Source: Pirellulaceae bacterium (GTDB lineage: Bacteria > Planctomycetota > Planctomycetia > Pirellulales > Pirellulaceae). From it: 64,000 nucleotides of DNA. Below are positions 1 to 64,000 of this stretch, piece after piece. Where the stretch lies: the NCBI GenBank assembly GCA_022448315.1, contig JAKVCA010000019.1, positions 62,001-126,000 on the forward strand, in the 5' to 3' direction. The notes beneath the pieces are model-generated. The model saw only the letters and a program-made list of their open reading frames with translations. It ran no database searches and was not told the origin of the DNA. Both the position numbers and the translations under genes were made by a program. How positions within the stretch are numbered: the stretch's first letter is position 1; every line of letters begins with the position of its first letter.

Positions 1-337
1 TCAGAGCGAGAACCGGCCATGGATCGAGCTGAGGATTGGATGCCAAGGAAGGGGAGGGCACCGGACCGTCCGAAGTCTGGCGTCACCCTCGAAGAGATGG
101 CACGCGTGGAGCGACGCGATGCCAAAGTGCATCCTAAAATCTCTCCACACAGGCGACAACCATGGGCCAATCGGTTTCTTCAGATTTATCAAAGGTCGGA
201 CACTCTTAGATCGTCGTCCGCCGCATCTCAGAAGGTTTCGATCAGGTTTCTCTCAAAGATGCTCATCGATAAAGACTCATTGTTGAATTCGCGTCGCTGA
301 ATTCGCAGGATCGAGACTGAAGGGCGAACGCAGCAAA
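1..337. other. No gene recognised at left edge
   Basis: Short open frames exist on both strands (for example a 63-codon frame on the minus strand ending at base 1), but none has a recognisable domain, signal peptide or ribosome binding site. The stretch lies downstream of the leftward exported-protein gene, so it may hold that gene's 3' untranslated region. I see no clear terminator hairpin. Confidence 0.4.
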
Positions 338-1786
338 TTACCGCTGCAAGCTCTCCACTGAGTTCCAATCCATTCTTGGACCTCCCATTCCGACTCTGGC
401 GTTGAACACCTTCTGATCGTAAAGATTCAGGGCGTGGATCGCGTGCCCCTTGGGTCCAATTTTCCAGTCGGTTCCACGCTCCCGGTACATCAGGTTACTC
501 AAGTAGGCGGCTGCCTTTACGATTTCAGGTGAAGTTAAGTGCTCTTCCGGAAGGTTGCAGGTCAACCATTCGAGAATGTGCCCGGTCGTTTGCACACGCC
601 GTTGACTATCGGTTCTGGCTTCACGCCTTTCGAACCACTTGGTGCTAAAGCTGCCATCAGGGTTCTGCAATCCAATGGTGTACTTCTGAAAATCTTCGAG
701 GAACCTCTCGGCACGTTTCCACTCACCGTCAAGCGGCTTGCCTTCATCGACGCGATTCTTCACGGCATAGGTCAGGCCCATCAGACGATGGGTTCCGCCA
801 CAGGCGGCACCGACCACGGGCTGTGCAATCTCTTCTTCAATCAACCTGGCGATACTCCATTTCTGCCCATCATTGCTCACCCATTCTGCGTCGGACGGCA
901 GGTAATGACTGAGCCCAATCAACTTGAATGTCAATTCGGTACGGGGTCGACAGGTCGCTTGCTCGTAGGCAATCAGGTCATCCACCGTGAAGCTCTTTCC
1001 CTGAATACGAATTTCGAATTCCGAGGGAACATACGATTGAGCGAGCATTGAGAGAAACTGGCCCGTATGCCCCTGCACTCCGGGGCCGACGTTCACCGCC
1101 AAGTTTCCATTGGATAGACGAAGCAGGCGTTGCCCCCGACAATTGCCGTTCCAGCACAGCCAGCCAATCGCATTGACCTGCTCACGGCCCGCCTGCAGAT
1201 TGGTGTCCACGCCGTAGCCAATCAACGAGTGCATCACCCCCCAGGGGCTGCGTGAATTCACAGCCTCAGGACGCTTGTAGTAGTAGATTAAGGTACGGCG
1301 GATCTGGTCCCGAAGTTCCCCAAGTTCTGCCACATTCATGGGCGTGCCGAGATAATCCAAGAGAGGCTCAGGCTCGACCAACGTGAGGGGCGCGGGTGCC
1401 AGATCGATCGAACTCTCAGTATCTTCGATCGCATTCTCGCTGTTCTCGGATGCCGCAGATTCTTCGCTTGCAGTTTTGCGAGAGGGTTTCAGGGCAATGC
1501 GTGGGCCCATCCCCTTGTCCGTTGCGTTTTTCACCAGCGGCTTGACGGGCGACAGGGGCGTCGCCCTCGGACCGTCGAACGACGTGGCGGGAGCCGTAAG
1601 GTCTGTCAGCGGCGCGATCAGCTTGAGATACTCGGGCTTCTTCTGTTGGAGAATTCGAAGGGCCTGATTCGTTTCATCTTTTGCCCCGTCACCCTTTTTC
1701 AGTATCGTCTTCTGCGAATTTTCCTGTGCAACCGCTGCCGGCTCGGAGAAAAGAGCAAGCATTAAAAGGGTCAGGAGATATCTCAT
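338..1786 (-). CDS. Exported protein, possible alpha/alpha-toroid fold
   Basis: About 482 residues from the chosen ATG at 1786, which begins directly with a signal peptide (MRYLLTLLMLALFSEPAAVAQ) ending in A-x-A-like residues; the open frame runs 46 codons further upstream, but that extension does not look like coding N-terminus. Residues 25-140 are low complexity, rich in Ala, Ser and Pro. The C-terminal two thirds contains a Gly/Cys stretch (AACGGTHRLMGL) and a QNPDGSFSTKWF motif. The latter resembles the QxxDGSW-type repeats of terpene-cyclase/prenyltransferase-like alpha/alpha toroids. That fold assignment is inference and no catalytic residues can be named. It probably acts in the periplasm or at the envelope. 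The next gene upstream on the same strand is a HEAT-repeat lipoprotein about 300 bases away. Confidence 0.75.
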   Translation of the reverse strand: MRYLLTLLMLALFSEPAAVAQENSQKTILKKGDGAKDETNQALRILQQKKPEYLKLIAPLTDLTAPATSFDGPRATPLSPVKPLVKNATDKGMGPRIALKPSRKTASEESAASENSENAIEDTESSIDLAPAPLTLVEPEPLLDYLGTPMNVAELGELRDQIRRTLIYYYKRPEAVNSRSPWGVMHSLIGYGVDTNLQAGREQVNAIGWLCWNGNCRGQRLLRLSNGNLAVNVGPGVQGHTGQFLSMLAQSYVPSEFEIRIQGKSFTVDDLIAYEQATCRPRTELTFKLIGLSHYLPSDAEWVSNDGQKWSIARLIEEEIAQPVVGAACGGTHRLMGLTYAVKNRVDEGKPLDGEWKRAERFLEDFQKYTIGLQNPDGSFSTKWFERREARTDSQRRVQTTGHILEWLTCNLPEEHLTSPEIVKAAAYLSNLMYRERGTDWKIGPKGHAIHALNLYDQKVFNARVGMGGPRMDWNSVESLQR

Positions 1787-2085
1787 GGCAGGTCGTCCGA
1801 GGCGAGCGGTAATCATCGGTTTGAGCACAACGGTCTTTGTTGTATCGGCCTGAGACCCCAACCAATTAAAGGACATACCATGAAAATCCGAGGACTGATG
1901 CGGAGGTGGAATCGCGTCAACCAATTAGTCAAACAATTAGTCAAACCTTGCCGATAAAATAAAATCGTTCTGAGGGTTTTGTAGTGTCGCGCCGCCATGC
2001 TTAATCCCAAACTTGACCAATTTTGGGCCTATTTGGAAGTTTTTCTGAGATCGTTCGGACTGACGTTCTTAGGGCCGAAAAGACG

Positions 2086-2778
2086 CTATCGAAGCATTCG
2101 GCTTAACTGCTCGGCAAAACTGGGTGGGTCGCGGTCAACCTGGATTTCACCCTGCACGTACGTTCTCCATCGTTCCGCATCACCTTCAAAGTTTTCTCCG
2201 GTAATCTGTTTCAAGGACTCCATCGCTCTGAACTGTAAAGCGGGTGACCGATCGCCCAAAGCAAGCGTCAATGCTCTAGCGGCCGAAGGATCAGGGATGT
2301 TTCCCAACGCACGCGCCGCTGCGAGACGGACATTATTTTCGGTATCTCGATTAACGACCCCCTCAAGTCTCCCAATCGAATCGGTGTTTGCCTGTAGCCC
2401 CAGCGATTCACATACGGCAATTCTTACTTCGGGTTCGGGATCTTCCAAAGCAGCATGAAGCGCAGATAGAGCGACGGGACTTTTGGCCACTCCCAAGGCT
2501 CGTGCCGCCTCAACTTTCGCCAAAGCAAGATCTTCTTCGCCAAGAATCTGAGACAGTGCAGCTACGGCTTCAGTGGCCGCACTCAAATTTTGCGACTGAG
2601 TCTGCTTAGCGAGTTCACGGATATTTGTGCGCTTGGTGTAAAGCGTCATCGCGTACTGGTCTTCTTTTTCCCAACGCTCGACGACCCAGGGGTTCATATG
2701 CCCAAACCGATGCAAGGGGCCTTCGGCGCAGCCAGAGAAGACAGCACTGATCAAAAACAAGGCTAGATAACGCTTCAT
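2086..2778 (-). CDS. HEAT-repeat lipoprotein
   Basis: About 230 residues. I chose the ATG at 2778 rather than the upstream GTG at 2793 because it gives a compact lipoprotein signal: MKRYLALFLISAVFSGC, with Cys17 as the lipidation site and Ser-Gly before it. After a short segment the protein contains tandem HEAT/PBS-lyase-like helical repeats of about 30 residues (for example AAARALGNIPDPSAARALTL). Such repeats usually scaffold protein-protein contacts. It is probably an envelope-anchored protein facing the periplasm; no enzymatic role is visible. It lies between the exported toroid-like protein and the lpxA-linked oxidoreductase, all leftward, but 222 bases separate it from the oxidoreductase, so a shared transcript is uncertain. 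Confidence 0.8.
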   Translation of the reverse strand: MKRYLALFLISAVFSGCAEGPLHRFGHMNPWVVERWEKEDQYAMTLYTKRTNIRELAKQTQSQNLSAATEAVAALSQILGEEDLALAKVEAARALGVAKSPVALSALHAALEDPEPEVRIAVCESLGLQANTDSIGRLEGVVNRDTENNVRLAAARALGNIPDPSAARALTLALGDRSPALQFRAMESLKQITGENFEGDAERWRTYVQGEIQVDRDPPSFAEQLSRMLR

Positions 2779-3000
2779 GAGTTTCCAAATCACGTCAAAG
2801 ACCGATCGGTTGTGGAGATGATCGTTCCACGAAGAACCTGATCAACTCATCGAAATTCGCCCGCTTTCGCGATGGCGAGAACGGTATCAAATGGGGTCTT
2901 GCTCGCCAACAGCAATTGATTCAGGGATCCCTTAGAGGGTTGATCGCGAAATCTGCCATTGCGGTGAGCAATATCAGACCTCGCGGATCACGAGGGAGAG

Positions 3001-4125
3001 CTACCCCGCCTTGCGAGCCTGAGCCACCCATGGCATCTGTGCCTCTTCGGGATGGAACTCACCTGACTTCAAAAGACGTGGGAAAGGCATGGCCAATGGA
3101 CCGGAAACAGGGAGCGACTCCCCATACCAATGATGACCTTGTATCTCGTCCATCACGGCATGAGCGACTTCAAGGGCGCGACTTCCCTGCCGGCCGCAGA
3201 CTCTAGGAACCCGGTTTGCGACAATGGATTCTGCGAAGTCCTTGTGCTCTTCCAGAATTGCATTTTGCTCTGGGGCCGTTTGCTCATACTTGGGCAGCCA
3301 CTCTGTAAACAGCGTCTCGCGAACCTGTTGCTGACTTTCGGCAGGCATGGACAGGAAATCGACCGCGCGGCTCAACATCGCATCTCCCGGAGCAATGCTT
3401 TGAACCTGACGAGTCGTGAGATCAGCTTGGGCGAATGATCGGTCGGAGAATACCTGAATCGTTCTTTGCCTAGAAAAGCTGCATCGTGATGCAACCAATT
3501 GGGCAACCGCCCCATCTTCGAATTCGAGGCGAGCTTGGGCAATATCTTCATGCTCTCCCATGATTGAAATCCCAACCGCGTCGACCTGTTTGACGTCCGA
3601 TTCCACCAGACTCAGGATCAGATCAAGGTCATGGATCATCAAGTCCAGAACGACACCAACATCGGTGGAGCGGAATGTATATTCACTCATGCGGCGAGTT
3701 TCGATGAACTTGGCGTGACTGACCTTCTCTTTCAGCTTCTCAAATGCCGGGTTGAACCTTTCCACATGTCCAACCTGCAAAACAGCTCCGGAACGATCGG
3801 CCAACTCGACCAGTTCTTTTGCCTCATCTGTGGTGACCGTGATCGGCTTCTCAACAAGGACGTGCGTTCCCTGCTCCAGCAAAGATTGACAAATCGGGTA
3901 ATGAAGCCCGGTCGGGGCAGCGACGATCGCCGCCTCAAAAGTTTCGGGAACCTGGTCGATCGATTCAAAGCCCTGAATTCCCAGCTCCGCTTGAAATTGA
4001 TTTCGCGCTTCACTGGAGGGATCAACCACTCCAACAACATCGAAGATATCCAAGCTGTTTGCCAGTCGGGTATGGATTCGTCCCAAATGCCCGGCACCCA
4101 CAACAATCGTTTTGATACGGCTCAC
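3001..4125 (-). CDS. Gfo/Idh/MocA-family NAD(P)-dependent oxidoreductase
   Basis: 374 residues, the usual length for the family. The N-terminus has a Rossmann fingerprint (VVGAGHLGRIH, residues 8-18), followed by the conserved EKP motif at residues 92-94, whose lysine is the usual catalytic residue, and a C-terminal alpha/beta sheet domain. Its start overlaps the lpxA stop by four bases, so the two are probably translationally coupled. That context suggests a role in nucleotide-sugar modification for lipid A. GnnA, which oxidises UDP-GlcNAc at C3 in Acidithiobacillus, belongs to this family and is also encoded beside lpxA, but the partner aminotransferase GnnB is not nearby. Family assignment is firm; the substrate is inference. 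Confidence 0.88.
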   Translation of the reverse strand: MSRIKTIVVGAGHLGRIHTRLANSLDIFDVVGVVDPSSEARNQFQAELGIQGFESIDQVPETFEAAIVAAPTGLHYPICQSLLEQGTHVLVEKPITVTTDEAKELVELADRSGAVLQVGHVERFNPAFEKLKEKVSHAKFIETRRMSEYTFRSTDVGVVLDLMIHDLDLILSLVESDVKQVDAVGISIMGEHEDIAQARLEFEDGAVAQLVASRCSFSRQRTIQVFSDRSFAQADLTTRQVQSIAPGDAMLSRAVDFLSMPAESQQQVRETLFTEWLPKYEQTAPEQNAILEEHKDFAESIVANRVPRVCGRQGSRALEVAHAVMDEIQGHHWYGESLPVSGPLAMPFPRLLKSGEFHPEEAQMPWVAQARKAG

Positions 4126-4928
4126 GCTGCCTTCCTCCGATCCCGACCTCGACCGTGACGTCCTTCAGTCTGATTTGAGATGAACGTCATCAGATGTTGC
4201 ACCTCAGGGAGCAACTTGCCGTTGCTTTTCATGATTTCCATCGCATTCTCCACCCCAACTCTTGACCGGTAAAGCAGGCGATGGGCTTCAGACAAAGCCC
4301 GGATTGCCTCAGCTGGAAACTTGTTTCGTTTCAGGGCCACGACATTCACACAGCGAGGGCGAGTTGGGCTACCCTCGACCAACATGTAGGGTGGAACGTC
4401 ATGGAGAACCCGGCTCAGACCACCCACGAAGCTGTAACTGCCAAGCGAAGTGTAATGATGCACTCCCACTCCGCCGCTGATGGTCACGGAGTCCGCAACG
4501 TGGACGTGACCTCCAAGCATGGATCCATTGGCCATGACCAATTGGTCACCGATCTTGCAATCATGGGCAATATGAACGCAAGCCATCAGAAAACACCGAT
4601 CACCCAGCTTGGTGATCCCATCTTCTTTTTCGCTCGCCCGGTTGATCGTGACGCACTCGCGGATCGTATTGTGATTGCCGATCAAGACACACGTTCGACT
4701 GCCGCCATAACTGATGTCCTGAGGTTCACCGCCGATCACAGACCCCGGATGAACATGGTTGTCGTGCCCCATAATGACACGACCTTTGATCACCACGTTG
4801 CTCTCGAGTTTTGTATCATCGCCAATCTTTACGTCCGGCCCGATGTGACAGAACGGACCGATCTCGACATTGTTCCCGAGTTCCGCTCGAGGGTCGACGC
4901 AAGCGAGGTTTGATATTCTTGTAGCCAT
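4122..4928 (-). CDS. lpxA: Acyl-ACP--UDP-N-acetylglucosamine O-acyltransferase
   Basis: First enzyme of lipid A synthesis, which transfers an acyl chain from ACP to the 3-position of UDP-GlcNAc in the cytoplasm. The 268-residue frame from the ATG at 4928 is the normal length. Left-handed beta-helix hexapeptide repeats run through the first two thirds (NVEIGPFCHIGPDVKIG and similar). The invariant catalytic histidine lies in the VHIAHDCKIG segment. The C-terminal part is the helical acyl-ACP-binding domain, ending in a basic tail. The frame extends 17 codons further upstream, but the repeats begin right after the chosen start. It is preceded by lpxC and overlaps the downstream oxidoreductase by four bases. 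Confidence 0.95.
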   Translation of the reverse strand: MATRISNLACVDPRAELGNNVEIGPFCHIGPDVKIGDDTKLESNVVIKGRVIMGHDNHVHPGSVIGGEPQDISYGGSRTCVLIGNHNTIRECVTINRASEKEDGITKLGDRCFLMACVHIAHDCKIGDQLVMANGSMLGGHVHVADSVTISGGVGVHHYTSLGSYSFVGGLSRVLHDVPPYMLVEGSPTRPRCVNVVALKRNKFPAEAIRALSEAHRLLYRSRVGVENAMEIMKSNGKLLPEVQHLMTFISNQTEGRHGRGRDRRKAA

Positions 4929-5122
4929 AAGGGTTGGTACCGGTTGCATCCTTGACCGGGGTGACCTGTGGTTAACCACAAGATCCCAACGGGTAAAAAA
5001 TTTAAATGAGCGGTGTGCCAGTTCGATCCTTCGACTGAGTCACCGCATTTCACCGACAATGCAAAAAAAAGTCCATAGCAATTCTTGCCAGATCGCATCG
5101 CCGCCATGATTCCTTGACCGGA

Positions 5123-6007
5123 TCAAGCGGACTTCCTCAAGTCATCCTCCAGTTTTGCTTGATGCAGTAGGCAACGCACCATCTCCGCATTCAGGCGGTG
5201 TCCGCTGCGACAAGCCACGATTCTCGCGTCCAAATCGTACCCTGCGAGTGCAAGATCCCCGATCACGTCGAGAGTTTTGTGACGCACACACTCGTCTTCG
5301 TAGCGGAGTGTATTGTTGATCGGACCTTCAGCCCCAAAGACCAGTAAATCCTGGTAAGTCACTTTCTGACCAAGGCCCTGATCTCGTAACCACTGAGCCT
5401 CCTGTTCCAGCAAAAACGTCCGGGCATTCGCCAATTGGTTCGCGAACGTATCCCTTCCCGTTTCAATCCCGAAACACTGACGCCCGATGGCCGGACAATT
5501 GGTGTAGTCAAGTTGATATTCGACGTAGTATTCACCGTGGTGGGAGGGCGTGGCTTCAATCCAGCTGGTCTCGTCACCCACACGAATGGGCTCGGTCACA
5601 ACAAGTCGGGCCCGAGATCGAGCTTGATTGACCCTTGAAACGCTTCGCAACGCATCGACAAATGCCTGGCTGGACCCATCCATCCCCGGCATTTCTGCAC
5701 GGTCGACCCAAACCTCACAGTTGTCGACCTCCTCGCTCGCCAACGCCGCCATGATGTGCTCCACCATTTCGACAGAAGCCGTCCCTGAAGCCAGAGCGGT
5801 TCTGAGGGGCAGATCGATTCGATTGCCGACGCAGGCGGGTATCCGAGGCTGATCCGGAAGGTCGGCTCGAACAAATGTGATGCCAGCATCGATTGCTGCC
5901 GGTCGAAACTCGATGCGGACATCCAATCCGCTCCAGTAACCAAAACCGGAAACAGAAACAGGATTGGACAGCGTGTGCTGTATTCGAAGAGGTCTGATCA
6001 AGGTCAT
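5123..6007 (-). CDS. lpxC: UDP-3-O-acyl-N-acetylglucosamine deacetylase
   Basis: Zinc-dependent committed step of lipid A synthesis, 294 residues. Catalytic residues align with the E. coli enzyme: Glu83-His84 (E78, H79), His243 and Asp247 in RHKTLDVIGD (H238, D242), and His270 in SGHRLN (H265). The substrate-binding region ARTFLLEQEA is present. The N-terminal motif that reads GxGLHSG in proteobacteria here reads SGFGYWSGLD, with Trp in place of His. The protein is the single-domain form and is not fused to FabZ. It sits between ompH and lpxA on the same strand, with about 60 bases on the ompH side and about 190 on the lpxA side. Confidence 0.94.
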   Translation of the reverse strand: MTLIRPLRIQHTLSNPVSVSGFGYWSGLDVRIEFRPAAIDAGITFVRADLPDQPRIPACVGNRIDLPLRTALASGTASVEMVEHIMAALASEEVDNCEVWVDRAEMPGMDGSSQAFVDALRSVSRVNQARSRARLVVTEPIRVGDETSWIEATPSHHGEYYVEYQLDYTNCPAIGRQCFGIETGRDTFANQLANARTFLLEQEAQWLRDQGLGQKVTYQDLLVFGAEGPINNTLRYEDECVRHKTLDVIGDLALAGYDLDARIVACRSGHRLNAEMVRCLLHQAKLEDDLRKSA

Positions 6008-6066
6008 TTGCTTTCAATTCGGTGACACAACAGGATCCACGAGAGCGGAGATTTCAAAGAGCAGCC

Positions 6067-6672
6067 CTAGCGATTGATCCGCGGAGCGGAGCCAATCTGG
6101 GTCCCATTGATCGTTGCGATAACCTGATCCGTAATGTCCCGACCTACCTGAAAGACAATTTCCCGGTTGACTCCCTCTATGACCGATTTTCTATCGGCGG
6201 CATCGATCGGTGCGCTATTGAACCGAAGAACCAGTCCAATTCCATTCCGATCCGCATAGTTGGCAATTTGTTGAGTCACTTCAACGTAGGTGTCGAAGTA
6301 AAGCCGTGCCTCTTTTTCCGAAATATCTCGCCCCTTCTGACTCTGCGTCACCTGCAACTCAGCAAGCTTCTTGCTGATCTCAGTCTCTTTCGCCTTGAAG
6401 TCGGGGTCGTTGGGATTGGCCTGCTTGAGCAATTCTGCTTCGGCCGCAAGCTTGTTCTGTTCCGTTCGCATCATCGTCTGGAACATCTCGGCGTCTTTTT
6501 TCATCTGCTCAAGACTGGCATTGAATCGCGTATGAGCTTTGAAGACTTTTGCGACATCGACCAGGGCGATGCGTTGCCCCGCCTCAACTGGACCGTTATT
6601 GGCAGCGATTGCGGTCGACGAGGACGATGAAACAAGAATGATTGAGCAGATGACAGCTCGAAGGGACTTCAT
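6067..6672 (-). CDS. OmpH/Skp-family periplasmic chaperone
   Basis: About 201 residues from the ATG at 6672, which opens a classical signal peptide (MKSLRAVICSIILVSSSSSTAIA). The mature protein starts with the family's beta-strand IALVDVAKVF. A long charged coiled coil follows (residues about 60-140, rich in Lys, Glu and Gln), then a C-terminal strand region. This is the layout of Skp/OmpH, which holds unfolded outer-membrane proteins in the periplasm. It leads the leftward lipid A gene set and is divergent from the BamA-like pair, the machine it would be expected to feed. The longer upstream frame (to 6732) lacks a better start. Confidence 0.88.
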   Translation of the reverse strand: MKSLRAVICSIILVSSSSSTAIAANNGPVEAGQRIALVDVAKVFKAHTRFNASLEQMKKDAEMFQTMMRTEQNKLAAEAELLKQANPNDPDFKAKETEISKKLAELQVTQSQKGRDISEKEARLYFDTYVEVTQQIANYADRNGIGLVLRFNSAPIDAADRKSVIEGVNREIVFQVGRDITDQVIATINGTQIGSAPRINR

Positions 6673-7394
6673 CACAATATGCACTCCTTGCAGGTATTTC
6701 CCATTTCGACATGGGCCCCCTGAAGTCAACAAGCAGGGGTTATCAGGACGTTCATTCCGTCGAACGTCGGGTGATCACGATCGGCGAATCCGGACCGGAT
6801 CGAGTGGCCACATTGTGTCGGGATCTTGCCATCACGTAAAGGTCATTCTGGCCACAGGGAAAGCAGAAACGCTAGCAGTCTCGCCAAGGATTCCGAAGCC
6901 GCTGTCTCCATAGAGAGCCGTTCCAAACTTTGCAAATCCCAAAACCACTTCAGCCATACTTCGGCAAACGACCGCCCCACTCATCACTCGACGGAACGCT
7001 CGATGGAAATGTACAGCCTTGTCTCTGTCGGCGACTGCCGAAACAGTCTCCGAGCAGCACCCGCAGAGGTGAAATCTCAACACACGGACTCACTCCGCTG
7101 AGACGCCTTATCGTCTGCAATCCGGACAATCTTTTAAAAGAACCTATCCGGGAATCAAATTCGCCTTGTTTTGATATCGCTCTTCAGGTAATTACCTCTC
7201 TCCGAGAAGTACCCACACCAATTTTTGGCGTGGGCCTCTTCGGCATGCTGAATCGTCGTTGTTTTTAATCGCGTCTCAATACCGGGTCGTTGCAGCAACG
7301 ACCTTGCAAGCAAGACCAATACTGGCCACATACGGCGGGGCGATCCAATCCCATGCCGAACTCAATTCTATCAAAACCTCACTGGCGAGAATTT
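6673..7394. other. Divergent intergenic region between ompH and bamA-like gene
   Basis: About 720 bases without a convincing gene, which must hold the promoters of the two divergent envelope transcripts. The only clear structure is a hairpin at 7212-7234: arms CCCACACCA and TGGCGTGGG, one mismatch, five-base loop. It has no T-run and lies in the likely leader of the bamA-like gene. I found no promoter pair good enough to annotate. Confidence 0.4.
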
Positions 7395-8912
7395 ATGTCA
7401 GGAACAGCCGCAGTCACGAAGGCAGGCTCGACCAAGGCGATGCGAGGTCGTTTTTTCTACATCAGCCGACGGCGCATTCTTTTCACGGTCTTGCTCCTGG
7501 GTTCGGCTTATGGAAGTGCAGAGGCACAACCGCCGGTGTCACCTCCGCCGGCTCCCGCGTTCCCCGCAATAAATCCGCCAGAGGAAATTGGTTCGTCTCA
7601 AAAAGTGATCCTTGACGTCATCATCACCGGAAACCAACGTGTCACGAAAAACACGATCTTGGCGAAACTGCAGACACGTCCTGACCGAAACTTCTCCCCG
7701 GATCAGCTGCAGGCGGATGTCCAGGCACTGATGCTGATGAAAGAGTTCCGCAATGTCCGGCCTCTTGTGGCCGAACAGGGTGAGGGCGTCATTGTCACGT
7801 TCGAGGTGATGGAGAAGGCGAGAATCACGGCAGTCAACTTCATTGGCAATCGAGCCATTACCAATCGGGCGTTAACCAAGGAAGCCGAAATCAAAGAGGG
7901 CGATCCACTGGATCTTTACGCTGTCCGTCTCGCTGAGAGAAGAATCGAGAGCCTATACAAACGTAAAGGTTTTCCACGAACCGAAGTGACGATCGTGGAA
8001 GGCGACGACACCGCCGATGGCGAGATCACGTTTCTGATCAACGAAGATCAAGTACGAGAGATCTACAACGTCAAGTTCATTGGAAACAAATTTGTTTCTG
8101 GAGCCCGACTCGCTTCCTTTATCAAAAGCAAGCCCGGGCTTTTCGCTCCTTTTTACCGCACACGTTACGCAAGTGACAAATTGGCCAGCGATCGCGACCG
8201 ACTCACGGCTTACTACCGAAACTTTGGATTTTTCAATGCCGTCGTCGATGTAGAGACACGCTACAGTGGCGACCATTCTCAGGTCTATATCACCTTCATC
8301 ATCAACGAAGGTCCGAGATATAAAATTCGAGATGTCGCTGTCGCAGGAAATGAAAAGTACAGTTCGGAAGAACTTTTTTCACTCCTAAAGTTGCAGACCA
8401 ATCAGGATTTCAATGCTTCGGAAATGACTCGCGATGTCAACGCATTGAAAGATCTCTATGGCAGCCAAGGCTACATCAATGCCCAAGTGCAAGCGGATCC
8501 ACTGTTCCTCGATGAGCCAGGAATGATTGATCTTGTCTACAAGATCACTGAGGGGAAACAATATCGGGTTGGAAGAATCAATGTACGGATCGATGGAGAT
8601 TACGGCGTTACGAAACAAAGCGTCGTTCTTTCTCGATTGGACCTTCGGCCAGGAGATATCATCGACGTTCGCAAAATCCGTGACAGTGAACGACGTCTGG
8701 CCGCCTCTGGTTTATTCATGGCGGAACCCGCCATGGGACAGATGCCTCGCATTGAAATCAAACCGCGAGAAAATTCATTTGAAGGTAGCGTCCAATCGGC
8801 CGGTCTCGACTTTCGTGGCCAAAGCCCCGACAACGATGCCCGCAATACAGCGGTCGGTGATCTGTACATTCCCAAGTTATATTCCTCGAAATCCAACTTC
8901 TGGTTTCGGTAG
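7395..8912 (+). CDS. bamA: BamA-like protein, POTRA-domain half only
   Basis: About 505 residues. The start could be the ATG at 7395 or at 7440; the second gives a tighter signal peptide (Arg-rich, then ILFTVLLLGSAYGSAEA). A Pro-rich stretch follows, then five POTRA modules recognisable by their 'V-x-GN' turns (IITGNQRV, NFIGNRAI, KFIGNKFV, AVAGNEKY, NVRIDGDY). After the fifth POTRA the protein ends at 8912, with no beta-barrel. A barrel-only gene follows 144 bases later in the same frame, but two in-frame stops (TAG 8910, TGA 8919) and a separate start lie between them. In the standard BAM complex POTRA and barrel are one polypeptide, so this is a split or recently broken bamA. Confidence 0.85.
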   Translation: MSGTAAVTKAGSTKAMRGRFFYISRRRILFTVLLLGSAYGSAEAQPPVSPPPAPAFPAINPPEEIGSSQKVILDVIITGNQRVTKNTILAKLQTRPDRNFSPDQLQADVQALMLMKEFRNVRPLVAEQGEGVIVTFEVMEKARITAVNFIGNRAITNRALTKEAEIKEGDPLDLYAVRLAERRIESLYKRKGFPRTEVTIVEGDDTADGEITFLINEDQVREIYNVKFIGNKFVSGARLASFIKSKPGLFAPFYRTRYASDKLASDRDRLTAYYRNFGFFNAVVDVETRYSGDHSQVYITFIINEGPRYKIRDVAVAGNEKYSSEELFSLLKLQTNQDFNASEMTRDVNALKDLYGSQGYINAQVQADPLFLDEPGMIDLVYKITEGKQYRVGRINVRIDGDYGVTKQSVVLSRLDLRPGDIIDVRKIRDSERRLAASGLFMAEPAMGQMPRIEIKPRENSFEGSVQSAGLDFRGQSPDNDARNTAVGDLYIPKLYSSKSNFWFR

Positions 8913-9056
8913 TCTCCTTGATCGTTGCTCGTTTTTGCCGCCAAGCCAGAAGATGGATTCATGTGTTTTACATTTCGCCTTCCCACTGACCATTCACGGA
9001 TGAATTTAACGAGTTTCTTCATGAGGAAGATTCGTTGCATAGAAGGATTAAACGAC

Positions 9057-10655
9057 GTGGGTAAAGACTCTTCGTCATCTCGCATCATCGGCAGCTTCAT
9101 CATGGCGAGCCTCCTGTCGCTTCAATGGGGCTGTCAGACCATGACACAGATTCCCGATGCGAGCTATCAGTCAAATCGCTATCTCGAGAAGGGCGACCAA
9201 GCGATCAAAGCCGCGATGCTTCCGAAAAATACGAAAGAAGACGCGGGGCGGGACCACTCCCAATCCATTGCACTTGCATCCGCTGAAGAACCCGTCATCC
9301 GAGCACAAGATACGCCGACCAACGGCTGGAATGGAGGTACTTGGCCAACCAGTGCACCCCGCGCCCCCATGCAAGCGGGTGGAGCTCTGGCCGATGGCTC
9401 TCAACCGAATCCTGGCAATGGTGGAACACGCGTCGCGCAAGCCCCCGTTGAGCCCGGCTACCCGGCATTGCAGCCACCAGGAGAGTGGACTGGCGCTCCC
9501 CAAGACATCAACCCGATCAGCCCGTTCTACGGGCCGCCCCAAATTGGCAATCAAAATAACCCACTCAACCTTCCCCCCAACTTTGCCGACATTGACGCAA
9601 TTGTTCAGGAAGGGCAGACGGGCCGGTTCATGATTGGTGCGGGCATCAACTCGGATGCCGGACTGACAGGCCAGCTCATCTTCGACGAAAAGAACTTTGA
9701 CATTACGGCCTTACCACGTAGTTGGCGTGACGTCTCGGAAGGATACGCGTTCCGAGGGGGAGCCCAAACGTTACGGATCGAGGCCTACCCGGGCAACGTG
9801 TTACAGCGATACATGGTCAGCTTCAGTGATCCCTACTTTCGTGGAACGCCCGTCAGCTTTGGTTTGAGTGGTTATTACTTCGATCGAAACTATTTCGACT
9901 GGGACGAACAACGACTGGGCGGCCGACTGTCATTGGGCTATCGGCTCACTCCTGACATTGCCCTCACGGGATCAACGAGGATGGAAAATGTCAAAATCAC
10001 GGATCCGCGACTCGACTCCTCTCCAGAACTCAACGCAGCTCTGGGCAGCAGTGAGCTCTACATCGGACAAGTCTCATTGTCTAACGACACCCGAGACAAT
10101 CCGTTCGCAGCCACGGAGGGTTACTTGCTGGAACTTTCGTATCAGCAGGCGTTTGGAACCTACGACTATCCTCGTGCCGATGTGAAGTACAACCGCTATT
10201 TCCTGCTTCGCGAACGCCCCGATGGCTCAGGACGTCACACGTTGATGTACAGCACTCAGTTTGGCGTGACTGGAGCACAGACGCCCATTTTCGAGAACTA
10301 TTTTGCTGGCGGCTTTTCCACGCTTCGAGGATTTGACTTCCGAGGAGCCTCCCCTGTCCAAGGTGGAGTTCGAGTTGGCGGAGAGTTCATGTGGATTAAT
10401 ACGGTCGAATACCTGTTTCCGTTGACGGCAGATGACATGCTCAAAGGCGTCGTATTTTGCGACTTTGGAACCGTCGAAGAACAAGTGGAAATCAATCGAG
10501 AAGCTTTCCGGGTGGCTCCCGGCTTCGGATTCCGTGTTCAGATTCCCAGAATGGGAAATGGAGCGCCTCTTGCATTCGACTTTGCATTCCCGGTACTCAC
10601 CGAGGATACCGACGACGAACGAATTTTCAGCTTCTTTATGGGATTCCTGCGGTAG
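9057..10655 (+). CDS. BamA/TamA-like outer-membrane beta-barrel, lipoprotein-like N-terminus
   Basis: Beta-barrel half of a BamA-like protein. I chose the GTG at 9057 because AAGGA at 9043-9047 is nine bases upstream and because it opens an export signal (IIGSFIMASLLSLQWGC) with Cys26 as a possible lipidation site, though Gln and Trp before it make an imperfect lipobox. A longer frame begins at 8925. Residues about 50-150 are a Pro/Gly/Asn-rich linker. From about residue 165 amphipathic beta-strands run to the C-terminus, with the Omp85 signature RGFDFRG in the loop-6 position and a final strand ending FFMGFLR. No POTRA domain is present. Product of about 532 residues, probably working with the upstream POTRA protein. 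Confidence 0.85.
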   Translation: MGKDSSSSRIIGSFIMASLLSLQWGCQTMTQIPDASYQSNRYLEKGDQAIKAAMLPKNTKEDAGRDHSQSIALASAEEPVIRAQDTPTNGWNGGTWPTSAPRAPMQAGGALADGSQPNPGNGGTRVAQAPVEPGYPALQPPGEWTGAPQDINPISPFYGPPQIGNQNNPLNLPPNFADIDAIVQEGQTGRFMIGAGINSDAGLTGQLIFDEKNFDITALPRSWRDVSEGYAFRGGAQTLRIEAYPGNVLQRYMVSFSDPYFRGTPVSFGLSGYYFDRNYFDWDEQRLGGRLSLGYRLTPDIALTGSTRMENVKITDPRLDSSPELNAALGSSELYIGQVSLSNDTRDNPFAATEGYLLELSYQQAFGTYDYPRADVKYNRYFLLRERPDGSGRHTLMYSTQFGVTGAQTPIFENYFAGGFSTLRGFDFRGASPVQGGVRVGGEFMWINTVEYLFPLTADDMLKGVVFCDFGTVEEQVEINREAFRVAPGFGFRVQIPRMGNGAPLAFDFAFPVLTEDTDDERIFSFFMGFLR

Positions 10656-10831
10656 CCGGAACACGCCCACCGATCACGGGCTCAAACGTAGGGCGGCAGC
10701 AGAGGAATACGGGGCAGCAGGGGCCCTCTGTGCGTCAGCAGGCCAATGCCGCGTTTGAGGACCGCACAATTCCCAGCCCGCGGATTCATTTATGCCGAGT
10801 TTTCTTTGACCCACCCTTGATCCGGGTATGT

Positions 10832-10872
10832 CAAAAAGAAGGATGCCACCCAGAGCGATACCTCAGGGTGGC
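10832..10872 (-). terminator. Candidate terminator of the DUF1501 gene
   Basis: Perfect seven-base arms GCCACCC (10845-10851) and GGGTGGC (10866-10872), with a further GAG/CTC pairing inside an A-A mismatch. Read on the minus strand the stem is followed by ATCCTTCTTTTTG, a T-rich tract. It lies about 70 bases past the DUF1501 stop and between convergent genes. Confidence 0.5.
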
Positions 10873-10944
10873 CGACTGCTCGCAACCACCGCCCGTATAC
10901 CTCCGCAACCGCGCGGTGATTGAATCGCAACAACTCGGCGATCG

Positions 10945-12258
10945 TTAGCCCAGAAGTTGCCTGATGACGGACCCATCTCTCACGATCGTGATGGGACGGC
11001 CTGTATCGGTGTCGTATTCCTTAGTGAAGTCGATCCCAATATTGCGATAGAACGTGGCCGCGACGTCATCCGGGGCAAACCCATCACCTTTCGGCCCTGC
11101 TGCAGTTTCATCACTCTCACCCACGACCTGACCGCCTTGGACATCGCCGCCCGCCATGAGCATGAACATGCAGCGTGGATAATGGTCTCTTCCCGGTTGC
11201 GTTCCCCGCTGATTGATTTTCGGAGTCCGCCCAAACTCTCCCGATACGAATACGGCTGTCGAATCCAGAAGTCCTTTTTGCTCCAACCCGTTGAAAAGAG
11301 CCGAAAGTCCTGTGTCGAGATTAGGAAGCAGATTCTCCGCCAGACGTTCGAAATTACTCTGGTGGGTGTCCCAGCCTCCGAGTCGCAAGGTGACAAAACG
11401 GACTCCAGATTCAATCAGACGCGTCGCTAGAAGGCAACTATTCCCAAAGGCCTGATCACCAAAGGGTTTAGCAAAACTCGGCGTTTCCTTACTGATATCA
11501 AATGCCTCTCGCGCCTTTGCGGAGGTGATCATATTGAAGGCCTTCCGATTGAAGTCATCCAAGCCTTCAACCAGTTGAGACTCTTGTTCCAAAGACGCGA
11601 ACGTCGAATCCAGATCCTTGAGAAGCTTGTGCCGATTTTCGAACTCTCGCAGCGTCATTCCGCCCTGCATGCTGATGCCACGAACCGAGAACGGGCTACC
11701 AGCCTGAGGAACGCGATTGGTGTTCAATGGCCCATATTTGACGCCCAGGAAGCCCGGGCGTTGTCCTCCAGACGGGATCGAGACGAAAGGCGGCAGCGTA
11801 GGCGGATTCCTTCCTTCAGATTCCTTGGTGACAACGGCCCCGTAGCCGGGGTACTCAAGCGAAGCGAGGGGGCGATTGCCCGTGTTGATGTACTCGCTGC
11901 CTAGGCGATGCGCTGCCAAGGTGTGGGAAACTCCGCGAACGATCGCAAACTTATCCGCACACTTGGCCAGTTTTGGAAGATGCTCCGAGATTTCCACTCC
12001 AGCGACCTTCGTTTTCACGGACGCGAACTTCCCACGGATTTCTCTCGGCGCGTTGGGTTTGGGATCGAAGGTATCGAGATGCGAAGGGCCACCCGCCAGA
12101 TCCACAAAGATGGCCGACCGAATGGGTTGACCGTTATCTTCGTTTGCCTCTGTCGCTTTGAGGAATTGGCCGAGCGACAGACCTCCCGTTCCAAGAACAC
12201 CAACCTTCAACGCATCACGTCTGAGCATACCATCGCAATTTCGATTGAATCTTGGCAT
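10945..12258 (-). CDS. DUF1501 protein with Tat-type signal
   Basis: 437 residues. The N-terminus MLRRDALKVGVLGTGGLSLG is a twin-arginine export signal. The body matches the DUF1501 family, whose fold is related to sulfatases and alkaline phosphatases: IFVDLAGGPSHLDTFDPKP near residue 50, LRLGGWDTHQ, SGEFGRTPKIN and GRDHYP in the C-terminal half. These are typical metal-binding segments of the superfamily, but the biochemical function is not established. It lies 186 bases downstream of the DUF1549/DUF1553 gene on the same strand. This pairing is very common in planctomycetes and suggests that the two act together in the periplasm. Confidence 0.93.
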   Translation of the reverse strand: MPRFNRNCDGMLRRDALKVGVLGTGGLSLGQFLKATEANEDNGQPIRSAIFVDLAGGPSHLDTFDPKPNAPREIRGKFASVKTKVAGVEISEHLPKLAKCADKFAIVRGVSHTLAAHRLGSEYINTGNRPLASLEYPGYGAVVTKESEGRNPPTLPPFVSIPSGGQRPGFLGVKYGPLNTNRVPQAGSPFSVRGISMQGGMTLREFENRHKLLKDLDSTFASLEQESQLVEGLDDFNRKAFNMITSAKAREAFDISKETPSFAKPFGDQAFGNSCLLATRLIESGVRFVTLRLGGWDTHQSNFERLAENLLPNLDTGLSALFNGLEQKGLLDSTAVFVSGEFGRTPKINQRGTQPGRDHYPRCMFMLMAGGDVQGGQVVGESDETAAGPKGDGFAPDDVAATFYRNIGIDFTKEYDTDTGRPITIVRDGSVIRQLLG

Positions 12259-12444
12259 CTTCTTTATCCTTTAACTTGAGTGCGTTCACCCTTTTGGGCA
12301 CTCGAACGCTTTAATTTTTCAGGCTTTGAAATCTCGCGGTAAATTCGCCTCGCGATGGACAAGGAGTCGATCTTCCCTTCGGATCATGTTCCCGATTCTA
12401 GTCATCAAGGCAACTTCCGATCCACTTTGGAAACGTATTTCGAC

Positions 12445-15186
12445 TCAATGGATCAGGCGAAATTCCTTCGTGTTGATCAGTGCCCAAACCAAACCCTCCA
12501 GTCCTTCCGCCACCGTTTCCGATTCGTCAAAGAAGGCTTGGCATCGTGTCCGCTCATCCACTTCAGGGAAACGACTCAACGTTCGCAAGTAAGCTTCACT
12601 GATCAACTGATTGATATCGAGTTCGCCGGAAGACTTCTCCGGCCCCATATTCCGATTTCGCCGATCTTGATTCGCAACACGCTCCTCGTCCATTCGAACC
12701 TGTTTCAAACGAGATTTCAGCATGCTTTGCTGGCGGCGAAGTTGCTTGACCTGCGTTTCACTTCCCTTCTCTGAAGCACGTCTGAGTGTTTTGGAAATCT
12801 GCTCTAAACGATTTTGCAAAAGCGCTATCTTCTTCTCTTTGGGTAGCTGATTGAACTGCCGTTCTCGCTCGGTCGTCTTCGACGCAGTGGACTGTCGAGC
12901 GATCTCGAAAATCCATCCGGACGGTCGTTTCAACAGGGCATGAACATCCTGATCGTTTTGCAAATAGACGGTTTGCAAAAGGGTCGCTTCATCCGACCGA
13001 TCGCAATCGCAATTGCTTTCTCGTGTGGAACGTCCGAAAACTTCGAGCGAAAATTGACGATTCCGCAGTGGCCCTTGAAGTTGAGTTCCGGCCGCGGCAA
13101 TCGTTCTCTCTTGCCAGTTGTCGGCCAAGCTTTCGAGCCCCTTTGAATTGGTCGTGGCAGTTGCCACGGCATCCACCATCACTTCAGCAGGCATTCGTTT
13201 CAGGTAGGCATGGGAAAAGTGGCGTTTGTCGAGCGCATTGGTTTCGTTCGTTCGCCAATCCAGTTGGTAAGTGCGGCTGTTTGCAATTTCCCGATGCAAC
13301 CACTTCATATCGAAACCGCTTTTCACAAAGCCTTTTTCCAAGTGGTCAAGAAGCCGGGCATTACTCGGAGGATTTGCAAGGTTGAGGTCGTCCGCCGGTT
13401 CCACGATCCCTACACCGAAATACGAGGCCCAAACTCGATTGACGAATGCTTTGGCAAAATACGGGTTATCCTCCCTCTTGAGCCAGTTCATCAACGGTTC
13501 TCGAACGTCACGAACTCCTTGTATTGCCACCTCCTCTTGTCCCAATATGCCAATCGACTTGGGCTGCGGAGGCCGATTACGGTTACGGTTGCGACCCTGC
13601 GGTCGCGGGGTGGTGACCCCAGGTCTTACGGCCACTACCGGCATCGGTACTGTTTCACCCTTCTTCATCAGCTCGCCAAACTGGCGTCTGAGCTGATTGC
13701 CACGGGCTTCTCCATCCAAATCGAGTTCCCCAAGAAGGACGGCGAATTCTTTCGCGTGAGTCTGGCGGCCGGTCTGATCAAAAACGACACTACCAAAGAA
13801 CTTGGTGAACTCATCAAAGTCCTGCTTCGACCATTGGTCGAATGGATGCTTATGACATTGGGCACATTGGATGCGAACCCCCATAAACGCATAGGCAAAG
13901 TTGATCGCTCGACTCTCCGCATCACGGAAATCTCGCCGTGTCCAGTAATGCGTCAGGCCGGGTAGATCCGAATAGTTTTTGTCGGATTCTCCGCGGTAGA
14001 TGGAACACATTTCGTCCGAGAAATCCTCGTAGGATTGGCTCGGCGAGAGACTTTTCGCCGTCACGATTCCTGACACGAGTTCATCGTAGGGCGTGTTATC
14101 GTCAACTCGCTTGTAGATCCAGTTGTACCAGTCCTTTTCTGCCTGACCACGAACAGGGAGTGTGTTTGTGAGCTGTTGCGAGTTGTTCCCCGTGTAATCA
14201 CAAAGTTTGGTTGTCCACCACGCCGCGTAAGCGGGGGATTCTAGCAACTCTTCAACTTTGCGAGATCTCTTGTCCTCGAGATCGCTGGCAAGGAATTGCT
14301 CCACTTCCTGAGGCGTCGGCAGGGTGCCAGTCAAATCGAGACTGACCCGGCGAAGAAACGTGGCGTCATCTGCAAGTTCACTCGGTACGATCCCCATTTG
14401 ACTCAACTGCTCAACAACCAACTCATCGACACGCGTTGGTGTGGGGACCGCAGGATATTGCTTCCCCACTTTTTCTGACACCGGCCGAAGGACAGAAATC
14501 GGCTGAACTTCCTTGTCGTAAAAAACCACCACATGCGTTGCCCCCGGTTCACCGGCGGTCACGCGTCCGTTTTCGTCAATTGCCGCGAGTTGATCATCAT
14601 TGGATCGAAATCGGCACAGCGGCGTAACATCCTCACGGGTACCATCTTCCCAAACGGCAACAACGCTAAGCTGAACCTCGTCACCTGCTTGGGCAAAGGT
14701 GATCTGCTGGGGTTCAACACGAAGATGCTCCAATCGGTGGAGCGGTTCCGCTTTTGGGGCACCCGCTGCAATCCACTGCGACAACAGCCGATACTCCCAA
14801 CCTTCCTTGGAAAACCGCTCGCCGCCTTCGTGCTCGTCTTCGTCCGTGGGCTTGAACAGGATCAAGCTCTCGTCGACCACATCGAGATCGACCCGAGGGC
14901 TCTCCTCTGAGAACAGAGCTTGATGGTCCGCATCGAAATCATATCCAAAAAGGGAAAGCTGAAAGCCTCCTTGCCCTTGGAAAGAGCCATGGCATGCGCG
15001 GCCGTTGCATCCCAGTCGACCAAACAAAGGGACCACGTGTTTTTGAAAGTCGGGTATTTCATCGGTTTCGACAGCGAAACGGTTGGTCACGTCGAGTTGA
15101 GTTTCTTGCGCCGGCAGTTGGGTAAACCACCCCAAGGCCAAGCTCAGCAACAAACCGGAAACCATCGAGGTCGTATTCGAATTCAT
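12445..15186 (-). CDS. DUF1549/DUF1553 protein with haem-like motifs and Ig-like domain
   Basis: About 913 residues from the ATG at 15186; an in-frame ATG at 15195 is possible, but AGG about ten bases upstream favours 15186. A signal peptide is followed by the CNGRACHG segment (Cys60, Cys65, His66), then a BIG2-like Ig domain. The DUF1549 domain (VDELVVEQLSQ, SLDLTGTLPTP) carries a CAQCHKHPFDQW cytochrome c-type CxxCH motif. The C-terminal DUF1553 domain includes NPYFAKAFVNRVWASYFG. These planctomycete proteins are presumed periplasmic haem proteins, possibly linked to polysaccharide or C1 metabolism; the function is not proven. A Lys/Arg/Gln-rich helical insert lies near the C-terminus. The DUF1501 partner follows. 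Confidence 0.92.
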   Translation of the reverse strand: MNSNTTSMVSGLLLSLALGWFTQLPAQETQLDVTNRFAVETDEIPDFQKHVVPLFGRLGCNGRACHGSFQGQGGFQLSLFGYDFDADHQALFSEESPRVDLDVVDESLILFKPTDEDEHEGGERFSKEGWEYRLLSQWIAAGAPKAEPLHRLEHLRVEPQQITFAQAGDEVQLSVVAVWEDGTREDVTPLCRFRSNDDQLAAIDENGRVTAGEPGATHVVVFYDKEVQPISVLRPVSEKVGKQYPAVPTPTRVDELVVEQLSQMGIVPSELADDATFLRRVSLDLTGTLPTPQEVEQFLASDLEDKRSRKVEELLESPAYAAWWTTKLCDYTGNNSQQLTNTLPVRGQAEKDWYNWIYKRVDDNTPYDELVSGIVTAKSLSPSQSYEDFSDEMCSIYRGESDKNYSDLPGLTHYWTRRDFRDAESRAINFAYAFMGVRIQCAQCHKHPFDQWSKQDFDEFTKFFGSVVFDQTGRQTHAKEFAVLLGELDLDGEARGNQLRRQFGELMKKGETVPMPVVAVRPGVTTPRPQGRNRNRNRPPQPKSIGILGQEEVAIQGVRDVREPLMNWLKREDNPYFAKAFVNRVWASYFGVGIVEPADDLNLANPPSNARLLDHLEKGFVKSGFDMKWLHREIANSRTYQLDWRTNETNALDKRHFSHAYLKRMPAEVMVDAVATATTNSKGLESLADNWQERTIAAAGTQLQGPLRNRQFSLEVFGRSTRESNCDCDRSDEATLLQTVYLQNDQDVHALLKRPSGWIFEIARQSTASKTTERERQFNQLPKEKKIALLQNRLEQISKTLRRASEKGSETQVKQLRRQQSMLKSRLKQVRMDEERVANQDRRNRNMGPEKSSGELDINQLISEAYLRTLSRFPEVDERTRCQAFFDESETVAEGLEGLVWALINTKEFRLIH

Positions 15187-16050
15187 CGCCACCATCCTAT
15201 CTGTATCCAGGTCGCGATTTGAAACCGCTCGCCCAGTGTTCACTCTCTTCAAACTGACGCATTCGATGCGTACAAGAACAGGTACGAATTTGGGCGGAGT
15301 TCACTCACAACCGTTTCTGCTCATGTATTCCATGATAGACCGTTCCCCCCCCAGAAGTAAGGAGGTGAGTTCCGACCACTTTTTGCAAATTTTTACCCGG
15401 GCGGCCTCGTCGCCTGCCGGATTTATAAAACCGTCGGGTTTCTTTGAGGTATCGACAAAACGGCGGGGTAACGCCACCCTTCCCAAAAGGTCACCATGAC
15501 TCAAAAGCGGTCCGTTGCCACGCTGCTTTGACCGCGAAAGCGACCCGATGGGCGCGACTGACGCCAATTTTTCAACAAATGGGCGTTGGGATCGGCCCCT
15601 CGTTGACGAGAGCCCTGCCAGAGCACACCGCCGCCGCGGCCGAACGAATTCGATATCACAACGTTTTTTTCCCGAAAAAGCGGCTCTTTTTCCCGTTGAA
15701 GCCGATCTTCGTGACAGAAACGCCTGCGAGCCGCCCTCCTGCTCTCGTGAAATATTGTGTAAACGGAACCGATCGGGGACATTTTTTACGAGGCATTGGC
15801 TCTGCAAGCCCCGCCGTCTAGAGACCTAAGCTGTGGTTCAGTTAAACTGGAGCTTGGGACGGCATCCGGAGGGCGTTATGGAGGGGTTTGGTATTTCGGT
15901 GGATCGGATGGGTGCAGTGCTTAGGGAGCACGAATTCCTGGCCCAGGCAAACCCTCTTATCAGCCGGCCGTCACTTCATCACCCCCAGTACAGTTGCCGT
16001 CGACTCGCGGACTTTTGGCGTGCCCCCATCAAAGACGAAAGCTTAATCAC
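15187..16050. other. Long intergenic region, no gene recognised
   Basis: About 860 bases between the divergent DUF1549 gene and the ABC permease gene. Open frames are present on both strands, but their translations are Arg/Ser/Pro-rich and resemble no family. It contains an eight-C run (15345-15352) and a perfect Shine-Dalgarno-like string at 15358-15368 that is not followed by a credible gene. The promoters of both flanking genes must lie here. Confidence 0.4.
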
Positions 16051-17892
16051 TTGTTTATTGGTCCTGTATTTACGCGTGAAGCCACGATCACGCCCCGTCG
16101 TTCTCGACTCTACATCCTTCGCACGGTGTATGCGGTTGCAATCTTTGTGTTGATGTGCACCGCATGGCTTGTCGTCGCCGGGACCCAGATGATCCAGACG
16201 ACGGGTGACATGGCGAGATTTGGGAGCATTCTTTTTCAAATCATCACGCCACTTCAACTGACTTTGATTTTGTTCCTATCGGCCGTCTATTCAGCAAGTT
16301 CCGTTGCGCAAGAAAAAGATAAAAAGACGTTCATCCTTTTGCTTCTGACGCGACTCACGAATCGAGAACTTGTCTTGGGAAGACTCTTTGCCAGCCTCCT
16401 CCAGGTCATCGTACTGGTTGCCGTTTCTGCGCCCGTACTGATGCTCATTGTGCTGTTTGGAGGCGTCGCCTTCACACAGGTTGGCTGGGCACTTGCTGTA
16501 ACGACCGTCTCAGCGTTCGCTGCGGGTAGCCTCGGTTCGGTCGTTGCCCTTTGGAGAGAGAAAACGTTTCAAACTTTGGCACTGACCACAATGCTCCTGG
16601 TCAGTTGGATCGGTGGTTGGGAAGCGTTAGCATTTGTGGGCTCGCTGAGTGACCTTCCTGTTCTGCAATGGCTGGCCTCGATTTGCAGTCCAAGCCGCGC
16701 GATTTTAAACACGACGAATCCCATGGTCGCCAGTGGCTTCCCCGGTGAACTCCTTGGATTCTGCTTGGTGGGTCTCGGGCTAACCGCCGCCTTAAACGCG
16801 ATCGCGATTGCCTTCGTACGCGTCTGGAATCCAGGACGCGAAGTGCGAATGCATCAGGCTGAACAAGCCACAGAAGCCACGATTTGGTCCGATATACCGA
16901 CCGTCACTGGAACCGAAGCGGAGGGAGAGATTACCAAGGAAGCTTCGGAAACGCAGCGAGAAGCCCACGTCGATGCAAGAGTTCGACAGGTGGACACTCA
17001 GAGTCGCGAAGTCTGGGACAATCCCGTTCTGTGGCGAGAAATGAGAACATGGGCCTACGGCAGAAAGATTCTTTTCATCCGAATGGCTTACTGGATCCTT
17101 GCAGCGAGTGTCTCGCTCGCCACCTGGTTTATGGTTGATCCCACTGCACTATTGGGCGACGACCCCGGCACCGTGTTGCCCCCACTCGCCAAGATCCTCG
17201 GCCCGTTCATGTTGCTGAGTTTGGTTTTGATCAATGCCCTTTCGGTCACCAGCATTACCAACGAGCGAGATGGCCGATCTCTGGATTTATTACTTGTCAC
17301 GGACTTGAGTCCAAAAGAGTTTCTATTCGGCAAGCTCTTTGGGATCCTTTACGTGACGTTGGACATGGTCGTCTGGCCTGTAGCCCTCAGCGGCCTGGTC
17401 TGGCTCTGGGGTGGCATGACCGGGGCTCATCTTTTTTATCTGGTTATTGGGCTCCTCATCATGTACGGCTTTGTTGCAATGCTCGGCATTCACTGCGGGG
17501 CGAGCTACACCAATTCACGCCAAGCGGTTGCCGTCAGCCTGGGGACCGTTTTCTTCCTGTTCCTGGGAATTATGACCTGTATGTACATGATGATTTCTTT
17601 CGGATCATTTCAGGGCCAACTCACCCCGTTCCTGGCGTTCATCGTGGGTGGCGGCGTCGGACTCTATGTGGCATGGGGACGACACAACCCCTCTCCGGCA
17701 ATCTTCCTGGCCTCGGGCGTCTTGCCTCTGGCGATGTTCTTTGTGATCACCAGTTTTTTGATCGGCCGCATGCTGTCGGTGTTTCTGGTCATGGGGGCAA
17801 CCTACGGCTTTGCCACAACAGCCCTGATGATGCCTGCTCTTGGCGAATACATGTTGGCGATGGGTCGCTCAAGAACTCAGGAGGAGGAGTGA
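16051..17892 (+). CDS. ABC-2 type transporter permease (double-length)
   Basis: About 613 residues from a TTG at 16051 giving LFIGPVFTREATITPRRSR, the usual opening of these planctomycete permeases; there is no suitable ATG. About twelve transmembrane helices fall into two similar halves, each preceded by a cytoplasmic REM/TREA segment (PVFTREATITPRR near residue 5 and NPVLWREMRTWAYGRK near residue 345). Each half also has the ABC-2 motif 'E-K/R-D-x-K/R-T/S-x-x-L-L' (AQEKDKKTFILLLLTRL and NERDGRSLDLLLVTDLS). No ATP-binding subunit is adjacent, so it must be encoded elsewhere. The substrate is unknown. The next gene begins within two bases, indicating an operon with the DUF21 proteins. Confidence 0.88.
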   Translation: MFIGPVFTREATITPRRSRLYILRTVYAVAIFVLMCTAWLVVAGTQMIQTTGDMARFGSILFQIITPLQLTLILFLSAVYSASSVAQEKDKKTFILLLLTRLTNRELVLGRLFASLLQVIVLVAVSAPVLMLIVLFGGVAFTQVGWALAVTTVSAFAAGSLGSVVALWREKTFQTLALTTMLLVSWIGGWEALAFVGSLSDLPVLQWLASICSPSRAILNTTNPMVASGFPGELLGFCLVGLGLTAALNAIAIAFVRVWNPGREVRMHQAEQATEATIWSDIPTVTGTEAEGEITKEASETQREAHVDARVRQVDTQSREVWDNPVLWREMRTWAYGRKILFIRMAYWILAASVSLATWFMVDPTALLGDDPGTVLPPLAKILGPFMLLSLVLINALSVTSITNERDGRSLDLLLVTDLSPKEFLFGKLFGILYVTLDMVVWPVALSGLVWLWGGMTGAHLFYLVIGLLIMYGFVAMLGIHCGASYTNSRQAVAVSLGTVFFLFLGIMTCMYMMISFGSFQGQLTPFLAFIVGGGVGLYVAWGRHNPSPAIFLASGVLPLAMFFVITSFLIGRMLSVFLVMGATYGFATTALMMPALGEYMLAMGRSRTQEEE

Positions 17893-17893
17893 A

Positions 17894-19153
17894 TTGCTGA
17901 CCCTCGCGCCTTGGTTGATTGCGATGGCCGTCCTGTTAGCGCTGTCCGCCTTTTTTTCTGCCAGTGAGGCTGCCTTATTTTCGTTGCGCATTTCAGAACA
18001 AACGAGGATGCGGCAAGGATCACCGGGCGAGAAACTCGCAGCAACGCTACTTGCAGATGCAGACCGATTGTTGTCCGCCATCTTATTTTGCAATCTCGTC
18101 GTTAATATTACGTTTTTCACACTCGCCTCCATCACTTCCCTGCGTCTGGAAAAACTGGAAGGGGCGGGCCCCGCTGTTCCCTTCATTTTCGCGAGTCTCT
18201 CACTCGTCGTAATGATCTTCGCCTGCGAGATGTTGCCTAAAGCCTTCGGTGTGCTGGCCGCTCGAACCATTTCGGCTTGGGTGAGCTGGCCCCTGTCGTT
18301 GGTCGTTCGAACTGTCGATCCGGTGATGCCTTCGCTGCGATTGGTAACATCCCTTTCGACCCGCTTCTTATGGCCTAACTTCAAGGCAGAATCCTACCTT
18401 AATGTCGGCGATCTCCAGAGGATGATCCAACTGTCCACGGACAATCAGGAACTTGTCGATCAGGAACAGGCTGTCCTGCAAAATATCGTCAACCTGTCCG
18501 AGATCCGGGTCGATGAGTGGATGAGGCCGCGAAATCAGTTCGTCACCTTCAAGCCCCCGGTATCTTTGCAGGATTTACAAAGCAAATACCCGCCCAGCGG
18601 CTATCTGCTCGTGACTGAGGAGCAAAGTGAGGAGGTCTCTGCCGCCGTCCACCTTCAAGGCCTCACTGAGCTTTCATTGGAACGCATTGACTTTCTCTGC
18701 GAACCAGTCATCTATCTGCCGTGGTGTGCGACGGTCGCCGATGCACTTGAGCAGATGCGTCAAAAGGATCGGGAGGTTTGTGCCGTCGTCAATGAGTTTG
18801 GCGAGACAATTGGAATTCTGACGTTTGAAGATATCCTCGATACGCTCTTCAACTACGCACCGAGTCGGAGCAAACGGATCCTCGATCAGAATCCGATCCA
18901 CCAGATCAATAGTGAAAAGTGGTTGGTATCCGGCATGACCAACTTACGGCAACTCTCAAGACGCCTGCAGGTCGAATTGCCCACGTCTCGAAGTTTGACC
19001 GTCAGCGGAATCATTCAGGAATCGCTGCATCGCATTGCCCAATCCGGAGACGCGACCGATTGGGGTCCTTTTCGACTCCGCGTACTTGAAATGCCCGCTC
19101 GAGGGCACATGCTTGTCGAACTCACGCTGATCGGAAAGGAGACTCAAGAATGA
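17894..19153 (+). CDS. CNNM/CorC-like DUF21-CBS-CorC_HlyC membrane protein
   Basis: About 419 residues. The start is a TTG at 17894 preceded by a strong Shine-Dalgarno GAGGAGGA at 17881-17888, inside the end of the permease gene. Domains in order: DUF21 with about four membrane helices (opening LSAFFSASEAALFSL, the family's SxxE-A-A hallmark), a CBS pair (about residues 190-310, including VNEFGETIGILTFEDILD), and a C-terminal CorC_HlyC domain. Relatives are linked to magnesium/cobalt efflux or divalent cation homeostasis. Its last codons overlap the start of a second DUF21 gene by four bases, so the two products may work as a heteromeric pair. Confidence 0.9.
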   Translation: MLTLAPWLIAMAVLLALSAFFSASEAALFSLRISEQTRMRQGSPGEKLAATLLADADRLLSAILFCNLVVNITFFTLASITSLRLEKLEGAGPAVPFIFASLSLVVMIFACEMLPKAFGVLAARTISAWVSWPLSLVVRTVDPVMPSLRLVTSLSTRFLWPNFKAESYLNVGDLQRMIQLSTDNQELVDQEQAVLQNIVNLSEIRVDEWMRPRNQFVTFKPPVSLQDLQSKYPPSGYLLVTEEQSEEVSAAVHLQGLTELSLERIDFLCEPVIYLPWCATVADALEQMRQKDREVCAVVNEFGETIGILTFEDILDTLFNYAPSRSKRILDQNPIHQINSEKWLVSGMTNLRQLSRRLQVELPTSRSLTVSGIIQESLHRIAQSGDATDWGPFRLRVLEMPARGHMLVELTLIGKETQE

Positions 19154-20133
19154 CCTCCTTGACCGCAATCGTGATCTTTGTGGTAAGCATGTTGTTGAGC
19201 GCTTTTTTCTCCGGGAGCGAAACCGGCCTGTATCGCATCCCACGTCTTCGTCTCGTGATCGACAGTCTTTCCGGTAAGACTTGGTCCCGCGTACTTCTCT
19301 GGCTCACCAACAACCCTTCTTTCTTTGTTGCGACCACCCTCGTCGGCAACAACGTTGCGAATTATCTGACGGGCTTGTCAATTGTCCTACTTGCCCAGTT
19401 CTGGTTTGGTGAGTTCGCGATTGTGGAACTCGTTTCACCCATCCTCCTTAGCCCGCTGGTCTTCGTTTATGGAGAGTTGCTTCCAAAGAATCTGTTCCTG
19501 CAGGCGCCCTATCGTTTGATGGCCAAGCTTGCCCCGATCTTCATGGTCTTCACGGTCCTGCTATTACCGATGGCCCTGATACTGTGGGGCCTCGGTCGCA
19601 TCGTGGAACTGATTGTGGGAACCAGCCCGACAAAAGCTCAACTGTCACTTGCTCGTCGTGAGCTTCAGCAAGTCCTCAAGGAAAGTGAAGAAGTGGGCCT
19701 TTTACGCCCGGCACAACAATCACTCGCCCAAAATCTGTTTACCGTTGCGTCAAGAACAGCCGGTGAGTTTGGCATTCCGTTCCAACGTCTTCCCGCCGTT
19801 CGCCAGAACTGTCAGGTTTCCGAAGCACTCCGCATCGCGCGACGCAACCGACTTACCGCCTTGCCCGTACTCGCCGAGAAAGGTCGTGAGATCATTGGAT
19901 ATGTGCGAGCGATTGATCTTAATTTACAGACCTCTCCCGTCGTCGATGAAATCAGGCCCCTTGCGGAGTTTCATAACCAACAGTCTCATAGCGCCGTGTT
20001 GATCCAGATGCAATCGGATAAAGAAACATTGGCCAAACTGGTCGATGACCGAGGCTCGTTAACGGGTTTTATTACCGTCAACAATCTGGTCGAGCCTCTT
20101 CTTTCGGGTAACCTCGCGGCGTTGAAACGATAA
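19150..20133 (+). CDS. Second DUF21/CBS membrane protein (CNNM-like, short form)
   Basis: 327 residues, starting with an ATG that overlaps the preceding stop (ATGA). It has the DUF21 hallmark LLSAFFSGSETGLYRI, about four transmembrane helices, then a CBS-like region (about residues 195-320) ending in GSLTGFITVNNLVEPLL. Unlike its neighbour it has no C-terminal CorC_HlyC domain. Its tandem position and translational coupling suggest an obligate pair with the upstream protein. A role in divalent cation handling is known for some family members and is inference here. Confidence 0.88.
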   Translation: MTSLTAIVIFVVSMLLSAFFSGSETGLYRIPRLRLVIDSLSGKTWSRVLLWLTNNPSFFVATTLVGNNVANYLTGLSIVLLAQFWFGEFAIVELVSPILLSPLVFVYGELLPKNLFLQAPYRLMAKLAPIFMVFTVLLLPMALILWGLGRIVELIVGTSPTKAQLSLARRELQQVLKESEEVGLLRPAQQSLAQNLFTVASRTAGEFGIPFQRLPAVRQNCQVSEALRIARRNRLTALPVLAEKGREIIGYVRAIDLNLQTSPVVDEIRPLAEFHNQQSHSAVLIQMQSDKETLAKLVDDRGSLTGFITVNNLVEPLLSGNLAALKR

Positions 20134-20250
20134 ACTCAAGGGCGAATCGACTCATCCGCGACGTCCCGCTGAAATGATCGTTTTGATTTAAAGCCGGGAA
20201 TGCCTGACGAATTCTTCAGCTCCACACAGATAACCGCAACCCAAAAAGGA

Positions 20251-21084
20251 ATGATCGTGAATCTCGACTTGCATGGCCAAAATGTGGCGATTATTGGTGG
20301 CGGCAATGGTATCGGACTCGCCATCGCGGAAGAATTTTATCGTGAAGGCTGCCACGTGGCCCTCATCGATCTTGATCCTGCAACACCAGAAACCGCGGAA
20401 AAAGTTCGGCAGCAGAGTGGGACAACCGAAACCGACTCTCCACGATGCGAAGGCTGGGTCACAGACATCACCGATGAGTCGGCAACCCATTCCACGTTTC
20501 AGGCAATCCACCACGAATGGGGCGACCTGCGACATGTCGTGATCGCGGCCGGCATCGGCTCGGGCAGGTTTGGTTTTCCGTTCTGGAACATGAAGCCCGA
20601 GGACTGGCGTCGCGTACTCGACGTCAACATCATGGGCGTCGTCCACGTGGCCCACGCATGCCACGCCATTCTGCAGCAGAAAGACTTCGGCAGTCTCACT
20701 CTGCTGGCTTCCGTCGCTGGACAGATTGGATCTCAGACTGACCCACCCTACAGCGCGGCAAAAGCAGCGGTCATCAACTTTGGCCAATGCATGGCCAAAG
20801 ACCTCGCCCCTTTCGGGATTCGCGTCAACACCATTTGCCCCGGCATGGTTCAGACTCAATTGAACCGAAGCGTCTGGCAAGCGTGGAATGACCAGCAGCC
20901 AGACTCTGAAAAACGCTCTTACGAAGATTGGGCTGGGGAAAAGGTCTCAAACGTCGTACCGCTGCAGCGTTGGCAAACCCCTCAGGACATCGCCAACCTG
21001 GCGGTCTTCCTTGCGTCATCTCGGGGCCAGAACATTACAGGGCAGACCATGAATGTTGACGGCGGGTTCGTGATGCACTGGTAG
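20251..21084 (+). CDS. Short-chain dehydrogenase/reductase
   Basis: About 277 residues, classical SDR. The nucleotide-binding motif GGGNGIG is near residue 15, NAG-type region VIAAGIGSG near residue 100, and the catalytic Ser and Tyr-x-x-x-Lys in SVAGQIGSQ...YSAAKAAV. The C-terminal MNVDGGFV is typical. AAAAAGGA sits directly before the ATG at 20251, so the GTG at 20257 (six bases from the Shine-Dalgarno) is an equally good start. Substrate unknown. It ends 68 bases before the convergent thpR gene, with a strong hairpin between them. Confidence 0.9.
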   Translation: MIVNLDLHGQNVAIIGGGNGIGLAIAEEFYREGCHVALIDLDPATPETAEKVRQQSGTTETDSPRCEGWVTDITDESATHSTFQAIHHEWGDLRHVVIAAGIGSGRFGFPFWNMKPEDWRRVLDVNIMGVVHVAHACHAILQQKDFGSLTLLASVAGQIGSQTDPPYSAAKAAVINFGQCMAKDLAPFGIRVNTICPGMVQTQLNRSVWQAWNDQQPDSEKRSYEDWAGEKVSNVVPLQRWQTPQDIANLAVFLASSRGQNITGQTMNVDGGFVMHW

Positions 21085-21103
21085 ACGTGCGGCCGGCGTT
21101 CAC

Positions 21104-21138
21104 GCATTCATGTGGAACCGAGTCTTCCATATGAATGT
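21104..21138. terminator. Strong hairpin between convergent genes
   Basis: Arms ATTCATGTGGAA (21106-21117) and TTCCATATGAAT (21125-21136) pair over 12 bases with one G-U wobble, extendable by two more pairs, around the loop CCGAGTC. It lies between the SDR and thpR stops. There is no T-run, so a bidirectional terminator or 3'-end stabilising role is inferred from position only. Confidence 0.5.
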
Positions 21139-21151
21139 ACAATTCTGGAGT

Positions 21152-21718
21152 TCACCCAAGTTCGATTTCGCTAATCACGGAATAATCGGGACCACCCCGG
21201 TTGAGTTGGCTTTCGTAGACGGTCAATTCGTCAATCGCCGTAACGCCGAAGTCTGACGACTCGTACTTCGCCACCTGCTCCTGTAAATCCATAAGGTCGC
21301 CAGAGCGTTTGACGCGGCCGACCGTGATGTGCGGTTTGAACACGTTTTTGTCGGACGGGTAACCCATCTCCCCGAGAGGTCCTTTGAGGGCCGACTGCAA
21401 TTCCACCAAAGGTAGGTGTCCCTGCTCAACGCCCACCCAAATCACGCGAGGAGACTTCGTATCAGGAAATGCACCAAGTCCCTTAAGATGAATCGAAAAC
21501 GGAGGAATCTCCTCGGCCGCTTCTTGGGCAACAGAACAAACGCGATTGATATCTGAGAAAAGCACATCGCCAAGAAAGTGCAGAGTTAGGTGCAGTTGCT
21601 CAGCATTGATCCATTTGATGCCCGGAAATCGAGGTTCCAATCGTCGGATGACTTTGGCAATGGCATGTCGACTTGCGGGTGACAAATCGAGTGCGATGAA
21701 TGCTCTGATCGAATTCAT
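21152..21718 (-). CDS. thpR: RNA 2',3'-cyclic phosphodiesterase
   Basis: 188 residues, the usual size for the LigT/ThpR 2H phosphoesterase family. Both catalytic H-x-T-x motifs are intact: HLTL at residues 43-46 and HITV at 130-133. The enzyme opens RNA 2',3'-cyclic phosphates in the cytoplasm. Its start lies 27 bases past the stop of the PfkB-family kinase gene on the same strand, so the two are probably co-transcribed. Confidence 0.93.
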   Translation of the reverse strand: MNSIRAFIALDLSPASRHAIAKVIRRLEPRFPGIKWINAEQLHLTLHFLGDVLFSDINRVCSVAQEAAEEIPPFSIHLKGLGAFPDTKSPRVIWVGVEQGHLPLVELQSALKGPLGEMGYPSDKNVFKPHITVGRVKRSGDLMDLQEQVAKYESSDFGVTAIDELTVYESQLNRGGPDYSVISEIELG

Positions 21719-21745
21719 AGGTCCGCTTCTGGAGGTAAGAATGCG

Positions 21746-22648
21746 TTAGATCTTGAGCATATCGCAGTACTCAGAAAAACGCTGATCAATCTGCTCTCGT
21801 TCGATACGTTTCATCTGCTCAAGGCTGAAGTCTTCCACGTTGTAACTAGCCACAACGGTCCCGTAAACCAACGCTTTTCTGAGCGTTTCAGTATCGGCTT
21901 GGTCGCATTCGGCGATATACCCCATCATTCCACCCGCGAAGCTGTCACCTGCGCCGGTGGGGTCAACAACGTCGCCGGTCGGAAAGGCAGGGAGAACACA
22001 AACGCCATCTTCCGAGTAGAGCAGAGCACCATGCTCTCCCTTTTTCACGACAACAAATTTTGGCCCCATGCTCACGACCTGCTCTGCTGCCCGGATCAGA
22101 TTTTCTTCTCCGGTCAGCAGTTTGGCCTCGCTATCGTTGAGGACCAAACCGTCCACCCGTTTCAGGAGGCTTACGAGATCATCGCGTGTTTCGTTAATCC
22201 AGAGGTCCATGGTGTCGGCCACCACGAGCTGGGGATCTTTCACCTGATCGAGCACCTTGCTCTGCACGCCGGGAGCGGCGTTTGCGAGGAAAACATATTG
22301 GCTGTCTTGAAAGCCATCCGGAACGCTCGGGTCGAAATCCGCAAAGACATTCAGATGGACCTCGAGCGTATCACGATCATTCATATTCGGCTGATACTTA
22401 CCTCGCCACCGAAACGTTTTCCCCCCTTCCACAAACTGGAGTCCCTGCGTATCGACACGACGCTGACCCAATAGATCGGTATGCTCCTGAGGCCAATCTT
22501 CACCCACGACACCCACCAGTCGAACGCCCGTAAAGTAGCTTGCAGCATAAGAGAAAAATACGGCGGAGCCCCCAAGAACATTGTCACGCGACTGCGTGGG
22601 TGTTTCGACACTATCCAAAGCCAACGAGCCAACGACCAACAAAGACAT
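21746..22648 (-). CDS. PfkB-family carbohydrate kinase
   Basis: 300 residues. The N-terminal VGSLALDSV and LGGSAVFFSYAAS match the PfkB/ribokinase fold, and the C-terminal signature VDPTGAGDSFAGG holds the catalytic aspartate and anion hole. It phosphorylates a sugar, nucleoside or similar substrate using ATP; the specific substrate cannot be read from the sequence. It is followed closely by thpR. Upstream, 244 bases separate it from the glnS stop. Confidence 0.92.
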   Translation of the reverse strand: MSLLVVGSLALDSVETPTQSRDNVLGGSAVFFSYAASYFTGVRLVGVVGEDWPQEHTDLLGQRRVDTQGLQFVEGGKTFRWRGKYQPNMNDRDTLEVHLNVFADFDPSVPDGFQDSQYVFLANAAPGVQSKVLDQVKDPQLVVADTMDLWINETRDDLVSLLKRVDGLVLNDSEAKLLTGEENLIRAAEQVVSMGPKFVVVKKGEHGALLYSEDGVCVLPAFPTGDVVDPTGAGDSFAGGMMGYIAECDQADTETLRKALVYGTVVASYNVEDFSLEQMKRIEREQIDQRFSEYCDMLKI

Positions 22649-22892
22649 GAATCACTACCTTTAAATTAAATTTATCGTTTATCCAAAAGGATCAATATCA
22701 AGAAACTGTGACGTTGACTTGATCGAGGCCAGCCGCTTGGTGCCGTCTTCATCCTTGCAATCCGATTCAGGGATTCGGGAAGATTTTACCTCTCGGATCG
22801 TCGAGCCGACCAAGATAGCGTCTTGCCCCACCTGCTGGCGAGGCCCCAAGCCTTACAGCAAAGGGGCTTCGAACCCACGCTGGACGGTCAAA

Positions 22893-24593
22893 CTAGCCGC
22901 CGTTGGTCTTCTTCTTCACTTTGGCCCAAGTATCTTTCAGCGTAACCGTCCTGTTGAAGACCAGTTTTTCAGGAGTGGAATCTTGTCTGTCCAAGCAGAA
23001 ATAGCCCTTTCGTTCGAACTGATAACGTTCATCGGGCGAAGCAGATGCGAGGCAAGCCTCCACTCGACAGTCCTCGAGGACCTGAACCGAGTTGGGGTTG
23101 AGGTGATTCCTCCAGTCATCTCCCTCTTGAATCGCATTGGGATCCTCGCAGCTAAACAAATGCTCATAAAGGCGGACGTCGGCCTGCACCGATTCTGAGG
23201 CTGAAACCCAATGGATTGTCCCTTTGACCTTCCGTCCATCCGGTGCATGTCCGCCCGAGGTTTCCGGATCATACGAGCAACGCAGCTCAGTCACCTCTCC
23301 CGTGACCGGATCCTTGATCACCTCTTCGCATTTCAGGAAGTAGGCATAACGCAAACGGACTTCCTTGCCCGGGGCCAGCCGAAAGAACTTCCGAGGAGGA
23401 TCCTCCATGAAGTCATCTCGCTCGATGTACAACTCCCGCGTGAACGCCACGGGACGAGTACCTGCAGCCGGATCCTCAGGATTATTAACGGCGTCACGAT
23501 ACTCAACCTTTTCTTCCGGAAAATTCTCAATCACCACTTTCAACGGATTAAGAACGCCCATGACCCGAGGGGAGATACGGTTCAGGTGTTCTCGGATGGA
23601 ACGTTCCAGAAGGTGAATGTCCGTCAGGCTGTTGTACTTTGTCACACCGATCTCTTTACAGAAATTCCTGATCGACTCCGGCGTGTAGCCGCGGCGGCGA
23701 TAGCCACTGATCGTGGGCATGCGTGGATCATCCCAGCCGTCGACGTGATTTTCCTTGACGAGGGACAGAAGTTTACGTTTGCTCAGAACCGTGTAAGTCA
23801 GATTTAAGCGAGCAAACTCAATTTGCTGCGGATGAAAAACACCGAGTTGAGCGAGAAACCAGTCATAGAGTGGACGATGATTCTCGAATTCCAGAGTGCA
23901 TATCGAGTGGGTGATCCTCTCGATGGAATCCGATAGTCCGTGGGTGAAATCGTACATGGGGTAGATGCACCATTTATCTCCACTACGGTGATGACTGGCA
24001 TGGCGAATTCGATAAATGGTTGGGTCGCGCATGTTCATATTTTTCGCGCCCATATCAATTTTTGCCCTTAACGTTTTTTCACCGTCCTTGAATTCTCCTG
24101 ATTTCATTCGTTCAAAGAGATCCAGGTTCTCTTCAACGGTCCGACTGCGACCAGGACTCTCTTTGCCAACGCCATTCCACGGGCCACGGTATTCACTTAC
24201 CTCTTCCGGATTCAAATCACAAACATACGCTTTGCCCGCCTGAATCAACTGAATCGCAAAGTCATAAAGTTGATCGAAGTAGTTCGACGCGTAGTACTCC
24301 CGATCATCCCAGTCGAACCCAAGCCAACGCACATCACTCCGAATTGAATCAACGTATTCGGTGTCCTCCGTTAGCGGATTCGTGTCATCAAACCGCAGGT
24401 TGCATTTGCCCTGATATTCCTCAGAGAGACCAAAGTTGAGGCAGATCGATTTCGCATGCCCAATGTGCAAATAACCGTTTGGCTCCGGAGGAAAACGGGT
24501 CTGGACTCTGCCATCATGTTTCCCGGTGTCATTGTCGTCGTTGATGATCTGACGAATGAAATCAGATCGAGTTGGCGTCTCTTCGGTATTCAT
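22893..24593 (-). CDS. glnS: Glutamine--tRNA ligase
   Basis: 566 residues, full length. Class I synthetase motifs are intact: [12 protein letters not shown] (HIGH at 43-46) and VLSKRKL (269-275, the KMSKS equivalent). The GlnRS-type tRNA recognition segments ([22 protein letters not shown]) and the C-terminal beta-barrel anticodon-binding domains follow. Its presence implies direct charging of tRNA-Gln rather than sole reliance on GatCAB amidation. It lies 110 bases downstream of gltX on the same strand, which joins two related glutamyl-family synthetases in one neighbourhood. Confidence 0.97.
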
Positions 24594-24703
24594 CGGACCT
24601 TGTTCCTCGAAGGCGAATAGTTCCTCAACGGCAAATCGCTTCGGAGCCTAACTGACTTTGAATTTGTAACTGCGACACTTTCAGGCAACGTTTCTGAAAC
24701 CAT

Positions 24704-26293
24704 TCATGAGTCGGAAGACTCCATGGATTCTTTGGCGTACTGCAGGGTCTCATCAATGCGACGCAATACGCATGGGCGTCCAAGAATTTCCAACGTTTCA
24801 AACATGCCGAACCCGACGGCCTTCCCGGTGACGGCAACCCTCAGGGCATGGATAATCTGACCAATTTTGATCTCCTGCGACTCGACAAAGCTTTTCAAAT
24901 TGGCCTCCAACTCCGACGCATTAAAGTCGCTGACGGCCTCAAGTCGCTCCCGATAACTGCTCAAAAGGGGCAAGGCTTCCGCGGGCTTGAGGATCCGCTT
25001 CTGGAATGCTTTGGCTTCGTACTCAAGGGGTTTTTCGGTTTCGAAAAACTCAGGGTAGTCGAGAATATCTCCGCCGATTTTAATTCGGTCTCCAGCAGCT
25101 TGAATCAGCCGTGTTATCCGGTCAATCATGTCAGACGAAGGCATTGCCTCGACCCACCCCGCCTCGAAAAGAAAACGGACGCACTGTTCCGTTCGTTCCT
25201 CCGGATTCAATCTCCCCGCCTGACGCTGCTGGAAGGCTAGAAGCTTAGCCGGATCAAAACTCGCGGGTGACTTGATCACCCGGTCCAAAGAAAAATATTG
25301 GATCATCTCTTCGCGAGTGAAATCTTCGGTCTTATCGTCGAGAGACCAACCCAACAGGAGCAGGTAGTTATTGATCGCTTCGGGGAGAAAGCCAACGTCA
25401 CGGTAAAAGTCAACGATCACCGGGTTGAACGTGTCGGCGTCGGGCTCTTTGCCTAGCCGCCGCATCACTTTCATTCCGTACTCGTAAAGTGTTCCAAAGT
25501 CCGGATTTTTCAGATACTTATCCAGTTTGCGTTTGCTCAATTTGTTCTTGCTGCCCGGTTCAGCCACGAAAGGCAGGTGGGCATAGGCAGGCAATTCATA
25601 ACCCAACGCTTGAGCAATAAAAATCTGCCGCGGCGTATTCGCGAGATGTTCGATCGCTCGAATCACATGGGTGATTTTAAGATCCTCATCGTCAACCACG
25701 TTGGCAAGATGATACAAGCATGTCCCGTCGGCTCGCTGGATGACATGATCCTGCTCTTTGGACCAGTCAAATCTCATTGGGCCTCGAACCAGGTCCACAA
25801 ACTCACATTGACCTTCTCGAGGCATTTTCAAACGCACTACCGAACTTCGGCCTTCGGCCTCGAAACGCTGGGCAGCCTCATCGGATTCGGCCATCCAACG
25901 TCGACTGTAGATGAATTCCGTCTGATTTTTCTCGGCTTCGGCGCGTTCCGCCTGAACCTCTTCGGCCGTGGAAAAATCTCGGTAGGCAAGCCCTCGTTCC
26001 AACAGAATCGCAACCGCCGCTTCGTATTTCGATCTCCTCTGCGATTGGTAGTAGGGCCCGTGCGGCCCATCGACTTGAGGGCCTTCGTCCCAATCAATTC
26101 CCAGCCACCGAAAACCCTCGAGTATGGGATTCAACGCCGCCTCAATATTCCGCTGCTGATCCGTATCATCGATCCGAAGAATGAACTGGCCACCGTGCTG
26201 TTTGGCAAATAGCCAGTTGAACAACGCGGAGCGGACGCCGCCGATGTGAAGATAGCCCGTCGGACTTGGAGCAAACCGCGTACGTACCGTCAT
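24704..26293 (-). CDS. gltX: Glutamate--tRNA ligase
   Basis: About 529 residues from the ATG at 26293, which gives [19 protein letters not shown], the canonical GluRS opening with the HIGH-equivalent HIGG; the frame extends 17 codons further, but that part is atypical. The second motif KLSKRK is present. The C-terminal helical anticodon-binding domain is of the bacterial GluRS type. It charges tRNA-Glu in the cytoplasm and lies upstream of glnS. Confidence 0.97.
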
Positions 26294-26598
26294 GTGTTTT
26301 CTCTTAGCTCGAGCACCCTGGCATTTGTTCGCGCTCAGGGTCATGATCTTCGCGTCTCAAATGAAAAACCCGTGAGGGCACTCTTGACCGCCGGCGGCGG
26401 GAGGAAATCATCTTTCAAGGGTGCCCGCTGATCTTGCGGCCCCACTTTCCAAGACTGTAGCAAACCTTCTTCAACTTGATAATCGGGCGTGAAAGATAAT
26501 CGAGCGATCGAGAGGTTCTCGTTGCCTCATTGCCAACGGATGGAACAGACGTTGCATTCGTGGCATCTTAGTCGCCGTCTCGCTTGCTGCCCGCAGAC
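26294..26598. other. No gene recognised
   Basis: About 305 bases between the membrane-protein stop (26599) and the gltX start, likely holding the gltX promoter and leader. I see no RNA gene or clear hairpin terminator. Confidence 0.35.
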
Positions 26599-27804
26599 TC
26601 AGGCGGCTCGACGTTGTTGTCGCCGCTGCTTCTTGGAAAGTTTCTTTCGCTTTGCTTTTGAAAGAGAGTGGATCTTGGGTTCTCGCTCACGGAGCGAAGA
26701 AGTCGACTCGCCGAGCAGCCCACCAGACTGGCCCAGAGAATTCGGGCTGCATTGGCTACTCAGCACCTCAGTGGTTGACATCTCTGCTGGTTCTGAGGCC
26801 ACGGCATGATCCGGTCGGCCTGTGGAAGGCGAATCCGTTGGGCATTCCGACTGAGTTGGCGAGTCGCTCTGATCGGAAGAAGCTTTCAGTCTCAAAGTCG
26901 GTGGGCTGAAATTTGCCCTGAAGGCGCGCTGTGTCTTCCGGGATCGAACGAGCCCATGGGCATCCAAAATCGTATAGCGACTGTATGTGATCAGACTGGC
27001 CAAAAAGCAATTGCTCGCGGCGAGCAACAGAATCTGAGGCCACACTGCGGCCTCGAATTCAGAGAGCCCCGGAACAACAGGACCCAGGCCCGCCAGAATA
27101 CAGGCGACGCCTGTCGCCACAACGCCCCATTTCGCGTTGGAGTCTCTCATTTCCCAAAATAGTCGGGCCAAGAAAAGAAGCCCGAGCAGCAAAACGCCCC
27201 AATCGAACACTCGAACATTGAGCTCCAAGTTCTGCCCCATCAGCCACTTCACAGTGCTGGCGATGAGAAAACGATGGGCCCCAACACTCGCATCAAAGCT
27301 GACGAGCAGCACGCCCGTCGCCCCCCAAATCCAGATACGATAGTGTCCCCGGTAGTCGTCCGATCGGTGGCGACGAATCAGGTAAATCTGTCCGCAAACG
27401 AATGCCGCAAGCGTCAGCGTCAGCGACAAGCACCAAAGTTGGGCTCGACTGGCAAACTCAGCCACTACCGGAATTGAATCTGGACTTGGAACTTGATCCA
27501 CAATTGGCTGCGAAATTCCATGAACGGACCAGAGCCAACCGCCGACACCGAAGGCCACAACGGCAAGCAAGGCCCACACGAGCAAAAGCGCCCACCAACG
27601 TCGAGGAATCAGATCCACGATGCTCGGCTGGCTTCTCCGACGGGCGGCAGCCGTGTAACGACGTCGCTTTTTTCTCAAAGCCGGTTCAGATGTGTTTACT
27701 GCCGTCTCGACATCTGTGGGCTCCCCAGCCGCCTCGTCGTATCGGTCATCGACCAAAGCACGTCGACGACGATCGTCTCTTTTGGGTCCAAGTCCAATTG
27801 GCAT
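26599..27804 (-). CDS. Unknown multi-pass membrane protein with basic termini
   Basis: 401 residues, not recognised. Residues 1-65 are hydrophilic and Arg-rich (KKRRRYTAAARRR), then about seven hydrophobic segments run from about residue 70 to 290 (for example WALLLVWALLAVVAFGVGG). The C-terminal 110 residues are polar, Ser/Pro-rich, and end in a strongly basic tail (KRKKLSKKQRRQQRR). No catalytic motif is visible. It lies upstream of gltX on the same strand but 305 bases away. The compositional bias resembles planctomycete-specific inner-membrane proteins. Confidence 0.7.
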   Translation of the reverse strand: MPIGLGPKRDDRRRRALVDDRYDEAAGEPTDVETAVNTSEPALRKKRRRYTAAARRRSQPSIVDLIPRRWWALLLVWALLAVVAFGVGGWLWSVHGISQPIVDQVPSPDSIPVVAEFASRAQLWCLSLTLTLAAFVCGQIYLIRRHRSDDYRGHYRIWIWGATGVLLVSFDASVGAHRFLIASTVKWLMGQNLELNVRVFDWGVLLLGLLFLARLFWEMRDSNAKWGVVATGVACILAGLGPVVPGLSEFEAAVWPQILLLAASNCFLASLITYSRYTILDAHGLVRSRKTQRAFRANFSPPTLRLKASSDQSDSPTQSECPTDSPSTGRPDHAVASEPAEMSTTEVLSSQCSPNSLGQSGGLLGESTSSLREREPKIHSLSKAKRKKLSKKQRRQQRRAA

Positions 27805-28107
27805 AATAAGCTCGGAGACTTCCTACGACCTCCGAGGACCTCCTTGTCACGGATGTGGGGCGTTGCCAAGAGACCTCTGTTGGGGCCCAGAATCCGAAGC
27901 TTGCGACGCCGTGTCGTGATGATCCAGGTGGGGTCCCAGTAACCACCGGGCGACCTTTGAATACCATCCTTGGCTCAAGATTCCCAGCTTTTGTGACTCG
28001 GGGCTAGATCAATTTTCGACTTGGAAAAATCCATGTCCCCGGTCGATTGGCAGCCTCGGGCCAACCCACGCTTCGAAGGAGTTCATCGACTTTCCTTTAC
28101 TGCGTGT
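27805..28107. other. No gene recognised
   Basis: About 300 bases between two leftward genes. It contains the likely promoter of the membrane protein gene. I see no RNA gene, repeat or T-tailed hairpin. Confidence 0.35.
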
Positions 28108-28983
28108 TTAGCTCTCACCCGCCAAGACCACCCGGTTCACCAAAACCCCTAAATTATCAATCTCCACCTCAGCAACATCCCCCGGCTGGAGAAACACTTG
28201 GGGCTCCCGCGCGGCACCTACACCAGGCGGTGTGCCGGTGAAAATAAGGTCCCCTGGACGCAAGGTCGTAAACTTTGAAAGGTGGGAAATCAGCTGGGGG
28301 ATATCGAAAATCAACTGGGAAGTTCGGGAATCCTGTAGCGTTTTGCCATTAAGTCGAAACTGGACTCGGAGATCATGCGGATCGGCAATTTCATCGCGGG
28401 TTACCAGAACAGGCCCAATCGGCGCGAACGTATCGAAAGTCTTCCCTAAAAGCCACTGGCCTCCCGGCCGACCTTTTTGCCAGTCACGTGCCGACACGTC
28501 ATGGCCGCAGGCGTACCCAAAAACACCCTCCATCGCGTGAGCCTCGTCGACATTTTTGAGTGTCTGCCCGATCACGACGACAAGTTCCGCCTCGTAATCC
28601 ACTTGGCTACTGATCGCAGGAAGTCGAATGTCGTCCCCGGGACCGATGATCGTCTCGGGAAACTTGTTGAAGACCACCGGCTCTGTGGGAATCTCGGCAC
28701 CCGTTTCCGCAGCATGATCCGCATAATTAAGGCCAATGCAAATGACCTTACCCGGGTCAGGAACAGGAGCTGCAAGCGCGACTTCCCCCATCGGCCCCAC
28801 GTGCGGATGGCTGGAAGAGCCCAGTTCGATCTTTTCGAGTGCCGCTTTCCACTCGGGCCAAGCCTGCATGAGTCCTCGAACGCAATTCTGCCCGGCGAAG
28901 GTGCTGGAAACATCGTAGATCTGGTTGTCCCTGACGAGACCAATTGAAGTCTCCGCCTCTTTTTTGATCAACACAATTTTCAT
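28108..28983 (-). CDS. Fumarylacetoacetate hydrolase-family protein
   Basis: 291 residues. The C-terminal two thirds is the FAH catalytic domain: [11 protein letters not shown], then the metal-binding acidic residues in [10 protein letters not shown] and the Asp of [12 protein letters not shown], then [12 protein letters not shown] and [11 protein letters not shown]. The family covers acylpyruvate hydrolases, 2-hydroxyhepta-2,4-diene-1,7-dioate isomerases and oxaloacetate decarboxylases; the exact reaction is not decidable from sequence. The N-terminal part ([17 protein letters not shown]) is the usual small cap domain. It is a stand-alone gene with about 350 empty bases upstream. Confidence 0.92.
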
Positions 28984-29339
28984 GAGACTTTATCCTCGTT
29001 GCAATTTCCAAGCGTCGTTCAACCCGGTAGCGTAGCGACGTGAGTGGGGCAGATTCAACCCAACAGCAATTTTTTTGACCTGGACAGGGCCTTCTTCCCT
29101 CAGAATACAAAAGGGGAAGGAAAAGAATCCATCAGGTGAAATCACTTTCAGCTCTCCCGCGTCAATGCGGTTCATTTGGTTCTTCACAAACTTTTGATAG
29201 TCTCAACTCAGGCAGGGGGCAAACAAAGACCTTGATTCCGCTTACCTCGTCCATAGGATCACGATGAAGCGGTTCATCGCTCTTTCCCTGAACACGTCGC
29301 AATACGATTTTTGCCACAAAGTGCTCGCTTCAATCCGAA
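28984..29339. other. Divergent intergenic region
   Basis: About 355 bases between the FAH-family gene (leftward) and the AIM24-family gene (rightward). It must hold both promoters. I could not identify a convincing promoter pair or regulatory site. Confidence 0.35.
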
Positions 29340-30047
29340 ATGGAAACGATGATGTCCAGATTTTCAATCGAACAGTTCATTCGCAGTACAGCCCAACAGG
29401 ATCGAGGGGAGGGTTTATTCGAGCTTGAAAGTGACCGGATGCTCGAAGCCAACCTTGATGGGGACTTGTGGATAAAAACCGGCTCGATGACGGCCTACAT
29501 TGGAAACATCCAGTTTTCCCGGGAACGAATTCTTGAGAAGGGGATCGGAAAGATGCTCAAGAAGGCAGTGACCGGCGAGGGCGCCAAGCTCACTCGTGCC
29601 TCGGGACAAGGGCGCATGTATCTCGCCGACATGGGAAAGAGTATCCAGATCCTGAATCTGGATGAAGATGCGATCTACGTGAACGGAAACGACCTACTCG
29701 CATTCGAACCGCAAATTGACTGGGACATCAAGGTGATGAGGAAACTCACGGCGGTCGTCGCGGGCGGTCTATTCAACGTCCACCTGCAGGGCTCGGGGAT
29801 GGTGGCCATCTCGACTCATTTCGAGCCACTGACCTTGATGGTAAAGCCCGGGCAACCCGTTCGCACCGACCCAAATGCCACGGTCGCTTGGTCAGGAAGT
29901 CTACAGCCCGAATTCAAAATTGACGCCTCTTTCAAGACGTTTCTGGGACGCGGCAGTGGTGAGACCGTGCAGATGGAGTTTGAGGGTGAGGGCTTCGTGG
30001 TCATTCAGCCTTATGAAGAAAATACATTTCAGTCACAAACCTCCTGA
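29340..30047 (+). CDS. AIM24-family (DUF124) protein
   Basis: 235 residues. It matches the AIM24/TerD-like beta-sandwich family, with Gly-rich strands such as GSMTAYIGNIQF, VFNVHLQGSGMVAIS-like FNVHLQGSGMVAIST, and WSGSLQPEFKID. The family is widespread in bacteria, and the mitochondrial AIM24 homologue affects inner-membrane organisation; the bacterial function is poorly known. No signal peptide, so it is probably cytoplasmic. Start could also be the ATG at 29349 or 29352. It is convergent with the acyl-CoA ligase gene. Confidence 0.85.
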   Translation: METMMSRFSIEQFIRSTAQQDRGEGLFELESDRMLEANLDGDLWIKTGSMTAYIGNIQFSRERILEKGIGKMLKKAVTGEGAKLTRASGQGRMYLADMGKSIQILNLDEDAIYVNGNDLLAFEPQIDWDIKVMRKLTAVVAGGLFNVHLQGSGMVAISTHFEPLTLMVKPGQPVRTDPNATVAWSGSLQPEFKIDASFKTFLGRGSGETVQMEFEGEGFVVIQPYEENTFQSQTS

Positions 30048-30222
30048 GTTCCCAGCCGCAGCAACTTGAATGGCCGCTGCTCACTGCCGGCTCTCCGCAC
30101 CGCCGGATCTCATTACCACGGCATCGAAAGTTGGGCCCCATTTAATTCCAGGCCTTGCTCTACCGTTTTATCCGAACTGAAATTCGGCGGCAGAATCCGT
30201 TTCGTGTCGCGTGCCTTAACGA

Positions 30223-31851
30223 TCACCGGCGTTTTCGCTCACGGCGTGCCTGTTGATAAGAAGCTTCAATGGAATCGCTGTAGTCCTGTTCGATTTTCTG
30301 GCGGCGAAGCGAGCCTTTGACAGTCAATTGGTCGTTGGCCAAAGAAAAAGGTTCCGAGACGATCACCACACAGCCGATTTGCTCGTAGCGGCTGAGGTCG
30401 TGCAGTTGACGCTCCGCGAGCGTCCGCCACTGCGATGGCTCATCGTCCCCGGAAGGAGCCTCAGGCACGATCAAAGCAGCCAAAAAGTCACGGCGATCTC
30501 CAACGACCATGCACTGGTGAATCTTCGAAGAAGAAAGCAGGCGGTGCTCAATCAAACTTGGGTCAATATTCTTTCCCCCGTTAGTGACGATCAATTCTTT
30601 TTTTCGACCGGTGAGCGTCAGGAACCCGTCCGCATCGAGGACACCCGTATCCCCGGTCCTGAACCAATCCCCATCAAAGACAGCCCGCGTCCCTTCCTCG
30701 TCTTGGTAATAGCCCATCATGACATTTTGCCCTCTGGCAAGAACCTCGTTGTCTTCCGCAAGCCTGATCTCGACGCCTGGCGCGACTCGCCCCACAGCTC
30801 CAAGTTTCATTTGCGAGGGCGATGAAGAGGTGAGCACGGGCGAGGTTTCGGTAAGTCCATAACCCGTGATCAAGGTCACTCCCTGGGAGTCATACCACCG
30901 CTGAACATGGTCGGGCAGTGGCGCACCTCCACAGTTGCAGATTCTTATTTGCCCGCCGAGTTGCTGCCGCAGCCAAACCGGATCTTCAATTCGGTCTTCC
31001 CGTTGCGCCTGCCGAAAGAACTTCTCGTAAAAGTACGGGACACCGTTCAGATAGGTCGGATGCGAGTTCTGAATATCCTCAAAAACCGAGGCCATTGACC
31101 TTGCAAGGACAAGTTGACACCCAGAGGCCAACCAGGTGTAGAGATCACAGGTTCGCGCAAAAATATGGCTCAATGGGAGAAATCCGACTCGCACATCTGT
31201 CGTGTAAAGCGGCAGCACCTCAAGGATCGACTGGATATTGGAAAGCAAGTTGCGTTGCGAAAGCATAACGCCTTTTGGAGCACCGGTCGTTCCCGAGGTA
31301 TACAGAATGGTCGTCATTGAGTCCAAATTGCACGGCTCGGCAGGCGCTTCATAATCCGGGACATCTGCCAAAATTTGGCCATCTTCATCCAGCTGAAATA
31401 GACGATCCTCGCGTCTTGTTTGCTGTGACTCATTGTCAAAGAAGCGGTAGACACACTTCGATTCAGCCTGCTTTTGATCGATTTGCAACTTGGCGAGAGC
31501 ATTTGAGTTGGATGCAATCGTCAACACGGCCCCGCAGTGGTCGGAAAACGCTTTAACCTGCGAGGGAGGCAAGCTGGCATGCAGCGGGACACCGACCGCC
31601 CCAATCCACTGGATTGCCAGATCAGCAACAATCCACTCCCAGCGATTTTCTGACCACAGCACGACGCGATCCCCCGGTTGCACTCCCGCGTGCCTCAGGT
31701 TCGCTGCTGCTCCGACAACAAGCTGCTGAAGTTCGGACCAAGTCCAACTTCGCCAAGCCTCACGATCGAATGCGGTTAAAGAAGTCGTCTGCGGACTCTT
31801 CGCCACTCGTTCCAAGAGCAAGCTGCATATCGATGTAAAACCTGTTTGCAT
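30223..31851 (-). CDS. AMP-dependent acyl-CoA synthetase/ligase
   Basis: About 542 residues, a full-length ANL-superfamily enzyme. The P-loop motif YTSGTTGAPKGVM is near residue 190, the A5 motif is in TGYGLTETSP, the A7 motif in WFRTGDTG and the A8 hinge in LTGRKKELIVTNGGKNI. This pattern is typical of long-chain fatty acyl-CoA ligases (FadD/FAA type), which activate fatty acids through an acyl-adenylate. A C-terminal lysine in LTVKGSLRR matches the usual catalytic lysine. The gene follows a 3-hydroxyacyl-CoA dehydrogenase by about 70 bases, suggesting a fatty-acid activation and oxidation operon. The ATG at 31863 is an alternative start. Confidence 0.93.
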   Translation of the reverse strand: MQTGFTSICSLLLERVAKSPQTTSLTAFDREAWRSWTWSELQQLVVGAAANLRHAGVQPGDRVVLWSENRWEWIVADLAIQWIGAVGVPLHASLPPSQVKAFSDHCGAVLTIASNSNALAKLQIDQKQAESKCVYRFFDNESQQTRREDRLFQLDEDGQILADVPDYEAPAEPCNLDSMTTILYTSGTTGAPKGVMLSQRNLLSNIQSILEVLPLYTTDVRVGFLPLSHIFARTCDLYTWLASGCQLVLARSMASVFEDIQNSHPTYLNGVPYFYEKFFRQAQREDRIEDPVWLRQQLGGQIRICNCGGAPLPDHVQRWYDSQGVTLITGYGLTETSPVLTSSSPSQMKLGAVGRVAPGVEIRLAEDNEVLARGQNVMMGYYQDEEGTRAVFDGDWFRTGDTGVLDADGFLTLTGRKKELIVTNGGKNIDPSLIEHRLLSSSKIHQCMVVGDRRDFLAALIVPEAPSGDDEPSQWRTLAERQLHDLSRYEQIGCVVIVSEPFSLANDQLTVKGSLRRQKIEQDYSDSIEASYQQARRERKRR

Positions 31852-31921
31852 TCGAACATCCACTTTGTGCGGACCGTTGGAGCAATGGGCTCAATTTGAA
31901 TAGCTCAATTCGACCAGTCGC

Positions 31922-33193
31922 TTATTGTGACATGATTACTGCGGCATGTTGACGCAATCGTTCAAGCATCGGCTCGATTTCAGGAATCATCTCCCACGCA
32001 AAAGAATCCACATGTCCTTCCTGAAGGGCCCACTGGAACGGACCGCCCAAATCTCGAGAAATCCCCAGACCGAATAGCCACGCGGAATCCACAGCTCGGG
32101 CATCTTTGACGTAACCCTCGTCGCATACCGCCACAGCCTCGCGAATCAGCGCTGTCCAGAGACAGCTCTGGATCCACGCTCTGTCCGCCGACCTCAGCGT
32201 GCCGCTGTGATACCTTTGCCAAATGGAGTTTACTTCCTCGCAAACCCCTCCCAAAATTTCAGGCCTTGTCGATAGAAACTCGAGCTGCGTCGCCCGTGAG
32301 CTGTCTCGAATCCCGCCTTGATCGTAATCGTAAATGCCATGATCGACCTTTCGGCCAAGCCGACGTCGTTTCACCAAAGCGGGCAGGAGTGGAGAAGGCC
32401 GGGGTTGGTCCGGGAATTTACGCCAAAATACGGCCCCTGCTCGAACGACGGTGTCCAGACCGATGTGGTCCATCGCGATGAATGGGCCAAAACCGAGTCC
32501 AAACTCCAAGGCGGCCCGATCGATCTCCACCGGAAAGATCCCATCAGCCCACAGTTCCACGGCTCGTACGAGCACCGCGTTGAGAAGACGATTCACCAGA
32601 AAACCGATTTCATCGCCGACCACGAGGGGCAATTTGCCAAGCTGCTTGCACCACTGGCAAGCGGAGGTCACCCACAAAGGCGATCCCCCTTCAGGCGCAA
32701 CAATTTCAATGATCTCCCGGTCTCTTACCGGCAGGAGAAAGTGCATTCCCACCAAGCGGTCGGGATTCGTCAGGGAATCCGCCAGTGACTTAAGAGGTAA
32801 AGTCGAAGTATTTGACGTCAGCAAGGTACTCTTGGGTATCCACTGCTCCAGCTCGGCCAACAATCGACGCTTTGCCTCCAATTGCTCGGTGATGGTCTCG
32901 ATGACCAAAGCGTAAGGACGAGATGCCACATCCGCTAATTCTGGATGAAACTGCACGTTGCATTCTGGATCACGACGGGCCAGGTGTTGGGCAAGGTCGC
33001 TGGCCGCCTGCCGCTGGGTATCGTACAAACCGATGGGCACGCCGGCGTCCGCTGCCAACGTCGCGATTTCCGCCCCCATTGTGCCCGCACCGACAATCAA
33101 AATCGGCATGCCGGCCAAATCTTGGGGAGTTGGCACCTCCGAAGTTTGGCGAAGCCAGGTTCGCAGCTCGTTCAGATAGTCGATATTATCCAT
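31922..33193 (-). CDS. 3-hydroxyacyl-CoA dehydrogenase family protein
   Basis: About 423 residues from the ATG at 33193; the frame extends 58 codons upstream with no coding character. The NAD-binding motif LIVGAGTMGAEIA is near residue 30, followed by LVIETITEQLEAKRRLL, the SNTSTLPL and GMHFLLPV catalytic region, and a C-terminal helical dimerisation domain (GFLVNRLLNAVL, FGLGFGPFIAMDHIGLD). It oxidises L-3-hydroxyacyl-CoA in beta-oxidation or a related pathway. No enoyl-CoA hydratase domain is fused. The acyl-CoA ligase gene follows on the same strand. Confidence 0.9.
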   Translation of the reverse strand: MDNIDYLNELRTWLRQTSEVPTPQDLAGMPILIVGAGTMGAEIATLAADAGVPIGLYDTQRQAASDLAQHLARRDPECNVQFHPELADVASRPYALVIETITEQLEAKRRLLAELEQWIPKSTLLTSNTSTLPLKSLADSLTNPDRLVGMHFLLPVRDREIIEIVAPEGGSPLWVTSACQWCKQLGKLPLVVGDEIGFLVNRLLNAVLVRAVELWADGIFPVEIDRAALEFGLGFGPFIAMDHIGLDTVVRAGAVFWRKFPDQPRPSPLLPALVKRRRLGRKVDHGIYDYDQGGIRDSSRATQLEFLSTRPEILGGVCEEVNSIWQRYHSGTLRSADRAWIQSCLWTALIREAVAVCDEGYVKDARAVDSAWLFGLGISRDLGGPFQWALQEGHVDSFAWEMIPEIEPMLERLRQHAAVIMSQ

Positions 33194-33507
33194 TCGCTTG
33201 AAAATATAACTTGGGTTATCCGTAAAGATCGAGCATCCCAATTGATCGACTTGGCACCTTCCATCGGGCAAAGTGCCACACTCCGGAAAGGCTAACAATG
33301 ACCGAGTCGAACGAGGTAACCAGACACTTCTGTCTAACCCCCACTCCACGTTGGAGCGATCGATCATAACTCAATCTGGATCGGATCCAACCGGTCTCCG
33401 ATAACGACCTTGGAATGCGATCGGTGAGCATTGGCAAGATACCGTGAAGCCACTAGAGTATCATGATTAACTCAAGGACCTCTCTACAACTTTCAGGGCA
33501 CTGATTT
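33194..33507. other. Divergent intergenic region, no cobalamin riboswitch seen
   Basis: About 314 bases between the leftward dehydrogenase and the rightward DUF4430 gene. I looked for a B12 box because of the downstream genes. Apart from the short GAAGCCACTAG near 33450 I see none of the conserved riboswitch core. Confidence 0.35.
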
Positions 33508-33963
33508 ATGCAACGTTCATTGAGGTACACCTTCCCTCCGAATTGTTTCAGCAAGCGATTGGCTGCACTGCTGCTGGTGGCTTTGGGGGTAAGCTCCGCC
33601 CCGGCGATCTCTGAGGTTCGAGCCCAAAGCCCCACCCAGCCGACGGTGATGGACAAGCTACGCCTGAAAATTGTTTCCGGCGAAGAAAAACAGATGTTTG
33701 AGATCGAATCCTCGGAGAAACTCAAGACCGTCTCGGATCTGCTGAAATATGTCGCAGACGCCGATGAATCCTTCAAATACAAGTCGAGAGGCAGTGGCCG
33801 TACTTTTTTCATCACCGAAATCAATGGCCAGAAGAATGAAGGGGCCAGAGGACGCAATTGGATCTACACGGTCAACGGCAAACTTGGGAACAAAAGTGCC
33901 GGCTTGTTTGAGATCAAGCCAGGTGATGAGATAGAATGGAATCTCAAGCGTTATCGCCCCTGA
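33508..33963 (+). CDS. Exported DUF4430 protein
   Basis: 151 residues. A signal peptide (hydrophobic LAALLLVALGVSSAPA, cleavage near VRA-QS, residue 39) precedes one DUF4430 domain: TFFITEINGQKNEG, WIYTVNG, and GLFEIKPGDEIEWNLKRY at the C-terminus. This domain is related to the cobalamin-binding beta domain of transcobalamin/intrinsic factor. The next gene, 92 bases downstream, encodes an ECF-S-like membrane protein. That pairing suggests a periplasmic ligand-binding role in cofactor uptake, which is inference. Confidence 0.85.
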   Translation: MQRSLRYTFPPNCFSKRLAALLLVALGVSSAPAISEVRAQSPTQPTVMDKLRLKIVSGEEKQMFEIESSEKLKTVSDLLKYVADADESFKYKSRGSGRTFFITEINGQKNEGARGRNWIYTVNGKLGNKSAGLFEIKPGDEIEWNLKRYRP

Positions 33964-34055
33964 ATTACGATGCGATCCCGTTTGATAATTTTTAAGGATT
34001 CCAGCAACCTTGACCCCGCTTTCGAAAAGCGAAAATAACCATAGGCGAAGCAAAT

Positions 34056-34652
34056 ATGTGGACTTCAGAAGATTCTCAGCCCCGAGAGTCATGGTTGGGT
34101 GACATCGCTATCACAGGGGCCCTCGTAGTGATCGGGGTTCTGTTGAGATTGCTGTGCGTTTCTTGGCCGAATTTCTCTCCGGTTGCCGGCTTGGCACTGC
34201 TGGCAGGGTTGACCTTGAGGCACCGAAGCCTGGCTGTTTTCATTCCCATCATGACCATGTTGATCAGCGATCAGTTCCTGACAGGCTATGAATTCCAAGT
34301 CATGGTCAGTGTCTATGGCTGCTTGGTGGCCCCGGTCTTCCTTGGTCGGCTGGGCCGAAGCTGGTTGCTCAAAAGTCAAAGTCGGCTTTGGATGCGTGCC
34401 TTGGGGTTAGGAACTGCGGCCGGCTTGGCCTCCAGCATCCTGTTTTTTCTTGTCACCAACGCAACCTATTGGATGACCTTCGAAATCGGGCATCGCTCTT
34501 TATGGCAATGCTACATCGACGGACTGCCTTTCTTTCGGTACACAGCGTCAGGGGATTTGATCTTCAGCATGGTCGCCACGCTGGTCACTTCATCGGTCGC
34601 TGTATTTTCCCGTGCGGCTCAGACTTCCGCGTCAATCAAAACCGAAAGCTGA
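34056..34652 (+). CDS. DUF6580-like integral membrane protein, ECF-S-like
   Basis: 198 residues, about six transmembrane helices. It shows the family features: RLLCVSWPNFSPVAGLALLAG in the first helical hairpin, LISDQF in the loop, and LPFFRYTASGDLIFS near the C-terminus. Relatives are annotated as putative transporters resembling S-components of energy-coupling-factor systems. With the upstream DUF4430 gene it may import a corrinoid or similar cofactor. No ATPase or T-component is nearby. It is convergent with the ketoacyl-synthase-like gene. Confidence 0.78.
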   Translation: MWTSEDSQPRESWLGDIAITGALVVIGVLLRLLCVSWPNFSPVAGLALLAGLTLRHRSLAVFIPIMTMLISDQFLTGYEFQVMVSVYGCLVAPVFLGRLGRSWLLKSQSRLWMRALGLGTAAGLASSILFFLVTNATYWMTFEIGHRSLWQCYIDGLPFFRYTASGDLIFSMVATLVTSSVAVFSRAAQTSASIKTES

Positions 34653-34796
34653 TGCGATCCTTGCTCTTTGCACAAGGGCACTCTGAACAACTCTATCCCG
34701 CGAACTCCGGTCTGCCGCATGCTGAGTTCATTGCCAATAAGCGTTCAGGACCGCGCCGTTCAAGCCCGAGGTTTACAGCTGCAGGGAGCCTTGTCG

Positions 34797-36113
34797 TCAA
34801 GAGAATCGACGAATGATGACGGCGCTCGCCTGCCCCTGTGGGGTGATGCTGAGGTTCAATACCGAATCCCCCGGATTTCCGCATTCACGACTGATCCGAA
34901 TGGGACAGTCTGGGTCGGGAGTCTCGTAGTTGAGCGTACCGAACAATTGATTTTCCCGAATCGCAAGCAAACTGCTCATGGCTTCTACCAGTCCGCTTGC
35001 AGCGCCGAGGTTTCCGGTAAAACTTTTCGCAGCCACGACGGGGGTTTCCGATTCGTTGAAGATTTCATGAATCGCGACCGCTTCCTCACGGTCGCAGCGA
35101 CTCGTTGCCAGGCCGTGAGCATGAACGTGCCCAATTTCGGAAGGTTGCATCCCAGCAGATTTGAGTGCGTTCGTCATCACGTTCTTGAACGCCTGACGGT
35201 AGTTAGCGACACCTTGTCGATCGATGGCTGCTGACGAGGCATGCCCCACCACCTCGCCGAAAATCTCAGCACCTCTCTTTTCCGCGAATTCCAGAGACTC
35301 CAGCATCATCGCTGCCGCGCCCTCACCCAGCACTTCGCCCGTTCGATGGAGATCAAAGGGGCGGCATGTTTTACCTGCATCACTCTCACCAGGGGCAATT
35401 TGCTCCTGCAACACCACGTGGAGCGTCCGGAGTTGGTGTACGCGTGTTCCAGTCGCTCCTGCAAGGATCTGGTCGGCCCAACCCCGCTGAATGGTCGTGA
35501 CCGCCTCACCGATGGCGAGATTGCTTGAAGCTTCTCGAATGGTGATCGAATTATTCGGGCCTCGCAGATCATTGTAGATCGCGATATGGCTGGCGGGCAT
35601 GTTCGGAAGATACTTTAACAGCCAAAGCGGTTGCACACCCGGCAGGCCGTTGTCAGCCCAGCGAGTGAAATCGAAGCGACCCTCTTCATTCAAACACTTC
35701 TGGATACCGACAGAAAACTCACCGGGAAGTGTCAAGATGTAGTCCGAGCCATAGACGACTCCAACACGGTCCGGATCGTGTTCATCCTTGACGAATCCGC
35801 TAGCGGCCAATGCGAGTTGAGAGACAGCCACTCCCATCTCAATCTCTCGACACATCACTTTCAGCCCCTTCTTGATGGTCCTGGCCATCTTTTTTTCCAT
35901 GGGACCGAAGTCGTCTATCTGGCCTTTAAATTCTCGTGCCTCTCCCCCGACTTTGGTCGGTAGATGCTCTGTGGGCAACGACTCCAATGGGCCAACGCCG
36001 CTACGCTGATTCATCAACGAGTCCCAAACGGACTGCAGACTGTTGCCGATGGGGCTGATCAGCCCCATACCTGTTATCACGATGCGACTAGGTGAATCTG
36101 CCACGACTTTCAC
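34797..36113 (-). CDS. Beta-ketoacyl-ACP synthase homologue lacking the catalytic Cys
   Basis: 438 residues, full-length KAS II/FabF fold, opening RIVITGMGLISPIGN. Alignment by eye with FabF shows the nucleophile loop (ATACTSGVHNIG in E. coli) replaced by TIREASSNLAIG, so Cys is Glu194. The first histidine is kept (His333 in HAHGLATSRCD), the lysine is kept (Lys363 in KSFTGN), and the second histidine is Asn368. The triad is therefore Glu-His-Asn rather than Cys-His-His. It cannot condense through an acyl-enzyme intermediate. Decarboxylase-like (KSQ/chain-length-factor) or structural roles are possible. The rest of the protein is intact, so it does not look like a decaying pseudogene. Confidence 0.88.
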   Translation of the reverse strand: MKVVADSPSRIVITGMGLISPIGNSLQSVWDSLMNQRSGVGPLESLPTEHLPTKVGGEAREFKGQIDDFGPMEKKMARTIKKGLKVMCREIEMGVAVSQLALAASGFVKDEHDPDRVGVVYGSDYILTLPGEFSVGIQKCLNEEGRFDFTRWADNGLPGVQPLWLLKYLPNMPASHIAIYNDLRGPNNSITIREASSNLAIGEAVTTIQRGWADQILAGATGTRVHQLRTLHVVLQEQIAPGESDAGKTCRPFDLHRTGEVLGEGAAAMMLESLEFAEKRGAEIFGEVVGHASSAAIDRQGVANYRQAFKNVMTNALKSAGMQPSEIGHVHAHGLATSRCDREEAVAIHEIFNESETPVVAAKSFTGNLGAASGLVEAMSSLLAIRENQLFGTLNYETPDPDCPIRISRECGNPGDSVLNLSITPQGQASAVIIRRFS

Positions 36114-36333
36114 GGCCTTCGAGGACTAAACGATACGGGGCAACTCCAGGGCTTCGGCTCGAAGCCCGATGCGTCGGACCGACCCTGACAATCTCCTTAT
36201 TCTAGTTGTTCACAACCACACGTCGAGATGGCATGAGCCAGAGCCTTGTTCCCGGAATCCGAGCCCTCAAATCCCCATTCTAACAGCAGGCTTTGCATCA
36301 CTCCGATCGGGTCGCCTCAAGGAGTTGGAAGGA

Positions 36334-37686
36334 TCAATAGCGGCCTTGGCTGTTCACCGAAGGTCGCACCGCGGTGGCCGCTGCATTTCCGCCTGTGGTC
36401 GGTAGACCCGTGGTTTCGCTGGCTCGCTTGACCTCGAAAAATAAAAGGGCATCTGCTCTTCCGGAAGACTGCAAACCTGGGATTGGGATCAGGCCATTCG
36501 AGGTGGATCCGGGGGTTGCAACAACCCCACAGCTGAGCAGCAGAACTTTATCTGCGGGCCACTTGAATCGCTCGTGAAGCCGCCAAGTGACCACCTGCGG
36601 CACCTGGATCATGGATCGCTGGGCCTGACCAAGCGGATTTCGGAGGTCAATATTAACGGTCTGAAATTTTTCCAGTTGATTGACATGACATTTGACGACG
36701 GCCTCGATCAGATCACCTTCCCGAGATTTCAGCGAACTGACTTCCAACGCATACCCCTCGTTCAATGAGCCGTTCATGGGCATGGCTGCAATGGGGTTGG
36801 CTGGATTGGGAATCAAACTTTCGATGTAATTTACCGGGCGGGTTCGGTGAAGAAACTCAGTGTGTCCACTCGGCACATAAATCGAGGGTCCTTGAATCTC
36901 ACGGAAGTCACTCCGCCGTTTCAACTCACCCAGCAAAACCGCTGCATTCTCTCGGCTCACCAGCCAACCTTGGATGCCATCAGACTGCACTTGGATCGGC
37001 TGCAATATCGAGAAGGCGCGACTCCGCCAATTCGGACTTCCTACGGTGACGACATGAAACGTCAGGACATCATTCGCGGCCTTGGGATCCACAAATCGAT
37101 CGACGATGTCATAAACGGTCGCTTGAACTTCGGGCGAGTGATAAACACGCAAGGTGTCACTGGTCGCGTTTAGAATGCCGAGCGGTTCGTTGAACCAGAG
37201 ATCGGTCCCAGTTTCTCGCAAAATCCAGTCGATGATTTCCTGTTGGGGTCGACTCTCTTTGGGAAATTTACTCGTGAAAGGTGAAATATCATAGTTTCGC
37301 CAAACCTGTCCGGCTGTGCGGGGCAGAACTTCTCCACCGGGAGTCACCTTCGCTATGTGTGCGAGCGGAGCGGCGTTTGCCGTTGAGGAGTTGCGATTCT
37401 TTACTCCGCTGTTGGACCCCCGAGACTGCCAGTCCGTCGTTCCCTGATTGGCCACGGGGGGCCGGACAGGGCTCGCAACCGACCCGCGGTCGCCTGACTG
37501 AGAAGCCGCAAAAGGGCTTACACCTGTCGTGGTTCCATTGTTTTGGGTCGAGGCGGCAGGCGGTGGAATAATTGCCGGCTGACCAAATTGTTGTGCAGAA
37601 AGGATCTCAGGAGGGAGGAGCTCAGGACTGCCCCCGAACAAAAATAAAGCGAGTCCCATTCGCCATGGAATCGATCGATTTTTCAT
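36334..37686 (-). CDS. Exported protein, possibly secretin-related
   Basis: 450 residues with an N-terminal signal region (MGLALFLFGGSPELLPPEILSAQ), a Ser/Pro/Asn-rich linker to about residue 105, and a globular domain. Part of it (VYDIVDRFVD near residue 190, then FHVVTVGSPNWRSRAF) recalls the small N-domains of secretin-type proteins, followed by strand-rich sequence (AVLLGELKRRSDFREIQGPSI). No secretin pore domain is recognised, so the relation is tentative. It lies upstream of the ketoacyl-synthase-like gene on the same strand, 220 bases away. Confidence 0.72.
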   Translation of the reverse strand: MKNRSIPWRMGLALFLFGGSPELLPPEILSAQQFGQPAIIPPPAASTQNNGTTTGVSPFAASQSGDRGSVASPVRPPVANQGTTDWQSRGSNSGVKNRNSSTANAAPLAHIAKVTPGGEVLPRTAGQVWRNYDISPFTSKFPKESRPQQEIIDWILRETGTDLWFNEPLGILNATSDTLRVYHSPEVQATVYDIVDRFVDPKAANDVLTFHVVTVGSPNWRSRAFSILQPIQVQSDGIQGWLVSRENAAVLLGELKRRSDFREIQGPSIYVPSGHTEFLHRTRPVNYIESLIPNPANPIAAMPMNGSLNEGYALEVSSLKSREGDLIEAVVKCHVNQLEKFQTVNIDLRNPLGQAQRSMIQVPQVVTWRLHERFKWPADKVLLLSCGVVATPGSTSNGLIPIPGLQSSGRADALLFFEVKRASETTGLPTTGGNAAATAVRPSVNSQGRY

Positions 37687-38188
37687 CTTATTGAGCCTCC
37701 TGTATTCCTTGGATGAACGCCTCAGTCGTCATTGTTCGAGGTTTTACCGAGTACCCGGGAGCGAAAAAACCGTACAAATGCCTTTGAAATTTGACTTCAG
37801 CGACCGCGTTTCGGAGCGAAATCGTCCTCTCGACAGAAACGAATCAGCGGACACTAGTGAACTTTGGTAAACCATGCAAGAGGAATCGCCGGGACGTTCT
37901 CGAGGCAAAAATCACCGCACGGGCGACCTCACGCAAGTTCGCCCCCATTTCGCGAAGATGAAGATCGGCACCTTGATTAAGTGCGGCCCCCGCATCCTGC
38001 CTTTCCCTCCCGATGGTGCCCCCCATACATCCACAAGGACTCGGTCTTGTTAAGGTTCAGCCGCGATTTGCCAACGGTGACCGGGATCCTCCTCCCGCTT
38101 TATTTGTGTCCAAGTGTGGGGCACCACTGACTCGGAGGACGCCTCGAAAGGATCGGCGATCGAATGGCTGAGAAATTAGGAGGTGTCC
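37687..38188. other. No gene recognised
   Basis: About 500 bases upstream of the exported protein (leftward) and of the small 51-codon gene (rightward), so a divergent promoter region. No credible longer gene, RNA or repeat was seen. Confidence 0.35.
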
Positions 38189-38344
38189 GTGAAACTGGCC
38201 ATGAAGTCGGGCAGGATGCTACTGGTTTACATCGAAGATGTTGATTCTGATTCGTCCCGGCAAGGACCGGCTTCTCCTATCGATCCGTGGATTGAATGGA
38301 TCGAAGAGGAAGGGGAGGACTTTGAGAAGATCAGGCGGAGTTAA
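38189..38344 (+). CDS. Small acidic protein, 51 residues, strong Shine-Dalgarno
   Basis: A GTG at 38189 follows TTAGGAGGTG (AGGAGG at 38178-38183) with a five-base spacing, one of the best ribosome binding sites in the window. The frame ends with TAA at 38342-38344. The product is hydrophobic at first (AMKSGRMLLVYIEDV) and then acidic with two tryptophans (PWIEWIEEEGEDFEKI). No family is recognised, and no export signal is clear. A short real gene is inferred from the start site and amino-acid composition; it may also be a leader peptide. Confidence 0.5.
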   Translation: MKLAMKSGRMLLVYIEDVDSDSSRQGPASPIDPWIEWIEEEGEDFEKIRRS

Positions 38345-38889
38345 AAAACAAGTAAAACAAGGCTGGCCGATCCGTTTCCAAAGACTAATAGACCAAGTTG
38401 GACAAAACTTGGAGCCCAAGGAGGTTTGTGCGGAAAGCTGGCCTGGTCAGTCTCTACTGGAGGCGGCGGAGGAGTGTGTGGCATCTTGGCAACAATCACT
38501 CGGCCGTTGGAAAGCCGTAAGTTCCAGGCAAGCGGCTTACGCTTACGATATGAAGCAGGGGTCAATCGGTGTCTGGTGCGCCACAGGCATTCTGGCCACC
38601 CCCTGAGGCAAATTCGATGACTCACGGCCATTGCCACCTGCTGAACCAGTCCGCGAATATCGAGCGAAATTTTCGCTTCAGTCAGCCAAGCAAGCATTGG
38701 GTGGCAGCTCTCCTGTTGGGACCAAGGAAACGGACAGTTGCAGGCGGGGAATCCGTAACGCCTCTGGTCAAGGCGAACCAACTTTCTTAGCATGACGCTT
38801 CCTAATATTACGGCTCGTGCTTTGCCAAAGCGCTTCCGTCCACAGATATACGACCGAGGATTTCACAAGGGTTCAGGAGTTTTTCAATC
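38345..38889. other. No gene recognised
   Basis: About 545 bases. Open frames on both strands (for example 38341-38793 minus) give sequences with no family likeness. No clear terminator follows the small gene. The region precedes the TerB-like gene and should contain its promoter. Confidence 0.35.
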
Positions 38890-39462
38890 ATGAGCGAAGA
38901 CCAGTTCGAGCGACGTGGCAACGCCCTTGAGGATATGTTCTTTTACCGAAGCGATCAGGAACTGCTCGAGCAGATCAAGCAGGATTTGGCCGACAAGGAA
39001 GCTCGCGAGCAATTGGCTTCGTTCTCTGGCATCACCAACGAGCATCTGCTTGACGAACTCGTCTCCCAAAATGTTCGAGCCGAGACCCTCGCGTGTGTCA
39101 CTCTGATACCGCTGGTTGTGGTGGCGTGGGCTGACGGAAAACTTGATGAAGAAGAAAAGCTGGCCGTCCTGCGAGCTTTCAAAGAAAAGGGACTTGCGAC
39201 CAATCCCGCAGCTGTCAGCCTAGTTGAGGGCTGGCTTTCGGAGCCTCCCGGTGAAGAGCTCTTTGCCACATGGAAAGACTATATCGCATCGCTTTCTGCG
39301 TCGATGAGTGGTTCGACCTTTGAGCACCTGAAGGCGAGCGTTCTCGATCAGGCGAAGGAAGTCGCACGTGCCGCCGGCGGATTTCTTGGTGTCATCAACT
39401 CGGAAAGTCGTTCGGAGAAACAAGCCATTGAGGCAGTCGCCGCCGCATTTCAGGCTGGGTAA
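38890..39462 (+). CDS. TerB-like helical protein
   Basis: 190 residues, all helical, no signal peptide. The segment VVVAWADGKLDEEEKLAVLRAF (about residues 75-97) resembles the acidic Asp-rich motif of TerB-type proteins. These are found in tellurite resistance clusters and also beside DnaJ-like proteins, and may bind metal ions. No other ter gene is near. The assignment rests on that motif, so it is moderate. A Shine-Dalgarno-like AGGAG lies about 12 bases upstream. Confidence 0.7.
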   Translation: MSEDQFERRGNALEDMFFYRSDQELLEQIKQDLADKEAREQLASFSGITNEHLLDELVSQNVRAETLACVTLIPLVVVAWADGKLDEEEKLAVLRAFKEKGLATNPAAVSLVEGWLSEPPGEELFATWKDYIASLSASMSGSTFEHLKASVLDQAKEVARAAGGFLGVINSESRSEKQAIEAVAAAFQAG

Positions 39463-39804
39463 AAATAAGTTTTGCCGCTATCGAAAATGGCCCCCGATGA
39501 ATGGGCAGCACACGCGGTCGCGGCCTGTTGCAGACTTTTGACCTGAAATAGACGGGAAACCGCGAAATTTTGAGCGAATCAGCGGAAAGCTGACGGGGCT
39601 GGTGGGTCCTTGTTTTTTTTGAGACGATAGAGATAAAGGAGCGAATCGAGGAGAGCCAATCGGGTAGTCCTGAACGAGCCTTCATCGAGTGGTCTTGGGC
39701 GCTCGGTTGCGTGAGTTGCTTCGAGGTTAAAGCTGAATCCTCTCCAACGGTTCGATCGAGAGGTAATTCAAACACATTTATCTTCCGCGAAGGGGTACTT
39801 TAGT
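39463..39804. other. No gene recognised; candidate 5' leader of ferritin-like gene
   Basis: About 340 bases. A small hairpin CCTCTC...GAGAGG near 39740-39765 lies shortly before the ferritin-like start. It could sit in the 5' untranslated region of the operon. No RNA gene was recognised. Confidence 0.3.
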
Positions 39805-40257
39805 ATGGGCGCGCGAGAAGAAATGATCGAATTGCTGAAAACAGCCTATTCGATGGAACGTGAAACGATCATGAATTACATGGCCAACAGCATCAATCTT
39901 GATGGCGTGCGAGCGGAGGAGATCAAAAAGTCATTGGCCGCAGATATCACGGAGGAAATTGGACATGCCCAGGGCCTCGGCCAGCGGATCAAACAGTTGG
40001 GTGGGCTGGTCCCCGGGCCAGCCAGTGTGGAGGTGGGAAATCAGATCCAACCCACCGAAAACACCACCGACGTGGTTGCCGTGATTGAGGCGGTCATCGA
40101 TGCAGAAATGAAAGCTTGTGCTCACTACAACAAAGTCATCAAGGCGGTTGATGGTGAAGACTACGTGACGCAGGACATGGGCATCCGGTTGTTGGCTGAT
40201 GAAGAGGAGCATCTGGTTCTGTTCCGAGGGTTCCTCAAAGAGTATCAGGCCAACTGA
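39805..40257 (+). CDS. Ferritin-like (bacterioferritin-type) di-iron protein
   Basis: 150 residues, a four-helix bundle. The ligand pattern of ferritin-like di-iron sites is visible: Glu18 and Glu20 region (SMERETIMNYM), the ExxH of ITEEIGHA (Glu51, His54), a second Glu in DAEMKACAHY, and the ExxH of ADEEEHLVLF. It may store iron or act as a di-iron oxidase. Its TGA stop shares one base with the ATG of the following SDR gene (TGATG), so the two are translationally coupled, an unusual partner for a ferritin-like protein. Confidence 0.85.
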   Translation: MGAREEMIELLKTAYSMERETIMNYMANSINLDGVRAEEIKKSLAADITEEIGHAQGLGQRIKQLGGLVPGPASVEVGNQIQPTENTTDVVAVIEAVIDAEMKACAHYNKVIKAVDGEDYVTQDMGIRLLADEEEHLVLFRGFLKEYQAN

Positions 40258-41045
40258 TGCCTTGCTTGCTTGATGGCAAAAGTCTACTCGTCGTCGGTGG
40301 TACGAGCGGCATTGGCCTGGCAATCTGCCGGGCTGCCGTTGAGCAGGGGGCCCAAGTTACGACCGTGGGCTTGGAGTGCTCGGATGCTGCAAGCCCTGAG
40401 GACGTCGACGTTCTTATTGGAGACGCCCGGCACAGCGAGGTGGTTGGCGAAGCTGTTGGACGAGCCGTTCGCCTTTTTGGTGGATTGGATGGATTGGTAC
40501 ACGTCGCAGGGGGGAGTGGACGTGCCATGGGCGATGGCCCTCTCGATCAGATTACAGACGCCGGTTGGCGAGAAACTCTCCGGCTAAATCTCGATTCGGC
40601 CTTCTATTCAAATCGGGCCGCGGCCCAGCAGATGCTTGGCCAAGGCCGAGGCGGTGCGATCGTCAACATCGGGTCCGTGCTTGCGTCCTCTCCTTCTCCC
40701 AAATTTTTTACAACTCACGCCTATGCCGCATCGAAAGCCGCCTTAGAAGGCTTAACCGTCAGTTGCGCGAGCCACTATGCCGCGGATGACATACGCTTCA
40801 ATCTGGTGGCTCCTGGGCTCGTGCAGACGCCGATGTCGAAACGAGCAACTGCAAACCCCCTGATCGTTGAGTTCCTGCGGACAAAGCAACCGCTTGCTGG
40901 TGGTCGCCTGGGCAGGACCGGGGATGTAGCGGCAGCCGTGATTTGGTTACTATCAGACGAAAGTCAGTGGATCACAGGGCAGTGCCTGAGCGTCGATGGT
41001 GGCTGGAGTGTCTCGGAAGGCCAACACCCTCAATCGTCCCACTGA
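40257..41045 (+). CDS. Short-chain dehydrogenase/reductase
   Basis: 262 residues, a classical SDR: GGTSGIG motif near residue 14, the VHVAGGSG (NAG-like) segment, catalytic Ser in NIGSVLASSPSP and YAASKAALEG (Tyr-x-x-x-Lys), and the C-terminal LSVDGGWS. The start overlaps the ferritin-like stop by one base, and the SIS-domain gene follows after about 40 bases. Substrate unknown. It opens the run of co-oriented genes that leads to the methanofuran genes. Confidence 0.9.
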   Translation: MPCLLDGKSLLVVGGTSGIGLAICRAAVEQGAQVTTVGLECSDAASPEDVDVLIGDARHSEVVGEAVGRAVRLFGGLDGLVHVAGGSGRAMGDGPLDQITDAGWRETLRLNLDSAFYSNRAAAQQMLGQGRGGAIVNIGSVLASSPSPKFFTTHAYAASKAALEGLTVSCASHYAADDIRFNLVAPGLVQTPMSKRATANPLIVEFLRTKQPLAGGRLGRTGDVAAAVIWLLSDESQWITGQCLSVDGGWSVSEGQHPQSSH

Positions 41046-41087
41046 ACCGAACGAAGCTTTTCCTTGCAAACTTGGTTGCCTGAAACG

Positions 41088-41933
41088 ATGACGACAAACA
41101 GCCCTGCGTCTCCGGCCCGGCCCGCCTCAATCTTCTTGGAGAAATCTGAGGCGATCGTCTCACGGATCCGTGAACAGCTTCCAGAAATTTCGTCGGCCTC
41201 CGACTGGTTCGCGGAGTCCATTCTGAAAGGACGGATGGTTCATATCTTTGGAGCTGGCCACAGCCGCATCATGACCGAAGAGATGTGGCCGCGTTATGGC
41301 TCGTTTCCGGGGTTTAATCCCTTGGTGGAACTGTCCATGACATTTCATCATCCAGTTGTCGGATGCAATGGCCAGCGGCAAGCCATGTTCATCGAAAACA
41401 CCCCGGGTCTTGCCAGCCGAATACTGCGTAACTTCGACTTGCAATCGGCGGACTCGGCACTAGTGGTTTCGTCGAGTGGCTGCAGTCGAGTTGCCGTAGA
41501 ATTGGCACAAGAGTTTCGAGAACAGAACATTAAAGTCGTCGCCATGGTAAGCCTGGCACACGCCTCCACCAGTGAGAGCCGTATGACTAATGGAAAAAAG
41601 CTGATGGATTTCGCGGACCTTGTTCTTGATACGGGTGCACCTGAAGGTGACGCCATGGTCCCCATCGAAAATCTGGAGGTCCCGGTCGCTCCTGGTTCCA
41701 CCGTAGGCGGCTGCATGCTCATCAATGCCATCAAGGCAGAAGTGGCGCATCGGCTCACGCAACAAGGTCAACCTCCCCAAGTTTTGACCGCGAGCAATAT
41801 TGTGGGTCGCGAGCGATCCTCGGAGCTTTTTGAATCTGCCTACGATGAACACGCACACAGGCTCGCACGGTTATTCGAGAGTGTCGGGAAGCGTGGAGAC
41901 AATCCGTCCGCCAACGGGCCACTCAAATCATGA
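41088..41933 (+). CDS. SIS-domain phosphosugar-binding protein
   Basis: About 281 residues from the ATG at 41088; the frame reaches back to 41064. The SIS fold is marked by HIFGAGHSRIMTEEM near residue 53 and SALVVSSSGCSRVAVEL near residue 130. The family binds phosphorylated sugars as isomerases, lyases or regulators, and this subgroup (UPF0309-type) has no settled role. The residues APGSTVGGCMLINAI are typical of the C-terminal part. It lies between the SDR and the core-MetE gene with gaps of about 42 and 55 bases. Confidence 0.85.
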   Translation: MTTNSPASPARPASIFLEKSEAIVSRIREQLPEISSASDWFAESILKGRMVHIFGAGHSRIMTEEMWPRYGSFPGFNPLVELSMTFHHPVVGCNGQRQAMFIENTPGLASRILRNFDLQSADSALVVSSSGCSRVAVELAQEFREQNIKVVAMVSLAHASTSESRMTNGKKLMDFADLVLDTGAPEGDAMVPIENLEVPVAPGSTVGGCMLINAIKAEVAHRLTQQGQPPQVLTASNIVGRERSSELFESAYDEHAHRLARLFESVGKRGDNPSANGPLKS

Positions 41934-41988
41934 GCGTCAGGTTGAGGCACCTTTTTGTTACATATTCTTGCCCCAAGAGAGCGACAAC

Positions 41989-43020
41989 ATGCAGCCGATC
42001 CCATTACGGACGACGGTCATTGGAAGTTACCCTTTCCCAGGCTGGCTCGAACTCGCGGCAACCCAGCTCGACCGACTTGGCGTCGATGATCTTGCAGAAC
42101 TCCAAAGAGATGCGGTCATCTCAGCGGTCCACGATCAATGCGCTGCCGGGCTGGACGTGATCACAGACGGTGAACAGACCCGTCTCGATTTCAATTTGTC
42201 TTTTTACGGCTACCTTGACGGGATCGAACTTGAGTCAGCGTCGCCTCGAAAATGGGGACCGCCCGCACACGACCAACGCGGAAGACATCAAATCACGGCC
42301 CCGCTTCAGGCATCAGGAGGACTTGGTGCGGTTGAAGAATTTAACCGCCTCAAGGAAGTCGCTCCGGAGGGGCCAACACTCAAGGCCAGCGTGCCGGGCC
42401 CTTATACACTCAGTGGCCGATTGGAGCCGTCGGAAATTTACCGCGATCGTTTTGAAGTGGCCGAGGCTCTAGTCCCCATTGTGCAGGCAGAGCTTACGCG
42501 ACTCGTTGACGCCGGTTGCGTAGAGTTGACCGTCGATGAACCTTCAATGAGTTGCTACGCCCACAAGCTCGACCCAGATCAACTTGTCGACCTCTTCAAT
42601 CGCACGGTCGCGCCCGTGGTCGGTCGGTGCCGCCTTTCAACTCATCTCTGCTTTGGGAATTACAAAGGCAGAGCGGTTGGCCCAAGACAATACGCGCCGA
42701 TGTTTCCTGCGTTTCAGCAGATGCAGGTCGATGAACTCCACTTGGAAATGGCCAGTCGCGAATTCTCCGAACTGGAGCTGATCTCGGAGATTGGCAAATC
42801 CAAAGATGTCGCGATTGGCGTGGTGGATGTCAAAAGTTATTTCATCGAACCTCCCGAACTCATCGCGGAGCGAATTCGTCAATGCCTGAAATATATAGCA
42901 CCAGAACGCCTTGCTCTCGCTCCAGATTGCGGGCTGAGTCAAACCGCAAGGTGGGCAGCAAGACAAAAACTTGAAAACATGGTTGTGGGGACGCAGAAAG
43001 TTCGAGAGGAGCTTTCATGA
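41989..43020 (+). CDS. Core-MetE type methionine synthase-like methyltransferase
   Basis: About 343 residues, equivalent to only the C-terminal catalytic half of cobalamin-independent methionine synthase. The zinc ligands are all visible: His219 and Cys221 (STHLCFGN), Glu253 (LHLEMA) and Cys314 (LAPDCGLSQ). The N-terminus VIGSYPFP and the active-site DEPSMSCY segment are typical. Stand-alone core-MetE proteins occur in archaea and some bacteria and are thought to take methyl groups from donors other than methyl-tetrahydrofolate polyglutamate, for example corrinoid proteins. It overlaps the following hydrolase gene by four bases and lies upstream of methanofuran genes. An in-frame extension back to 41800 overlaps the previous gene and is not coding. 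Confidence 0.9.
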   Translation: MQPIPLRTTVIGSYPFPGWLELAATQLDRLGVDDLAELQRDAVISAVHDQCAAGLDVITDGEQTRLDFNLSFYGYLDGIELESASPRKWGPPAHDQRGRHQITAPLQASGGLGAVEEFNRLKEVAPEGPTLKASVPGPYTLSGRLEPSEIYRDRFEVAEALVPIVQAELTRLVDAGCVELTVDEPSMSCYAHKLDPDQLVDLFNRTVAPVVGRCRLSTHLCFGNYKGRAVGPRQYAPMFPAFQQMQVDELHLEMASREFSELELISEIGKSKDVAIGVVDVKSYFIEPPELIAERIRQCLKYIAPERLALAPDCGLSQTARWAARQKLENMVVGTQKVREELS

Positions 43021-43871
43021 TTCCCGCAGCGATGAGCCATAAGGCACTCCTTGATGATATTTCGGCGGCCAACCGCCCGGACGACCATTTTCGATTCTGG
43101 TGGCTAGGGCAGAGTGGTTTTTTGATCCAATATCAGTCCAAGCATCTACTTCTCGACCCCTACCTGTCGGACTCTCTGACGAAGAAGTATTCGGAGAGTC
43201 ACCAGCCTCATCTCCGCATGACGGAACTGGCTGTGCTGCCAGAGCAACTTGACTTCATCGATATCGTCACCTCCAGCCACCGCCATACCGATCATCTTGA
43301 TGGAGAAACACTCTGTCCGCTCTTGCAAAACAATCCTGACCTCGAACTCCTCGTTCCGACCGCACAAATTGAGTTTTCTGCCCAACGGCTCGGTTGCGAT
43401 CCCAGTCGTTTCCGTCATCTGGACGCCGGAAGCAGTCTCAGCCTCGGGCCCTTTGAGTTTCACGCGATCACGGCAGCTCATGACACGGTTGAACGTGATT
43501 CCTCGGGAAATTGCGTCTACCTTGGGTACGTCATACGGTTTGGTCAGTGGACACTTTATCACTCAGGTGACACGATTCCGCACGAGGGTCTTATGGAGCA
43601 ACTTGGCCCTTTCGATATCGACCTGGCGTTCCTGCCAATCAATGGTCGTGCCCCGGAGAGACGTGTCTCTGGTAATTTCTGGGGAGAGGAGGCTGCCGCA
43701 CTGGCCCATGAAGCGGGAATCAAATGGGTCATCCCATGCCATTACCACATGTTCTCATTCAACTCGGTGACGCCGGACGACTTTGTCAGAGCATGCCATC
43801 GTTTGAATCAACCATACGGTGTTCCAAGGGTCGGCGAACGCTGGGAGAGCGTCGGTCTGCGTCGCCGCTAG
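43017..43871 (+). CDS. UlaG-type metallo-beta-lactamase-fold hydrolase
   Basis: 284 residues. The metal-binding motif SSHRHTDHLDGE (HxHxDH) is near residue 85. Further ligands appear in TAAHDTVE and the HSGDTIPHEG segment, and a late histidine in IPCHYHMF. The closest well-known relative is UlaG, an ascorbate-6-phosphate lactonase, and the fold also covers many phosphodiesterases. The substrate here is unknown. It is translationally coupled to the core-MetE gene (ATGA overlap), so it may act on the same or a linked metabolite. Confidence 0.85.
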   Translation: MIPAAMSHKALLDDISAANRPDDHFRFWWLGQSGFLIQYQSKHLLLDPYLSDSLTKKYSESHQPHLRMTELAVLPEQLDFIDIVTSSHRHTDHLDGETLCPLLQNNPDLELLVPTAQIEFSAQRLGCDPSRFRHLDAGSSLSLGPFEFHAITAAHDTVERDSSGNCVYLGYVIRFGQWTLYHSGDTIPHEGLMEQLGPFDIDLAFLPINGRAPERRVSGNFWGEEAAALAHEAGIKWVIPCHYHMFSFNSVTPDDFVRACHRLNQPYGVPRVGERWESVGLRRR

Positions 43872-43956
43872 TCACAGCATTGCAGCGATCTTCTCCAACG
43901 CTGCGAGGCATCGCCATTCGTTTTATTTTCACGCATTTACCCCGGTCGTTGCGGTT

Positions 43957-44967
43957 ATGGGCATCTTGATCGTTGAATTCGTCACTGGAGGGGGGGAGTG
44001 GCTGATCGGAGGAGAGTCCCCCTTTTCAGATTCGCTGATCCGCGAGGGTAGGGCGATGCGTGACAGTGTTGCCCGTCTGATCGCAGCAAGCTCAGACGAC
44101 GAAGTTCATGTCTTTTCCGCAACGAAGAATCGGGAAGATGATACATCGGAGGTTAAAAAGAATTTTGTGTCGGATGCCTCGAGTTTCTGGTCTCAACTTC
44201 GCAGATACGCCGAAGCGAAAAGATGGGCCATTATCCTTATCGCTCCAGAGTTTGACGATTGGCTACTTAAGTTGACTCGTCAGATCGAGGTATGGCACGG
44301 AATACTTTTGACCCCGGATTCGACGTTCGTGGCATTGTGTTCCGACAAAACCCAGACCTGCCTGACGTTGGCTTCCGCAGGACTTCCCACCCCGGAAACT
44401 CACGGTGCAACCCCCTGTTCCTGGGTTGCCAAACCGAGGCATGGTTGCGGAACCGAGGGTTTGGTTCTTGTACCCGAAGGTCCCCGACCAACGACCTCAG
44501 CTTTCCCTCGTGAGAATTGGCACGTTGAGCCAAAGATCGATGGCATTACTGCCAGTATCTCCGTGGTCGGCCACGGAATTCATGCGACCCTTTTCCCACC
44601 ATTCGCGCAGCATTTCTCAGACTCCATGCCTTGGACCTATCTTGGCGGTTCACTCCTCGAGGATCCGAATCGGATTGCACGGGCCCATCAACTGGCTCGT
44701 GGCGTGATTCAAAGCTTCCCAGACACCCGCGGATATTTTGGAATCGACCTTATCTTGGGGAGGACCGAGTCTGAGGACGTGATTCTCGAAGTCAACCCTC
44801 GCATCACAACCTCGTGGGTCGGACTTGCAGCAAGCGTGGGGAGTCAACTTGCAGAATCCATGCTAAGCCCGCATGCTGTAGCATCCACAACGGTCGTGCC
44901 GGGGACAACGCCCATCAGTTTTTGGGCGGATGGGCGCACGATCGAGGCTTCCGAGTTACCCGAATGA
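43957..44967 (+). CDS. mfnD: ATP-grasp ligase, probable tyramine--L-glutamate ligase
   Basis: About 336 residues from the ATG at 43957, giving MGILIVEFVTGGG, the opening typical of the methanofuran-linked ATP-grasp family; the longer frame to 43819 overlaps the previous gene. ATP-grasp motifs: WVAKPRHGCGTEG in the middle, then YFGIDLILG and the metal-binding VILEVNPRITTSWVG at the end. In Methanocaldococcus the related MfnD joins glutamate to tyramine. Only four bases separate it from the next methanofuran gene, so the three mfn-like genes form one unit. The archaeal reaction is carried over by homology and gene context. Confidence 0.8.
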   Translation: MGILIVEFVTGGGEWLIGGESPFSDSLIREGRAMRDSVARLIAASSDDEVHVFSATKNREDDTSEVKKNFVSDASSFWSQLRRYAEAKRWAIILIAPEFDDWLLKLTRQIEVWHGILLTPDSTFVALCSDKTQTCLTLASAGLPTPETHGATPCSWVAKPRHGCGTEGLVLVPEGPRPTTSAFPRENWHVEPKIDGITASISVVGHGIHATLFPPFAQHFSDSMPWTYLGGSLLEDPNRIARAHQLARGVIQSFPDTRGYFGIDLILGRTESEDVILEVNPRITTSWVGLAASVGSQLAESMLSPHAVASTTVVPGTTPISFWADGRTIEASELPE

Positions 44968-44971
44968 TGTG

Positions 44972-45997
44972 ATGCCCATGCAATCCAGTTGGTTAGGTCT
45001 CGACATTGGAGGTGCAAATTGCAAGTTTGCCTCTTCAGATGGCGATGCGTGGAGTGTTCCTTTTCCGCTATGGAAAGATCCCACTGGTCTTGTGGAGCTC
45101 CTCAAGGCTGAAACCTCAAAGTTTTCTTCGTCTCACCGCCTCGCCGGGCTCGCCGTGACCATGACGGGCGAACTTGCAGACTGCTACCGCACGAAATCCG
45201 AAGGGGTGACCCACATCCTGAATTCAGTCCCGACGCATGCCGACTGGGAAGTCAAAATTTTTCGTACGGACGGCCGTTGGGCCACTCTGACCGAGGCACA
45301 TGCCGACCCTCTCAAATGTGCCGCCTCCAACTGGCTGGCACTCGGAACACTGGTCGCGCGTAAGATGGGTCGCAGAGATATCCTGCTTGTCGATATGGGC
45401 TCGACAACAACGGACATCATCCCGATCAGGGCCGGAAATGTCGTGGTTCAGGGTCAGGATGATCCAGAACGACTGTCCCACCACGAGTTGATTTACGTTG
45501 GAACCGAGCGAACTCCCATTTGCAGCCTCATCGATCATGCGTGGTATCGTGGAGGAAGGTGCGGTATTGCGAGAGAGCATTTTGCAACCACGCTCGATGC
45601 GTATCTCTGGCGGGGTGCCATCGAGGAACGTCCCAAGGACACGCACACGGCCGATGGCCGTCCGGCGACGCGGGAACATGCCTTTGATCGGCTGGCGAAA
45701 ATGGTGGGAGCAGACAAAGACCTTTTTTGTCCTGAGGATGCCGATCTGATGGCCAAAGCCGTCTATGAAAGTCATTGCCAGCTGATTCGCGTCGGACTTG
45801 ATAAACTCCACGATGGCCAAGCCATGGAATTCGATCTTGTCGTTTGGTCAGGGCAAGCGGACTTTTTGGCGAAGCCAATTCTGACCCCACGGCACGCCGA
45901 TTTGCCCGTGCAGCGATTAAGTGATCTGCTGGGCGTGGCTGGAGCACGTTGCGCGCCGGCTTACTCTGTCGCATGCCTCGCATCCGAGGATCCATGA
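44972..45997 (+). CDS. mfnF: H4MPT-linked C1 pathway protein, MfnF-like
   Basis: About 341 residues from ATG 44972 (a second ATG at 44978 is equally likely). The protein has an actin/hydantoinase-like ATPase fold with WLGLDIGGANCKFA at the N-terminus and LLVDMGSTTTDIIPI near residue 145, the phosphate-binding hairpins of the fold. The archaeal MfnF joins the furan and tyramine parts of methanofuran by replacing the furan diphosphate. In bacteria such as Methylobacterium the orthologue lies in the tetrahydromethanopterin C1 cluster. The gene follows mfnD by four bases and precedes mfnE. Confidence 0.82.
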   Translation: MPMQSSWLGLDIGGANCKFASSDGDAWSVPFPLWKDPTGLVELLKAETSKFSSSHRLAGLAVTMTGELADCYRTKSEGVTHILNSVPTHADWEVKIFRTDGRWATLTEAHADPLKCAASNWLALGTLVARKMGRRDILLVDMGSTTTDIIPIRAGNVVVQGQDDPERLSHHELIYVGTERTPICSLIDHAWYRGGRCGIAREHFATTLDAYLWRGAIEERPKDTHTADGRPATREHAFDRLAKMVGADKDLFCPEDADLMAKAVYESHCQLIRVGLDKLHDGQAMEFDLVVWSGQADFLAKPILTPRHADLPVQRLSDLLGVAGARCAPAYSVACLASEDP

Positions 45998-46060
45998 ACC
46001 TGCCGCAACGGTTTGCTCGAGGCCAATTGAATACCCCCAACCATGGCTTCTTTTTAAAAA

Positions 46061-46678
46061 ATGACGCCCTCTTTAAAAATCGTGAAGCTTGGCGGAAGCC
46101 TGCTTGATTTTCCCAACCTCACATTGAACTTTCACCACTGGCTGACTCGAGAGACAGCCGGGCGTCACATTGTCATCGTCGGTGGCGGGCAAATGGTGGA
46201 AGAGATCAGGCAACGCCAAGTCGCGCTAAGTTGGTCCGATGAGGATTGCCACGAGCGGGCCCTCATGGCAATGAGGGACAACAGTCAGATTGCTGCGAAA
46301 CGTCTTGATTTACCGTGGACCGATGACCAGGCATCATTGCATCGTTGGATCAATGATCAGACAATTCCCCTGAATCCGACGCCGAAAAGAACGATTCCGA
46401 GCAAGATGGCAACACTGATCTTTGATTCATCAGCAATGGCATCGGTGGATCTCAGCCTTCCCAAGTGCTGGGACCTCACGTCAGATTCCCTCGCAGCGTG
46501 GTTTGCACACCGGATTGGAGCCCGTGAGTTGATTCTTTTAAAGAGCAGGGGGGCTCCCAAGGGCTGGAGACCTTTATCTCAGGGTTTTGAAGACTGGGTT
46601 GACCCGCTTTTTCCGAAATTCGCCCTCGGTCTAAAAGTGACCTCGGTCAATCTTCGGGCTCCACGTGAGAACTTGTAG
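46061..46678 (+). CDS. mfnE: Amino-acid-kinase-family protein, MfnE-like
   Basis: 205 residues, short for the amino acid kinase family and in line with MfnE. The N-terminal KLGGSLL and HIVIVGGGQMVEEIR motifs bind the nucleotide. The end region SDSLAAWFAHRIGARELILLKS carries the conserved Asp/Ser of the second half. MfnE phosphorylates 5-(aminomethyl)-furan-3-methyl phosphate to its diphosphate. About 60 bases separate it from mfnF. Presence of MfnD, MfnE and MfnF equivalents together makes a methanofuran route the best explanation; the upstream enzymes (MfnA, MfnB, MfnC) are not in the window. Confidence 0.78.
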   Translation: MTPSLKIVKLGGSLLDFPNLTLNFHHWLTRETAGRHIVIVGGGQMVEEIRQRQVALSWSDEDCHERALMAMRDNSQIAAKRLDLPWTDDQASLHRWINDQTIPLNPTPKRTIPSKMATLIFDSSAMASVDLSLPKCWDLTSDSLAAWFAHRIGARELILLKSRGAPKGWRPLSQGFEDWVDPLFPKFALGLKVTSVNLRAPRENL

Positions 46679-47010
46679 CACACAACGGCCCAGAATAACC
46701 CTTTCGAACGCAACTTCGGTTCTCTTCGCTCCGTAAGGTGAGAGCACAGGGACCACAACTTCCACCATTTATCCAGACAAACGACCTTTGCCGTGGCAAT
46801 TTCAAGCTAATCTTTGCGATTGGAGCGACTCGGTCTAGAATACGCGATCTTGGTCGACAGAATTGGGCATCTGCAAAGGCGAGATGGGACATGGGGGTGA
46901 GAAAGGACTCGCCCGCTACCGAGTCTTCTCGAGGGTGCACCCATTGAGTTGCGAAGCGGCCCCCACACTTATACCTGCATTTGCGACCGCTCATTACGGA
47001 GATCTGACAG
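46679..47010. other. Intergenic region before aspS
   Basis: About 330 bases. A weak promoter pair TTGCGA (46814-46819) and TAGAAT (46836-46841), 16 bases apart, is a low-confidence candidate for aspS. No T-tailed hairpin follows the mfnE-like gene, so readthrough into aspS cannot be excluded. Confidence 0.3.
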
Positions 47011-48804
47011 TTGTATCGAACACATACCTGCGGCGAATTGCGATCTGACGACGTCGAACAAACCGTGATCCTCTGCGGTTGGGTGGACTCGACACGCGAC
47101 CATGGAAAAGGACTGTTCATCGATTTGCGAGACCGATACGGAGTGACTCAGGCCGTCGTCCTTCCTGATCGAGGTGAAGAGCTGCTGGCAAAATCCAAGC
47201 AGATCCGAAATGAGTTTGTTCTCAAGATCGAAGGAACGGTTCATCGCCGCCCCGCAGGTCAGGAAAATCCTCGTCATCAGAGTGGGGAAATCGAAGTGCA
47301 TATCGATTCACTCGAAGTCCTTAATCGTTGCGAAGTTCCTCCGTTTCTACCGAGCCAGCCAGAGATGCCCGGTGAAGATCTTCGCCTGAAGCATCGCTAC
47401 CTCGATCTTCGTCGACGTGGCATGCAAACGACGCTTGAACTGCGCAGCAAGATCATCAAGACGATGCGGGACTACTTCGAAGAGCACCAGTTCATTGATG
47501 TTGAGACACCCATTTTGGGCCGAAGCACGCCCGAAGGTGCTCGGGATTACCTCGTTCCGAGCCGAGTTCATCCGGGGTCCTTCTACGCCTTGCCCCAATC
47601 CCCGCAGCTTTACAAACAGATCATGATGGTCGCCGGCTACGACCGCTACGTGCAGGTTGCTCGATGTTTCCGAGATGAGGATCTCCGCGCGGACCGACAA
47701 CCCGAGTTCACCCAACTGGACATGGAAATGTCCTTTGTGGATAGCGACGATGTCATTGGGATGGTTGATGGTTTGATGGCTCGACTGGTCAAGCAACTTC
47801 GCGGTGTCGACCTGCCCCTGCCACTCCCGAGAATGACCTACGATGAAGCCATGCGTCGTTTTGGGCATGATGCGCCCGACCTGCGATACGGCATGGAAAT
47901 TGAAGACTGTACTGATTTGGCAGCCGAGGCTGAGTTCCGAGTTTTCCGTAGTGTTGCCGAAGCAGGTAACTTCGTTCGAGGAATCAACGCCAGACAGGCG
48001 GCCGACCGATACTCTCGCAAGGGAATTGATGAACTGACGGAGTTCGTACAACACGACTTTGGCGCTAAAGGTCTTGCCTGGTTCAAAGTGACGGAGGAAG
48101 GCACCCTCGCCTCTCCCATTGCGAAAAACTTTCCGGATACGTTGCTTGAGCGATTCAAGGAAAGAATGGGCGGAGAACCTGGTGACTTGATTCTGTTCAT
48201 CGCAGATTCATGGGACACCTCGTGTCGCGCTTTAAACGGTCTGCGGCGTCGTCTTGCCAGTGAACTGAAGTTGTATGACCCAGACGAAATGCATTTCAGC
48301 TGGGTTGTCGAGTTTCCAATGTTCGAACGAGATGAGGAAACCCATCGTTGGGTCGCCATGCACCACCCTTTTACGGCACCACGAGACGAGGACATTCGCC
48401 AGTTGAAAGACTCTCCCGAGCACTGCCGGGCCAAGGCCTATGACCTTGTGGTCAATGGGTACGAAGCGGGCGGAGGTACCATTCGAATTCACGACCAAGC
48501 TATCCAGCAGGATGTCTTTGGGTTACTGGGCATGAGCCCAGAGGAAGCACAGGGCCGTTTCGGTTTCCTGCTTGACGCCTTGAAGTACGGAGCCCCTCCC
48601 CATGGTGGCATCGCGTTGGGGATCGACCGCGTGGTGATGCTGTTTGGCGGATTGGAGAATATCCGCGACTGCATCGCATTTCCAAAAACTCAGCGAGCGA
48701 TGGATCTGATGACGGAAGCCCCAAATACGGTTGCGAAAGAGCAACTCAAGGAACTCGGACTCAATCTCGCACAACCGCCCGCCCAGAATCCTACCAAGAA
48801 CTAA
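47011..48804 (+). CDS. aspS: Aspartate--tRNA ligase
   Basis: 597 residues, the bacterial long form. The start is a TTG at 47011 with GGAG at 46998-47001 as the ribosome binding site. An N-terminal OB-fold anticodon-binding domain (ILCGWVDSTRDHGKGLFIDLRDRYG) is followed by class II motifs: RCFRDEDLRADRQPEFTQLD (motif 2) and ALGIDRVVMLFGG (motif 3), with the bacterial GAD insertion between them. Whether it is discriminating or also charges tRNA-Asn cannot be read from this alone. Confidence 0.97.
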   Translation: MYRTHTCGELRSDDVEQTVILCGWVDSTRDHGKGLFIDLRDRYGVTQAVVLPDRGEELLAKSKQIRNEFVLKIEGTVHRRPAGQENPRHQSGEIEVHIDSLEVLNRCEVPPFLPSQPEMPGEDLRLKHRYLDLRRRGMQTTLELRSKIIKTMRDYFEEHQFIDVETPILGRSTPEGARDYLVPSRVHPGSFYALPQSPQLYKQIMMVAGYDRYVQVARCFRDEDLRADRQPEFTQLDMEMSFVDSDDVIGMVDGLMARLVKQLRGVDLPLPLPRMTYDEAMRRFGHDAPDLRYGMEIEDCTDLAAEAEFRVFRSVAEAGNFVRGINARQAADRYSRKGIDELTEFVQHDFGAKGLAWFKVTEEGTLASPIAKNFPDTLLERFKERMGGEPGDLILFIADSWDTSCRALNGLRRRLASELKLYDPDEMHFSWVVEFPMFERDEETHRWVAMHHPFTAPRDEDIRQLKDSPEHCRAKAYDLVVNGYEAGGGTIRIHDQAIQQDVFGLLGMSPEEAQGRFGFLLDALKYGAPPHGGIALGIDRVVMLFGGLENIRDCIAFPKTQRAMDLMTEAPNTVAKEQLKELGLNLAQPPAQNPTKN

Positions 48805-49568
48805 ACCGCGTTTTGTTGGATTTAGGCGTCGTTGCGGGGTGACAAACATACCGATTATCCGGGTTGTTTTGCCTGATTTCAGGCCCGTTTCTACACGACT
48901 CATGAAGTTCTTATAAAAATCCCGGAATCGGACACTTGATCGCCAGTTGGGACATTTCCTTCGGGTTTGTCGAATAAAACTCCTTGTTGGTGTTTTTGCG
49001 ATCGCAAGAAATCCCCGGATTTGTCGCTTGATCTAGTGCGTTCGGTCAATCGGCCTAAAGAATCTACCCGCCAAATAACGAAGTTACCTATCGTGAGGGA
49101 CGGAGTGACGCTTCACTGCGCAGGATGTGCAGAGTCGCGACACACTATTTCGCACAGGGGGGACAAGCTATTCGGCTCTCTAGCCGACACCAAGACGTGA
49201 TTAGACCCACGTTGAGTCTTGGTTTGGGCGCGTTCTCCGCCCACAACGTCGCAAATCAAGTTTGAAGATTGTCGATTGCTGCTTGATTGATTCCTCATGC
49301 CGCCAGCTCAAGGAATCGATGTTGCAGCAGTATTCGGTTTTCAAGCTTGCCGATTTCAACCTTATGGGGCGCGGATCAGAAGGAACTGACACCAACCCAC
49401 CAGAAGCAAACGTAAAACCCCGACCCAGAGTTCAATGCACAATTGCCTTTTCTACAACTGGCTTGATGGATCGACCGAGAAAAGGTGGGCGTTATTGAAT
49501 AGGGGTGAAAGGCTGTCAACTTTTTTGGCAGTCGAGACGAGTCACGAAGAAGTAATGGAGAGCCTGCG
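48805..49568. other. Long intergenic region, no gene recognised
   Basis: About 760 bases between aspS and the HTH-receiver gene. Two short plus-strand frames (48967-49200 and 49262-49498) show no family likeness and no good ribosome binding site. No tRNA cloverleaf, repeat or riboswitch was recognised. It is large enough for a small RNA gene that I cannot detect by eye. Confidence 0.4.
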
Positions 49569-50141
49569 ATGAAGGTCTTCACAACTGGACAGGTCGCTAA
49601 GATCTGTAAAGTGGCCCCGCGCACGGTCAGCAAGTGGTTTGATTCGGGTCGCCTCAAGGGCTATCGGATTCCTGGTTCACAGGACCGACGTATTCCTCGC
49701 GAATACTTGATCAAGTTCCTTAAGGAACATGGTATGCCTTTGGGTGATCTTGAAGACGAAGCCATGGCAAAAGTGCTGATCGTTGCTCAGGACCAAGTTT
49801 TAGTGGAAAACCTCAAGCGAGAATTACCGCCAGAAAAAGCGTTCAAGGTTGCTGTAGCCTCGAGCGGTTTCGAAGCGGGTATTCAAGCTGAAAGTTTCCA
49901 TCCTGACAGCATCATTTGCGATTTTTCAATCGGCAAAGTCGAAGCGTTGCAGATTTGTCAGAATCTGCGAAAAAACAACGACTTCACCGAAACGATTTTG
50001 ATCGCTTTGTTGCCTGACGATGGAAGTCCGATGAGCTTTGATCGCTCTGCAATCAATGAGACGTTCAAGAAACCGTTTGATGCCGGACTTCTGGCTCAAC
50101 GACTACGAACGCTGATTGGCGCAAGAAAAGAGCTAGTCTAA
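49569..50141 (+). CDS. HTH (MerR/excisionase-type) plus receiver-domain protein
   Basis: 190 residues. Residues 1-56 form a DNA-binding domain of the excisionase/MerR N-terminal type (FTTGQVAKICKVAPRTVSKWFDSGRLKGYRIPG). Residues about 68-187 form a response-regulator receiver: acidic pocket in LIVAQDQ, the likely phosphoacceptor Asp in IICDFSIG, and the conserved Lys in TFKKPFD. The order (DNA-binding first, receiver second) is the reverse of most response regulators, and no histidine kinase is nearby. GGAG lies nine bases before the start. A T-tailed terminator follows. Confidence 0.88.
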   Translation: MKVFTTGQVAKICKVAPRTVSKWFDSGRLKGYRIPGSQDRRIPREYLIKFLKEHGMPLGDLEDEAMAKVLIVAQDQVLVENLKRELPPEKAFKVAVASSGFEAGIQAESFHPDSIICDFSIGKVEALQICQNLRKNNDFTETILIALLPDDGSPMSFDRSAINETFKKPFDAGLLAQRLRTLIGARKELV

Positions 50142-50196
50142 AGCAACCATGGACGCCGACGTTTTAAACGTTGGTGATAACGCCGCAATAAGAAAT

Positions 50197-50231
50197 AGCC
50201 GTCACGAATGACCCTCGTGGCGGCTTTTTTT
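50197..50231 (+). terminator. Rho-independent terminator
   Basis: Arms AGCCGTCACGA (50197-50207) and TCGTGGCGGCT (50215-50225) pair over 11 bases with one wobble, around the loop ATGACCC. Seven T follow. It lies 56 bases past the stop of the HTH-receiver gene. Confidence 0.88.
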
Positions 50232-50337
50232 ATGGCTCTACGGCAACTTGAAGCCAGGGCGTTGACATTCAACGGAAAAGGGATGAACCTACTCACATTC
50301 GTCACTTCGCGTGCTCGCCCGATGAGGAGAAATCATT

Positions 50338-50817
50338 ATGGGAACCTTCTCTCACTTCACTTCCGATGGCGACGTTCATATGGTCAACGTCGGGGCCAAA
50401 ACGAGCACCGATCGACGGGCGAGGGCTTCGGCTAAAATTCAGATGCAAGCGACGACCCTTGAAGCCATCGTCAACAAGCAAACGTCCAAGGGGGACGTAC
50501 TTCAAGTCGCCCGTCTCGCGGGCATCATGGGCGCTAAACAGACGAGCCACCTCATCCCTCTCTGCCATCCGCTGGCCCTGACAGGGGTTGAGGTTTCGTT
50601 GTCACCGCTGAACCCGACCACACTCAAAATCACGGCTGACGTTTCCACTCACGGACAGACGGGGGTTGAAATGGAGGCACTAACTGCTGTCTCCACGGCC
50701 GCCCTGACGGTCTATGACATGTGCAAAAGTATCGACCGGGACATGTCGATCCAATCGATTCAGCTTGTTGAAAAGACCGGCGGCAAAAGTGGACATTACC
50801 TTCGCTCAGAAGAGTAA
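50338..50817 (+). CDS. moaC: Cyclic pyranopterin monophosphate synthase
   Basis: 159 residues, normal length. Completes the first step of molybdenum cofactor synthesis, turning the MoaA product into cyclic pyranopterin monophosphate. Conserved segments: GDVLQVARLAGIMGAKQTS, HLIPLCHPLAL with the active-site His77, VEMEALTAVSTAALTVYDMCK and the catalytic Lys in MCKSIDRDM. GAGGAG lies shortly before the ATG. The gene is alone here; no other moa gene is in the window. It is convergent with nrdR. Confidence 0.97.
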   Translation: MGTFSHFTSDGDVHMVNVGAKTSTDRRARASAKIQMQATTLEAIVNKQTSKGDVLQVARLAGIMGAKQTSHLIPLCHPLALTGVEVSLSPLNPTTLKITADVSTHGQTGVEMEALTAVSTAALTVYDMCKSIDRDMSIQSIQLVEKTGGKSGHYLRSEE

Positions 50818-50883
50818 CGCCCGACGCCTCAGGGCATCGACTGCGACCGGGGTTCACCGCCAAGGTCTGACGTGTTCGAGCAA

Positions 50884-50901
50884 CGTGAGAACGCTCTCAC
50901 G
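50884..50901. other. Small perfect hairpin between moaC and nrdR
   Basis: Seven-base arms CGTGAGA and TCTCACG around the loop ACGC. It lies between two convergent genes and lacks a T-run on either strand. A terminator role is possible but unsupported beyond position. Confidence 0.3.
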
Positions 50902-50964
50902 CGGGGCCATCTTGGGGCAACCTCGCGAACGCGTGATGTGCAAGGCCAAACGAGAACCGCAGAA

Positions 50965-51417
50965 TCAGGGGTTTGATGCTCGGTGCAAAACATCGACAAA
51001 ATCCCGAACGTCTTTGAATTGGCGATAGACACTCGCGAACCGCACATACGCTACCTGATCGAGCCTCGATAAGAACGCCATCACGATTTCGCCCAGATCT
51101 TGGCTGTCGATTTCGGTATCATGCGAAGAAAACACTTCCTGTTCGATTTCATTGACCAGAACCATGATTTGCTCGTCACTCACCGGTCGCTTCCAGCATG
51201 CCCTTTGCAGACCCGAACGGATTTTCTCCGGCAGGAAAGGCTCTCTGACACCATCCTTCTTCACCACTTTGAGATCGAATTCGGCCGGCCGCTCGTAAGT
51301 CGTGTATCGGCGTCCACAGGCGTTGCATTGGCGACGACGACGAATAGAGTATCCATCCTCTGCCGCACGCGTGTCGGTCACTCGATCGTTGTCAACACGA
51401 CAGTAGGGGCATTTCAT
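50965..51417 (-). CDS. nrdR: Transcriptional repressor of ribonucleotide reductase
   Basis: 150 residues, the usual length. The N-terminal zinc ribbon has Cys3, Cys6, Cys31 and Cys34 (MKCPYC and CNACGRRY). The ATP-cone domain follows (KKDGVREPFLPEKIRSGL and the Tyr/Phe-rich YVRFASVYRQFKDV end). NrdR binds ATP or dATP and represses nrd promoters. No nrd gene lies in the window. Confidence 0.96.
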   Translation of the reverse strand: MKCPYCRVDNDRVTDTRAAEDGYSIRRRRQCNACGRRYTTYERPAEFDLKVVKKDGVREPFLPEKIRSGLQRACWKRPVSDEQIMVLVNEIEQEVFSSHDTEIDSQDLGEIVMAFLSRLDQVAYVRFASVYRQFKDVRDFVDVLHRASNP

Positions 51418-51818
51418 CAGATCACGTCCTTTGACTGCAGGAACCCCAACCGTCGCGGGGTGTTGCGTTGTAGTTTAGCGACATTCCGACATCGCCGTCA
51501 CCACTTTGAACATTTTATGGGGTAATTCACGTACTTTCCTCGCGTTGGCATGACCATGCCGGCAGTGATGACCGCGGGGAGGTCTTACTCATAAATCGCC
51601 AAGATTCATGTGGCAATTCGTTGAAAGTACGACGGATCCGTCAACTGTCAGATCAATCGAGATGATGAACTGGCCACTGCGTCCGAGCGTCGGCAACCAT
51701 GGTTTGCATTGTTCCGAAACCAGAGCCAAAATAAGTCAGGACAACTTGACCTCCAAGGTCGACCAAGAGCCAACGGGCGACCTTCAAGAATCGCTTTCAT
51801 CAGGGGAAGAACAAGGCC
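51418..51818. other. Divergent intergenic region
   Basis: About 400 bases between nrdR (leftward) and the OsmC-family gene (rightward). Both promoters should lie here. No RNA gene or NrdR-box-like palindrome was recognised. Confidence 0.35.
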
Positions 51819-52328
51819 ATGGATGCCGAGCAACTGCGGGCGAGACAGGCTCCCATCAAAAAACGTTTTCGTGAAACTCCAGCCTTGGCCCAACGGGTGC
51901 TGCAAGCTTCAGGAATTATGACGCCCGAATCCACGACATGTGAAGTCGAGACTTTTTTAGGATCGACGCCAGCAGGACTTCATACCTATACGGGCGGCGA
52001 TGGCACCGAGGCTTGTGCTGCAGAGATGCTTTTGGAGGCGTTGATTGGATGCGCTGGAGTCACCTTTTCAGTGGTGGCCAAGGTCATGGAAATCCCTTTT
52101 GACTCCGTCGTAATTCGCGCGGAAGGACATCTGGACTTTCGGGGAACACTTGGGGTGGAGCGTGATGCGGCGGTCGGGTATGAACGCATCAACCTGTTCT
52201 TTGAGATTGCAACGGAAGCAGACGAAGACCAGCTTGCCAAATTGGTTGAATTGACGGATCGATACTGCGTCGTCTTTCAATCACTTAAATCGATGGAACC
52301 ATCTCAATTCATGAAAACTGATGCCTGA
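51819..52328 (+). CDS. OsmC-family protein
   Basis: 169 residues. The OsmC/Ohr fold is recognisable from GLHTYTGGDGTEACAAEMLLEALIGCAG-like order: the helix with the first conserved Cys (ALIGCAG) and the later Tyr-Cys in TDRYCVVFQSL, the two cysteine positions of the family's peroxidase site. It may reduce organic hydroperoxides. The N-terminal 40 residues are an extra charged extension. It stands alone. Confidence 0.85.
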   Translation: MDAEQLRARQAPIKKRFRETPALAQRVLQASGIMTPESTTCEVETFLGSTPAGLHTYTGGDGTEACAAEMLLEALIGCAGVTFSVVAKVMEIPFDSVVIRAEGHLDFRGTLGVERDAAVGYERINLFFEIATEADEDQLAKLVELTDRYCVVFQSLKSMEPSQFMKTDA

Positions 52329-52643
52329 TGGAGCCCAGGACAAAAGACGGAGCGTCACATTCGAACCCTAAGATTTCCGAGCTCGAATCGAATCAAGTTT
52401 TTTGGGCCAAAATCAGGGAAAATCGAGCGAAGACTGCCCGATGTAAGGTGATAGGCAAAATCCACCGCGCGTTATAAACAATGGCATGGGGCATAGGCTT
52501 CACGGGTGTGTATCGCGAGGCACTAGACTGAAGGCTCGTTGGGTTGTTGATGACCGACGCCTCATCGGCAGCTGATACCCCATAACACTCCATTGACCAA
52601 AGGCCTGTCTTGCTCTTTTGTCCCTTCTTAAAACGTTGAACAC
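52329..52643. other. No gene recognised
   Basis: About 315 bases between the OsmC-family gene and the ROK kinase gene. No structured RNA or clear hairpin was seen. Confidence 0.35.
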
Positions 52644-53726
52644 ATGTCCCAATCCACTTCGACAATACGCACAGGAACGCCCCCTGTTTTCGCCGGAATT
52701 GATGTCGGTGGAACGACGATTAAGTTAGCTCTTGTCAGCGACCACGGGCAACTCATGGCAACCGAACACTTCGCAACGGAAGACGAACTCGGCGTCCCGG
52801 ATGCTGTCTCCAGAATGAGGAGGGGGCTAGAGCGTTTATGTGCGACTGCAAACCTGAATTTTTCTGACATTGCTGCCATCGGGCTTGGGACCCCGGGAAC
52901 CATGGATATTCCCAACGGGCTGATCCTGGAGCCACCCAACCTTCCAGGCTGGAAAAACTTCCCAATCGTTGAGCATTTACAACAGGCCTGCGATAACAAA
53001 CTCGTTGCCTTCGCCAACGATGCGGGTGCGGCGGCCTACGGGGAATTCTGGGTGGGCAGTGGTCAGATTCATGACAGCATCGTTATGTTCACGCTCGGGA
53101 CCGGAGTCGGTGGTGGCATCATTCTCCACGGTAAGTCGGTCGATGGTGGCCACAGCCATGGTTCAGAGTTCGGTCATATCTTGATCGACAGCGGGCCGCA
53201 AGCGAGGCTATGCTCCTGCGGACAGCGTGGACACCTTGAAGCTTACGCCAGCGCAACCGCTGTCGTGAAGCGTGCTCAGGAACAATTGCAAGCGGGCCGT
53301 CCCTCGAGCCTGAACGCTCGCTTGCAAGGTGGGGAATCACTCTCGGCCTTGATGGTCGCCGAGGAGGCCGATAAAAATGATTCGTTCTGCCTTGATCTCA
53401 TCGACGAGACCGCCTATTTCCTCGCTCTGGGAATTGTCTCCGTCGTGAACATCATTGACCCGGAATGCGTCATCTTGGGCGGGGCCATGAATTTTGGTGG
53501 ACAGAAGAGTCCGCTGGGCCGTCGGTTTTTAAAACAAATCCAAGATTCGTTTTGTAAACACACGTTTCCCGTACTCGCCGAAAACACAGAAATTTGCTTC
53601 GCAACGCTCGGTGGCGACGCCGGGTTCATTGGTGCTGCAGGCGTTGCTCGATCCGCATTTTACAAACAAGCCTCGCCGTTGGGCACGTCCGCAGAGAATC
53701 CCGACCTATCCAACGAAGAGCGATGA
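52644..53726 (+). CDS. ROK-family sugar kinase (glucokinase-like)
   Basis: 360 residues. The N-terminal GIDVGGTTIKLALV binds phosphate, LGTPGTMD and the FANDAGAAAYGEFW segment (catalytic Asp in ANDAG) follow, then LGTGVGGGII and the zinc motif. In ROK proteins the motif reads CxCGxxGCxE; here it is CSCGQRGHLE, with His in place of the third Cys, which could still bind zinc. The C-terminal NIIDPECVILGG is typical. A glucokinase role is likely but not certain. It ends 69 bases before lepA on the same strand. Confidence 0.9.
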   Translation: MSQSTSTIRTGTPPVFAGIDVGGTTIKLALVSDHGQLMATEHFATEDELGVPDAVSRMRRGLERLCATANLNFSDIAAIGLGTPGTMDIPNGLILEPPNLPGWKNFPIVEHLQQACDNKLVAFANDAGAAAYGEFWVGSGQIHDSIVMFTLGTGVGGGIILHGKSVDGGHSHGSEFGHILIDSGPQARLCSCGQRGHLEAYASATAVVKRAQEQLQAGRPSSLNARLQGGESLSALMVAEEADKNDSFCLDLIDETAYFLALGIVSVVNIIDPECVILGGAMNFGGQKSPLGRRFLKQIQDSFCKHTFPVLAENTEICFATLGGDAGFIGAAGVARSAFYKQASPLGTSAENPDLSNEER

Positions 53727-53795
53727 TCCCTCTCTACTTTATTCATCCAACATAGACTCAGGCCGATCGGAGTCTCGCAAGGGTTTCACCTGGAC

Positions 53796-55610
53796 ATGAC
53801 CGCCATCGAACGAAATAACATTCGAAATTTCTGCATCATCGCCCATATTGACCACGGCAAAAGTACGCTCGCAGATCGCCTGCTGGAACACACGGGGACG
53901 ATCACTCAACGTGAAATGCAGGAGCAGATCCTTGACGACATGGAACTCGAAAGAGCACGTGGGATCACCATCAAGGCTCGAGCCGTCGCGATGCATTGTG
54001 ACATCGATGGAACCCGATACGAATTGAACCTGATCGATACTCCAGGACACGTGGATTTCCACTACGAAGTCTCCCGCTCGCTTGCCTGTTGTGAAGGCGC
54101 CTTGCTCCTTGTGGACGCATTTCAGGGGGTAGAGGCGCAAACCGTCGCCAACGTTTACGCCGCGATGGGACATGATCTGGCTGTAATCCCGGTCATCAAC
54201 AAAATTGATCTGAAGCACCAGCGAGCAGACGAAGTGGCATTGGAAATGGAACAATCCCTCGGCTTGCCGATGGACGAAAGCATTCGAGTCAGTGCCAAGA
54301 CGGGCATTGGAATTCCCGATCTCATGAGCGCGATTCTGAAACGAATTCCACCGCCTGAAGGGGAACGAGACTCGCCGCTTCAAGCGATGGTGTTTGACTC
54401 GCATTACGACGAATTTCGCGGAGTGATCACTTATGTTCGTGTGATGAATGGGACACTTTTCAAGGGACAGAAAATCCACTTCATCAATACGGGTAGTGTT
54501 CACGAGGTGCTCGAACTGGGGCAATTCGCGCCCAAACGACGCCCCTGCGAGGAACTGCAAGCGGGAGAAGTGGGATACGTCATCTGCAACATCAAATCGC
54601 TGGACAAAGTCAAGATTGGCGACACCATCAGCGTTCCTGGTGAAAAGTCGGGGACCGCTCTTTCGGGATATCAGGAACCGCCCCGCATGGTTTACTGTGG
54701 TTTGTATCCTTCCGACGGGCAAGATTTCTCTGAACTGAGAGACGCGCTGACCAAGCTTTCGATCAACGACCCGAGTTTTGAATTTGAACCGGAATCCAGC
54801 GATGCTCTGGGCTTCGGTTTTCGCTGCGGCTTCCTTGGTCTCCTTCACATGGAAATCATTCAACAACGATTGGAAGGCGAAGCGGACATTGACTTGGTCC
54901 AAACCGCTCCGAACGTCACTTACCAGATCATGACCAAAATGGGAGAAATTCTTGAGATTCATCGGCCTCAGGAAGTTCCAGATTCCGGTCAAATTGCAGA
55001 ATTCCGTCAACCCATCGTGCGCGTCAACATCGTGATTCCGGAAGAATATGTTGGCGCCGTCATGAAACTCTGTACCGAGCGAAGAGGTGTCCAGACAGGA
55101 CAGGAGTACCTCTCACCAACACGGGTCATGTTGACGTACGAGTTGCCGCTCGGAGACGTGATCTACGACATGCATGACAAATTGAAAAGCAACACCCGGG
55201 GCTATGGCACGATGGACTACGAAGTCATCGGTTACCAACCCGCGGATCTCGTACGCATGGACATCCTCGTCAATGGCAACAAGGTCGATGCCCTCAGCGT
55301 CATTTGCAATCGGGGAGATGCGGACCGACGTGGTCGAGCCGTGGTGAAGAAACTCAAGGAAGAAATCAGCCGACACATGTTTGAAGTCGCTGTCCAAGCC
55401 GCAATTGGCTCTCGCGTCATCGCTCGCGAAACGGTCAAAGCACTGCGGAAAAATGTGACCGCGAAATGCTACGGTGGCGACATCAGTCGGAAACGCAAAC
55501 TCTGGCAGAAGCAGAAAGAGGGTAAGAAGCGGATGAAATCCATTGGCTCTGTGGACATTCCTCAAAAAGCTTTTATGGCCGTTCTGGATACAGGAGAGGC
55601 GGGAAAGTAG
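53796..55610 (+). CDS. lepA: Elongation factor 4 (back-translocating GTPase)
   Basis: 604 residues, full length. GTPase motifs are in order: AHIDHGKST (G1) near residue 17, the RGITIKA region, DTPGHVDF (G3), and NKID (G4). The EF-G-like domains and the LepA-specific C-terminal domain follow, with the end segment KLWQKQKEGKKRMKSIG typical of the family. The factor acts on the ribosome. Confidence 0.98.
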   Translation: MTAIERNNIRNFCIIAHIDHGKSTLADRLLEHTGTITQREMQEQILDDMELERARGITIKARAVAMHCDIDGTRYELNLIDTPGHVDFHYEVSRSLACCEGALLLVDAFQGVEAQTVANVYAAMGHDLAVIPVINKIDLKHQRADEVALEMEQSLGLPMDESIRVSAKTGIGIPDLMSAILKRIPPPEGERDSPLQAMVFDSHYDEFRGVITYVRVMNGTLFKGQKIHFINTGSVHEVLELGQFAPKRRPCEELQAGEVGYVICNIKSLDKVKIGDTISVPGEKSGTALSGYQEPPRMVYCGLYPSDGQDFSELRDALTKLSINDPSFEFEPESSDALGFGFRCGFLGLLHMEIIQQRLEGEADIDLVQTAPNVTYQIMTKMGEILEIHRPQEVPDSGQIAEFRQPIVRVNIVIPEEYVGAVMKLCTERRGVQTGQEYLSPTRVMLTYELPLGDVIYDMHDKLKSNTRGYGTMDYEVIGYQPADLVRMDILVNGNKVDALSVICNRGDADRRGRAVVKKLKEEISRHMFEVAVQAAIGSRVIARETVKALRKNVTAKCYGGDISRKRKLWQKQKEGKKRMKSIGSVDIPQKAFMAVLDTGEAGK

Positions 55611-55750
55611 TATCATTTTCCCTGCTCGAATCTGGAAATGGTCATTCGTTTGCAGTCGGCGAACTCGTATAATTCAGGCAGGAAAAGAGCAGAGCGTATG
55701 AGGCACTGTCGGCAAATGAAGTCAAAGCCACAGAAAGCAGGAGCAGAATC

Positions 55751-57487
55751 GTGAATCACATTCAACGCCAAGTAAGATTTGCGCAACGGAGAATGAATAT
55801 CCAGACATTCGCGGCGTGGCTCCCTTGGAGTCTCGCGGCAACTTGGTTTGTCGGATTGATCGCGATTGCCCTACCCAAGCTTGTTGATCTGGGAAGCCGT
55901 GACTACGTGGCAAACTCAACCACCTGGATGGGTATCTGGCTTGGAGGAGGGACGTTCCTGGCCGTCGTCGTGGCAGGCGCGGCGTCATTTATCCGCCGAG
56001 CAACCAGCTTCCAGTCGGCCGTAGAAATTGACCGACGAGCCGGTTTGGACGAAAGAACGGCAACCGCGATCAGTCTTGGAAACTCCAACGATCTGAAGGG
56101 TCCGGCAGAACAGATTGTCATCGAAGACGCCAACCGACGACTCGATGGAATCGACCTCTCAAAACTGTTCAATGTGCGATTCGCTCGAACCTCGCCACTC
56201 TCCTTGCTCATTCTTTTGTCCGGTCTTTTGATCGGTTGGGCCGTTCCGAACGCCAAGACTTCTGAAACGCCAGTTCTGGACCCGACCGAAGTGGTCAATC
56301 GCGAACAGCTGGAAGAGACCTCAGAAGATCTGAAAGAAAAACTCCTTGAGCAACTCAAGATCGCGGAAGAAGCCGGCTTGGAAGAAGCTGCAGAGCTTTT
56401 CAAAGCGTTGGAGAAACAGGCATCGGAATTGGATTCCGATCGAGAAATGAGCAAGAAGGAAGCTCTTGTCAAACTCAACGATCTCAAGGACCAATTGGAA
56501 TCTCGCGCCAAAGAACTCGGTGATGCGAAACAGATGCAGCAGACTTTTGCGAAGCTGGACGACATCAAAGAGGGCCCCGCAGACAAATTGGTTCAGGCCA
56601 TGAAAGATGGCAACTTTGAAAAGGCAAACGAGCAGCTGAGTGAACTCGCAGAGCAATTGGGAGACGAAGCACTCTCCCCCGAACAAAAGCAGGCGATGAA
56701 AGAACAACTCGAAGAGTTGGCGGAGAAGTTGAGCGAAATGGCGAATCAACAACAACAGCAAGAGGAAGCACTGGAACAGCGGATCGCCGAGGCTCAAAGA
56801 CAGGGAGACCTCGAGAAAGCGGCGGAACTCCAAGAGCAGTTGGAACAGATGCAAAAACAACAGGGCAATTCTTCGCAGCAACTTCAAGATCTGGCTCAAA
56901 TGCTGCAAAACGCGTCCGAAAGTTTGAATTCAGAGTTGGGAGATCCTCAAAACATGCAACAGGCCCAACAGGGCTTGCAAGACCTCGCCCAATCACTGGA
57001 AGGGCTTCAGAAACAGATGGACGAACTTGAGTCTCTGGAGGGAGTGTTGTCTCAGGTTGGAGAATGCAAAGGCCAACTCTCCAGCCAACCCGGTTCGCAG
57101 TCCGGCTCGCAACCGGGGGGACAAGGGCAGAGCCAAGGACAAGGACTCGCTCAGAGCGGGCAGGGCAAGGGACAAGGACAGGGCAGTGGACAAGGGGAAG
57201 GAGACGGTCTTGGTGAAGGTCAGGGATACGGAGAACGACCGGAAAATGCGACCGAGACCGGGACATTCGAGTCCAAGGTCGATGGCACGCCGCAACAAGG
57301 CGAAGTGGTGATCAGCGGCAAAATAAATGGACCCAACAAAAATGGAGTGAGCCGAGCTGAAATTCAGCAATCGATTCAGTCGGCCCGCCAAAGCGACGTG
57401 GATCCGGTAGGCGAGCAGCAGCTTCCCAGATCCAAACGGGACCAGGTAAAGGAATACTTTGAGAAGTTCCGCAAACGCGGAAACTAG
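55751..57487 (+). CDS. Membrane protein with long coiled coil and Gln/Gly-rich tail
   Basis: 578 residues from a GTG at 55751, with AGGAG at the right spacing. Hydrophobic segments near residues 20-42, 58-82 and 150-168 suggest three membrane passes. Residues about 175-440 are a highly charged coiled coil of Glu, Lys, Gln and Leu. Residues about 440-500 are Gly/Gln/Ser repeats of a GQGQ type. The C-terminus (RSKRDQVKEYFEKFRKRGN) is basic. No enzyme motif is visible. Similar planctomycete proteins sit beside MoxR-type ATPase genes, but no such neighbour is present here. Confidence 0.8.
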   Translation: MNHIQRQVRFAQRRMNIQTFAAWLPWSLAATWFVGLIAIALPKLVDLGSRDYVANSTTWMGIWLGGGTFLAVVVAGAASFIRRATSFQSAVEIDRRAGLDERTATAISLGNSNDLKGPAEQIVIEDANRRLDGIDLSKLFNVRFARTSPLSLLILLSGLLIGWAVPNAKTSETPVLDPTEVVNREQLEETSEDLKEKLLEQLKIAEEAGLEEAAELFKALEKQASELDSDREMSKKEALVKLNDLKDQLESRAKELGDAKQMQQTFAKLDDIKEGPADKLVQAMKDGNFEKANEQLSELAEQLGDEALSPEQKQAMKEQLEELAEKLSEMANQQQQQEEALEQRIAEAQRQGDLEKAAELQEQLEQMQKQQGNSSQQLQDLAQMLQNASESLNSELGDPQNMQQAQQGLQDLAQSLEGLQKQMDELESLEGVLSQVGECKGQLSSQPGSQSGSQPGGQGQSQGQGLAQSGQGKGQGQGSGQGEGDGLGEGQGYGERPENATETGTFESKVDGTPQQGEVVISGKINGPNKNGVSRAEIQQSIQSARQSDVDPVGEQQLPRSKRDQVKEYFEKFRKRGN

Positions 57488-57549
57488 CTCGGCAACATTT
57501 CTTGTTGGGACCGTGGGATCATTGTCTCCACGATCTTTCGCTCGCTTTT

Positions 57550-57867
57550 CTAGAAAATCCCCAACTGGTCCCGGGCGTCATCGGTCATTTTTTCGGGCGT
57601 CCAAGGCGGGTCCATGACCACCTTCACATCCACTTCACCGACATTATCGAGCTTGGAAATTTCTTCTTTTGAATTCCCCACAAGTTGCGGTCCGGCGGGG
57701 CACATGGGACTGGTCATCGTCATTTCAATATTGACCTGTTCCTTGCCGTCATCACCTGCCTCAATAGCGACGTTATAGATCAACCCCAGGTCAACGATGT
57801 TGACGAACAATTCAGGGTCAATGACGTTCTTAAGTGCCTCGTAAACATTTTCTTCTGTAAGCGCCAT
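57550..57867 (-). CDS. SufT-like/MIP18-family (DUF59) iron-sulfur assembly factor
   Basis: About 105 residues from the ATG at 57867. The DUF59 pattern is clear: VIDPELFVNIVDLGLIYNVAIE, then the conserved TMTSPMCPAG with its cysteine, and VDVKVVMDPPWTPEKM. The family helps mature iron-sulfur proteins (SufT, MIP18, PaaD). It lies downstream of the Rieske gene on the same strand, with a gap of about 57 bases, a sensible pairing of an Fe-S protein and a maturation factor. The longer frame to 57900 has no better start. Confidence 0.9.
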   Translation of the reverse strand: MALTEENVYEALKNVIDPELFVNIVDLGLIYNVAIEAGDDGKEQVNIEMTMTSPMCPAGPQLVGNSKEEISKLDNVGEVDVKVVMDPPWTPEKMTDDARDQLGIF

Positions 57868-57924
57868 GATATTTTCATCCCTTCTCATCCACGTGTGCAA
57901 AGTGACAGTCTTAACGACCTACTC

Positions 57925-58239
57925 TTATTCTTCCATGAGAACCCAAACTCGACCATCTTCAATCTTAGCGGAAAACGCCTTCGTTGGCTGCGTTGCCGGC
58001 ATGGTCAGAGCCTCGCCGGTTTGAACATCGAATTTCGCCCCATGCCTGGGGCAAGCGAGAGTGCCGCCATCGAAACAACCTTCGCTCAATGGACCGCCGT
58101 CGTGAGTGCATACATCTTCGAGACAGGAAACTTGACCACGATGGCTCATCACGACCAAAACACAGTCTCCCGCCTCAACCACCAGCGGTTCCCCCTCAAT
58201 AAGCTCCTCGGCTGCCGCAACATCGGTCCAGTCTGCCAT
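57925..58239 (-). CDS. Rieske-type [2Fe-2S] ferredoxin
   Basis: About 104 residues from the ATG at 58239. The Rieske cluster ligands are intact: Cys44 and His46 in CTHDGG, and Cys63 and His66 in CPRHGAKFD. No membrane helix or catalytic domain is attached, so it fits the stand-alone ferredoxin component of a dioxygenase-like system or a NirD-like protein. No oxygenase subunit is nearby. The SufT-like gene follows. Confidence 0.9.
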   Translation of the reverse strand: MADWTDVAAAEELIEGEPLVVEAGDCVLVVMSHRGQVSCLEDVCTHDGGPLSEGCFDGGTLACPRHGAKFDVQTGEALTMPATQPTKAFSAKIEDGRVWVLMEE

Positions 58240-58403
58240 ACTCACATCCTTTGTTTCCAAACGTATTTGGTTTGAAAGCCGCAACGATGAGCCACGCAAA
58301 ACCGCCGTGTGCCAAGTGCGTTTCTAACCTCAAAACTGAATTGCAAATCAGCGATCAACAACCCGTGAACCGGGATTGGACTCACCGCAAAAAAAGGCGA
58401 GCA

Positions 58404-60434
58404 TCAATCGGTGGGCGGCCGCTGAATATCGTATTTACGTATCTTACGGTCCAAGGTCGAACGTTCGATCCCCAGGATGCTGCTCGCCTGGCTTTTGTTC
58501 CACTTGGTTGCCGTCAGCGTCGCCACGATATGTCTTTTTTCGATTTCGGTGAGGCTTAGCGGGATATACGAAGATTTCGCCGCAGCAAATTCGAAAGACT
58601 CGCTCGCCGTTGCCAGGCTCGTCAGCACGAGTTCTTCCGCTTCGATGACCTTCCTCTGCGAGAGAACCACGGCCCGCTCAATCACGTTTTTGAGTTCTCG
58701 AACATTCCCCGGCCATCGATACTCCCTCATTTTCTGCATCGCCCCCACGCTGAATCCCTCAATTCGGCGCCCGGTCTCGACATTAAATCGGTGCAAGAAG
58801 TGCTCCGCCAGTTCGACCAGATCTTCAGGACGCTTCCGCAGCGGCGAAACATAGATTTCCAGGACGTGGAGACGGAAATAAAGGTCCTTTCGGAAATTGC
58901 CCTGCCGAACTTCTTTCTCAAGATCTCGGTTCGTTGCAGAAATGACACGTACATCTGCCTTGATCGGCTTGCTACCACCAACCCTTTCAAAGGCGTGTCC
59001 CTCAAGCACTCTCAAAAATTTGGCCTGGATTCCAGGAGTCATCTCCCCAATTTCGTCGAGCATCAAGGTCCCTTGGTGAGCTGCCTCAAACTTGCCGACC
59101 TTACGATCCGTGGCTCCAGTGAATGCCCCTTTTTCGTGTCCGAAAAGCTCACTTTCAAGAAGAGTCTCCGTGAGTGCAGCGCAATTCAAGCAGACAAACG
59201 GTCCTTCTCGACGCGGGCTGGAGTAGTGAACCGCGCGTGCGACGAGTTCTTTGCCAACACCACTCTCGCCACGGATCAAGACCGTTGCACTGCTGGGCGC
59301 GGCCCTAGCAATTTGATTGTGGACCTCAATCATGTCGTCACTTCGACCGACGATTTCGCTTTCCACGCCGAGGCGAGCCCTTAATTCATCGAGCTCATGC
59401 TGACTTTTGGACAAGTCTTCGACAAGGTTCTGTTGGCGACGAAGATTTTGGAGAGCAAGCGCAACATTCTTTGCCACGGCGAGTGTGAATTCCAAGTCGA
59501 CCGGATCAAGAATGCTGGTGGCCCTGGTGGTGTACAAATGAATGAGACCAATCGTCCTTTTACCAACTCGAACAGGAGCGCATATCACACTCGTCGATAG
59601 GATCTCACCGGCACTATCCCGGATTCCCAGCTTGCTATCCCCTTCGATGTCGCGTGCGAGGACCGCCTCACCCTCACCGATCACTGTCTCGCGTAGAAAG
59701 TCGGAAACACCACGGTACTGTGGCAGCTGATCCGAACGAGACGCAAGCACACGGAGTTCGGAGGAACCTCCGCTCTCTGCTTTGCCCCTCAATAACAGGG
59801 CTCCCGCATCTGCCTGGGTCCCATCAATCAGCCCATTGATGGCGATCTGCCCAACTCCCTTGGCATCTCGCTCGCAGGCCAGGTCGAAGGCGAGCTTGCA
59901 CAAATTGGCAGTCGCCTTGCTTAGCTTGGGAAAATCACCCGCTTCCACATGAGGCGCATCGAGGAGGCGAGTATTTTGACGTCGGTGAGTAATGGTGGTG
60001 GGCTCAAGAACTTCACAGGTCTCCCCTCCTCCAGCTACAGGTGCAGGTGCGACAGCTTCATCTTCTCCGTCTATAGGATGCTTCTCCGTCAGAGATTTTG
60101 CCGCGTTCGAGGCCTCACGCCCCTGATAGGCAGCTGCCAAATCGGTCACGTAGGCCAATTGGGTATTTGCGATCCTGATAACATCCCCCACCTGTAGGGT
60201 GACATCCCCCTGAATCTTCTCCTCACCGACCTGAGTTCCATTGCGACTCTCGAGGTCCCGAAGGTACCAAGTTCCCTCGTCGGAAAATATTTCAGCATGC
60301 TGACGACTTGCCTGCTCGTCTTGAATCACAATTTGACTGGTATTCGCACGTCCAATCGTCACGCGACGCCCCGGAACCAACCGAAAAACGTCGGACCATT
60401 TCGTCCCATCGCGAATGACCAAATAGGCTAACAA
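58404..60434 (-). CDS. Sigma-54 dependent activator with FHA and GAF domains
   Basis: 676 residues. An N-terminal FHA domain ([15 protein letters not shown] and SRNGT, residues about 23-66) reads phosphothreonine. A GAF domain (residues about 180-330) follows, then the AAA+ core: Walker A GESGVGKE (389-396), GAFTGAT (436-442), Walker [10 protein letters not shown] and the R-finger region. A Fis-type HTH ends the protein ([19 protein letters not shown]). The GAFTGA motif shows it contacts sigma-54. Its signal is likely protein phosphorylation through the FHA domain plus a small ligand at GAF. It is alone, with no kinase beside it. Confidence 0.95.
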
Positions 60435-60749
60435 AGGAATCTCCGAAGAATCATGGAGGCGATCGCTTAATTTGAAAGTACACTCTACCGGATGGAAGAC
60501 AGGAAAGGGGCGGTATCCCGATCGGAACGATTATAACCGCCACAAAATCTTGTATTTTTCGTTTGTCCCCCGTATTTTACGGTTTAGGGTCTCTGTACTG
60601 TAACTAGACTAGAGGTTGAATCTTCGACAAACCGCGCTGATTCTCGAGCTTCGCTTGGCTTGTTATTCTGCCAAAACGGGCTCACGGAACAGAGAATATG
60701 GTGCGAAGTCGACTTTTTTGCTTGGCACCCACTGCAGGAGTGATGAACT
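60435..60749. other. Divergent intergenic region
   Basis: About 315 bases between the activator gene (leftward) and the DUF1598 gene (rightward). A TTGGCACCCACTGCA string at 60722-60736 resembles a sigma-54 site but the GG-GC distance is wrong (8 rather than 10 bases). No convincing promoter was found. Confidence 0.35.
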
Positions 60750-62153
60750 ATGTCGAAAAGAATCGGCATGAAATCAATGTCGAATGCCGCAACTTGTTGG
60801 TTCTTGAAAAGCCTACTCGTTGTCGCTTGTCTTTCCAGCTCGGCTTTCGCTGGAGGTAACAACAACGGTGGCATCGGGAACGGCGGTTTCAATTTCAACA
60901 ATGTCGGCGGTGTAAAAATCGATGCAAACGGCATCATTCAAAACACCAGCGTCGAAGACCGCGCAAAGCTGATCGACTTTCTAAAACGATCGACCAAGGC
61001 ACCTGAGGGTGAACTTGGGAAAAAGACCGAGATCCGCATGGTTTCTCTGAAAGGTCTTGAAGCTGCAATTCAGAAAGCGAATGTGAAAGAACTCTACGAG
61101 TTGCCAGCAGAAATTCGGTATCTCGCTGGACTTCAGCGGATTCAGTACATCTTTCTGTATCCCGAAAAGAACGACATCGTGATCGCCGGTCCTGCGGAAG
61201 GTTGGGAGTTCAACGACGAGGGTATCATGGTGGGCAAAACGACCCGTCGCCCCGTCCTCCAATTGGCCGACCTGATGACCTCACTACAAACAGCTCGCTC
61301 GGCGGGCGAAGGTCAAGGCATCAGCGTCTCCATCGACCCGACCCAGGAAGGCCGTCAGAGATACAGCCAATTTATGCGACAAGTTCGCGGCCTGTCTCCT
61401 CAGGTTCTCGCCGGTGCTCGACAAGCGATGGGTCCCCAGGAAATCAAGCTGACCGGTGTTCCCACCAATAGTCGCTACGCTCGCATCCTTGTTGCTGCTG
61501 ATTATCAGATGAAGCGTCTCGCCATGGACCTGAAAGAGGCTCCTGTCGGGAACCTCCCTAGCTTCCTTGATCTCATGCAGAAACGTCGTTCCACAGTTTC
61601 GGCGAATGTCATGCCACGCTGGTGGCTGGCCTGCTCATACGAGCCAATCGCCAAGAGCGGTGACGGACTGGCTTTCGAAATCAAGGGGCAAGGCGTCAAG
61701 GCCATGACTGAAGATGAACTGGTCACAGCCGAGGGTGAAGTCGTTGGAACCGGTCGCAAGAACCCAATTGCCGAGCAATGGGCCAACCAGATGACTGAAA
61801 AATACGACGAACTGAGCGTCGCTGAGACGATCTTTGGAGAACTTCGAAACATCATGGACATGAGCGTCGTTGGTGCTCTCGTGGTTCGTGAGGAGATGCT
61901 ACGAAAAGTTAATCTGGAACTGCCCGTCTTGACCGGTGAAGTCGAGTTGGACACGCCGGATTGGCCAACCCCTCGAGCTGTAGACACCCAGTGCAGCTTC
62001 ATGAAAGTCGGTCGGAATACCGTGGTTACCGCCTCGGGTGGTGTCCTCGTCGATTCGTGGGGCGTTGCTGACAAGCAAGAAGAAAGTCCCATGGTCGGAC
62101 TGGTCCGCACTCAAGCAGATGCAGATGGCATGAGCCGCTGGTGGTGGAACTAG
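60750..62153 (+). CDS. DUF1598 exported protein
   Basis: 467 residues. A signal peptide (SLLVVACLSSSAFAGG, cleavage near residue 34) precedes a Gly/Asn-rich stretch and the DUF1598 body. The latter includes RAKLIDFLKRSTKAP, ELYELPAEIRYLAGLQRIQYI, NDIVIAGPAEGW and RRPVLQLADLM. The family is found almost only in planctomycetes and has no known function. It ends with a Trp-rich SRWWWN. AGGAG lies about 11 bases before the ATG. A strong terminator follows. Confidence 0.9.
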   Translation: MSKRIGMKSMSNAATCWFLKSLLVVACLSSSAFAGGNNNGGIGNGGFNFNNVGGVKIDANGIIQNTSVEDRAKLIDFLKRSTKAPEGELGKKTEIRMVSLKGLEAAIQKANVKELYELPAEIRYLAGLQRIQYIFLYPEKNDIVIAGPAEGWEFNDEGIMVGKTTRRPVLQLADLMTSLQTARSAGEGQGISVSIDPTQEGRQRYSQFMRQVRGLSPQVLAGARQAMGPQEIKLTGVPTNSRYARILVAADYQMKRLAMDLKEAPVGNLPSFLDLMQKRRSTVSANVMPRWWLACSYEPIAKSGDGLAFEIKGQGVKAMTEDELVTAEGEVVGTGRKNPIAEQWANQMTEKYDELSVAETIFGELRNIMDMSVVGALVVREEMLRKVNLELPVLTGEVELDTPDWPTPRAVDTQCSFMKVGRNTVVTASGGVLVDSWGVADKQEESPMVGLVRTQADADGMSRWWWN

Positions 62154-62179
62154 TCCTACCTGCTTCGCCAAGCAAAATC

Positions 62180-62213
62180 AAAAAACACCCGTGGGAAACC
62201 GCGGGTGTTTTTT
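62180..62213. terminator. Bidirectional Rho-independent terminator
   Basis: Arms AAAAAACACCCGTGG (62180-62194) and CCGCGGGTGTTTTTT (62199-62213) pair over 15 bases with one wobble around a GAAA tetraloop. The A-run on one side and T-run on the other let it work for the DUF1598 gene and for the convergent ogt gene. Confidence 0.93.
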
Positions 62214-62391
62214 CGTTTCCCCCTAAACATAAAAGCCACTGGCACGATAACCACTGAGAATGCACTCCGGCTTCCTCAGCATGGTGTGAGACCGTCAGAC
62301 AAATTCAGGTCGGCTTTTAACCGGGCTTGCCTGTTCACTGAAACCCGAAGACGATTCCACTTGACTCAGCACATCTTCGTCACAAAGGACT

Positions 62392-62943
62392 TCAGCTTGC
62401 TGCTTCAAGCTTGAGCAGCCTTTCTTTCAGATTGATTCCCTGAGGCGCACTGAATCCCCCCATGCGGCCTCCACAACTGACCACACGGTGGCACGGAATC
62501 AGGAGAGGAACTTTATTCTTTGCCATGATGTTTCCCACCGCCCTGTAAGCGCGAGGAGAGCCTGCACTTGCGGCCAGTTGTTGGTAAGTCAAAGTCTTTC
62601 CTCGTGGAATCGCGTGGCAGGCACGGAGGACTTTTTTCTGAAAAGGAGTCGTGGCGTGCACATGAACCGGCACTCTGCTGAGGTCGACATGGCCACCCTT
62701 CAAGAAGTCCTGAATGTCATTTTCCACTTTGCGCGCGAACGTCTTCACCTTACCAGGCAGATCGGCCTCGAACACATCCACTTTCAGGTGCTTGGACTCC
62801 TTGACCAAATGGTTCTGGCAACGCTTCAGATCGACGCAGCCCATCGCCAGGGTCCAGACCAAACCTTGATCTAGATACAGACCAATCCAGCCGATTGGAG
62901 ATTCGAACAGATGCTGCCAAACGGGGGAATTTTCTTCTGTCAT
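62392..62943 (-). CDS. ogt: Methylated-DNA--protein-cysteine methyltransferase
   Basis: 183 residues. The alkyl acceptor Cys151 lies in IPCHRVV, followed by GGRMGGFSAPQGINLKERLL. The DNA-binding helix region (RGKTLTYQQLAASAGSPRAYRAVGNIMAKN) is typical. It repairs O6-methylguanine. An N-terminal domain of about 80 residues with no Ada regulatory cysteines makes it the Ogt/MGMT form rather than Ada. It is convergent with the DUF1598 gene. Confidence 0.95.
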   Translation of the reverse strand: MTEENSPVWQHLFESPIGWIGLYLDQGLVWTLAMGCVDLKRCQNHLVKESKHLKVDVFEADLPGKVKTFARKVENDIQDFLKGGHVDLSRVPVHVHATTPFQKKVLRACHAIPRGKTLTYQQLAASAGSPRAYRAVGNIMAKNKVPLLIPCHRVVSCGGRMGGFSAPQGINLKERLLKLEAAS

Positions 62944-63293
62944 TTCAGACCTACCATGGACGGTTCTGCCTGAGTCGCATTTCCGAGACCACGACCCAGG
63001 ATCCGAATAATCATTTCATCTAACGGCTTCAAAGCCGAAGTAAATTCATCGCCGCGCCGGGCGACAAATTTCGACAACACGACTAAAATACGTAGGGATC
63101 GCAAACCGCGTCACGGTTCAAGAAGTTCAACGAGTCCGAGGGCTGGGCCCCATAAAAATCATGGCAATACTCTCACAACGAATCTGACTTCGCTTGAACA
63201 CGTCGCAAATCGAAGCGTATTATCATAACTTGGATCACTCCGTCAGGCATCGCGATGACACCTTGCCTAAGATACGGATACGAGGAGATCACC
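62944..63293. other. Divergent intergenic region
   Basis: About 350 bases between ogt (leftward) and the partial gene at the right edge. It contains a candidate promoter, listed separately. No RNA gene or repeat was seen. Confidence 0.35.
63194..63223 (+). promoter_or_regulatory. Candidate sigma-70-like promoter
   Basis: TTGAAC (63194-63199) and TATTAT (63218-63223) with an 18-base spacer. The -10 box matches the consensus at five of six positions and the -35 box at four. It would start transcription near 63230, about 65 bases before the GTG start of the partial gene. Confidence 0.42.
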
Positions 63294-64000
63294 GTGTCAC
63301 ATTTTGGTTCCTACAGCGATGATTTTTACGTCAATATGCACCTGAATACCGAAATGGAACTCCCATCGAATCGCGACACGGTCCTGCATTTTTTTGAACA
63401 GCTTCAAAAGTACTATCCCACGATGCGAAATTTCTACGGTCGTGAGCGGGGTGAGTATGTCCTCGAGGAAGATAAAGACCTGGGCTATTACCGATGGGCG
63501 ACGGTTGAACCGAAACGTGTCTCTTCAGGTTATGTGAACCCGGCAGAACTTCAAGTTGCCATCGATCAGTGCCTGAATATCTTGGACCTTGTCCCGCATA
63601 CGCTCTCGATGAGCCCGTTGGACTGTGAGTCCCTGAACATCATGTATGGGTTCGACTACACTTATCGCGGGAATCAGAACGAAGTCGTTGCTGAAACGTT
63701 GGGCCTGCCTCCCGCGTTCGCCAAGCTGAACGAACTGCCGGAAGCTTCACTACTTTGCCAAGAGCCTAATGTGCAGTTTTCTTTGGATTCCGACTGCCGG
63801 ACCCAGGTCCGTATCGGTGTCGAAACTCGTACAACCGCCTACCATATTCGCAACGGAGAATTCCCTGAAGAACAGTTGAGCGTATACCTTACGGTTCGAA
63901 GATACGGCAGTTTGGACCCAGGTGAAACTTACGTCTCAGCCATTCAGCAACTCGCGGAAACCTGTCAGAGCTTGATGGAGAGCTACTTGATCGAAAATAT
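63294..64000 (+). CDS. Conserved-looking protein, truncated by window end
   Basis: 235 full codons are present and no stop occurs before the edge. The GTG at 63294 follows GAGGAGA (63282-63288) at a good distance. The product begins VSHFGSYSDDFYVNMHLNTE and continues with FFEQLQKYYPTMRNFYGRE, YVLEEDKDLGYYRWATVEPK and QFSLDSDCRTQVRIGVETRT. It has no signal peptide, membrane segment or known catalytic motif. It has the look of a conserved soluble planctomycete protein of unknown role. The missing 3' end prevents a length check. Confidence 0.85.
   Translation, partial: MSHFGSYSDDFYVNMHLNTEMELPSNRDTVLHFFEQLQKYYPTMRNFYGRERGEYVLEEDKDLGYYRWATVEPKRVSSGYVNPAELQVAIDQCLNILDLVPHTLSMSPLDCESLNIMYGFDYTYRGNQNEVVAETLGLPPAFAKLNELPEASLLCQEPNVQFSLDSDCRTQVRIGVETRTTAYHIRNGEFPEEQLSVYLTVRRYGSLDPGETYVSAIQQLAETCQSLMESYLIEN

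Follow-up and report, generated by a model that had tools for sequence, protein, structure and literature searches.

In diderm bacteria the central outer-membrane insertase is BamA; mitochondrial Sam50 has a single POTRA domain. Several departures from the BamA plan are described. The TamL or 'Lipo' Omp85 proteins of Bacteroidetes and Chlorobi carry an N-terminal lipid anchor (PMC4104836, PMC12045153), and Omp85 proteins without an N-terminal extension were described by Heinz and Lithgow (PMC4104836). The gene bamA is reported as essential in Planctopirus limnophila (PMC10632474), and the POTRA-barrel junction of BamA is reported to move with the lateral gate (PMC13067283). In the open-access journal literature searched, we found no description of a split BamA.

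Here we analysed a window of 64,000 nucleotides from a Pirellulaceae bacterium (assembly GCA_022448315.1, contig JAKVCA010000019.1, positions 62,001 to 126,000), in which two genes jointly encode a whole BamA (Table 1). Their open reading frames, 7290 to 8912 and 8925 to 10655 on the forward strand, lie in one common frame. Gene 1 encodes a signal peptide, with cleavage near AEA-Q as judged by eye, followed by POTRA1 to POTRA4 and most of POTRA5; the ATG at 7395, chosen in the first-pass annotation, is also a possible start. In gene 2 the GTG start follows AGAAGGA at a spacing of 9 bases, and ATG 9000 and ATG 9021 are other possible starts. The first-pass annotation had proposed a BamA split in a POTRA gene and a barrel gene, with two in-frame stops after the first, a GTG with a Shine-Dalgarno sequence opening the second and a complete Omp85 barrel with its RGF signature, and all of these were recovered. 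PF07244 matches gene 1 in five stretches (1.4e-55) and PF01103 matches gene 2 once (3.4e-45, profile positions 2-322 of 325); these E-values, together with the conservation in relatives described below, rule out chance. The claim of five POTRA modules in gene 1 stood for the number of stretches but not for the completeness of the fifth, which covers only PF07244 positions 5-55 of 79 (at 8580-8723) and has its last strand in gene 2. No terminator-like site was found between the two genes, no promoter site in a scan of 6700-10800 and no tRNA in a scan of the window.

Table 1. Features of the split bamA locus and its neighbours; positions count from the first letter of the window.
Feature	Position	Strand	Basis or detail
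lpxA-like neighbour	4122..4979	-	PF00132, PF13720
lpxC neighbour	5123..6007	-	PF03331 3.3e-82; TIGR00325 above cut-off
Skp/OmpH-like gene, divergent neighbour	6067..6732	-	PF03938 7.3e-14
Gene 1, proposed BamA POTRA half	7440..8912	+	490 aa from ATG 7440; ORF, PF07244
POTRA1	7608..7817	+	PF07244 6.9e-7 (own-genome search)
POTRA2	7821..8045	+	PF07244 2.3e-11
POTRA3	8061..8312	+	PF07244 2.4e-12
POTRA4	8319..8555	+	PF07244 5.0e-16
POTRA5 minus last strand	8562..8765	+	strand 1, two helices, strand 2; model residues 375-442
RGQSPD motif, gene 1 tail	8814..8831	+	
Stop of gene 1	8910..8912	+	TAG
Second in-frame stop	8919..8921	+	TGA
Gene 2, proposed BamA barrel half	9057..10655	+	532 aa from GTG 9057; ORF, PF01103
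Export signal ending QWG-Cys26	9057..9134	+	putative, atypical lipobox; Cys codon 9132-9134
Disordered linker	9135..9578	+	pLDDT mostly <50 over model residues 449-710; RAQ motif 9300-9308
NFADIDAIVQE, segment aligned with POTRA5 last strand	9579..9611	+	encoded in gene 2
16-stranded Omp85 barrel	9621..10652	+	PF01103, model; RGF 10326-10334

This locus is the only BamA that we found in the genome, and its operation as two proteins from adjacent co-directional genes is, jointly with the mechanism proposed below, the reading that we consider probable. In a profile search the POTRA and Omp85 matches at this locus were the only ones in the genome, and a second BamA elsewhere was discarded for want of further matches. 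On the NCBI BamA model TIGR03303, gene 1 occupies positions 2-370 and gene 2 positions 384-738 of 741, with 240.8 bits for the POTRA half and 147.5 for the barrel half; neither reaches the cut-off of 297.15, which fused relatives pass (399.9 in L081, 392.0 in L037). As each half lies under the curated cut-off, automatic annotation may miss BamA here. Five POTRAs are present, the fifth being partial with a last strand aligning to gene 2, as is a 16-stranded barrel with RGF (strands from model residue 728), while POTRAs and barrel are not in one polypeptide but in two genes with two stops between. On the TamL model NF052279 the POTRA half scored 44.7 bits against a cut-off of 400, and the barrel half had no match at 0.001. 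Nor does the barrel chain lack an N-terminal part, as noNterm proteins do, since a linker of about 150 residues and a POTRA5-like strand precede the barrel.

A BLAST search over the short flanks of the relatives' barrels placed a Skp-like gene next to the barrel in L098 alone and gave no match to LpxC or LpxA. In the Pirellulaceae source genome, LptD (PF04453) had no match. The best single match to the BamD model TIGR03302 was a 462-aa protein with a lipoprotein-like start, under the cut-off, which two long frames on contig C1 exceed only if their stretches are added together.

The cut lies inside POTRA5, between its second and third strands. In a profile alignment to solved BamA, the NFADIDAIVQE segment of gene 2 matches the last strand of this domain; in a structural alignment, residue 412 of 6fsu falls at model residue 718. 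The AlphaFold model was made for an artificial read-through single chain, from an alignment including 34 naturally fused rows, and thus cannot show two separate chains meeting. It contains POTRA1-5, disorder over most of 449-710, a strand at 714-724 and then the 16 barrel strands, to which strand 714-724 is extra by strand assignment. The top Foldseek rows for this model were E. coli BamA. In structural alignments, 693-701 residues were aligned to the E. coli BamA chains 8pzu, 8pzv, 7nri, 5d0o and 5ayw (Z 28.1-29.9, rmsd 7.4-9.6), and the model of the naturally fused relative L081 folds alike, with a strand at 545-554 and the barrel from 558. The barrel halves of L157 and of L132 (Blastopirellula marina) match the BamA model only from positions 396 and 418, so that the POTRA5 strand is not recognised by the model there. 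Past RGQSPD, certain gene 1 tails contain a further strand-like segment, for example VLLDIEVFG in L098, that might close POTRA5 unaided; the L081 model has a short strand (429-431) in this region. The motif RGQ[SG]P is present in 43 of the 99 split tails, where shuffling gives a mean of 0.05; RGQSP is present in 24 of the 37 fused linkers, with a mean of 0.03 after shuffling; and the looser R[GAS]Q is found in 87/99 split and 34/37 fused linkers against shuffled means of 16.3 and 7.3.

The two-gene layout is a conserved feature of the family. Of 100 family genomes, 96 had a match for the barrel, in open frames that never exceeded 707 aa, and a POTRA frame lies directly upstream of the barrel in all 28 assessable family loci. 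A contig scan retained the 80 best of 469 confirmed matches, so that its counts favour near relatives; these were 73 split loci, 3 fused ones and 4 ended by the contig. In two genome sets the POTRA frame was on the same strand as the barrel domain and upstream of it at every split locus (73/73 and 48/48). In comparison with the nearest relative, the POTRA gene had a pN/pS of 0.39 and the barrel domain one of 0.21, with synonymous sites saturated. These relatives bear out the proposal of a new two-gene layout: the close ones are split and not fused, and the fused forms among the matches listed come from different families within the order and class. The first-pass annotation also allowed recent breakage of one gene. 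That the true protein is a single chain, hidden by such a pseudogene or by a sequencing error, would fit two ORFs in one frame with only two stops between, but we give it almost no credence. The same layout recurs in the 28 family loci and in 73 of the 80 scanned ones, the barrel genes carry signals of their own, the genome has no other BamA, and the relative phase of the two frames is arbitrary (31, 22 and 20 among 73 split loci), which makes the common frame in the window a coincidence. This variation of phase also led us to reject a general mechanism of read-through across the two stops.

Judged by sequence pattern, most split barrels carry a lipoprotein-type signal of their own. Under a lipobox rule and threshold devised for this analysis, 85 of 99 distinct split barrels had a lipobox-like signal as against none of 37 fused linkers; rows identical over the final 150 residues of the barrel frame entered the count as one, and 10 distinct loci that lacked a POTRA match had been set aside beforehand. 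Of the 14 split barrels failing the rule, 8 have no Cys in the lipobox position by eye, Rhodopirellula europaea included, so lipidation is not needed everywhere. For the window, the earlier claim of an export signal ending at Cys26 held as to the position of the Cys and agrees with how common such signals are in relatives, but the lipobox is poor, with Gln at -3, and the lipid anchor is less certain here than in relatives. It is quite possible, though on the whole doubtful, that in this species the barrel is not lipidated and its signal is cleaved by signal peptidase I or at some other site. The atypical QWG-C box points that way, as do the signals read by eye as having no Cys in the lipobox position (L021, L022, L023, L034, L057, L088, L089 and L157); against it, the window has its Cys at the end of a hydrophobic stretch, like most relatives, and Gln at -3 is also seen in L085 (QVGC) and L160 (QTGC).

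The most likely explanation, which we hold to be probable, is a two-protein BamA with POTRA5 common to both chains, association and lipidation being its inferred parts. The gene 1 protein would be exported and cut by signal peptidase I, and the barrel protein would in most species be lipidated on its Cys and sent to the outer membrane, where the disordered linker may tether it to the inner leaflet. NFADIDAIVQE, with which the ordered part of the barrel chain begins, would then complete the POTRA5 sheet of the other chain and restore the normal geometry of BamA with no covalent bond between the two. Docking of the gene 1 protein on the barrel chain is more likely than a free periplasmic form. 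The two halves might instead act apart, as an autonomous barrel insertase and a soluble POTRA chaperone without stable binding; the 16 strands of the barrel model and the extension-less Omp85 proteins mentioned above speak for it. We consider this quite unlikely, as the barrel chain bears a segment aligning with a POTRA5 strand and the POTRA-then-barrel order on one strand was kept in all 121 split loci (73 and 48).

Most relatives in the order and class encode BamA as one chain, with 85-415 residues inserted at the cut site; fused frames had at least 916 aa among those listed and read. Splits also occur in four other families and in one clade of a mostly fused family. The 566-aa frame of the distant genome G154 was rejected as a split, for by eye POTRA-like sequence and barrel share one frame near the contig start. 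A possible history is that a long insert arose first in the class and left the chain tolerant of being cut. The cut would later have been fixed, probably on more than one occasion, together with a new export signal, since the barrel half needs export of its own. The whole scenario, in which BamA was cut several times independently at one POTRA5 spot, each time with a new and usually lipoprotein-type barrel signal, the chains being joined by strand complementation and the barrel delivered as a lipoprotein, is tentative and falls a little short of what we would call probable. A single ancient split at the root of the order, with several later re-fusions or with gene transfer, appears rather unlikely. 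It would account for the same cut place everywhere examined and for the same kind of signal in most split groups; the deep branches are poorly resolved, and f1 and f79 as one clade were not rejected (p 0.49). However, a single clade of all split rows was rejected (p-AU 0.0006; 0.041 without f2), the three split f2 genomes form a starred clade within a starred f2 clade holding fused rows, and none of the 37 fused linkers keeps a lipobox. The clade test by itself cannot separate splits from re-fusions or transfer.

A natural, family-wide BamA with a cut junction offers a direct test of the need for a covalent link, in a machine that seems to be cut where a single chain was thought necessary, and suggests lipoprotein sorting as a possible second path of a barrel insertase to the outer membrane. 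Compared with E. coli BamA and TIGR03303, the locus shares the five POTRAs, the 16-stranded barrel with RGF and the fold over the whole length, and its Skp-like, lpxC and lpxA-like neighbours are also as for BamA; it differs in consisting of two proteins, divided between strands 2 and 3 of POTRA5, in the long disordered linker and in the separate export signal of the barrel. The long-insert fused BamA of L037, L072 and L081 has the same insert position in POTRA5, RGQ motifs and barrel start, in one open frame whose linker has no lipobox signal. TamL is likewise an Omp85 protein with an N-terminal lipid-type anchor, putative here, but in TamL a single chain carries three POTRAs behind the lipid, whereas here the lipid-type signal stands on a POTRA-less chain of a protein that is BamA by model score. 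As in noNterm Omp85 (PMC4104836) and Sam50, the barrel has little or no POTRA in its own chain; unlike them, its POTRA protein is encoded next door, and POTRA5 is seemingly common to both chains.

The first-pass annotation had described a BamA divided into a POTRA gene (gene 1) and a separate barrel gene (gene 2), and both open frames were found where it had put them, on the forward strand and in one shared frame, with TAG (8910-8912) and TGA (8919-8921) between them. Gene 1 holds five POTRA stretches (Pfam PF07244, 1.4e-55) and gene 2 an almost complete Omp85 barrel (Pfam PF01103, 3.4e-45). Whole-genome searches of the same assembly (completeness 96.95) gave no PF01103 match elsewhere and no PF07244 match outside gene 1, so the pair is its only candidate BamA. 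The opposite-strand neighbours are Skp/OmpH-like, lpxC and lpxA-like genes, the usual company of bamA. The window also carries, on the reverse strand, a DUF1501 gene next to a 935-aa ORF (10945-12258 and 12445-15252); such pairs of a DUF1501 gene and a large ORF are common in planctomycetes.

Open frames of the two genes and linker motifs within them (window positions)
Feature	Position	Strand	Type or location
Gene 1 open frame	7290..8912	+	ORF
Gene 2 open frame	8925..10655	+	ORF
RGQSPD	8814-8831		gene 1
RAQ	9300-9308		gene 2

Profile coverage, profile alignment, AlphaFold models and structure comparison together place the cut within POTRA5, after strand 2 of the domain and before strand 3, which is predicted to be carried by the barrel chain. 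The NCBI BamA equivalog model TIGR03303 (741 positions, cut-off 297.15 bits) is matched at positions 2-370 by gene 1 (240.8 bits) and at 384-738 by gene 2 (147.5 bits), each below the cut-off; the fused loci L081 (399.9 bits) and L037 (392.0 bits) exceed it as single proteins. Five POTRAs had been read in gene 1 and five stretches are there, but the fifth is partial (PF07244 coverage only 5-55 of 79), its last strand lying in gene 2, where the segment immediately before the barrel aligns by profile with that strand of a solved BamA. AlphaFold was given an artificial read-through chain of 1071 aa (121 rows; mean pLDDT 75.3, pTM 0.65), which holds 49 codons of neither protein at the starts called (8910-9056; two stops and 47 others). 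The model has POTRA1-4, POTRA5 strands at 375-385 and 437-442, low confidence across most of 449-710, and a strand at 714-724 (NFADIDAIVQE) followed by 16 more; residue 718 falls at E. coli BamA 412 in 6fsu. E. coli BamA stands at the top of the Foldseek list, and five of its structures (8pzu, 8pzv, 7nri, 5d0o, 5ayw) align with the model over the whole length (693-701 residues, Z 28.1-29.9, rmsd 7.4-9.6). The model of naturally fused L081 has the same element order (low confidence at 411-427 and 433-531, a strand at 545-554, 16 strands from 558). From alignment and model, POTRA5 is predicted to be shared between two chains. In the barrel halves of loci L157 and L132 the BamA model match begins only at 396 and 418, respectively. 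A strand-like segment following RGQSPD (e.g. VLLDIEVFG, VIDVALAG) was also observed in the POTRA-gene tail of L098 and in fused L072, L080 and L081; it resembles the last POTRA5 strand and, as a second candidate, might close this domain.

Close relatives, in which the first-pass annotation had proposed to look for the same two genes, do share them: a POTRA frame lies directly upstream of the barrel in 28/30 loci of the family, the other two reaching contig ends, and eight more family loci are split too. The barrel is present in 96/100 genomes of the family, and the longest open frame, 707 aa, is too short for five POTRAs and a barrel. Among titled genome records, the best 80 of 469 matches comprised 73 split, 3 fused and 4 loci truncated by contig ends. 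The two frames share the same phase in 31 of the split loci (22 and 20 in the other two phases), and the POTRA frame is upstream on the same strand in 73/73 and in 48/48 further split loci, sets that overlap in organisms. Blastopirellula marina DSM 3645, Rhodopirellula europaea 6C and Candidatus Laterigemmans baculatus are split; Aeoliella straminimaris is fused. As a matter of gene sequence, the two-gene layout is established. One family genome has two adjacent barrel matches (G099:C18 3697-4959 and 5210-6523), as though the barrel half had been duplicated in tandem.

Across the phylum, Omp85 is matched in at least 291 of the 292 genomes. In three distant loci read in detail, POTRAs and barrel form a single chain of 786-829 aa, and 12-20 residues separate the two profiles; this spacing is 85-415 residues in the other 34 fused loci, which belong to the same class or order. 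In the linkers inspected by eye, the insert lies between strands 2 and 3 of POTRA5. Among assessable fetched loci of the order, families f3, f78, f82, f83, f84, f86, f87, f88, f89, f91, f92 and f93 are fused, and f79 (5 loci), f80 (1), f81 (1) and f85 (2) are split. Family f2 has a match in 47/49 genomes searched, with 41 open frames of at least 997 aa (not each read), 3 contig-end truncations and 3 verified splits (L060, L092, L093); its loci L037, L038 and L075, from other genomes, are fused. A quick tree of 45 rows, with groups named after a tree had been seen, groups the 12 family rows as one split clade (SH-aLRT 100) and four f79 rows likewise; three f2 rows that are split group together (100) within an f2 clade (99). 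Six state changes are required, as in an earlier 85-row tree. One clade for all split rows is rejected (p-AU 0.0006); p is 0.041 for split rows without f2 and 0.037 for the larger row set without L060, and a clade of the family plus f79 only is not rejected (p 0.49). Since deep branches are weak, searches quick and groups post hoc, we read the tree as indicating that more than one split/fused change is likely, and not as a count; re-fusion or gene transfer may possibly lie behind the distribution.

The motif R[GAS]Q occurs in 87/99 split barrel linkers (mean 16.3 when each linker is shuffled) and 34/37 fused linkers (7.3), RGQ[SG]P in 43/99 split POTRA tails (0.05) and RGQSP in 24/37 fused linkers (0.03), all uncorrected for relatedness. 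R[GAS]Q/RGQSPD is retained though the surrounding disordered linkers change fast, and our guess would be that a shared partner binds there.

Under a lipobox rule of our own, which asks for a hydrophobic 10-mer, a lipobox and, 12-50 residues upstream, a start codon, the 99 distinct split barrels divide into 66 with a strict lipobox, 19 with a looser version, including QWG-C of the window, and 14 with neither; by eye, a Cys still closes the hydrophobic run in six of the latter (L026, L091, L093, L123, L134, L150) and eight are without Cys there (L021, L022, L023, L034, L057, L088, L089, L157). The same rule finds no such signal in fused linkers (0/37). Because 85/99 split barrels carry a lipobox-like signal and 14 fail, eight without Cys, a lipid anchor is predicted to be common but not universal; the anchor first suggested for the window's barrel is uncertain there. 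In most split loci read from f79, f81, f85 and f2, a barrel-frame start codon is, by eye, at or adjoining the POTRA stop, as would be expected in translational coupling.

We propose that the gene 1 protein would be exported as a periplasmic POTRA arm and the barrel protein through its own signal, probably as a lipoprotein in most species, before outer-membrane insertion. The strand that opens the ordered part of the barrel chain would complete the POTRA5 sheet and keep the arm at the barrel mouth. In this scheme we infer the docking of the chains, lipidation and function. A BamD-like partner may exist; the best single match to a BamD model in this genome, L178 (G000:C41 1402-2790, minus strand; 462 aa, lipoprotein-like start LMGC), falls below the curated cut-off. 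The LptD model PF04453 had no match at E 0.01 in the whole genome, although lpxC and the lpxA-like gene adjoin bamA; the LptD of this genome could have diverged too far for the model.

Speth et al. (2012) gave BLAST-based BamA accessions for Rhodopirellula and Pirellula, with no mention of two genes in the available part of the paper (PMC3422733). Heinz and Lithgow (2014) described lipoproteins of the Omp85 type that have three POTRAs, as well as Omp85 proteins that lack an N-terminal part, and the available part of their text has no word beginning "planctomycete" (PMC4104836); "planctomycet" is absent from that of a 2026 BAM review (PMC13067283). The literature searched contained no paper with the phrase "split BamA" and no description of a two-gene BamA, so we take this form as new within that literature. 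Unlike in known BamA, the POTRA arm and the barrel would here be two proteins.
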